IMG/VR virus record: IMGVR_UViG_3300021365_000061
Span: 1 to 31,773 of that record
Direction: 5' to 3' (one strand)
DNA from: a virus
DNA length: 31,773 nucleotides
The position numbers and the translations under genes are program-made. Shown here piece by piece: positions 1-31,773 of the stretch (its first letter is position 1; every line of letters begins with the position of its first letter). The notes under the pieces are model-generated. The model was given only the letters and a program-made list of their open reading frames with translations, made no database searches and was not told the DNA's origin.

Positions 1-447
1 TTCACCTGAAGTTCCTGAAGTACCATCAGCACCTGATGTTCCACTAGTGCCATCTATTCCTGATGTACCTGAAGTGCCTGATTCGCCTGAGGTACCTGAT
101 GTGCCATTAGCACCTGAAGTACCTGAAGTACCGCTTTCACCTGAGGTTCCTGATGTGCCATTAACACCACTTGTACCTGAAGTTCCATCTATACCTGAAG
201 TACCTGAGGTACCTGATTCACCTGATGTGCCTGAGGTTCCTGATTCGCCTGAAGTACCTGATGTACCCGATTCACCGCTTGTACCTGATGAACCTGATGT
301 ACCTGAGCCTGATGTACCTGAAGTTCCCGAAGTACCCGATTCACCACTTGTACCTGATGAGCCTGATGTACCGCTTTCGCCTGAAGTACCTGATGTACCA
401 TTTTCACCTGATGTACCAGATGAACCTGAAGTACCACTACCAGCTCC
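1..447 (-). repeat. Collagen-coding repeat tract, copy A
   Basis: Degenerate 9- and 18-bp units, read on the plus strand as variations of acctgaagtacctgatgt, encode Gly-Thr-Ser-rich Gly-X-Y triplets. The same units make up the tract at 2974-3780. The codon variation between units is mostly synonymous. The tract continues past the left edge. Confidence 0.9.
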
Positions 448-2322
448 ACCTGTTATTTCTACTGTAGCAATTCCATTTGAGATGGTTACACCTTCTACCC
501 CTGAACCACTAAAGTTAAATTCTGTTGCTAAACCAACTCCAGCATCACTTGCTGATACTGGGATTCTTGAGTCTATATTTACTAATATTCCATCAGAACC
601 TGAAGTAGTTACTTCAACGCCTGATCCTGAGAAATTTATATTTTGTGTTTTATTATCTAATAATGAACCTGTATAATAAGTACTTAAAGTATCATTATCA
701 TTTTCTAGCATTAATAAGAAAGGAGGGGTACCTGAAACTCCCCATAAACCTGCACCATTAACACTTTCTATCCAACTACCTTGAAGTAAAATATCACCAC
801 CATCTGTTCTTTCTAAAGTTAAATATTCTTCTAAAGCAGGAGCACTAAATGTCCCTGTTGGTAAACCTGTACCTGAGCCATTACCTACTGCTGCTCCACC
901 AAATGGGTCATTTGTAGTATTAGATATAATTAAAGTACCAGCTCCTGTACCTGTAATTGTTAATGTATTAGTACCAGAGGTAGCTGTTACATCTGCACCA
1001 GCACTTGTTGCGGCCGTGTTTATGTCAGATGCTATTTGTGTTGCTGTTGCTACAGGATATCCTGAATAGGTTGAATCTGCAGTTTGTGGGTTTACACTAA
1101 ATGTAGTTCCATTAGGTGAAGTAATAGAGAAGGTTGCTGGGGCTGAAGGGTAAGAACCTGTTCCCCCTGTATTACCATCTAATACTATAATTAAATCAGG
1201 GGAGTAAGCTAAAGTACCTGCAGCTCCTCCTGATCCTGCTGCTCCTAATGTAGTAGCAGAAGCAAATCCACCTCCTTGTTGATTTACAGAAGCTGATACA
1301 TAAGCTGAAGAAAATGAGTTATTGATTTCACTTACTATTTGAGCTAATGTTAATGTACTACCTCCTGCATCTTGTGGAATTACATCAACTCCATTAATTT
1401 CTAAATTGTATTGAGTTTCATCTAAACTAGGTCCATCTACACTACCTGTTACTGAAGATCCTACTGGTAAGGATAATTGGAAAAACTTAGCGTCACCAAA
1501 TTCACTACTTGTAACATACGCTCCATCACTTCCACTTGAGTACCAAGTTGAACCTATAATACCATCAGTTAATAGTTCTGGTGAGGTAAAATTAGTAATA
1601 ATTTTGTTGTAAGGACGAACATTAATATTATTACCACCATATATATCAGAAACTACCCCAATAACAGTATCATCTTCTTCTGCTGGGAGTAATCTATAAG
1701 GAGAAACTTGGGATCCTAATACTGAACCTGTAATGGTTACTAGATCACCTATATCTACACTACCAGTGTTATCAGGGTAAAATGTAAATCTTTCAAAAGG
1801 TTCATAAACATTAAAGTAAGTTTGGATTGCATTTACTGCAGTAGTATTACTAAAATCATTTAAAGTATTAATAGCAAATACTGGTTGATCGTTGTCACTA
1901 AGTTCAAATATAACAACTCCAGTACCGTCTGAGATACTATTAACTCTATCACTTCTAGTTTTAGCAATAACCATTCCAGTATCTTCAATAGAACATGAGA
2001 TATAAGAAGTTGCTTTTTCTGAAATTTCAGTAATTTGGTAAATACGAGCACCATCTGCACTCGATACCCAATCACCTACTTTAATATCTAAACCATTATA
2101 TTGACCTCCTACGTTTAGTCCAAGAGAGTCTCTTACATCACTATCACCAACAGTTTGAGTTGATATTGATGATATTACTATATCATAAGAGATAAATTTA
2201 TCAGCACCATTAGGACCTAAACCTGTTTGGTCATTAATGCCGTATTTGTCTTTTCCTACTGCGTTACCTTGTATACTTCCCGCAAGTGTTAATGCGGGTT
2301 GTTCTGGGTTATATTGCGCCAT
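1..2322 (-). CDS. Collagen-like fibre/virion surface protein (partial, C-terminus off the left edge)
   Basis: An open frame runs without a stop from an ATG at 2322 to the window edge, giving 774 visible residues that begin MAQYNPEQPALTLAG. About residues 1-620 are Ser/Thr/Gly/Asn-rich with alternating hydrophobic residues, as in beta-structured phage fibre proteins. From about residue 625 the sequence becomes Gly-X-Y triplets (GTS GTS GES GTS, GID, GVN, GAN), a collagen-like pattern with occasional breaks. The sequence just before the triplets (FNFSGSGVEGVTISNGIATV) has the look of a fibre shaft or trimerisation segment. The gene follows a terminator and shares both the MAQ start and the triplet type with the fibre gene upstream of it. 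Likely role: a trimeric fibre or whisker on the virion. The family cannot be named, and the receptor-binding end is not visible. Confidence 0.75.
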   Translation of the reverse strand, partial: MAQYNPEQPALTLAGSIQGNAVGKDKYGINDQTGLGPNGADKFISYDIVISSISTQTVGDSDVRDSLGLNVGGQYNGLDIKVGDWVSSADGARIYQITEISEKATSYISCSIEDTGMVIAKTRSDRVNSISDGTGVVIFELSDNDQPVFAINTLNDFSNTTAVNAIQTYFNVYEPFERFTFYPDNTGSVDIGDLVTITGSVLGSQVSPYRLLPAEEDDTVIGVVSDIYGGNNINVRPYNKIITNFTSPELLTDGIIGSTWYSSGSDGAYVTSSEFGDAKFFQLSLPVGSSVTGSVDGPSLDETQYNLEINGVDVIPQDAGGSTLTLAQIVSEINNSFSSAYVSASVNQQGGGFASATTLGAAGSGGAAGTLAYSPDLIIVLDGNTGGTGSYPSAPATFSITSPNGTTFSVNPQTADSTYSGYPVATATQIASDINTAATSAGADVTATSGTNTLTITGTGAGTLIISNTTNDPFGGAAVGNGSGTGLPTGTFSAPALEEYLTLERTDGGDILLQGSWIESVNGAGLWGVSGTPPFLLMLENDNDTLSTYYTGSLLDNKTQNINFSGSGVEVTTSGSDGILVNIDSRIPVSASDAGVGLATEFNFSGSGVEGVTISNGIATVEITGGAGSGTSGSSGTSGENGTSGTSGESGTSGSSGTSGESGTSGTSGTSGSGTSGSSGTSGESGTSGTSGESGTSGTSGESGTSGTSGIDGTSGTSGVNGTSGTSGESGTSGTSGANGTSGTSGESGTSGTSGIDGTSGTSGADGTSGTSGE

Positions 2323-2402
2323 TTATTAAAATATTACTTTATATATAAGTTAAGTAATAGTTGTTTTTCATTTTCCAAACAGACTAATCATTAATAAATA
2401 TT

Positions 2403-2428
2403 AAAAAAAGCCCCTCAAATGAGGGGCT
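2403..2428 (-). terminator. Rho-independent terminator after the 495-aa fibre gene
   Basis: On the minus strand an 8-bp perfect stem (AGCCCCTC / GAGGGGCT, four-base loop) is followed by seven T (plus strand a-run 2403-2409). It lies 24 bases past the stop of the upstream fibre gene and about 80 bases before the start of the next one, so it separates the two fibre genes. Confidence 0.85.
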
Positions 2429-2451
2429 CTTAAAAATGTGTTAATTATTTT

Positions 2452-3939
2452 TTATGCAAAAGTAAATACCATATAAACATGAATAAAAACTGGAGGGAGA
2501 TTTTTCTTAGCACCACCATAATTAGCGGGAGTTAGATCAAATTTTAAGTTATCTGAACTAAATGAACTAAAGAATGTATTAGTTGCTTGGTTAGAAGAGA
2601 TTGTTGAACTTAATGCACTTGAAATTTCATATCCATTGCTACCTAACCCAAATGTTGAAACTGCATATTTATCAGTATTTGCATTATAAAAATATCCGGT
2701 TACAGATAACGGTGGTTGGCTTTCTGAGCCAAATTGGAATGTTACATCATTTACAGCATTTAAAGCTACTGTTACTGTATTACTAGAGTAAGGTGATGTT
2801 GTAATTTGACTTGAAGTATCAGGGTCACTATTAGTATCATAATTAATTCTAATAGCATAAGCAGTAGCACCACCACCACCACCACCTCCAGATTGGTCTA
2901 CCCATTCTGTATTGTAGTCTGTACTGTTAATTTTAGCTAATACTTGACCTGATGTACCACCTGTAGGAATACCTTGACCTGAAGTTCCTGATGTACCTGC
3001 TTCACCTGAAGTTCCTGATGTACCTGCTTCACCTGAAGTTCCTGATGTACCTGCAACACCCGATGTACCTGAAGTACCTGCGACACCTGATGTACCTGAT
3101 GTTCCTGCAACTCCTGAAGTTCCAGATGTTCCTGATCCTGATGTACCTGAAGTACCAAATCCTGATGTACCTGAAGTACCGAATCCTGATGTACCTGAAG
3201 TACCGTTTGAACCTGAAGTTCCTGATGTTCCTGCTACACCACTAGTTCCTGAAGTACCTGCGACACCTGAAGTTCCAGATGTTCCATCTATACCTGAAGT
3301 TCCAGATGTTCCTGATCCTGATGTACCTGAAGTACCAAACCCTGATGTACCTGAAGTACCAAATCCTGATGTACCTGATGTTCCTGCGACACCTGAGGTT
3401 CCTGAAGTACCTGCGACACCTGAGGTTCCTGAAGTACCATTTTCACCTGATGTACCTGAGGTACCGCTTTCGCCTGATGTACCTGAAGTACCGCTTTCGC
3501 CTGATGTACCTGAAGTACCAAATCCTGATGTACCTGAAGTACCATTTGAACCTGAAGTTCCTGATGTACCTGCAACACCCGATGTACCTGAAGTACCTGC
3601 GACACCTGATGTACCTGATGTTCCTGCAACTCCTGATGTACCTGAAGTACCTGCGACACCTGAAGTACCTGCTGGGCCTTGTGCTCCTGAAGTACCTGAA
3701 GTTCCTGAAGTTCCTGCGACACCTGATGTACCTGCTGGACCTTGTGCTCCTGAAGTACCTGAAGTACCGGATGAACCGGAACCACCACCACCACCTGTGT
3801 CTACAGGTGAGATAGATCCATCTGAAAATTTATAATAAAGTTTTCCTGAGTCAGCACTGTTGGAGAAAATAGCTACAACTCCTGTTTGAGGAGATTCTAT
3901 TCCTGATGTGCCAGTATTTGAAATATTAATTTGAGCCAC
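2452..3939 (-). CDS. Collagen-like fibre protein, 495 aa
   Basis: The start is a GTG at 3939: the frame is closed by a stop five codons upstream and there is no better ATG. The resulting N-terminus (MAQINIS) matches the MAQ start of the other fibre gene. Residues 1-48 form a small N-terminal domain that could attach to the particle. A poly-Gly hinge follows, then about 265 residues of Gly-X-Y triplets, mostly GTS with GVA, GEA, GES and GSN, interrupted by GF and GS. Next comes a linker (GGTSGQVLAKINSTDYNTEW) of a type common just before fibre tip domains, a Gly7 hinge at about 351-357, and a 138-residue Ser/Asn-rich C-terminal domain that may be the trimeric tip. It is probably a virion surface fibre; its receptor is unknown. 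Confidence 0.8.
   Translation of the reverse strand: MAQINISNTGTSGIESPQTGVVAIFSNSADSGKLYYKFSDGSISPVDTGGGGGSGSSGTSGTSGAQGPAGTSGVAGTSGTSGTSGAQGPAGTSGVAGTSGTSGVAGTSGTSGVAGTSGTSGVAGTSGTSGSNGTSGTSGFGTSGTSGESGTSGTSGESGTSGTSGENGTSGTSGVAGTSGTSGVAGTSGTSGFGTSGTSGFGTSGTSGSGTSGTSGIDGTSGTSGVAGTSGTSGVAGTSGTSGSNGTSGTSGFGTSGTSGFGTSGTSGSGTSGTSGVAGTSGTSGVAGTSGTSGVAGTSGTSGEAGTSGTSGEAGTSGTSGQGIPTGGTSGQVLAKINSTDYNTEWVDQSGGGGGGGATAYAIRINYDTNSDPDTSSQITTSPYSSNTVTVALNAVNDVTFQFGSESQPPLSVTGYFYNANTDKYAVSTFGLGSNGYEISSALSSTISSNQATNTFFSSFSSDNLKFDLTPANYGGAKKNLPPVFIHVYMVFTFA
2974..3780 (-). repeat. Collagen-coding repeat tract, copy B
   Basis: About 800 bp of degenerate 9/18/27-bp units encode Gly-X-Y triplets within the 495-aa fibre protein. 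Units such as acctgatgtacctgaagta recur exactly many times and also occur in the tract at 1-447, so the two genes share stretches that could recombine. Confidence 0.9.
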
Positions 3940-3956
3940 TTGTACGTACGTTTATG

Positions 3957-3964
3957 TATAAATA
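3957..3964 (-). promoter_or_regulatory. Conserved AT motif upstream of 495-aa fibre gene
   Basis: The plus strand reads gtataaatat, so the sense strand reads ATATTTATAC, 17 bases before the GTG start. It is one of six near-identical elements ahead of genes in this window, and this copy differs by one base from the others. Function is unknown: promoter or leader element. Confidence 0.4.
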
Positions 3965-3977
3965 TTATATTTTTTTG

Positions 3978-4286
3978 TTAGGTTGTGAAAACATCACCTA
4001 TTTCTAGGATACCATTTACATTAATTGTTCCCTCATTAACAAATTTACTTTCCATTCTTAATAAACCATGTGAATACACAGTTTCACTTCCAAAGGTAAC
4101 ACCAATACCACTAGTAATATTAATAATACCTTGGTTAAATACTTCAAAGGCATATGAGTTTTGGTTAGTAGGGACAGTTTTTGTTTCTCCAGGGAATACT
4201 ACCCTAGGGAATGTTGAACCAACTAATTGATTAGAGGCAGCATAAGAAGTTACTGCTACATTATCTAAAAATCTTACGTTACTCAT
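3978..4286 (-). CDS. Small beta-rich structural protein, 102 aa (unknown)
   Basis: The product is rich in Val, Ile, Asn, Thr and Gly. Its second half has a repeating pattern of short strands and Gly/Asn turns (for example NQGIINITSGIGVTFG and EGTINVNGILEIGD), as seen in beta-solenoid or beta-sandwich virion proteins. It overlaps the end of the gp15-like gene by 8 bases and comes just before the collagen-like fibre gene, so it is probably translated together with the neck genes. It could be a fibre attachment or head-tail decoration protein. The family is not recognised. Confidence 0.6.
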   Translation of the reverse strand: MSNVRFLDNVAVTSYAASNQLVGSTFPRVVFPGETKTVPTNQNSYAFEVFNQGIINITSGIGVTFGSETVYSHGLLRMESKFVNEGTINVNGILEIGDVFTT

Positions 4287-5274
4287 CTGTGTTTATTCTT
4301 TTTCTTGTATTAACATTTTCTGCTAATCTATCTCTTGGAGCTCCAGAACCTCCTACGGGTGGGGCAACTTGAGGATTAGGTTCAAATACCTCTGGGTTAG
4401 AAGTAGTCTCCATTGAGAAAATTATTTTCGATTTTGAATTAAATTTCTTAACTGAAGCTAAGTCTTTTTGGATTATATCCGGTATTATATACCCATACAT
4501 ATTGATAGTAAAATTACTCCTAACAACTCTTTCTTGACCATCTGTAAGTTGGTTAGCATTAGTAAAACCATCAATCATTGCTTTAAATTTAAAGCGTTCT
4601 GGGTCACCCCAGTATGAATCAGAAGCATAGTTAATTGCCTCAACTATTTTATTTAGTTGATCCATGTAATAAGTTTGTATAATAACGCTATATTGTAAAT
4701 TAACGTAATCTGGGACTACATTTGCGATAAATTGTTTAGTTTGGACTCTATTATTTAATACATTAAAATTAGAGTAAAAGTTTTTGTCGCTATAGGTTTT
4801 TTGCCAACTAGTATATAAATTAGGCATATTAGCATCTAATTTATTAGCTATACTTCTATTTTTAGTAATTGAATCTCTTTTAACAGCGATAATGGGCATC
4901 ATCATAGCACCATTTTTATCTCTATAGTACCCATCTTTTTGGTATGATTTCCACCTTTCAGGATTACCATAAATCACAGGTACTGCTATACGTTCATCAT
5001 TTTGATAAACAAAAGGTTTAATTACATTGTTGAAATAATAAAATATAGATTCATCTATATCTTCTAAACCTACTGAAAATTGTTTATAGCTATCCCCCTT
5101 ACGAGACATTTGTTCGGAGCGATTAAAAGGGATACCAGCCTGGTTAATATCAGGATCAACTGAGTATTTATTAGGACCATTAGGGTTACCCATAGTAGAA
5201 TCAAATGGGGTAACTAAACCTTCACTTATTTCTCTTTGTGATTTTGGTACGGGTTTTCTATTATTCTTAGCCAT
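4279..5274 (-). CDS. Tail sheath stabiliser / tail completion protein, gp15-like
   Basis: The 331-aa product resembles T4 gp15, the protein that caps the tail tube and sheath end and joins the tail to the head. Two segments support this by recall of gp15. An early strand (ERIAVPVIYGNPERW) matches the IRVPITYAS region of T4 gp15. A later stretch has VIIQTYYMDQLNKIVEAINY followed by an RSNFTINMYGYIIPD segment, which matches the T4 region around ELSIFTRYEDDMFQIVEQIL and TFEVNGWMYPP. It has an extra N-terminal arm and an inserted region around residues 105-160 compared with the 272-aa T4 protein. It overlaps the gp14-like gene by one base (TAATG) and has the T4 order 13-14-15. Its presence implies a contractile tail. 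Confidence 0.7.
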   Translation of the reverse strand: MAKNNRKPVPKSQREISEGLVTPFDSTMGNPNGPNKYSVDPDINQAGIPFNRSEQMSRKGDSYKQFSVGLEDIDESIFYYFNNVIKPFVYQNDERIAVPVIYGNPERWKSYQKDGYYRDKNGAMMMPIIAVKRDSITKNRSIANKLDANMPNLYTSWQKTYSDKNFYSNFNVLNNRVQTKQFIANVVPDYVNLQYSVIIQTYYMDQLNKIVEAINYASDSYWGDPERFKFKAMIDGFTNANQLTDGQERVVRSNFTINMYGYIIPDIIQKDLASVKKFNSKSKIIFSMETTSNPEVFEPNPQVAPPVGGSGAPRDRLAENVNTRKRINTDE

Positions 5275-5852
5275 TAAAATCTTTCTTTAAATGGAGATAA
5301 TGCTAATTTATCTGCTGGTACATAATGAGTATTAACAATAATTGAAATACTAGAGCCAAAATCAGCTAAATCAGTTTCATTTAAAGCATTATTACCGTTT
5401 GAATCTAATTCTGGGTATGCTGGGTTTTTACCTACAAAATATTGGTTAGCATTTGTAGTATCTACTTCGTAATATCCTTGGTTGTATAATATAACATCTC
5501 CTACTTCAGGAACTAAATTAGCTCCATATACACTATTAAACTGCCAATCTTTATTAAAGTCTTTATTACGATCTAATAAATCATCTCTAAAGAATTTGAA
5601 TGTAATACCCCATGTAAAATTAACACCTAATTCACTTTCTGGGTATTGTTGGTCGCTTCTTTCAATTAAACAATTTAATTGGACTGGTGGGTGATAATAT
5701 TTTCCTTTAGAGGCTTCACCATATATATTTACTTTAGTTTCACCTAAATCATATTTGTAGTAAACACATTGTTGGGAAATAATGTTACCCATTAATTCCC
5801 TATTTATGTTTCTAAAGAAACTTATATCTCTTGCTTCTCCGTATAATGCCAT
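5274..5852 (-). CDS. Neck protein, gp14-like
   Basis: The 192-aa product resembles T4-type gp14, a head-completion/neck protein of the connector. Features seen are an N-terminal stretch naming a YGEA-containing strand, an aromatic central region (GITFKFFRDDLLD), and a GDVILYNQGYYEVD strand followed by NQYFVGKNPAYPEL. The last two resemble the 'GDLIYFP...LFEI...FYQLGK' pattern of gp14 proteins. The start and stop both sit in TAATG overlaps with the gp13-like and gp15-like genes, so the three are probably translationally coupled. T4 gp14 is about 256 aa, so this is a short version. Assignment rests on pattern recall plus gene order. Confidence 0.6.
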   Translation of the reverse strand: MALYGEARDISFFRNINRELMGNIISQQCVYYKYDLGETKVNIYGEASKGKYYHPPVQLNCLIERSDQQYPESELGVNFTWGITFKFFRDDLLDRNKDFNKDWQFNSVYGANLVPEVGDVILYNQGYYEVDTTNANQYFVGKNPAYPELDSNGNNALNETDLADFGSSISIIVNTHYVPADKLALSPFKERF

Positions 5853-7072
5853 TATCCTACGTAAATTACCATTGGTACTTTATCTAATTCACTCATACGA
5901 GCTGTAGATTCGGCTGAACGTCTTTCTAATAGTGATTGACGAGAAGTTTGATCAAAATAGTCTCTTAATTTAGTTACTAATGCTTCTTTTTCTGCATTAG
6001 CAGAAGCAATTAAATCTGATTGATTTAAGCTTACTTCAGCACCTGGAATAGGGACTGTTTGGTATTTACCTCTGACATACCCTAACATTTCTTTAGTTAG
6101 AGCTAATGTATATTCAAATATCCAACTTCTACCTACTGAATTAATAGTATTATAAATAGGATTATTATATGGGTATTGAGATATATTATTTACTTGGTCT
6201 GAACCTGATGTTAAACTGTCGTCTAACCTTTCGATTTTATTAACATATTCGAAGTAAAGACACTTTGAATAAGCATCATCCTCACTTGGTATAGGGAATA
6301 TTCTAAGTTTATTATTTACTAACTCAAATGAATAGTTTGAGAACAATACATCTCTATACATTTCTACCTGTTGGATAGCTTGCATATCGAAACTTAAAGG
6401 CATCATTAAAAAGCTATTAGCCCCATATGCTGTATAACCTGCTGTATCACCAAACATAGCAATAGCAGTACCATTATACCCCATGTCACCTAAGAACATA
6501 AATGATGCTGGTAATGGTTGGTAAAATATTCGTTTAATTTCTATTTGGGCTTCACCATTACTACCTGTTACATCATTTGCTATAGCCCAAGCTTCTAAAT
6601 CGTAGTCTTGAACTGATGCTGTTAATGGGATTACACCTTTATGATAATCTACATTACCACCTACACCTGCCTGTTCACCATATTGTTGAGATAATCTAAC
6701 AATAGAGCTAAAGTTAGGAGTTACTAATGTATTTGAAAAATCTGCTCCAGCTGAGTATGAGAATCCTTCAGCTCCTTCTAATGATAAATAATCTTCACGT
6801 TGTTTGTAAGCATATAACTCATTTCCATATACAGTTACTGCTTGTTCAAACGCTGCCCAAAATTGAATGTCTTGTAATTCAACATTCTCAATAGGCCATC
6901 CTAATCTACGAGCACAAAAATTTGTTACCTTATCAGCATCTTCTTTAAATTGAGCATCACTATCATAAAATCCAAATGGGGTAGGTGAACTACCTGTAGA
7001 TGGAGTATTATAATAAGAAGCCGATGCAGCGGTAAAATCTGATGAACCACTATATATTAGGATGTTAGCCAT
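5852..7072 (-). CDS. Neck protein, gp13-like
   Basis: The 406-aa product carries an N-terminal region (CARRLGWPIENVELQDIQFW, then a helix with YGNELYAYKQRED) that parallels the 'RALGAPVINVEVTDEQ...' opening of T4 gp13 and its following helix. The middle contains beta-rich sequence and a KGVIPLTASVQDYDLEAWA segment like the gp13 region on which the connector ring is built. It is about 100 aa longer than T4 gp13. Biologically it would sit under the portal and complete the DNA-filled head before tail joining. It is the first of three overlapping neck genes and is preceded by the conserved AT motif. The C-terminal third, rich in Ala, Glu and Arg, is probably helical. Confidence 0.65.
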   Translation of the reverse strand: MANILIYSGSSDFTAASASYYNTPSTGSSPTPFGFYDSDAQFKEDADKVTNFCARRLGWPIENVELQDIQFWAAFEQAVTVYGNELYAYKQREDYLSLEGAEGFSYSAGADFSNTLVTPNFSSIVRLSQQYGEQAGVGGNVDYHKGVIPLTASVQDYDLEAWAIANDVTGSNGEAQIEIKRIFYQPLPASFMFLGDMGYNGTAIAMFGDTAGYTAYGANSFLMMPLSFDMQAIQQVEMYRDVLFSNYSFELVNNKLRIFPIPSEDDAYSKCLYFEYVNKIERLDDSLTSGSDQVNNISQYPYNNPIYNTINSVGRSWIFEYTLALTKEMLGYVRGKYQTVPIPGAEVSLNQSDLIASANAEKEALVTKLRDYFDQTSRQSLLERRSAESTARMSELDKVPMVIYVG

Positions 7073-7085
7073 TTCTTGTTTTGGT

Positions 7086-7093
7086 TATAAATA
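7086..7093 (-). promoter_or_regulatory. Conserved AT motif upstream of gp13-like gene
   Basis: The sense strand reads ATATTTATAA, 13 bases before the ATG, in the 36-base gap after phoH. It is an exact copy of the 10-bp element found ahead of several other genes here. Confidence 0.4.
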
Positions 7094-7108
7094 TTGAAAA
7101 AGAGGTAA

Positions 7109-7840
7109 TTATTTACGTCTACCACTAGAACCTGATGTTCCTAGTTTTATTCCTTTTTCTTCAGCTTCATTATATAAACCAATTAAATCTTCTACAATTG
7201 AATCCCTATGGTTAGTTGTTAATGTAATAGCACATAGGTTTTTTATTTTACGTGCTGCTGAGTATAGGAATCTAAAACCAGATTCAGATTTTTTCTTTAA
7301 ATCCGTTTGATGTGAATCACCACATATCATCATTTTACTACGTAAACCTAAACGTGTTACAATCATTTCCATTTGTTCGTGTGTAACGTTTTGAGCCTCG
7401 TCTACAATTACACATGAATCTAAAAATGTTCTACCACGCATAAACGATACAGGAACGATTTCTATTTTACCTTCTTCGATAAGTTTTTCAATTTTAACCT
7501 TATCATAAAGTGCAAACATATTTTGATAAATAGGTTGCACCCATGGGTCCATTTTTTCGCGGAGATCACCCGGTAAAAACCCGATTTCTTCCTTACTCAC
7601 CGTAGGTCGTGTTATAATAATTTTTTCGATTTCTCTCATGAATAATTTCTCGAGAGCGATTTGACAAGCTAATAACGTTTTACCTGAACCTGCTGAACCC
7701 CCTAGTAATGTAACTGTGTTTTCTAGGACTTTTGCTTTGGCTTCTTTTTGTTCCTCGTTTAACGTAATTTTAAACTTGATTGGATTTTTAGGCTTTCGTT
7801 TTTGTTTGAAAACCTCATCATTATGATGATTGGCTGCCAT
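7109..7840 (-). CDS. phoH: PhoH-like P-loop ATPase
   Basis: The 243-aa product has the full PhoH-type ATPase core. Walker A is GGSAGSGKT (about 47-55), followed by the IIITRPTV strand and the GFLPGDLREKMDPW segment typical of PhoH. Walker B is VIVDEAQN (about 144-151), and GDSHQTD (about 174-180) serves as sensor. A C-terminal NHRDS motif completes the fold. PhoH-like proteins are common in marine and other large phages; their role is unsettled, with RNA metabolism or phosphate-stress response proposed. The gene sits between the capsid terminator and the neck genes. The tail ends LGTSGSSGRRK, which echoes the collagen-like repeat, an oddity described in the findings. The ATG at 7840 precedes a short basic N-terminal extension. 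Confidence 0.92.
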   Translation of the reverse strand: MAANHHNDEVFKQKRKPKNPIKFKITLNEEQKEAKAKVLENTVTLLGGSAGSGKTLLACQIALEKLFMREIEKIIITRPTVSKEEIGFLPGDLREKMDPWVQPIYQNMFALYDKVKIEKLIEEGKIEIVPVSFMRGRTFLDSCVIVDEAQNVTHEQMEMIVTRLGLRSKMMICGDSHQTDLKKKSESGFRFLYSAARKIKNLCAITLTTNHRDSIVEDLIGLYNEAEEKGIKLGTSGSSGRRK

Positions 7841-7875
7841 AAAAGGATAACATTTAATTGTTTATTATACATATG

Positions 7876-7904
7876 AAAAAAAGAGCCCCACTTACGTGGG
7901 GCTC
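7876..7904 (-). terminator. Rho-independent terminator after the major capsid gene
   Basis: On the minus strand a perfect 9-bp stem (GAGCCCCAC / GTGGGGCTC, four-base loop) is followed by seven T. It lies 24 bases past the capsid stop codon and before phoH, so it should reduce read-through from the very highly expressed capsid unit. Confidence 0.9.
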
Positions 7905-7928
7905 AATCATTTCTATGGTCTTACTCTA

Positions 7929-9584
7929 TTATAGAGAGTTCAATCCGTTTACGTAGATCTTACCGTAGAATTCTGGTCTTAACATTTTCTTCGCGTAGCG
8001 AGTCAATAGACCTTTTCTTGGTACGAATGTATCTGGATCGTATACCAAAGGAGTCATGATTAATGGAATGTATGGAGCGAATACCGCACCAGCTTCCAAG
8101 AACTGAGTACCTCTGTAACCTAACAAGATAGTGTTTTCTGTCATGTATGGGTTTTTGTATACTTTGTAACGACCGTTCAATTGACCAGCTTTCTGGATAC
8201 CGAACGCGTACTCCATTTTTTCAGCATCTGAGTTATCAGCTGCGAATCCAGGAATACTTTCCAAGATAGTAGATACAGTTGGAGAAACTACCATGAAATT
8301 AGCACCACCTCTTAAGGTTAATCTGTGAATTTCGTTTGATAATTTGTTTACTTTAGTACCTAAAGTTTGGAACCACTGACCTTGAGTGTTGTAGAAACCA
8401 CCGTTACCAGCACCTTTCTGAGTGAAGTCATCACCAGAAACGTAGAACTCGTTACCGTTAGCTGACCAGTACTCAGTACCAGCTGCAGCATCTTGGATCA
8501 ACATAGCTAAGATTTCAGAATCGATTTCCAAAGAAATGTACTCAGAAAGGATGTTTGTTACCTCAGCTTCAGCATCTAATGCTTGGTAAGCATTTAAATC
8601 CTGAGCGAATTCTGGAGTCCATACAGCTTTCAATTTTCTTGTTTTAGCAACAAGAGCCATTGAACGCATTTGGATGTTGATTTCTGGGATAGCAGCTGTG
8701 TTTTGGAAATCACCTAATGTGTTATCCTGTGGTACAACTGAGTATAATAAATCAGCAGCAACCTCTGCGTTACCAGCAGATTGAGAAACGAACAAGTACA
8801 AGTTAGTAGCATCAGCATAGTTGAATGCGTTTAACTGAGAAGCAACTTCTGCGTTAGAAGCAGCGAAACCTCTTACAGCATCAACATCAGCAGCACCGTT
8901 ACCAGCAGCTACAACAGCAGCACGAGTAATAGTTACTTTACCAACTTCACCAGCAGCAACAGAAGCAGATAGGTTTGAATCGAAACCTACATCTTTCCAA
9001 GATGCTGAAGTGTAAGCAGCAGTTAAAGCTTCAGAGTGTGAGTTCAATGAGAAACCGAATCTACCTGGACCGTATAAACCGTTACCAGCAGCACCGTTAG
9101 TTTCGAATGGGTACTCACCTGAGTTTTTAGTACCGTAAACTGAGTCACCTTCTGTGAAAGCTAAAGGATCAGAACCAGTTTCGTCGTTCTTAGTTGAACC
9201 GTACTGGAAGTCTAAGTAAAATACTAGACCTGAAGGTAGGTTCATTGGCTGTACAGAAACGAATTCTTGAGCAGCGATTTGACCAAATACCTTTCTTACC
9301 AATGGTAAAGCGATACCAGCCCATTGAGCACCAGCACCTGCTTGAGCAGAAAAGCTGTTACCAACAGCACCTGGAGTAGGTAAACCACCATCTTGAGAGA
9401 TCTCAGTTACTAATTGTTTTGCTTGATTTTCTAGGATCATTGACATGCTGTTTTTATGGTTCTCGTTACCAAGACCTTCTAACAAACCTGTTTTATCCCA
9501 CTTGTTGGCTAATTTAGCCGCGTCAGACTGTAAGTTTTTCCAACTTCCAGCAGACTCATTCAAAAGAGAATTTAATTGTGACAT
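7929..9584 (-). CDS. Major capsid protein, gp23-like
   Basis: The 551-aa product matches T4-type gp23 in length (T4: 521) and in landmarks: a helical N-terminal propeptide, a Gly/Ala-rich arm, then a QEFVSVQPMNLPSG segment equal to the gp23 'VQPMNSPTG' region. The C-terminus is YGKIYVNGLNSL. The likely gp21 processing point is around LVTE-ISQ (residue 61), by analogy with the LTE/AE site in T4. Residues 76-87 (NSFSAQAGAGAQ) recur in the 164-aa product at 12989-13483. Codons are unusually C/G-ending for this window (TTC, TAC, AAC, AAG, ATC near the end), as expected for the most abundant protein. It follows the scaffold gene by 25 bases and is closed by a strong terminator. Confidence 0.95.
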   Translation of the reverse strand: MSQLNSLLNESAGSWKNLQSDAAKLANKWDKTGLLEGLGNENHKNSMSMILENQAKQLVTEISQDGGLPTPGAVGNSFSAQAGAGAQWAGIALPLVRKVFGQIAAQEFVSVQPMNLPSGLVFYLDFQYGSTKNDETGSDPLAFTEGDSVYGTKNSGEYPFETNGAAGNGLYGPGRFGFSLNSHSEALTAAYTSASWKDVGFDSNLSASVAAGEVGKVTITRAAVVAAGNGAADVDAVRGFAASNAEVASQLNAFNYADATNLYLFVSQSAGNAEVAADLLYSVVPQDNTLGDFQNTAAIPEINIQMRSMALVAKTRKLKAVWTPEFAQDLNAYQALDAEAEVTNILSEYISLEIDSEILAMLIQDAAAGTEYWSANGNEFYVSGDDFTQKGAGNGGFYNTQGQWFQTLGTKVNKLSNEIHRLTLRGGANFMVVSPTVSTILESIPGFAADNSDAEKMEYAFGIQKAGQLNGRYKVYKNPYMTENTILLGYRGTQFLEAGAVFAPYIPLIMTPLVYDPDTFVPRKGLLTRYAKKMLRPEFYGKIYVNGLNSL

Positions 9585-9609
9585 TTGTCTAAAATTTAAA
9601 TATTAATTA

Positions 9610-10881
9610 TTATTTTAAACCTGCAAGTTTTTGCCATCTAGCTACCTGTGGATCAATTTCCATGATAGGAGCTTTTTTAGCAACACCAGCTGGTTTAGAA
9701 GCTGAACCTAATGATTCTTTAATTTGAGTTGTTGGTCTTGCAACCATACCCTCATTTAAAGTTTCAAAAATAAGTTTTACTTCTTTTACATTTGATGCTT
9801 TATCAAATGCTTCTAGAACCTTCACTTTCTGAGCTTCTTTTAAGTTTTTAGCTCTGAAAATTTTATTTGTGTAAAGCAATTTAGCGTTCAAAAGATTAGT
9901 TTCGTGAAGGTCAGATCTCAATTCCTCGATTTCTTTTTTCATTTCATCCATATCTTCTTTTTCGTCTTTCATACCGTCGAGGTAACCCTCTTCTTCGGCA
10001 TCAGTACGAGCATCTTCACCTAAGGATGATGTTTTACCTGCTCCTGATTTAGCCATACCACCAGTTGCACCTGCACCTGCTAGTCCTAATAAATCTTTCA
10101 TAGATACTTTTTCACCATCTACAGTTACGATTTTTGAAAGAAGTTCTTTATCGTTATAAGCTTTTTTCAATTTATCCATGATGCCTTCATCCATATCATC
10201 TTTGCCGTAGCCTTCATCCATGTCATCTTTTGCTTCATCGATTTCTTCTTTTGCTTCGTTAACTTCAACGTCTACTTCTGTGTCATCTTCTACATCGATT
10301 TCTTCATCGTCTTCAACTTCTTCGTCTTCAACTTCGAATTCATCACCAGCTTCTAATTCACCAGCAGTAACCATATCAGCGATTACGTCTTCGATAAATG
10401 ATTTTAGATCATCTTCTGATAAGTCGTCAAGATCAATTTCTTCATCTTCGTCTTTATCTTCCATGTCTTCTTTTTCATCTTCCATACCGTCCTTGTAGCC
10501 TTCTTCCTCAGCGTCAGTTCTTGCATCTTCAGATAAATCACCTTCGAGTTCAGCTAAGATTTCGTCTAGATCCATCTCTTCGTCTACTTCAGCTTCAGCT
10601 AAGTCTTTACCGTACTTCATTTTTTCTGTACGTTTAGTTTCTTTGTCTTCACCTCCGTCTTTACGATCAGATTTTTCATCGAGTTCTTCTTTAGCCTCGT
10701 TCATTTCAACATCGCTTTCTTCCAATTCTTCCTTTTCCATTTCTTCAAGTTTAGCTGAAAGCATAGACTTGAGTCTTGGTTCGAAAGCTTCTTCTAGAGC
10801 GACTTTTGCATTAGCAATAGCAGTTTCTTTAAGTGCTTTTGCGTCAGCGATTGCTTCTTTAAGCAGATCTCTGTTTGCCAT
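9610..10881 (-). CDS. Prohead core scaffold protein, gp22-like
   Basis: The 423-aa product is strongly acidic (long Asp/Glu runs) and probably mostly helical. It lies directly upstream of the capsid gene, where T4 keeps gene 22. The N-terminus is a helical Ala/Lys/Glu segment and the last 90 residues are a more ordinary helical region ending ARWQKLAGLK. Two copies of a 16-residue module, EDARTDAEEEGYxDG, occur at about 117-132 and 288-303. The same module is in the 356-aa and 399-aa proteins. LNEG near residue 375 fits the (L/I)xE cleavage rule of the T4 protease. It would form the prohead core and then be degraded. It is longer than T4 gp22 (269 aa), with the extra length in the acidic middle. 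The gp22 assignment rests on position and composition. Confidence 0.75.
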   Translation of the reverse strand: MANRDLLKEAIADAKALKETAIANAKVALEEAFEPRLKSMLSAKLEEMEKEELEESDVEMNEAKEELDEKSDRKDGGEDKETKRTEKMKYGKDLAEAEVDEEMDLDEILAELEGDLSEDARTDAEEEGYKDGMEDEKEDMEDKDEDEEIDLDDLSEDDLKSFIEDVIADMVTAGELEAGDEFEVEDEEVEDDEEIDVEDDTEVDVEVNEAKEEIDEAKDDMDEGYGKDDMDEGIMDKLKKAYNDKELLSKIVTVDGEKVSMKDLLGLAGAGATGGMAKSGAGKTSSLGEDARTDAEEEGYLDGMKDEKEDMDEMKKEIEELRSDLHETNLLNAKLLYTNKIFRAKNLKEAQKVKVLEAFDKASNVKEVKLIFETLNEGMVARPTTQIKESLGSASKPAGVAKKAPIMEIDPQVARWQKLAGLK

Positions 10882-10912
10882 AATTACCTCAAAATTTAGT
10901 TTGTGGAGTACG

Positions 10913-10971
10913 CCTATTAGGAGACGTAATAAGAATTATTTAAATAGTGAATACTATATAGATCATAGTAT
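10913..10971 (-). promoter_or_regulatory. Two stem-loops in the leader of the scaffold/capsid transcript
   Basis: The gap of about 180 bases between gp21 and the scaffold gene contains, after a terminator, two inverted repeats with the same geometry. They lie at 10951-10971 (ATACTAT, 7-base spacer, ATAGTAT) and 10913-10933 (CTTATTA, 7-base spacer, TAATAGG on the sense strand, one G-T pair). Both would lie in the 5' leader if transcription starts just past the terminator. They could be mRNA-stabilising hairpins or an operator. The sense sequence GAGG a few bases before the scaffold ATG is one of few ribosome-site-like stretches here. Confidence 0.4.
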
Positions 10972-11009
10972 ATTGCTCACGTTACAGCTATACATATATA
11001 AAGAGACAT

Positions 11010-11037
11010 AAAAAACGCCCCCCTTTCGGAGAGCGTT
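11010..11037 (-). terminator. Rho-independent terminator between protease and scaffold genes
   Basis: The sense strand forms a 10-bp stem (AACGCTCTCC / GGGGGGCGTT, two G-T pairs) with a GAAA tetraloop, followed by six T. It lies 28 bases past the protease stop and makes the scaffold plus capsid genes a separate transcription unit. Confidence 0.88.
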
Positions 11038-11064
11038 CTTTGGTAGCGCCTCAATACAGAGGTA

Positions 11065-11670
11065 TTAGTCTAAATAACAAGTACAAGTATTAGCACATAA
11101 AATTTCATTTACAATACTATTAACACCTTGATATTTATTTATTTGAGCTAATTTACCTTCGGTAACAATTTCCATATATGAACCTGGGTTAGATGGAGTT
11201 GAAACAAAATCCCAACATAGTAATTCGAAGTCATCTTGTACCTCTAATACACCACCCCTATCTTCTAATGAACCCATTCCACGTGAAGATACACCTACAG
11301 TAATATTATTTTCGATTAATGCTTTTAAGATATTACCTGATGGGGTAGGTAGAATTTCAATTTTACCTAATACTTTATCTCCATCCCACCACATTTCAGT
11401 AATATTATGGGATACATTTTTTAAGTTAATAACAGAGGATTCTGGGTGGTCTAACTCACCTAATGCTCTGTTTTGTTTAACTGATTCCATGTATTTATCG
11501 ATCTCACGTTCCCATAATTCCTTTGGGTAGTAACGACCATTACCATTTTTTACTTCAGCAGTAGCTAGGATACCCTCAACCATAGGGTTACCTCTATTCG
11601 AGAGTTTCCCTTCAGTTAACATTAAACCTCGTGGTTTAAAGAGTTGAGTTTCTACTAGTACTTTTTTCAT
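11065..11670 (-). CDS. Prohead core protease, gp21-like
   Basis: The 201-aa product has the hallmarks of the T4 gp21 prohead protease, a serine protease of the herpesvirus-assemblin-like fold. These are a GELDHPE motif (His75) and a GVSSRGMGS motif (Ser128 or Ser129 as nucleophile), followed by the WDFVSTPSNPG strand. Length is close to T4 gp21 (212 aa). It should cleave scaffold and capsid propeptides after (L/I)-x-E. Its own sequence contains LTEG near residue 18 and VTEG near residue 169, which could be self-processing sites. The last ten residues (CANTCTCYLD) are unusually Cys-rich. It is one base from the upstream 356-aa gene and ends at a terminator. Confidence 0.9.
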   Translation of the reverse strand: MKKVLVETQLFKPRGLMLTEGKLSNRGNPMVEGILATAEVKNGNGRYYPKELWEREIDKYMESVKQNRALGELDHPESSVINLKNVSHNITEMWWDGDKVLGKIEILPTPSGNILKALIENNITVGVSSRGMGSLEDRGGVLEVQDDFELLCWDFVSTPSNPGSYMEIVTEGKLAQINKYQGVNSIVNEILCANTCTCYLD

Positions 11671-11671
11671 C

Positions 11672-12742
11672 TTAGTCTTCGTACTCTTCAGTTACTTCAT
11701 CTACCATCTCTGGTTTAGAGTAAGCTTTACCACACATTTTTTCGTACAACTTTTCCATTTTAGCCTTTCTTTTTTCAAGGTCTTTAACTTCACGTTGCAT
11801 TTCTTTCATTTTAGCTTTATCAACTAGTTCAGATAGATTATCATCTTCTGTTACCATTGAAATTCTATGGTTTTTAGTTTCAATTGCTTCATCTAAAGCC
11901 TCAATTTGAGCCTCTAATGTAGTAATTTTACCTGCTTTTTCGATTTCAGCTAATTTAGAATCTACTGTTTCTTTTTTAACTTTTTTCTTTTTAGCTTTAG
12001 CTTTTTCGTCTGCTTTTTCATCACGCATTCCATCTAAATAGCCTTCTTCTTCGGCATCTGTACGGGCGTCTTCTTGAACTGGAGCTGGGATATTCATAGG
12101 CTGAACATCAACATAACCACTAAGAGTTTCTTTTAATAAATCTTTTAAATTTGCCATTACATCTTCTTTAAGTTTTACTTCTTCCATACCAGATGAAGCA
12201 TATTTACCTTTTAATTCTTTATCCGATACAGCTAAACCAGGAGCATCTTCTGTATAACCAATGCCTTTGATACCAAACTGAGCATTTGTAGCATAATATG
12301 TTCTATCTTTAGTCATATTTTTAGCTACAATTTCTTTTAACTCATCTACAGTCTTACCAGCATTTTTAGGATCTTTCATTTCTGTATAATACCCTTGTAA
12401 AAAAGCTTCACCATATAAATTATCAATGAGTTTTGGGTCCTTATAATCGTAACCCTGGGTTTCCATATCAACTACTTCTTTAGTAGGTTCCTTTTCTACT
12501 GCTTTAGCCTCTTCAGCTAAAAACTTTTCCCAATTAGCAAATGGGTTAGATGTATTCTGAGTTACCACACCACCAACACCTTCAGATAGGATTGATTTTT
12601 GTTTCAATACCTTTACTGCTGTAGGGAAATTTGTTAGGTTATTAAATAAGTTAGGAAACTGTCTTAATGCAGTTTTCATAAACACATCCTTGTGTCCTTT
12701 TCCTTCTTTAATAAGGTTGTACTGTTCTTGAAGTGTTTTCAT
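11672..12742 (-). CDS. Putative prohead core/accessory scaffold protein, 356 aa
   Basis: The family is not recognised by name. The N-terminal 50 residues (LIKEGKGHKDVFMKTALRQF and on) form a compact helical segment ending at LSEG, a possible gp21 site. Residues 209-219 read GYVDVQPMNIP, matching the capsid segment VSVQPMNLP. Residues 223-238 hold one copy of the EDARTDAEEEGYLDG module, followed by a Lys-rich stretch and a long coiled-coil-like C-terminus (about 260-345). The gene lies between portal and protease, where T4 encodes core proteins gp67 and gp68, and overlaps the 81-aa gene by one base. The shared modules suggest it enters the prohead with the scaffold and is cleaved; this is inference. 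Confidence 0.7.
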   Translation of the reverse strand: MKTLQEQYNLIKEGKGHKDVFMKTALRQFPNLFNNLTNFPTAVKVLKQKSILSEGVGGVVTQNTSNPFANWEKFLAEEAKAVEKEPTKEVVDMETQGYDYKDPKLIDNLYGEAFLQGYYTEMKDPKNAGKTVDELKEIVAKNMTKDRTYYATNAQFGIKGIGYTEDAPGLAVSDKELKGKYASSGMEEVKLKEDVMANLKDLLKETLSGYVDVQPMNIPAPVQEDARTDAEEEGYLDGMRDEKADEKAKAKKKKVKKETVDSKLAEIEKAGKITTLEAQIEALDEAIETKNHRISMVTEDDNLSELVDKAKMKEMQREVKDLEKRKAKMEKLYEKMCGKAYSKPEMVDEVTEEYED

Positions 12743-12987
12743 TATTGCTGTTTTAATAATTTGTCAATGTCTTTTAAATAATCTAAAATCAAATCAGTAG
12801 CGTATACAACACTATATGATTCTGGTTTGTCCTGATAGTAAGCTATTGTTTCATCTTTAGCTTTATCTATTAAAGGGTATAAACTATTTAAACGTGCTTC
12901 AATGTCTTGAAAAGCAGCAATACGTTTTTCTTGGTATGCTGCTCGATTTTCATCGCGTTCTTTTAAATTTAATTTATACTTATACAT
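12742..12987 (-). CDS. Small helical protein, 81 aa (unknown)
   Basis: The product is predicted by eye to be all helical: a basic N-terminal half (LKERDENRAAYQEKRIAAF) followed by an amphipathic C-terminal helix (ILDYLKDIDKLLKQQ). It is the size of T4 gp67 (80 aa) and occupies the same portal-to-protease interval, but it lacks the extreme acidity of gp67, so homology is not claimed. It is one base from the 164-aa gene and overlaps the 356-aa gene in a TAATG junction, so it is translated as part of this block. Confidence 0.65.
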   Translation of the reverse strand: MYKYKLNLKERDENRAAYQEKRIAAFQDIEARLNSLYPLIDKAKDETIAYYQDKPESYSVVYATDLILDYLKDIDKLLKQQ

Positions 12988-12988
12988 A

Positions 12989-13483
12989 TTATTTCTTCCC
13001 CCATAAATATTTAACTTCTACACCTGGTGTAGAATGTGGTTTAGGAACTAATTTGTAGCCAAACTTTTTAGTATACATACCTCCATCGGCATATTTACCT
13101 TTTTTATTTTTACTAAAAGCATTTGGGGTAGCATATTGGGCACCAGCACCTGCTTGAGATGAAAAACTGTTGCCTCCACCTGTAGTACTGGTTTCATCTA
13201 AACCTTTAATGCGAGCATATTCTTCAGATTTATTATTACGTAAATAAGTTCTTAACTCATTTCTACGTTTTCTAATATCTAAATAATGGTCTTTAAAAAA
13301 AGCTTCACCTGTTATATCAGCTACCTCTTTAGCTGTTTTCATTAGGTCAGTAATATCCTTAAATAATTTTTTGTAATCTGCTGTGTAATCAACGTCCCAA
13401 GTAATCTGACCCGTTTCAGGGTCAATATTAGTTACAGTAGTTTGTATACCACCTTTTACTTCAGTATCGCCAATTTTAGCCAT
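12989..13483 (-). CDS. Putative head protein with capsid-like arm, 164 aa
   Basis: The N-terminal part (1-95) is an ordinary globular or helical sequence of unknown family. Residues 105-116 read NSFSSQAGAGAQ, matching capsid residues 76-87 with one change. The DNA is also alike (13140-13171 versus 9328-9359, three differences in 32). Just before it is GLDE, an L-x-E site, as LVTE precedes the capsid arm. After it, the sequence reads YATPNAFSKNKKGKYADGG and a basic tail ending KYLWGKK. It overlaps the 285-aa gene by 8 bases. A likely role is a minor prohead or head protein processed by gp21; not proven. Confidence 0.7.
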   Translation of the reverse strand: MAKIGDTEVKGGIQTTVTNIDPETGQITWDVDYTADYKKLFKDITDLMKTAKEVADITGEAFFKDHYLDIRKRRNELRTYLRNNKSEEYARIKGLDETSTTGGGNSFSSQAGAGAQYATPNAFSKNKKGKYADGGMYTKKFGYKLVPKPHSTPGVEVKYLWGKK

Positions 13484-14333
13484 GAGCGGTTTTTAATTCT
13501 TCTACTAATTCTAGATACTGTAATATATTTACAATATTATCAGATGTTACATTTGCAGTCTTATCTAATGTTTCAATTATATTATTTACTTCATTAATTT
13601 TAATTTGAACTGCTTTATCTGTAATTTGAGAAGATAACTCATTTAATTGAGTTTTAATTTTATCTACTTCAGTGTTATAAAATTCTCTTAATACAGGTGT
13701 TGAATCAACTGAATTAACATACTGTCTTAGTACTTCTTTTTGGCTAGTGTATAAACCATCATACTTACCATTGAATTTTTCCATTAGGATTCTATAGGTA
13801 AGCATACGAGTATCTTTATCGTATGATTGGAATTCTCTTAATACTTCGGCTTCAACTTTTTCTCCATTAATATCTGAAGTAGAAAGATGCTCTAGAAGAG
13901 TCATTTTATTATTTACAATAATATTAGTATCTACTAAAGCTTCAGTACTTTGTACTTCCGATAACATATAATAAGCAGCATGTACTTTATAATGTGGAAG
14001 TTTTGTTTTAAAGAATTCTTCTAAATTATAGCTAGTCTTAATTTCATTAATTAAGTTATATTTTTCTTTTTTAAGAGCTCTACGATTTAATTTTTTAGAA
14101 GATTCTAATAACGTTTGAATTAAAACATTAGCCTTACTTTCAGTAAGGGTAGTAGTTTTAGTTAACGCTTCATATAATTTATATTCCTTTCCTAATTCGG
14201 ATTTAACGAAATATTTTTGAATCAATTTAATAGCGGCAGACTCTACACCATTTAAAGTGTCAGCCGTTACTTGACGAACTAATAATTCGAAAAGGATACC
14301 AGTATTTTTATACTTTGAATGTTTAATGTTCAT
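13476..14333 (-). CDS. Helical protein following the portal, 285 aa (unknown)
   Basis: The start YKNTGILFELLVRQVTADTL and the rest of the chain look almost entirely helical, with charged heptad-like stretches and no enzyme motif. The gene is directly after the portal gene with a 36-base gap that holds the conserved AT motif. In T4-like genomes this place belongs to prohead core genes, so a core or portal-associated role is possible. It overlaps the 164-aa gene by 8 bases. I recall similar openings from other large phages but cannot name a family. Confidence 0.65.
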   Translation of the reverse strand: MNIKHSKYKNTGILFELLVRQVTADTLNGVESAAIKLIQKYFVKSELGKEYKLYEALTKTTTLTESKANVLIQTLLESSKKLNRRALKKEKYNLINEIKTSYNLEEFFKTKLPHYKVHAAYYMLSEVQSTEALVDTNIIVNNKMTLLEHLSTSDINGEKVEAEVLREFQSYDKDTRMLTYRILMEKFNGKYDGLYTSQKEVLRQYVNSVDSTPVLREFYNTEVDKIKTQLNELSSQITDKAVQIKINEVNNIIETLDKTANVTSDNIVNILQYLELVEELKTAHG

Positions 14334-14349
14334 TCCTACTAGGATTTAT

Positions 14350-14357
14350 TATAAATA
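14350..14357 (-). promoter_or_regulatory. Conserved AT motif upstream of the 285-aa gene
   Basis: The sense strand reads ATATTTATAA, 16 bases before the ATG at 14333, in the short gap after the portal stop codon. Confidence 0.4.
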
Positions 14358-14369
14358 TATAAGGAGATA

Positions 14370-16229
14370 TTACTCTTTAATTCTTGATTCATCTAATAAT
14401 GATTCTTTGCGTTTATCAGATTTAAACACAATTTCTTTGTCTAAACCTTCAAATAAAGAGCGATTTTTTATAAATTGCTTTTGTGCATTTTCTCTTAAAC
14501 CTATAGGCTCATTAGCTTTCATTTCTTTTTTACCTAAACGATCTTTACCAAATACATTATCTTGAGTATTAATATTTGATGCTTTTTCTTCAGGGCGACC
14601 TAATGGCTTTTTCTCATCATACCCATCAGGTACATTACTTGGATCACTTTCCATTCTACCTTGACCGTATAATGAAGCTAAATCGTGAGGTGTACCATAT
14701 GAACGTCCTGTTGTTAATGGGTCATTGCCTTCAGTCTCAATTTGAGCTAAACGGAATTGACGTTTTTGATCCTGAGCTATTAAGTCTCTGTATTCTTCAT
14801 ATTGGTCTTCACTAAAGTGGAAAATATGCTCGTAGATCCAATCTGTTGGGACTAACTTGTTTTCCATCATTTGTGATGCTAGATCTACTTTTTCTTTCAT
14901 TAATGCGATCTTTTCTTGATCGTAGATAATAGAAGGTGTAGTTAAATCTAGGGTAAAATTAGTCATTTGTTCGTCTCTATACCCTTGAGCATACAAGTGA
15001 ACTAATGCAATTTTATATAATTCTGAAATTAGGATACGTTGGATACGATCAATTGTACGACCGAAACGAATATCCTCAGCTGCTAGTGTTGCTTTACCTG
15101 ATAGATCAGCATCGTAACCCATAAATGCTTTTGGTACTTTAAGGGCAGCAAATAATTTTTCTCTTAAGTATTCTACATCTTGAATACCATCATATGATAA
15201 ACCAGGTGTAGTTTCAATTTGAGTTGCTTGATCATTTCCTCTAACTGGTAGATAAAAATCCTCAAGTAAGTTTTGCATGTTATATTTCAAGTTATATTCA
15301 CCTGTTTGCTCATCCATATATGGAGTACGCTTAAGTGTTGAAATAGTTTTTTGCATGAAGTTTTCTACTTCATTTGGTGGAATAGAACCAACATTAATTT
15401 TAAAAATACGTTTTTCAGGAGCTCTTACAATTCTATGGATTAACATAGCATCTTCCATTAACGCATATTGTTTGTAGAGTTTACGACCTGGTTCGATATA
15501 TGATCTACCATAAGGTAGATAATTCATATCCGAAAGTAAACGGAAGTGAGCAATTTCATAATTATCAAATGTAACCATATTAGCATTTTGCTGGTTTGGA
15601 ACATTATAATAACCAGAAGAAGAACCACCATAGAACCCATCTGGGTTATAGTTAAATATTACTTTAGATGGATTTTCTGGGTCGAAATTTTCTTGTCTTT
15701 CAATGTGGTATGCTGAATAAGGTATTACGTTATAAACACCAAATTTTTCTGAGATCTCTAGTTTAAGGAAGAAATCACCATATTTACACATTTGACGAGT
15801 CCAAGACCAAAGATTAAATTCAACATTTAATACATCGTAAAATAAGTTATATAGAATTTTTTGAATATCTTCATCGGAGGATTTAATTTGTAATACCTCA
15901 CCCATATCATTTTTAAGTGAACATTCATCAGCTACAATATCTAGAGCAGAAGCTACAATAGCATCTGTATCCATTATATCATAATCTGAATAGAGCATAG
16001 TTCTCATGTATTGGTAGTTCATATTGAACTGAGAACCATATAATGAGGTTGAAGATGGGTTTTGGTAGACTCCTCTATATCTATCCATTAAAGAGTTTGT
16101 AGCAAACTCACCAGAGGTCTGGATATGATCGGTATCAACCGTTTTTAATTGATTACCTCCTACATTACGGATAACAACATCCGAGGAAAATAATCTTTGT
16201 AATCTAGTAAATAAGCCTTTATCAGCCAT
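14370..16229 (-). CDS. Portal vertex protein, gp20-like
   Basis: The 619-aa product matches the T4 gp20 portal family, the 12-mer ring through which DNA enters and leaves the head. Recognisable segments are DTDAIVASALDIVADECSLK, WSWTRQMCKYGDFFLKLEI, IAHFRLLSDMNYLPYGRSYI, LIHRIVRAPEKRIFKINVG and GYDADLSGKATLAAEDIRFG. T4 gp20 is 524 aa; the extra length is mainly a C-terminal hydrophilic tail that contains LFEG and LDES, possible protease sites. It lies between the terminase (28-base gap) and the 285-aa gene and is preceded by the conserved AT motif. Confidence 0.95.
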   Translation of the reverse strand: MADKGLFTRLQRLFSSDVVIRNVGGNQLKTVDTDHIQTSGEFATNSLMDRYRGVYQNPSSTSLYGSQFNMNYQYMRTMLYSDYDIMDTDAIVASALDIVADECSLKNDMGEVLQIKSSDEDIQKILYNLFYDVLNVEFNLWSWTRQMCKYGDFFLKLEISEKFGVYNVIPYSAYHIERQENFDPENPSKVIFNYNPDGFYGGSSSGYYNVPNQQNANMVTFDNYEIAHFRLLSDMNYLPYGRSYIEPGRKLYKQYALMEDAMLIHRIVRAPEKRIFKINVGSIPPNEVENFMQKTISTLKRTPYMDEQTGEYNLKYNMQNLLEDFYLPVRGNDQATQIETTPGLSYDGIQDVEYLREKLFAALKVPKAFMGYDADLSGKATLAAEDIRFGRTIDRIQRILISELYKIALVHLYAQGYRDEQMTNFTLDLTTPSIIYDQEKIALMKEKVDLASQMMENKLVPTDWIYEHIFHFSEDQYEEYRDLIAQDQKRQFRLAQIETEGNDPLTTGRSYGTPHDLASLYGQGRMESDPSNVPDGYDEKKPLGRPEEKASNINTQDNVFGKDRLGKKEMKANEPIGLRENAQKQFIKNRSLFEGLDKEIVFKSDKRKESLLDESRIKE

Positions 16230-16244
16230 AATATCTGTTATTAT

Positions 16245-16252
16245 TATAAATA
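16245..16252 (-). promoter_or_regulatory. Conserved AT motif upstream of the portal gene
   Basis: The sense strand reads ATATTTATAA, 15 bases before the portal ATG, placed in the 27-base gap after terminase. Confidence 0.4.
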
Positions 16253-16256
16253 TTGT

Positions 16257-17831
16257 CTAAAGCAACCAACTAATATCTTCTTGTTTCCCATTTATTTCTT
16301 GGGTATATGGGTTATCAATACTATTAGCATTATAACCACCCTTCCAAGATACTTTATTAGTAGCAATACCATTTAGTGCTGCTTTACTCATGTCTAAATG
16401 TTGTTGACTAAATTTAAATGATGTATCTCTCATAAACATACCCATACCAAACGACATAACTAAATCATCATTATAACCTTGTTGGGCTTCAGCACGACCA
16501 TTTTTCCACATGAATACTTTCATTTCTTCAAGCAAACGTTTTGATTGAATTGTAACTGATTTATCATTAACGTATTCTTGGAGTTTACCTATTATTAAAG
16601 GTCTAACTCTTGATGTCATACTAAAACCAGGAACCATTTTACTCGTATCCATATATTTATCAAAATACGAATTTGCTTTTGTAGCATCACTTTTAGATGA
16701 GTAATAAAGGTTAGTATATCCTCTATCAATAATAGTTTGGATTGTTGCCCAACCAATTGAAGCATTTTCTACTACTAACATAGCTTCATTGTATTCAGTA
16801 GCAATACCAACTAATAAATGTCCATATTCTTTGGTACCTAATTGTCCTTTGTATTCAGCAACTTGGGTATTCGTTTCAATGTCAATAATATGGAACGCAG
16901 AATAGTCTTTCCCATCGCCACGAGCAACATCTGCAACCACAATGTAGGTTCTAGAATAGTCTGCTGGCTCCCAAATCCATAAATTTTGGTCAGCACCTCG
17001 TTTTTCGAGGGGATCTTTAATATAAGTTTGCTCATAAAATTCTAAGTATTCAGCATAGAACACAGTATCACCAGATGTATTAAAATCACAATCACACTCT
17101 TGTGCTGCCATTCTGGGGTCACCTAGTAATTCATCTTGTCTATCTCTCCATGCTTGATCACGTTCTGGGTGGACATACCATGGAAGTTTAATAGGTAAGA
17201 AATCGTTTTCTTGATTTTCTGCTCTAACCCATGTTTGATGAAACCAATTACCTGTACCATAAGGGGTAGAAAGTGCTATACATCCACCACCAGTAGCTAG
17301 TGTTTGTTGAGCTGAAGCCCATATTTCACCAATGTTATCAATAAAAGCAGCCTCATCAATTAATAGAAGGGAAACTGCTTCTGATCTACCAGCATCACTT
17401 GAGGCTGATGTTGCTTTAATTTGTGATCCATTACTTAATCGTAATGTTAATTTGTTATTTTCAGGTGCATCTATTTTAAGCCATGAAGGTAAATTTTCAT
17501 ACATGAATTTAACCTTTGTAACCATGTTTTTAGCTGTATCCTGCTTTGTCGCAATACAAAGTACGTTTTTATCTTTATGGAATAACATTAACCATAAAGA
17601 ATAACCTGCACCTAAGGTTGAAATACCTAGCTGTCTAGATTTTAATACTACAGAATATGGATTTTCTTGGAATAACTTTAATACTTTATCTTGGAATGGA
17701 TATAGATTAAATGGAATACGTCCACGTTGAGGATGCTGTATATAACAGTACTTACGCATAAAATGAACTGGGTCAGCAGCACATTTAACATACTCTTGTT
17801 GAATGATTTTTCTTAAATTTTGTTCAGCCAT
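16257..17831 (-). CDS. Terminase large subunit, gp17-like
   Basis: The 524-aa product is a complete large terminase. The ATPase half has a Walker A-like SRQLGIST (about 65-72), Walker B LLLIDEAAF (155-163) with the catalytic Glu, and coupling motif STPYGTG (188-194). The nuclease half has the RNase H-like acidic residues in VVADVARGDGKDYS (Asp301), VVENASIGW (Glu355) and GYNDDLVMS (Asp455/456). It cuts concatemeric DNA and pumps it through the portal. Size and motif order fit the T4 gp17 group (T4: 610 aa). It starts in a TAATG overlap with the envelope-anchored protein gene. No small terminase is seen in the window. Confidence 0.95.
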   Translation of the reverse strand: MAEQNLRKIIQQEYVKCAADPVHFMRKYCYIQHPQRGRIPFNLYPFQDKVLKLFQENPYSVVLKSRQLGISTLGAGYSLWLMLFHKDKNVLCIATKQDTAKNMVTKVKFMYENLPSWLKIDAPENNKLTLRLSNGSQIKATSASSDAGRSEAVSLLLIDEAAFIDNIGEIWASAQQTLATGGGCIALSTPYGTGNWFHQTWVRAENQENDFLPIKLPWYVHPERDQAWRDRQDELLGDPRMAAQECDCDFNTSGDTVFYAEYLEFYEQTYIKDPLEKRGADQNLWIWEPADYSRTYIVVADVARGDGKDYSAFHIIDIETNTQVAEYKGQLGTKEYGHLLVGIATEYNEAMLVVENASIGWATIQTIIDRGYTNLYYSSKSDATKANSYFDKYMDTSKMVPGFSMTSRVRPLIIGKLQEYVNDKSVTIQSKRLLEEMKVFMWKNGRAEAQQGYNDDLVMSFGMGMFMRDTSFKFSQQHLDMSKAALNGIATNKVSWKGGYNANSIDNPYTQEINGKQEDISWLL

Positions 17832-18427
17832 TATTTACCTATTTTCCAATATAGGCGGCCTGATACTATAGGGAAGAAATCTTTATCTACTCCTAAACCA
17901 AAACCGTATACATTTCTTTTTTTATTAACGTACATTAATTCACCGCTAATATAATTTATTGGCGATTCATTTTGTACGGGGTTTATCATCCCTCCTACCG
18001 AAATACCTCCGAAAAATTCCCTTTTGTAGAGGTAAGTAGTATTAGTAATTGTAGTTGTTGGGATGAATATGTTGGATTGAACATCTCTGAATGAAATTAA
18101 GTTTCTAGTAATCGTATCGTTTACAATAATAGAACCTAGTGTATCTAACTGAATAGTATCAGTATAGAAATACTTTGCATAATAATCTTTTAGTACCGAA
18201 ACCGTATCAATTGGTGTAGAGAATGTATCAATATTAACTACTACTTTCTCAATTATTTGAGGAACGTACTCTGTTTGTTCTACTTTAACAGTATCCCATT
18301 TAGTTACTACTTCAGTAATAACTTTTGGTTCCACAGGAGGTGTAGAAGAGCAGCCTCGTTGAAAAAACAATAGGGCTGCTAATACTACAACTAGTAGAGT
18401 TTGTATATTTTTAAAGTAACCCTTCAA
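17831..18427 (-). CDS. Envelope-anchored protein; possible spanin-like or lysis-associated
   Basis: The start is a TTG at 18427: no ATG exists upstream in frame and the next Met is deep inside. The 198-aa product has a basic N-terminus, one hydrophobic segment (about residues 10-22, LLVVVLAALLFF) and Cys26. QRGC is a poor lipobox, so lipid anchoring is uncertain. After the segment comes a Val/Thr-rich extended region (VVTKWDTVKVEQTEYVPQII). The C-terminal 60 residues alternate Gly and aromatic residues (YGFGLGVDKDFFPIVSGRLY), like outer-membrane strands. It could span the periplasm as a spanin-like protein or be a surface-exclusion lipoprotein. It overlaps the 115-aa gene by 17 bases and terminase by one. 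Confidence 0.65.
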   Translation of the reverse strand: MKGYFKNIQTLLVVVLAALLFFQRGCSSTPPVEPKVITEVVTKWDTVKVEQTEYVPQIIEKVVVNIDTFSTPIDTVSVLKDYYAKYFYTDTIQLDTLGSIIVNDTITRNLISFRDVQSNIFIPTTTITNTTYLYKREFFGGISVGGMINPVQNESPINYISGELMYVNKKRNVYGFGLGVDKDFFPIVSGRLYWKIGK

Positions 18428-18758
18428 GTTCTTTTTTGATTTTAGTTAGTTCTTTTAAACGAGCTAATAATCTTTCTTTATCTTCACCTTCTGCTTTTTT
18501 CCATTTATTAACTACAGCTTTCATCTCTTTAGATGTATCTTGTAGTTTACGAGAAATGGTAGATATCGAATCGTTCTTTTTAATATCTTTAGCTGTTGGT
18601 TCAACATCATCATCTTCAGTTAAATCTGTAGATAATTCTTTTGTTTTTTCTAATTCGTCATTATAGGCTTTTAAAGTATCAACATCTTCTTGAGATACTT
18701 CTGTAAGCACATCTACAATGGTTTCTTTGATATATTCTGCTAATTCTGAACGTTTCAT
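18411..18758 (-). CDS. Small coiled-coil-like protein, 115 aa (unknown)
   Basis: The product is highly charged, rich in Lys, Glu and Asp, with helical heptad-like stretches at both ends; the C-terminus LLARLKELTKIKKELEGLL is a good coiled-coil candidate. The opening MKRSELAEYIKETIVDVLTE resembles an internal stretch of the 399-aa protein (MKKSELKEMIKAAM), suggesting a shared N-terminal helix module. VLTE is an L-x-E site. It lies in the gap between the enzyme cassette and the terminase block and is preceded by the conserved AT motif, so it probably begins a translation unit. Function unknown. Confidence 0.65.
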   Translation of the reverse strand: MKRSELAEYIKETIVDVLTEVSQEDVDTLKAYNDELEKTKELSTDLTEDDDVEPTAKDIKKNDSISTISRKLQDTSKEMKAVVNKWKKAEGEDKERLLARLKELTKIKKELEGLL

Positions 18759-18774
18759 TATAATATTGTTTTAT

Positions 18775-18782
18775 TATAAATA
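18775..18782 (-). promoter_or_regulatory. Conserved AT motif upstream of the 115-aa gene
   Basis: The sense strand reads ATATTTATAA, 16 bases before the ATG at 18758, in the 24-base gap after the NadR-like kinase gene. Confidence 0.4.
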
Positions 18783-19313
18783 TTATAGAGAGATCACCTC
18801 TAGCATTTGTTCAATGCGTTCTTCGGTGCTACCTGATAATGTGTTAAGATTTTTAAAGCGATGTTTATTAGCATCAATAAGATTACTAATAGTAAAATCA
18901 ATTAAATCTCTATAATCTACATTAGTTTCTCTAATACCATTATCTTCAATCTCTACCCCTACAGGTGAGACATAAAAGATGTAATCGTATTCTCTAATAA
19001 AACGTTTAGCATAATTTATAAACTCTTCCTTATCAACATAATTCATAGATTTAGATGCTTTAGCAAATGCCATAACATCAACTACAGTTCTATCTGTGAT
19101 TACATTTTCGCACATTAGTTCACTAGTACGCTCAGCTAAAAATACTGTTTGACCTTTTAATGTTGAATCAGTATTCAATGGAATACCTTGAGCCATTAAT
19201 TCTTTAGAACGTTCTGTTCTAAACATGTAGTCCTTAAATTCATCTCGCTCCTTAAGAGCGTTAACGAGTGTAGTTTTACCCACACTCATTGTTCCGCATA
19301 ATCCTATTTTCAT
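18783..19313 (-). CDS. P-loop NTPase, NadR/AAA-type nucleoside or nucleotide kinase
   Basis: The 176-aa product opens MKIGLCGTMSVGKTTLVNAL with a Walker A at about 7-15 (GTMSVGKTT). Next come an ERSKE helix region and a NVITDRTVVDVMAFA strand whose Asp-Arg pair is typical of NadR-like and related small-molecule kinases. The YDYIFYVSP strand and a C-terminal helix complete a single kinase domain without the nucleotidyltransferase half of NadR. Substrate is unknown: nicotinamide riboside, a nucleoside or another small molecule. It overlaps the cupin gene by four bases (ATGA), so the two are probably co-translated. Confidence 0.75.
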   Translation of the reverse strand: MKIGLCGTMSVGKTTLVNALKERDEFKDYMFRTERSKELMAQGIPLNTDSTLKGQTVFLAERTSELMCENVITDRTVVDVMAFAKASKSMNYVDKEEFINYAKRFIREYDYIFYVSPVGVEIEDNGIRETNVDYRDLIDFTISNLIDANKHRFKNLNTLSGSTEERIEQMLEVISL

Positions 19314-19654
19314 GACCTTCCGTATATATCGTCTAACCTTACTATATCATCTTCACCGAAATAAGTCCCGGTTTGTACTTCTATGAATATACAATCTTCT
19401 TCGTGGGGATTCCAGATATTGTGTTTCATTCCTTGAGGAATGTAGATAGCATCACCCGCTTCTTTATCATATTCAAAATCATCAAGTTTTACAACTGCTT
19501 TACCTTGCACCAAGACCCAACGTTCAGAGCGCTGGTCATGGTATTGGTATGAGAGTCGTCCACCTGGTTTTACTGTGATTTGTTTTACTTTACAGTAATC
19601 TGATTCTAGAAGATTTTCAAATTTACCCCAAGGTCTTTCTTCGGTATAATTCAT
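19310..19654 (-). CDS. Mannose-6-phosphate isomerase type II-like cupin (ManC C-terminal domain type)
   Basis: The 114-aa product is a single cupin domain with the very characteristic order of type II phosphomannose isomerases. It has ERPWGKFENL at the start, KPGGRLSYQYHDQRSERW with the metal ligands (Gln37, His39, Glu44), and IPQGMKHNIWNP with His78. The end is EVQTGTYFGEDDIVRLDDIYG. In bacteria this domain is usually fused to a GDP-mannose pyrophosphorylase, converting fructose-6-phosphate and mannose-6-phosphate; here it stands alone. It may act on a sugar phosphate for glycan or nucleotide-sugar synthesis. It is coupled to the NadR-like kinase and, by TAATG, to the 93-aa gene. Confidence 0.85.
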   Translation of the reverse strand: MNYTEERPWGKFENLLESDYCKVKQITVKPGGRLSYQYHDQRSERWVLVQGKAVVKLDDFEYDKEAGDAIYIPQGMKHNIWNPHEEDCIFIEVQTGTYFGEDDIVRLDDIYGRS

Positions 19655-19935
19655 TAGTTTCTGTAATCAGTTAATAATGCTTTCATTGATTGGTTTTTAT
19701 ACCAAGGTAAACCTTCACGCTCTTGCATAATTTCCATATAACTTTCATAATTATACTGGATACCGTTTAGGTAATAAGATTTGACCATTTCACTATCCGT
19801 ATCATAAGGTTCAATTGCGGGTCCATCCCATCTATGAAATTTCCAATTTTCTTCACCTACATATCTTGCGAGGTGAATATTTGCTCCTCGAGAATTAATC
19901 TCTTTGTACTCGTATAATTTGTTCTTCTTAGCCAT
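19654..19935 (-). CDS. Small HRWDGPA-type protein, 93 aa (unknown)
   Basis: The product contains HRWDGPAIEPYD followed by YYLNGIQYNYESYMEIMQ. This resembles the 'H-R-x-D-G-P-A ... W/Y-Y-x-N-G' pattern seen in many uncharacterised phage and bacterial proteins (MORN-like turns are one comparison). The chain is otherwise aromatic and hydrophilic, with no enzyme motif. It sits between the FAD dehydrogenase (12-base gap) and the cupin gene in one overlapping run, but a shared pathway cannot be shown. Confidence 0.65.
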   Translation of the reverse strand: MAKKNKLYEYKEINSRGANIHLARYVGEENWKFHRWDGPAIEPYDTDSEMVKSYYLNGIQYNYESYMEIMQEREGLPWYKNQSMKALLTDYRN

Positions 19936-19947
19936 AACTTATTTTAT

Positions 19948-21303
19948 TTAATAGTTTTCAAAAAATTCTGGGTATTCTTCTGGGAAATGTGCCTCTAAAA
20001 TAGAATCTACAACATAAATTCCTTGTGCCCCTGATACTGTAATACCACGAGCTGATAGAGCATCACCTACAAAGTGAACATTATCATAATCGATTAATGA
20101 TAGATCACTATAATTTACTAATGGTTCAGGTGATAGATACTTGACTTCAGGAATGTAAACACCCCAATCATCTTCTAATGTTGGAAATACTTTTTTCATA
20201 TCATCAATAAAATCATCAATGTATGTATAGTAACCTTGGAATGCTTCTCTTACTTCATCCATCTCACTGATAGTAACAGCGCTTACGTTCTCACCTTCAG
20301 ATGTTGTAGATGGAGTACGTGTTGGGCTATAATATAAACCTGTACCATCTTTATTTACTTTAGATACTAAATCTCTAGACCAAGTAAATGGTTCGTCGAT
20401 ACCTTGAACTTCCATCAAGATACCAAAATTGGTCATATCGTTTCTAAATGATTCGTCTTTTTTAGCGTGTCCATTGTACGAATGATCTCCATACGTTTCT
20501 TCAACGGCAACATAAGCTGCGTTGTTGTTAGTACAGAAGGAACGTAACGAGACGCCTTCTTCTTCGAATTTTCTGTATAATTTAAAATCATAACTTACAT
20601 CAATAAGTTTCTGGAAGTGTTTTTGTGGTGCCTCAAATCGCACCCCAATTTGTACTGGTTTAGGTTCAGTAGGTAATTTATAATCTGTAGCCAATTGCTT
20701 ACCAAAGTCAATTCCTGATTTGCCTACGGCAAACATTAGGCGGTCATAATTAATAGGCCAATTTTTAGGATTGATGAATGATTCCTCTTCTCCTATAAAT
20801 AATTCTTGAGCATCAAAATCAATTGAAGTTACTTTAGTCTCCCAAATAAACTCAACACCATTATCAACTAAAAAGTCATACCAATTTTTACCAATCTCAT
20901 GTAGGTAATCGGTACCAACATGCCATACAGGGAACAAACGTAAACCAAAATATGGTTTAATAAAATCTGGTTCCGCAACTGGATTTGAACATTGTACTTC
21001 CTCTGGTTTAGGGTGGAAACGTTTAAAATTGTTGATTACTTCATCAAACAATTCCATTGCTTTTTCTTCACCACAATACTTAGACATATGTCCTCCAATT
21101 GCTGTATGATAAGTTAATTTACCATCACTCCAACCACCAGCACCTAAGAATCCAGTCATTACCTCTGAATATGGTCTGCGATATGGATCTTTACCCATAT
21201 CAATGATTGTAATATTTTCTCCTGGGAATCCGTTGTCTACTAGCTTAGTTGCAGCATTAACACCTGCTACACCAGCGCCTACGATTACTAGTTTTTCTGC
21301 CAT
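19948..21303 (-). CDS. FAD-dependent dehydrogenase (COG2509-like)
   Basis: The 451-aa product begins with a dinucleotide-binding fold: KLVIVGAGVAGVNAATKL (GxGxxG at 9-14) and an Asp-ended strand ITIIDMG. It then has the RPYSEVMTGFLGAGGWSDGK substrate-side segment, FAVGKSG, PVQIGVRFEAP, RSFCTNNNAAYVAVEE with an NGHAKKDESFRND loop, and a C-terminal VHFVGDALSARGITVSGAQG FAD-closing motif. This order matches the uncharacterised FAD-dependent dehydrogenases of COG2509. Its electron donor and substrate are unknown. Such an enzyme is unexpected inside a virion-gene region, so it is a candidate auxiliary metabolic gene. It has its own upstream spacer with hairpins (21304-21401) and seems intact. Confidence 0.85.
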   Translation of the reverse strand: MAEKLVIVGAGVAGVNAATKLVDNGFPGENITIIDMGKDPYRRPYSEVMTGFLGAGGWSDGKLTYHTAIGGHMSKYCGEEKAMELFDEVINNFKRFHPKPEEVQCSNPVAEPDFIKPYFGLRLFPVWHVGTDYLHEIGKNWYDFLVDNGVEFIWETKVTSIDFDAQELFIGEEESFINPKNWPINYDRLMFAVGKSGIDFGKQLATDYKLPTEPKPVQIGVRFEAPQKHFQKLIDVSYDFKLYRKFEEEGVSLRSFCTNNNAAYVAVEETYGDHSYNGHAKKDESFRNDMTNFGILMEVQGIDEPFTWSRDLVSKVNKDGTGLYYSPTRTPSTTSEGENVSAVTISEMDEVREAFQGYYTYIDDFIDDMKKVFPTLEDDWGVYIPEVKYLSPEPLVNYSDLSLIDYDNVHFVGDALSARGITVSGAQGIYVVDSILEAHFPEEYPEFFENY

Positions 21304-21401
21304 TTACTTTTATTTTTAACCCTTAAATATACGAAAGATATTTGGGGGTTCCAAATTGTGGGGCCACAGCTCCCATAAAAAATTAAATTAGAATCGACTG
21401 G
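21304..21401 (-). other. 98-base spacer with hairpins ahead of the FAD gene
   Basis: One of the longer gaps here. On the sense strand GACTG...CAGTC (about 21392-21413, reaching into the kinase stop) could be a weak terminator stem, with a T-rich stretch some ten bases later. ATTTGG-AACCC-CCAAAT at 21340-21356 is a 6-bp hairpin in the putative leader of the FAD gene. It may hold a weak transcription boundary. No strong promoter match can be named. Confidence 0.3.
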
Positions 21402-21932
21402 CTATGAATCAGTCTGTTGTACTACGATTGGAAATATGGTTGAACCCTTAGGAATTATATAGTTTGGGCTAAGGTCTTTAGTACGTTGTATTTCTATCCT
21501 ATAAAGAGGGGTGTTTTCAAATATAGTACCATAATACCACATTTCACCTTCTTCATTAGCTTCCCAATAACCTCCTTGTTGTTTGTCTCTATATCGAATA
21601 TTAGATTCTGATTTTTGGGGATCATTTTCAAAATAAACCCTTTTAATATTAAGATTTGGGAATTTAGTTTTTAAATAATATTCGGATTTATGTAAAAATT
21701 CATTATTACAAAATTCAATACCTGATATTACAGTACTGATGCCTTGGTTTAAGGTTTTAAGTAATTCTTTATAATTAACATCTGCTATAAATTCTTTATC
21801 TTGACCATCATGAGTCCAAGTCATCCAATCATCGTAGATTTTATAATCTATAAAAGGGTGGGATTTATAATATTCTATTAAAGTACTTTTACCAGAACCC
21901 GGAAGACCAATAATGAATATAACCTCTTGCAT
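21402..21932 (-). CDS. P-loop kinase (AAA_33/zeta-like small kinase)
   Basis: The 176-aa product opens MQEVIFIIGLPGSGKSTLIE with a Walker A at about 9-17 (GLPGSGKST), then a YDDW segment, and IKRVYFENDPQKSESNIRYR, a lid-like stretch typical of polynucleotide or small-molecule kinases of the AAA_33 group. No second domain is present. Substrate is unknown; nucleosides, nucleic-acid ends and small metabolites are all possible. It follows the WHRD cupin-like gene with no gap, and together with the FAD dehydrogenase, the ManC-type cupin and the NadR-like kinase forms the enzyme cassette. Confidence 0.75.
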   Translation of the reverse strand: MQEVIFIIGLPGSGKSTLIEYYKSHPFIDYKIYDDWMTWTHDGQDKEFIADVNYKELLKTLNQGISTVISGIEFCNNEFLHKSEYYLKTKFPNLNIKRVYFENDPQKSESNIRYRDKQQGGYWEANEEGEMWYYGTIFENTPLYRIEIQRTKDLSPNYIIPKGSTIFPIVVQQTDS

Positions 21933-22235
21933 TTAATCTAAATGTATTTTAAGTATTAAATTACCCGTGCCTTTTATAACACGGTGCCACTCATGGCGTT
22001 TTATGAATATACGACTATTTAGTGAGGTAGGCAAATTATCCTCTAACTGGATTGCCCAGTCTGTCTCTCCTAAAATCTCGATTGTTCGGTCTTCATCATC
22101 TCGATGCCACATTAACTCTATTGGGTCAATGTCGTCTCCGAATTCACGAATAATGTATTTGTCTGTAATCTCTAAATCGGTGTATGGTTTACCAGAACCC
22201 TCCGAAGTTTGATTTGAGTCCGAGTAATTTTGCAT
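21933..22235 (-). CDS. Small cupin-like WHRD protein, 100 aa
   Basis: I chose the ATG at 22235. The longer frame from 22334 would add 33 basic residues that look like an out-of-frame reading of the overlapping 207-aa gene. The product has IELMWHRDDEDRTIEIL and ends RHEWHRVIKGTGNLILKIH, with ETDWAIQLEDNLPTSL between. This is the layout of small cupin-like proteins I recall from T4-like phages, where paired His residues and short strands make a barrel. A metal ligand set is plausible (His and Glu/Asp) but not proven. It overlaps the 207-aa gene by 47 bases and abuts the P-loop kinase gene. Confidence 0.65.
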   Translation of the reverse strand: MQNYSDSNQTSEGSGKPYTDLEITDKYIIREFGDDIDPIELMWHRDDEDRTIEILGETDWAIQLEDNLPTSLNSRIFIKRHEWHRVIKGTGNLILKIHLD

Positions 22236-22812
22236 AACGTGGTAAGCGGCAAGACCAATATCCTGCTTTTGTTTTATCCTTCTTTTGAGCACAATTATGA
22301 CGTTTTGCAAACGCGTTACGTGCTTTTTTATCATTGATTTTAGCTCTTAGACCACCTGAACCAAAACGTACTGTTTTAATTTTTTTGGTTTTAGGATCTT
22401 TAACATAAACCTTATATGCTTTACCTCCTGAAGAGTCACGCATTGGTTTGTTTAATTTTTTATTGTTTTTCTTTTTCTTAGCTTCATCGATTTCACCTTC
22501 TGTTAATTCGATAGGGAAATCTAATGGTACTTTTTGACCATCAACCACACCGAAATGACCCAAATCTGTTTCAGTTAATACCTCAAGATCATTGTCAGTT
22601 ACCTCTAATATACCTCTACTGTATAAAGCGCGGGCTTCAGCCCATAATTCAAAATATTTTTGCGATCCAGCACGGTACACATGCTCTGTAAGGGGCATGT
22701 CGTTATCCATGTGGTATTTTAAACCTTCAGATAAGATTTCTTTTGGAGCTAAACTTTCGTTTAGCATTACTGGTTTTGAACCTCCACAATCATTACATCC
22801 GCAATCGCACAT
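22189..22812 (-). CDS. Virion-like protein with Cys cluster and basic Cys-containing tail, 207 aa
   Basis: Three parts can be seen. The first ten residues are CDCGCNDCGG after Met, a compact Cys cluster that could bind metal or form disulfides. Residues 34-100 (PLTEHVYRAGSQKYFELWAE, then VLTETDLGHFGVVDGQKVPL) form a conserved-looking module I recall from large phage virion proteins. The last 80 residues are a very basic module (GGKAYKVYVKDPKTKKIKTV ... AFAKRHNCAQ ... YWSCRLPRYAKLLG) with two Cys, seen in many phage proteins. It contains several L-x-E sites (LNES, LSEG, LTEG), so processing by gp21 is plausible. The role is unknown; a DNA-associated internal head protein is one option. Confidence 0.7.
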   Translation of the reverse strand: MCDCGCNDCGGSKPVMLNESLAPKEILSEGLKYHMDNDMPLTEHVYRAGSQKYFELWAEARALYSRGILEVTDNDLEVLTETDLGHFGVVDGQKVPLDFPIELTEGEIDEAKKKKNNKKLNKPMRDSSGGKAYKVYVKDPKTKKIKTVRFGSGGLRAKINDKKARNAFAKRHNCAQKKDKTKAGYWSCRLPRYAKLLGLKSNFGGFW

Positions 22813-22813
22813 A

Positions 22814-23935
22814 TTATTTCATTATTTCGTTATACGATAATTCTACTTTATCTCCTGTTAATTTACCATTTTTATACAGTAAGTTTTCAGGTTGTACTGT
22901 AGCTCTTAGACCACCAGTGGCTTTACGTGTTGAATCATGTCTAATATTGAGTACAGGTTCTAAATTAAATGCTTCTACATCACTTAAATCTTCAATAATT
23001 TTTGAAACTTCAACTCTAACAGTATCACCTTCTTCACTAAAATCTTTTGGTGAATATGTTCTATAAATAACTACAGCATCATCTGAACCAAATATGATAG
23101 ATTCTTCATCTTTTGAAGGTAGATCAGTTACAATAACACCTGTAACTTTTTTGCCTGTATCTTCATTATACATAACATTAATACCTTCTTTTTGGTTACC
23201 CAATTTATCAGTAAAAGGCCTAAATGTTAATTCGGGAGCAAAGTCACCCCTTTTAATTTTTTCGGATAATTTAGCAACTACATCTTTATATCTAGTATCG
23301 GAGCTTTCCCAGAAACCAGCATTGTCTTTTTTAATTGATATAGGATAGTCTTTATCACCTTTTAAAACAACATCTGCTTTTTTACCTCCAGCAACATCAT
23401 ATCCTACACCTACAACATCTTTAATAGCTCTAGTAGCATAGTTTTTATTTGAACCAACAAATACTACATTTTTAGGACCATCTTCTAGATATTTTTTTAA
23501 TTCGTTCTCTAAGATATCTTCATTTTCTGTACCGGCTGATGCTCTACCTTGGGCTCCTGTAGGTTTTAATAAAAATGTAGCACCTTTATATGTTATACCA
23601 CCCATTGAGGAACCTTTAGCATTTGGGTCAAATGTAAAATCTTCTAAAGCATCCATTTTTTGAGCATAATCAAAACGTTCTGCTCTAGGAACTAATACTT
23701 TATATCTATTACCCGATACTTTAATAAAGTCTTCATCCTTAAATTCAAATTTATCTTTAAGAATTTCAACTCCTTCTTCAGCATCTGTAGCTTCAGATAT
23801 TAATGTAAAATTTTCACCTAATACTTCACTTAATAACGATTCTAACAAAGCAATATCCTGCTCATTATTCATGTCAGGATATCCCTTATCAAATTTATAA
23901 GCGTATTTTTGAAAAAATTTATCTAATACATCCAT
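22814..23935 (-). CDS. Unknown protein with possible PD-(D/E)XK nuclease-like core, 373 aa
   Basis: The central region reads GRASAGTENEDILENELKKY (about 130-149), then KKADVVLKGDKDYPISIKKD (about 185-204). An acidic helix followed by an Asp-ended strand (Asp188) and an S-x-K strand (Ser200, Lys202) is the arrangement of PD-(D/E)XK-type nucleases, several of which carry an ISIKK-like motif. The two ends are helical and mixed. If active it could be a packaged or late-expressed nuclease; if inactive, a structural protein. It starts in a TAATG overlap with the 168-aa gene and is one base before the 207-aa gene. The nuclease idea is inferred from motif spacing alone. Confidence 0.6.
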   Translation of the reverse strand: MDVLDKFFQKYAYKFDKGYPDMNNEQDIALLESLLSEVLGENFTLISEATDAEEGVEILKDKFEFKDEDFIKVSGNRYKVLVPRAERFDYAQKMDALEDFTFDPNAKGSSMGGITYKGATFLLKPTGAQGRASAGTENEDILENELKKYLEDGPKNVVFVGSNKNYATRAIKDVVGVGYDVAGGKKADVVLKGDKDYPISIKKDNAGFWESSDTRYKDVVAKLSEKIKRGDFAPELTFRPFTDKLGNQKEGINVMYNEDTGKKVTGVIVTDLPSKDEESIIFGSDDAVVIYRTYSPKDFSEEGDTVRVEVSKIIEDLSDVEAFNLEPVLNIRHDSTRKATGGLRATVQPENLLYKNGKLTGDKVELSYNEIMK

Positions 23936-24441
23936 TATGCTTCTACGTCTGTTTCTGTATCTACTTCTACATCATCTCCACCAGCATCAACTGTTACATC
24001 AGTTGAGGTTTCTTCTGGGAAATCACCACCTGAACTGCCTGTATCGAATTCAGCAGCATCTTGGGTTCCTCCTATATCAGGAGCACCATATCTTAAAATA
24101 CGAGCAATAGCGTTTTCAGCATTCTCTTGCTCGTTTAAGTTAAGTAAGTAATATTTTTTACCTTCAATCTCAGCAACAAATGTTCTAGGAGTATAAACTA
24201 AATAGAAATTTTCACCGTTTTTAAGGTTAATACGGAATGTAGTGGGTTTTGGAGCAACCCAATCAATTGATGCTACGAATAAATCAAATTGTGGACCTAA
24301 TAGAGATACTATTACGTCCTTCAATTCTGGGAATTTAGTTAATTCGTCATATTCGACTGCAGCTTGCTCTATGCTTACTCTATCTCTATAAACGGTTTTA
24401 ACTAAGACCTTGATTTTATCTCTTAGTTCCTGTTTAGTCAT
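23935..24441 (-). CDS. Unknown protein with acidic C-terminal tail, 168 aa
   Basis: Residues 1-60 are helical (MTKQELRDKIKVLVKTVYRD, of the same style as other gene starts here). Residues 65-120 form a beta-rich stretch (TTFRINLKNGENFYLVYTPR). The last 40 residues are a disordered, acidic tail (VDAGGDDVEVDTETDVEA). The tail resembles the acidic segments of the scaffold and the 399-aa protein. It is linked by TAATG junctions to both neighbours, so it belongs to the same translation chain. No family is recognised. Confidence 0.6.
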   Translation of the reverse strand: MTKQELRDKIKVLVKTVYRDRVSIEQAAVEYDELTKFPELKDVIVSLLGPQFDLFVASIDWVAPKPTTFRINLKNGENFYLVYTPRTFVAEIEGKKYYLLNLNEQENAENAIARILRYGAPDIGGTQDAAEFDTGSSGGDFPEETSTDVTVDAGGDDVEVDTETDVEA

Positions 24442-25793
24442 TATCCTTTTTGTTTAGCAGTTGGACCTTTACCACCACCTTTGGCTTTATATGAAGCTAC
24501 AGCACCAGCAATTGCTTTAGCAGCTTTTTCTGATTTGCCTTGTTTTTTGATTTTGTTTACTAAAGCATCGTAATCTTCGCTTACTTCATCTTTAGCATCC
24601 ATCTTCTTATCCCAATATCCTTTAGGTAAGCCTTCTTTGACACCTTCTCTTTTTTCTGCAAATGCAAGTAAATCGTATGCTCTACCAATTGCATCTGATA
24701 ATTCGTTATGAGCTCTATCTTCATTACCCATAGCAGCTAAATCGTATGCTCTACTTAAAGGATCATGCAATTCATCATCGCCTAAAACATTGTAGAAGTA
24801 AGCATCGTTGTCTTGTAAGTGCTTTTCAAGTTCAGTATCGTCCATATCTAAGCCCATTTCCATAGTTTGGATAGCGGCTTTAATATCGTTGATTGAACCT
24901 AGTGACCAAGTACCTTCTTTAACAGGTTTTTTATCTTTTTTATCTTTAACCCCATAAGCTTTTTTAACAGCATCTCCATAGGCCTTTATAGATTTATCAT
25001 CAAACTCATCAATTGCCTCTGTGTCTTGAGCTACATCTACCATAACATCGATTTGTGGTTCGTTAACCTCAAAATCTAGGTAATGTTTAGCTGAAACCAG
25101 CATGTCTTTAGATTTGATGATTTTGGCTTGCCACCAGTGTGGGAAATCTACTTCACCTTTACCTTCAAACTCATCTACCATTTGATAAAGTTCCATAGCG
25201 TATTTTCCAATACGGTATAGGTCAGCTTTTAGCATGTGTGGTTCGTTGTCTTGATGACCTAAATCTAAATCTTCTTTGAAGACATCATTAACATCATCTG
25301 CACTTAAATCAGCAAATTTAGTGTTATCTAAAACACCTTCGAAATCTTCAGGATCTAAAAATTCTTCTCCTACTAATTTGAATTCCTTATCTTTAGAGAT
25401 TTTAGGCATTTTATCCGCTACAGCAGCTGCATCATCGTCAGTGAATTCTTCGCCTCTACCAATCTTATCGCTAGCAGCTTTTTCAGTAGCATCTACTTCG
25501 CCTATATTTTTTTCGATAGCAGCTCCACGTTTTTTTTCGTAGTCCGAAAGTTTACCGTCTTTATTTAAGTCGGCTTTCTTTGGGTTTTGAAGAGCATCTT
25601 TTACTAACTCTTTGATTTTATCTTGATCCATTCCTTCTGATTTCTTTTTTGCTAAATTAGTAGCGCGACCATACATTACTGCTTCCGCATCCTTACCATA
25701 TTTCTGAACTAGCGCACGTTTGTTATCCTTCATTTTCATGATGATATCTTCGCGTTTAGCTAATTCAGATTTGGTAAGTTTACGTTCGTTCAT
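24441..25793 (-). CDS. EF-hand-containing virion-like protein, 450 aa
   Basis: Residues 75-86 read DLNKDGKLSDYE, a perfect 12-residue EF-hand loop (Asp, Asn, Asp, Gly, Leu, Ser, Glu at the ligand positions). It follows a helical Lys-rich N-terminus and precedes YEKKRGAAIEKN. Residues about 175-245 (HMLKADLYRIGKYAMELYQM ... FPHWWQAKIIKSKDMLVSAK) resemble a helical module I recall from other phage structural proteins. The C-terminus is basic and Gly/Lys-rich (KAAKAIAGAVASYKAKGGGK). Only one EF-hand is seen, so calcium binding would need pairing or act as a single loop. It is four bases from the Hc1-like gene and overlaps the 168-aa gene. Role unknown; an internal head or core protein is plausible. 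Confidence 0.7.
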   Translation of the reverse strand: MNERKLTKSELAKREDIIMKMKDNKRALVQKYGKDAEAVMYGRATNLAKKKSEGMDQDKIKELVKDALQNPKKADLNKDGKLSDYEKKRGAAIEKNIGEVDATEKAASDKIGRGEEFTDDDAAAVADKMPKISKDKEFKLVGEEFLDPEDFEGVLDNTKFADLSADDVNDVFKEDLDLGHQDNEPHMLKADLYRIGKYAMELYQMVDEFEGKGEVDFPHWWQAKIIKSKDMLVSAKHYLDFEVNEPQIDVMVDVAQDTEAIDEFDDKSIKAYGDAVKKAYGVKDKKDKKPVKEGTWSLGSINDIKAAIQTMEMGLDMDDTELEKHLQDNDAYFYNVLGDDELHDPLSRAYDLAAMGNEDRAHNELSDAIGRAYDLLAFAEKREGVKEGLPKGYWDKKMDAKDEVSEDYDALVNKIKKQGKSEKAAKAIAGAVASYKAKGGGKGPTAKQKG

Positions 25794-25796
25794 GTC

Positions 25797-25967
25797 TTAC
25801 TTTTTATCTTCAGCAACTGAGGCTTTACGATATTCAGAAATCAGTTTTTTGATTCCACCTAATGCTTTACGAGCTCTACCATGAGCTGCTTTAGAAGTAC
25901 CTGCGTGCTCCATTGTAAATGATTCGTATAATGCGTCTAGTTGTTCTTTTAATTCTTGAGTGTTCAT
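25797..25967 (-). CDS. Histone H1-like protein, Hc1-type, 56 aa
   Basis: A short open frame encodes MNTQELKEQLDALYESF, then KAAHGRARKALGGIKKLISE and YRKASVAEDKK. The Lys/Arg-rich helix (ARKALGGIKKLISEYRKASV) and the VAEDKK end are close to the small Hc1-type histone H1-like proteins of Bacteroidota, which typically end in FRKVSVEESKK (recall, not a search). It would bind DNA or, in a phage, help compact or protect it. The start at 25967 is preceded on the sense strand by TATAAATA nine bases upstream, matching the T4 late-promoter core. It lies four bases before the EF-hand gene. Confidence 0.8.
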   Translation of the reverse strand: MNTQELKEQLDALYESFTMEHAGTSKAAHGRARKALGGIKKLISEYRKASVAEDKK

Positions 25968-25976
25968 AGCTTTTAT

Positions 25977-25984
25977 TATTTATA
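25977..25984 (-). promoter_or_regulatory. TATAAATA late-promoter-like element
   Basis: The sense strand reads TATAAATA, the T4 late promoter core, nine bases before the ATG of the Hc1-like gene. The spacing is short for a normal leader, and the surroundings are AT-rich. Confidence 0.35.
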
Positions 25985-25989
25985 AATTA

Positions 25990-27189
25990 TTATTTGATTT
26001 TATTCCACATTGGGAATACTACTGATTCGTTAAGGTTTTCCTTAACTTCTTCGTCTTTAGCTTCTTCTAAACCCATTTCAGCTTCCATTTCAGTAGTGTT
26101 AACGTTTACATCCATGTCATCCATTTCAGATACGTTTCCAGCTACGTGTGAACGAGTAAAGTAAGTAATTGTGTTGCCAATTTGATCCATTAATTTCTCA
26201 TCACCAAAGGCTTGAGCAGCTTCTTGAGCTTTCATAAGTAAAGCTTGTACTTCTTCTACATCTTCGCTTTCGCCAGGCATTGAAGCTTTAATATCAACGT
26301 CTACTTCTGATTCTTCGTCGTCAACTTTAACGTCTACATCTTTTTCGATATCAACATCGATGTCTTCGTTGTCTTCAACTTCAACATCTTCTGCTTCTGA
26401 TACTTTCATGTCCTTTAACTTGTCTTCGATATCGTCTTTAGCGTCTTCGAATCCGTCTTTGTAGCCTTCTTGTTCAGCATCTGTACGAGCGTCTTCAAGC
26501 ATAGCTGCTTTGATCATTTCTTTTAATTCTGATTTTTTCATTTTATTTGATTTAATTTCTTTAACTTCTTCTTCTTTAAGATCATAGTCTCTTATAATAC
26601 CACCTAAGTATAATTTAGCATCATCAGTTGACATTGCTCTAACTAATTCTCCAACTGCATTTTCAGCACCAAGAGAATCAATGATTTTTTCAGCCATATC
26701 AAATGCTTCATCATCTAAAGTTTCTTTAATTTGTCCTAAAACTTCTTGCATGTAATCGTCTGTTTCTTTTCTACGTTCCATGTAGTCAGTATCTCCACCC
26801 ATTTCAGCTTTTGATTGTTCAGCATCTAACATTGTAAGTTCACCTTGATCAGAGATAGTAGCTACTAAACCACCTTTTTCACTGTTTCTAACTTCATATC
26901 CACCTTCAATTGGTTTGATTCTAAACGAACCACCCCAACCTCTACCGGTACCATATTTAGCATCGTCTTCTGGGGTTTTTTCTGTTGCTTTAGTATCTAA
27001 TTCGAATGAATTTCCGTCTATATCACCTACGGTGTAGGCCATGTAAGTTGAAAATCTATCACCTTCAGCATCTTCTTCAGTAAAGGCATCAGCAATATAT
27101 TGTGCTAAGAACTTTACCTCTTGGCCATTAAGTTCTTCTTTTAATAGCTTACCTTCAGCTAAATATTTTGTTAAATCGAAATTGTTCAT
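25990..27189 (-). CDS. Acidic virion/core-like protein with DARTDAEQEGY module, 399 aa
   Basis: The first 215 residues form one region starting MNNFDLTKYLAEGKLLKEEL with an L-x-E site (LAEG). At residue 217 a second start-like sequence occurs in frame (MKKSELKEMIKAAM), directly followed by the LEDARTDAEQEGYKDG module (231-246) and a long acidic stretch. The last 100 residues are helical, ending NESVVFPMWNKIK. The protein therefore looks like a fusion of two pieces. The module is shared with the scaffold and the 356-aa protein, so a prohead core role is proposed. A TATTTAT-like sequence lies 27 bases before the ATG. Confidence 0.7.
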   Translation of the reverse strand: MNNFDLTKYLAEGKLLKEELNGQEVKFLAQYIADAFTEEDAEGDRFSTYMAYTVGDIDGNSFELDTKATEKTPEDDAKYGTGRGWGGSFRIKPIEGGYEVRNSEKGGLVATISDQGELTMLDAEQSKAEMGGDTDYMERRKETDDYMQEVLGQIKETLDDEAFDMAEKIIDSLGAENAVGELVRAMSTDDAKLYLGGIIRDYDLKEEEVKEIKSNKMKKSELKEMIKAAMLEDARTDAEQEGYKDGFEDAKDDIEDKLKDMKVSEAEDVEVEDNEDIDVDIEKDVDVKVDDEESEVDVDIKASMPGESEDVEEVQALLMKAQEAAQAFGDEKLMDQIGNTITYFTRSHVAGNVSEMDDMDVNVNTTEMEAEMGLEEAKDEEVKENLNESVVFPMWNKIK

Positions 27190-27226
27190 TATAATGTTTG
27201 TTTATAGCTATATGTGATAAATATGG

Positions 27227-27520
27227 TTATTTTTTGGACTGATACGTTCCTTTCTTGTAGGACGCTTTTTTCGTGTTTTTTACAAATTGTTTTCCTTTTT
27301 TACCTCCCGCTTTTTTCTTGCGAGCTGATGCTGCTCTTTCTTTTTTAGTTAAGGATTGAGCTTTTTTCTTTGGTAGACAACGAGAAGGATTTTTCTTGTT
27401 CTTCATAGTACCACAAGGGCCGGTAATATTACCAGCCGTATCTATTCGAACCCAGTTTTCTTTTTTAAACCAGTCGCGTAGTGATTCGTCTATGATTTCC
27501 TTTACTCTGTCTCGTGTCAT
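27227..27520 (-). CDS. Very basic Cys-containing protein, 97 aa
   Basis: The product starts with a helix (DRVKEIIDESLRDWFKKENW), then a module with GPCGTMKNKKNPSRCLPKKK and a Lys/Ala/Gly-rich tail (QFVKNTKKASYKKGTYQSKK). The W-x-x-E-x-W-V ... C-G ... R-C-x-P-x-x-K-A layout is one I recall in many phage proteins and tails of larger ones. Its charge suggests DNA or RNA contact. It shares a TAATG junction with the 349-aa gene, whose own C-terminus is a similar basic Cys-containing end. Probably an internal head or DNA-binding protein. Confidence 0.7.
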   Translation of the reverse strand: MTRDRVKEIIDESLRDWFKKENWVRIDTAGNITGPCGTMKNKKNPSRCLPKKKAQSLTKKERAASARKKKAGGKKGKQFVKNTKKASYKKGTYQSKK

Positions 27521-28569
27521 TACCCTTTCATTTGCCCTTTACACACCTTAACAGCGCGGCCTGAGAGGTAAGCAGATGATTTTTCACCAGCTGCCATTCT
27601 TTTTTTACGGTATGCTTTACCTTTTGCGCAAAGTTCCTCGTTTAGGTTTTTACCTAATTCAATGGTTTCCATTATTTCTTTAATCATACCACCAATATTA
27701 AATTGATTTAGATTAACAGATTTAAAGTTACCATCTCCATCTTGCATTCTTAATACAGCATCATCTGAGGAGACTACTTTATATTCTTCGCCTTTATAAT
27801 TAACTACTTTACCTTGTAATTTAGCAAATACATCTTTAGCTATTTTTTCACCGTGACCTTTTTTAGGTTTAGATTCTTCAATCTGTTCGCTAGCAATCTT
27901 TTTGATCATGTCTTTAACTCGATCCATTGCTGTTTTAGCTGAGTCTTTAGCTTTATCTTGTGTTTTTTCGTCTTTATAGTAGATACCTGTGTTGTATTCT
28001 TCTAATTGGCTTCTTAATAATGATTTCCAACTAACCATTATTTCACCTACCCCTTTTATAAATTCAGGATTTTTTAAATCACCTTTAAATTTACTAAATA
28101 ATGCTCTTAAATCTTCTTTAAATTCAGCTACTGCTCCTGTTGGGTTGAATGGTTCTGAATCTAGATCTTCTGGTTCTCCTCTTCTAAAACCACTATAAGC
28201 TCCTTCTAATGTTTTAGGCTTTTTAACCCAACTTTTCCATGTCTCATATTTTGGAGAAAATGGGGTATAATCAAGTGCTAATTGTAATTCTCTAGATTGG
28301 TCTTTAAGAGGGTAAATTCGAATAGCTTCCTCTTTATCTTCATCTACATAGAAAGTACCTCCAGGAAGTACGATAATATAAGCACCTTCTGCTCCTAAAA
28401 ATACTCCTTCGTTTGCGTGGTGTAAAACACCAGGTGCTTTAATGCCTGAACCAAATGATTCTGTGTATTTTATTTCTGCTGGTTCTGTTAGAATAAAATC
28501 AGGAGAGCGTCTTGAATTTTCTTTTATCGGTTTAGAAAAGAATTCTTGTATTTGTTTTAAGTCTTCCAT
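27520..28569 (-). CDS. Virion-like protein with basic Cys tail, 349 aa (unknown)
   Basis: The N-terminal half is a mixed globular sequence with YIIVLPGGTFYVDEDKEEAI, and an L-x-E site (LTEP) near residue 27. The middle (about 155-240) is helical and Lys/Asp-rich. A small domain follows with GKVVNYKGEEYKVVSSDDAV. The last 37 residues hold CAKGKAYRKKRMAAGEKSSA and KVCKGQMKG, a two-Cys basic tail I have seen at the C-terminus of other phage proteins. TAATG junctions link it to both neighbours. The function is not known; the composition suggests a structural or DNA-associated protein. Confidence 0.65.
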   Translation of the reverse strand: MEDLKQIQEFFSKPIKENSRRSPDFILTEPAEIKYTESFGSGIKAPGVLHHANEGVFLGAEGAYIIVLPGGTFYVDEDKEEAIRIYPLKDQSRELQLALDYTPFSPKYETWKSWVKKPKTLEGAYSGFRRGEPEDLDSEPFNPTGAVAEFKEDLRALFSKFKGDLKNPEFIKGVGEIMVSWKSLLRSQLEEYNTGIYYKDEKTQDKAKDSAKTAMDRVKDMIKKIASEQIEESKPKKGHGEKIAKDVFAKLQGKVVNYKGEEYKVVSSDDAVLRMQDGDGNFKSVNLNQFNIGGMIKEIMETIELGKNLNEELCAKGKAYRKKRMAAGEKSSAYLSGRAVKVCKGQMKG

Positions 28570-28997
28570 TATGCTTTCTTGTAATCAAGTTTATACAACT
28601 TACCTTGTTCTCTACGAGCAGCATCTCTAATAGCACTTTTTACTTCATCAGCTGATAGTGAGGCATCTAATTTAACTTCCATTTCAAATGGCTCGTCTGG
28701 GCCTCCTTCATCTGTATCAGCAGTTACACCTTCTACTTTATATACTACCATCTCGTAATCAGAGATTTCTTCATTAACAAAATCAAAATCAATACTTTGC
28801 ATATTACGAATCATTAAATTACGGTGATTTTTAAGGTAATCAGCAGCCCCACCATCGAAACCCTCTAGTTCCTGGATAAACATATCTAAATATAGATCGT
28901 ATTTACTTTTTTCCTCCTTTAGGTCTTCCTTTTCGCTGAGGTTTGCTTCCTGTAGGTATTGGTTTTTGAACCACAGGTTCGAGTTGAATTGCTTCAT
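28569..28997 (-). CDS. Acidic protein, 142 aa (unknown), start uncertain
   Basis: The frame from 28997 overlaps the 79-aa gene by 95 bases; starting at Met39 (28883) would remove the overlap and leave 104 residues. The longer start is kept because its opening (LWFKNQYLQEANLSEKEDLK) has the L-x-E style seen at other N-termini here. The body is acidic, with DGGAADYLKNHRNLMIRNMQ, a DEGGPDEPFEMEVKLDASLS strand pair and a basic helix near the end (DAARREQGKLYKLDYKKA). No family is recognised. It overlaps the 349-aa gene by TAATG. Confidence 0.55.
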   Translation of the reverse strand: MKQFNSNLWFKNQYLQEANLSEKEDLKEEKSKYDLYLDMFIQELEGFDGGAADYLKNHRNLMIRNMQSIDFDFVNEEISDYEMVVYKVEGVTADTDEGGPDEPFEMEVKLDASLSADEVKSAIRDAARREQGKLYKLDYKKA

Positions 28998-29142
28998 CCT
29001 TTTTAGGTTTTATTTTCTTTTTAGGTGTTGGTTTAGGTGAGGGGGTAGGAGGTTTTGGTGGGTCAACTTGTGTTTGGATAGTATCCTTAACATAAGTTAC
29101 ACCACGATCTCTTTTTATATTAGTTCCCGGCCTAAATTCCAT
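28903..29142 (-). CDS. Pro/Lys-rich small protein, 79 aa
   Basis: After a short opening (MEFRPGTNIKRDRGVTYVKD) the sequence is proline- and lysine-rich (PPTPSPKPTPKKKIKPKKD) and ends SKPQRKGRPKGGKK. This looks like an extended, positively charged linker or DNA-contacting tail. It lies between the zinc-ribbon gene (22-base gap) and the overlapping 142-aa gene. The conserved AT motif is only three bases before its ATG. It may be a minor virion or core protein. The sequence is low complexity, so a coding call rests on the intact frame and the position. Confidence 0.55.
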   Translation of the reverse strand: MEFRPGTNIKRDRGVTYVKDTIQTQVDPPKPPTPSPKPTPKKKIKPKKDEAIQLEPVVQKPIPTGSKPQRKGRPKGGKK

Positions 29143-29145
29143 GAT

Positions 29146-29153
29146 TATAAATA
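29146..29153 (-). promoter_or_regulatory. Conserved AT motif upstream of the 79-aa gene
   Basis: The sense strand reads ATATTTATAA three bases before the ATG, an exact match to the other 10-bp elements but much closer to the start codon. Confidence 0.35.
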
Positions 29154-29164
29154 TGGAAAAAAAT

Positions 29165-29737
29165 TTACTTCTTTAAAGACTTAAGGTACTCAATAGTTTC
29201 TCCAATGCTTTTAGTAGCTAATTCTTTATTAACACCACCTTTCCAATTCTGCACCTCACCTGCTTCAGAAATAAATCCTTGATTTGAATCAGTAAGTGCT
29301 TCTTCTAGGTATTGTTCTACACCTTCAATCATTTTATCAAGTGATGAATTATCTAATTCTTTTTTCCATTCATCAAATAAACCTTCTAATTTAAGATCCA
29401 TTTCAAATTTTGCTTGACAATTAAAACAACGTCTAAAGAATTTATATACAGGGTCATCTAAACGAGCTTTCATTACTTTATCACAGCTTGGACAAAACAT
29501 AGGCATTAATGCTTCTTTTGCTTTATCTAGCCTGGTGATATTTTGTTTTAAACCATCTTTAATAGTCCATTGACGGCCATCTTCAGTCCAAACATCACCT
29601 TCTTCGCGATGAATTTTTTGTTTTGTATAACCAACACCACCAGTAGTACGCTCATCTGCTTTACCAGACATTACATTACGTACACGTTGAACGTCTTTTT
29701 TAGAAAACTCTTTTTTTAGAACATTGTCTTGACTCAT
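29165..29737 (-). CDS. Zinc-ribbon protein, 190 aa
   Basis: The product has a CPSC pair (Cys82, Cys85) and a CFNC pair (Cys104, Cys107), spaced as in a four-Cys zinc ribbon (MFCPSCDKVMKARLDDPVYK ... RRCFNCQAKF). The N-terminal region is basic (KKEFSKKDVQRVRNVMSGKA) and the C-terminus is helical (ETIEYLKSLKK). I recall similar ribbon proteins next to structural genes in T4-like marine phages, with no known role. It overlaps the fusion protein gene by four bases (ATGA), so the two are translationally linked. Zinc binding is very likely from the Cys spacing; DNA or RNA contact is only a guess. Confidence 0.75.
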   Translation of the reverse strand: MSQDNVLKKEFSKKDVQRVRNVMSGKADERTTGGVGYTKQKIHREEGDVWTEDGRQWTIKDGLKQNITRLDKAKEALMPMFCPSCDKVMKARLDDPVYKFFRRCFNCQAKFEMDLKLEGLFDEWKKELDNSSLDKMIEGVEQYLEEALTDSNQGFISEAGEVQNWKGGVNKELATKSIGETIEYLKSLKK

Positions 29738-31773
29738 AAACCTAATTTATCTAATTCTGTGTTAACTTGATTAGCGGATGTATATAAAATACCTATACCA
29801 CCAGCATCTCTCCACTGTTGGATATTATCTTCCCTATCATCAATTAAAATATGATTAGGAGCAGCATAATTTTTCTTTAAATATGATCTGGATAGGGTTA
29901 ATTTAGTACTTGGAGTTTTATCTCTTCTCCATAAACGTTTTCCTATCTTAGATAATTCACTACGTGAAGGTGAAGATAATAATTCATGATCAAATTGAGA
30001 TGCTCTGTTGTAAAGTGCTTCCCCACCAGGCATCCAAGACATACCACGCCAAAAACCTACACCGGCTTTATCTATAGCTTCCCAGAAACCTGTTGATCCA
30101 TGTTTTGCTTCAAATTCACGAGGCATCATACCTGTTAAATCTTTAAATTGTTGATCAAAATCAACTAACACCCCGTCCATATCGAGGTAAATTTTATAGT
30201 CCATAACCTTTTCTTCATTTTCGAATACCGGTAAAGATAATGCCTTTCTTCTGCTTCTCCAAAGATTTAGTATGATTTCTTTATCTTCTTTTGCCTCAAG
30301 ACCAGGAGCAATATCTAAGTAATTTTGGATAACATCTTTAAATGGTTTTCTAGTTTTTTTAGCTTTTAAATATAAACCTTGAAGCATAGCATCTACTTCT
30401 TTTTCAAGCTTATAGTAATCGCTTTGTGGTAGTATCTTAACTTTATTGATTAAATCACGGAGTTGAATATCATCATCCATGTATTTACCTGTTCTTAAAT
30501 TATCTCCGGTTTGAGTTAAATGCTCAATTTCATGTCTAATAACATCTGAGACATCAGCTGAGATTTTAGACCATGCTTGGGGTAGTACTTTTGGGTTTAC
30601 TTTAAATAGGGTAGCTATAAATGGGAATTTATCTTCTTCTTCACCACTATTTGAAGTTCCATCTACCTCGTATCCGTCTACTTTTTTATCAAATTCAACC
30701 ATACCAACGTAATTGAATTCAATTTCTCTACCTTTACCATCTACATCATCTATATCAATATCAACGAATGATTTTTTGGGCATTGGTTTCTTTTTAGAAT
30801 CCTCAACCCATTTATTGATTGTAGCTTTAGTTAGTTTAGTAGTTAATGAATCGTAAGCACCTTCAGCCATTAATTCACGAGCAAACTGGTTTAAGCCAAA
30901 TGGATCTTTACCTAAATTCTTATCAAAGCCTTCGCTTACTACAGGAGATAACATTATTACCTCATCTGAGGTGCTCATTTTCCAGTCTCCAGGAAGCTTA
31001 GATAAATTTTTGTTAATAAATGCTTGATATAATTTACCACGTTTGGAATCTGGGTTAGCGTATCTACCTTCTGTATCATCTTTAGCGTAGAATTTAACTA
31101 AATCTAAAGTAGTAGAATCGATCTCGTTTACTCTGTTTATCAATTGAATGATAATATCTGTAAGAGTAGCTAATATTTTATATTGTTCACCTTTGTTTAT
31201 AGCATCGTCTCCACCTTCTTCAGTAGTAAAGTCTACACGAAGTGTAGTCATCGCTAATTCATCTTCAGGTTTATCGATTGAAGCATCAACTGTAATTCTA
31301 TATCTAGTTCTAGATTCAGGAGAGATAACCTCAATAGCAGGTAACATATCGTAATACTCTACTGTATCCTCGTCTTGTTTTCTAATTTTACGCTCGATTT
31401 CTCTAGCTATTACATCAATGCGTGAGGGTCTCCATTCTAGCTTTGCAGCTGATGCGTCTCCGATTTCGTTTAAGCTATCAGTCCAATTTCTAAACGTCAT
31501 TGTACCTTTTAAGTTAGCTTCAGCTTCAATATCGTTTAGGTAATCGTCTTCCTGAGTATTTGTAGTTGCGATACCTTCTAATCTACCTTCCAGATTTTGA
31601 ATGTGGTGGATCATTTCATGCGCATAACTACGTGCTATATCTTTGGGATGACGCCCTTCAGTATATAGGACAATAACCTTGTTGATTGGATCATAGTACG
31701 CCGTCTTTCCGAAGAAATCCCGAGCGTTTTCAGTATCACCATCTACAAATTCGAGTCCAGGTAAAGGTTCAAT
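29734..31773 (-). CDS. Fusion of two metallopeptidase-like segments with a C-terminal HAD 5'-nucleotidase-like domain (partial)
   Basis: The frame is open from the right edge to the stop at 29734, so at least 679 residues are visible and the N-terminus is missing. Numbering from the window edge, HEMIHHIQN (52-60) is an HExxH zinc site with a possible third ligand in IEAEANL (about 82-88). A second site is HEIEHLTQ (414-421) with KEVDAM downstream. The last 155 residues start DYKIYLDMDGVLVDF (motif I, Asp531 and Asp533) and hold LLSSPS, a Lys region and ILIDDREDNIQQW (motif IV, Asp645/646), as in 5'(3')-deoxyribonucleotidase-type HAD enzymes. No frame break separates the three parts. The peptidase segments could process a virion or host protein; the HAD part could act on nucleotides. 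Roles are inferred. Confidence 0.7.
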   Translation of the reverse strand: MEPLPGLEFVDGDTENARDFFGKTAYYDPINKVIVLYTEGRHPKDIARSYAHEMIHHIQNLEGRLEGIATTNTQEDDYLNDIEAEANLKGTMTFRNWTDSLNEIGDASAAKLEWRPSRIDVIAREIERKIRKQDEDTVEYYDMLPAIEVISPESRTRYRITVDASIDKPEDELAMTTLRVDFTTEEGGDDAINKGEQYKILATLTDIIIQLINRVNEIDSTTLDLVKFYAKDDTEGRYANPDSKRGKLYQAFINKNLSKLPGDWKMSTSDEVIMLSPVVSEGFDKNLGKDPFGLNQFARELMAEGAYDSLTTKLTKATINKWVEDSKKKPMPKKSFVDIDIDDVDGKGREIEFNYVGMVEFDKKVDGYEVDGTSNSGEEEDKFPFIATLFKVNPKVLPQAWSKISADVSDVIRHEIEHLTQTGDNLRTGKYMDDDIQLRDLINKVKILPQSDYYKLEKEVDAMLQGLYLKAKKTRKPFKDVIQNYLDIAPGLEAKEDKEIILNLWRSRRKALSLPVFENEEKVMDYKIYLDMDGVLVDFDQQFKDLTGMMPREFEAKHGSTGFWEAIDKAGVGFWRGMSWMPGGEALYNRASQFDHELLSSPSRSELSKIGKRLWRRDKTPSTKLTLSRSYLKKNYAAPNHILIDDREDNIQQWRDAGGIGILYTSANQVNTELDKLGL

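Follow-up and report, generated by a model that had tools for sequence, protein, structure and literature searches.

A repeated acidic peptide in phage scaffold and core-type proteins suggests a possible new, exchangeable element of head assembly

The window analysed here is the whole 31,773-nucleotide stretch of IMG/VR virus record IMGVR_UViG_3300021365_000061. Its minus strand encodes a portal of the gp20 type (14370..16229; PF07230, 1.9e-68), a prohead protease of the gp21 type (Peptidase_S77, 11065..11670; PF03420, 7.9e-33) and a gp23-type major capsid protein (7929..9584; PF07068) with a predicted propeptide junction after LVTE, where relatives also have VxE. Two more minus-strand genes lie inside this gp20-gp21-gp23 block, the position that marks T4-like core proteins. 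One encodes a gp22-like scaffold or core protein of 423 aa (9610..10881), assigned from the gene order protease-scaffold-gp23 and from a homologous ORF upstream of gp23 in phage immuto. The other, in the portal-protease interval, encodes a 356-aa core protein (11672..12742) that begins MKTLQEQYNLIKEG and also has an immuto homologue. A 399-aa protein of the MDNFD type is encoded about 14 kb away on the same strand (25990..27189), with a targeting-like N-terminus (YLAE|G) and an IGNTITYFTR block. None of these three proteins matches a PHROG or Pfam family at E 0.001; when E is relaxed to 5, the 423- and 356-aa proteins gain weak PHROG matches, and the 399-aa protein still has none.

The three proteins share an acidic peptide that a preliminary description had reported as four nearly invariant copies, two in the scaffold and one in each of the others. 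The ORF list and our pattern scan agree with both statements. The copy cores lie at 9998-10014, 10511-10527, 12054-12070 and 26477-26493, all on the minus strand, and a degenerate pattern with up to two mismatches finds these four sites against 0.23 expected, a number reached in 0 of 100 shuffles. The unit is longer than the 16 residues first proposed, extending over about 21: DARTDAE(E/Q)EGYxDGxxD(E/A)KxD. The full units occupy 10465..10527 (copy 1) and 9952..10014 (copy 2) in the scaffold, 12008..12070 in the 356-aa protein (copy 3) and 26431..26493 in the 399-aa protein (copy 4, the Q variant). Each is directly preceded by a tripeptide of the form Phi-x-E (PhixE): LSE at 10528..10536, a predicted gp21-type cleavage site by the rule measured in gp22-like contexts, LGE at 10015..10023, VQE at 12071..12079 and MLE, with M as Phi, at 26494..26502.

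The peptide is under purifying selection. Pairwise, the window copies share 45-49 of 63 nucleotides, with pS of 0.61-0.99 and pN of 0.09-0.21; mean values between copies are 0.59-0.78 for pS and 0.08-0.17 for pN. The earlier suggestion that selection acts on the peptide, and not on the DNA, is thus borne out by synonymous codon differences that far exceed replacements. Across 171 distinct contexts, columns 12, 13 and 16 are invariant (D12, G13 and D16), A5 and G9 are likewise present in 171/171, Y10 is found in 168/171, and column 20 is D in 169 and G in 2; the scan itself imposed A5, G9 and Y10 in the seed copies. At the fixed acidic columns that lie outside the scan constraint D never becomes E, whereas the variable column 19 has both. 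This restriction suggests a geometric fit rather than a requirement for bulk charge. The state of the unit is also all-or-none: fetched phage contigs contain 241 copies at 0-3 mismatches and 0 at 4-5. In AlphaFold models (mean pLDDT 62 and 57) most of the unit has no confident structure, and its second half is predicted as the start of a helix (from residue 298 in one model and 146 in the other). The unit sits in acidic, low-confidence, length-variable regions.

Where else does the peptide occur? All examined carriers belong to four families. Three are those of the window proteins, namely the gp22-like scaffold, the 356-aa protein and the MDNFD family with its 399-aa member; the fourth occupies the scaffold position in a non-T4 group of phages. 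A first set of 135 distinct carriers fell entirely into these scaffold/core families, its single "other" member starting like a gp22 protein. A second set of 153 more carriers, assigned with the unit masked, gave the same four, including one fragment placed by eye in the 356-aa family and one in the non-T4 scaffold. Among 39 virus records searched in full, 32 have the unit, 1-3 times each (23/30 and 9/9), and 7 have no exact match. A scan of 84,980 bacterial and archaeal species, at one genome apiece, yielded five stretches, all on contigs of metagenome-assembled genomes and all coding for the same phage proteins. In every carrier examined the unit sits in scaffold or core-type families, and the scan did not uncover the many unrelated non-virion carriers that would have spoken against it.

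The unit is not essential for assembly in general, since 20 of 31 complete T4-like scaffolds in a sample not picked by the unit lack it; the other 11 have it, again all-or-none, as do 25 of 62 complete ORFs at the upstream position in a comparable sample of the non-T4 group. At 81 loci the unit was found in both the scaffold and the 356-aa protein 9 times, in the scaffold only 50 times, in the 356-aa protein only once and in neither 21 times; we dropped a coupling between the two, the association being weak and confounded by kinship. The two nearest isolates of the window phage are the cultured Flavobacterium phage immuto and Microcystis phage Mel-JY01. Each encodes a scaffold homologue, and the unit is absent from both whole records at up to two mismatches. 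With the low-complexity filter on, which may mask acidic peptides, tblastn against 50,697 phage records returned 0 matches for the 399-aa protein and 0 for the non-T4 scaffold, and a tandem-peptide search of the same records returned two places at chance level. Because of this filter, the apparent absence from other isolates is provisional. One chance-level match was found among PDB sequences, and our searches of open-access full text turned up no description of such a peptide.

The unit is closely tied to PhixE in T4-like phages. We allowed L, I, V, M or F at Phi; V, M and F widen the T4 rule, and of these V alone has support from the clade itself, in a predicted gp23 junction that is VxE in 96/96 anchored ORFs. 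The unit starts directly behind PhixE in 123/125 gp22-like contexts, 13/13 MDNFD contexts and 10/17 contexts of the 356-aa family, counts that include homologous and so non-independent contexts. With the strict T4 residues L/I, 79/125 gp22-like and 3/13 MDNFD contexts fit. PhixE is also common in gp22 outside the modules, at 7.2% of positions (2581/35925), and 2012 of 5043 E residues there have Phi at -2. In adjacent pairs PhixE precedes the second unit in 66/68, and copies spaced by 24 residues are joined by nothing but a PhixE tripeptide in 26/26, always as (L/M)xE. Other spacings range from 25 to 171 residues, which indicates that the units act as separate beads. The slots can be empty or refilled. 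That of copy 2 is empty in relatives L058, L087, L143, L144 and L177 with the tripeptide still there, and comparing filled with empty slots behind PhixE sets the window and L103 against these five and L129. Among 114 distinct relatives of the 356-aa protein, 21 have the unit, 35 have a DxDGDGD cassette and 0 have both; in the 35 where the anchored slot was found it holds DxDGDGD in 20, the unit in 11 and neither in 4. DxDGDGD was not seen among 98 gp22-like or 17 non-T4 scaffolds.

The closest known system is the T4 scaffold core (gp22, gp67, gp68) with its gp21 maturation. The window carriers resemble it in head-block position, in an acidic middle without confident structure, in an adjoining gp21-type protease gene and in PhixE sites similar to L/I-X-E. 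They differ in having a repeated, nearly invariant unit, linked by PhixE and exchanged between slots and proteins, an arrangement that the T4 literature consulted does not mention. The T4 capsid targeting sequence (CTS) is likewise a short peptide that core-targeted proteins have in common and that is associated with an LxE-type site, and by eye the N-termini of the 356- and 399-aa proteins look CTS-like. However, the CTS is N-terminal and ahead of the cut (PMC9026906), a propeptide removed at LxE, whereas the unit is internal, repeated and downstream of its site. The N-terminus of the 399-aa protein, MNNFDLTKYLAEGKL, is of a type common to several otherwise dissimilar small proteins of related phages, noticed in a family clustering that merged many acidic proteins and served only to spot shared short segments. 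This protein is therefore likely core-targeted; its earlier label as a prohead protein was itself inferred.

The preliminary description had proposed a docking, targeting or core-assembly tag, perhaps recognised by the capsid protein, portal or protease. Scaffold and core-type carriers and selection on the peptide partly support a core-assembly tag. A T4-specific partner is not supported, since the non-T4 scaffold-position protein carries the same peptide in phages with an XkdF-type protease (PF14550), a different portal and, across the locus searched, no neighbour of the gp23 type. The protease illustrates the point. The unit's place directly behind PhixE in the gp22-like and MDNFD contexts would fit an exosite, with the peptide docking gp21 beside the scissile bond. 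Yet this tie holds in the T4-like families only: with the XkdF-type protease the peptide is kept while PhixE precedes it in 0/15 contexts, and PhixE persists at empty slots in relatives. In addition, T4 gp21 is reported to cleave after L/I-X-E, called a surprisingly short motif (PMC9026906). Recognition by the protease is thus an improbable reason for conservation. We consider it far less probable still that the unit is a functionless, recently duplicated low-complexity stretch, as its acidic surroundings might suggest, because synonymous sites are far diverged and intermediate forms are absent, with a sharp gap at 4-5 mismatches.

Two further explanations fare somewhat better, and we regard both as unlikely. 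In one, the D-x-E-x-E-G-Y-x-D stretch is an EF-hand-like metal-binding loop stabilising the core until an ion or proteolytic change releases it, which would account for D never becoming E and for the exchange with DxDGDGD in the 356-aa family, where acidic alternation and fixed Gly recur in the same slot. A canonical EF-hand loop spans 12 residues, the last of them acidic. The unit has no such canonical ligand (column 15 is K in 107 of 171 contexts, E in 34, R in 20, D in 5, H in 4 and A in 1) and has E at positions 3 and 5; there is no EF-hand Pfam match, even in two proteins with the DxDGDGD cassette, and that cassette was not seen in the gp22-like and non-T4 scaffolds examined. The other, marginally the less likely, is self-association, in which an AxxxGxxxG helix (A5, G9 and G13, the first Gly being followed by Tyr) would glue core chains. 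The constancy of these residues, partly imposed by the scan, and the predicted helix start are consistent with it, as is the reported preference of FliH AxxxG/GxxxG repeats for Tyr/Phe at x1 (PMC2674601). FliH/YscL proteins share the A/GxxxG spacing but have successive xxxG steps, whereas these phage proteins have a single short A-G-G unit with fixed D/E positions. Moreover, model confidence is low, the slot is shared with DxDGDGD, and self-pairing alone should permit drift between lineages, yet two phage lineages have the same peptide.

We therefore favour, at roughly even odds, a portable and probably disordered acidic cassette of prohead cores that would be released by the protease and make a specific assembly contact. 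In T4-like phages, a gp21-type protease would cut at PhixE, in front of the cassette, and in tandem arrays it would chop the scaffold into single cassettes as the core is dismantled. Before cleavage, the cassette would make a specific contact for core assembly or for recruitment of core-targeted proteins. We infer from sequence that its partner would be something common to unrelated phages; it could be the cassette on neighbouring chains, contacted through its short AxxxGxxxG helix, or else a host factor or metal ion. More tentatively, one 21-residue element may have moved between unrelated head-assembly systems that share such a partner, with scaffolds as strings of exchangeable beads cut apart by the head protease.

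Why does this peptide matter? It recurs in inner scaffold and core proteins of uncultured phages, and its occurrence at the scaffold position in another, unrelated group of phages suggests an exchangeable element of head assembly that has yet to be described. The partner of one short invariant peptide could be fished out, and the predicted set of cuts is available for proteomics. The cassette might also be used as an internal tag that directs cargo into heads.

The preliminary description placed four copies of a 16-residue acidic module in the window, and all four are there, on the minus strand; the conserved unit is about 21 residues long, DARTDAE(E/Q)EGYxDGxxD(E/A)KxD. Two lie in the 423-aa gp22-like scaffold, one in the 356-aa protein encoded between portal and protease, and one in the 399-aa MDNFD-type protein, which does lie about 14 kb from the head block. 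Four matches compare with 0.23 expected, and 0/100 shuffles reach four, so the pattern is not due to chance. The head block itself is T4-like, with gp23 (PF07068), gp21 protease (PF03420) and gp20 (PF07230). A DNA-pattern scan of viral contigs returned at least 120 stretches. In the ORFs of the window and of a first set of loci, 241 copies (redundant ones included) lie at 0-3 mismatches to DARTDAEEEGYxDG, none lie at 4-5, and the three strings at 6 are chance-like. Across 171 distinct contexts, columns T3, A5, E6, G9, D12, G13 and D16 (counted from 0) are invariant, D20 is D in 169, and columns 11, 14, 15 and 19 vary. In the seed copies, positions 0-6 and 8-10 were fixed by the scan pattern, as was E or Q at 7, so bias-free evidence comes only from columns 12 onward and from the extra copies. 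Between copies, mean pS (0.59-0.78) far exceeds mean pN (0.08-0.17), so it is the peptide rather than the DNA that is kept, as had been proposed.

Carrier ORFs in the 120 loci listed by the first scan comprised 83 gp22-like proteins (the default label), 14 of the 356-aa family, 20 non-T4 scaffolds and 10 MDNFD proteins. Three further scans, one listing at least 120 stretches and the others 32 and 30, yielded 153 carriers in new loci. Sorted with the unit masked, these were 95 gp22-like, 26 of the 356-aa family, 15 MDNFD and 15 non-T4 scaffolds, plus two fragments, one reading as 356-aa family and one as non-T4 scaffold. No fifth family appeared among the matches listed in these scans; rarer carrier types may exist beyond them, and some scanned loci are stretches of one contig. 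Clustering and sequence signatures assigned 135 distinct carriers to the gp22-like (83), 356-aa (22), non-T4 scaffold (17) and MDNFD (12) families, the one other having an opening that resembles a gp22 protein. Whole virus records held 1-3 exact copies in 23/30 of one set and 9/9 of another, and the only two copies in a 164-kb record are 72 bases apart. Bacterial and archaeal genomes gave five stretches, on five MAG contigs, all encoding these phage proteins.

The non-T4 group is a second, unrelated group of phages, some of which have the unit in a scaffold-position protein. In one such locus, L067, the 242-aa carrier is directly upstream of a 316-aa gene. Nearby are a protease of Peptidase_S78_2/XkdF type and a Phage_portal-type portal (8.1e-10; its 38.8 bits fall slightly short of the 39.1 cut-off). 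From gene order we infer that the 316-aa gene encodes the major capsid protein; it had no PHROG, Pfam or PDB match. A homologue (29-100% identity) directly follows the carrier in 16 of 17 members, and the contig of the 17th stops before that place. The unit is an invariant island across these 17 pattern-selected scaffolds, which are 32-96% identical to the first. A sample unselected for the unit was drawn with the 316-aa protein as query; of the 80 loci kept, five start within the gene and the other 75 were analysed. An upstream ORF was present in 74, complete in 62, and 25 of the 62 contained the unit; the other 37 had no match even with a looser expression. In this sample, identity to the 316-aa protein of L067 is 82% or more for the homologue of every carrier, and relatives in the 63-81% range do not have the unit, yet for 9 of 16 pattern-found carriers the homologue is only 29-47% identical. 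Presence in this group is therefore patchy.

The unit also comes and goes among T4-like phages. Another unselected sample, drawn with the portal as query, comprised 80 loci. The gp22-like scaffold was complete in 31 of these; 11 of the complete scaffolds have 1-3 copies and 20 have none. A portal tree of 57 rows (35 with the unit, 22 without) requires at least five gains or losses. The second scaffold slot holds the unit after (L/I)GE in the window and in phage L103; in relatives with an empty slot (L058, L129, L087, L143, L144 and L177, L129 being from the same contig as L058), (I/V)GE is followed by a few residues and then related downstream sequence. In the 356-aa family, matching flanks in the related phages L103 and L021 enclose either the unit or an alternative cassette, DxDGDGD. 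The unit occurs in 21 and DxDGDGD in 35 of 114 distinct family members, and no member has both; where the slot anchor was located (35/114), the slot has DxDGDGD in 20, the unit in 11 and neither in 4, one of these four carrying a third cassette, KQGYDDREDESLG, that MDNFD proteins use too.

Within the T4-like group only, the unit is keyed to PhixE (Phi = L, I, V, M or F), the predicted gp21-type cleavage tripeptide. PhixE directly precedes it in 123/125 gp22-like, 13/13 MDNFD and 10/17 356-aa contexts and in 0/15 non-T4 contexts, against a background of 7.2% of gp22 positions outside modules. It also precedes the second unit in 66 of 68 adjacent pairs; copies spaced 24 residues apart have an (L/M)xE linker in 26/26, and 4-residue linkers fit PhixE in 2/4. 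T4 gp21 is reported to cut after L/I-X-E and to break the core proteins into numerous fragments, most of which exit the head (PMC9026906). This strict form precedes the unit in 79/125 gp22-like and 3/13 MDNFD contexts. The protease of the window's clade seems to accept V as well, judging by the predicted gp23 propeptide junction, VxE in 96/96 anchored ORFs.

Other peptides recur in these loci. GNSFSxQAGAGAQxA is common to the major capsid protein (7929-9584, minus strand), after the predicted cleavage site, and a 164-aa protein (12989-13483, minus strand) two genes from the 356-aa gene; related loci show similar sharing. Near-identical N-termini (MDNFDLRKYLAEGKL and similar) open several small, otherwise unlike proteins (window 25990-27189; L005, L066, L119, L191, L197 and others; in L197, two adjacent ORFs) and look like a targeting sequence ending LAE|G. 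The 423-aa scaffold (9610-10881) ends in RWQKLAGLK, and similar strings, such as EFKKMQKLAGLITE, stand at N-termini of other proteins in L156, L181 and L193, possibly a further shared core tag. In the scaffold of Flavobacterium phage immuto (L125, 25006-26247), which bears the annotation 'DNA polymerase phi-like protein', the middle region contains another kind of tandem segment, GFEQWLDSVSAQMDKFGKNNPTIQAIEKAV twice. Elsewhere on the minus strand of the window are a 626-aa ORF (29734-31614) with a mid-protein HEIEH stretch and a C-terminal DMDGVLVDF segment resembling, by eye, a HAD-type 5'-nucleotidase; a 495-aa protein of collagen-like appearance (2452-3939), mostly GTSGTSG repeats; and a 450-aa protein (24441-25793) that has a canonical-looking EF-hand loop, ADLNKDGKLSDYE, but matches no Pfam family up to E = 1.

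What might the unit do? The string DARTDAE had no match in the open-access full text searched, nor did we find the unit described there in work on scaffold motifs or modular core proteins of such phages; the papers drawn on are PMC9026906, PMC3012670, PMC10052503 and PMC2674601. Overall, the AlphaFold2 models have low confidence, with mean pLDDT of 62.2 and 57.4. In the window scaffold, values are below 50 in the stretch that contains copy 1 and mostly so for copy 2 as far as residue 300, a helix being predicted from 298 on; the non-T4 copy has low pLDDT and a helix from 146. Such models fit, and do not prove, a short linear motif that perhaps folds upon binding. Recognition by capsid protein, portal or protease had been suggested, but contact with T4-specific gp20, gp21 or gp23 is unlikely, since the same peptide occurs in phages whose portal type and protease differ. 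The remaining candidates are self-pairing (AxxxGxxxG), a metal ion and a host factor, none of them likely by itself. We propose that the unit would engage in a specific contact while the core assembles and that, in T4-like phages, a gp21-type protease would free it by a predicted cut at PhixE. Altogether, the unit is a conserved, exchangeable cassette that, among the carriers examined, is confined to scaffold and core protein families.
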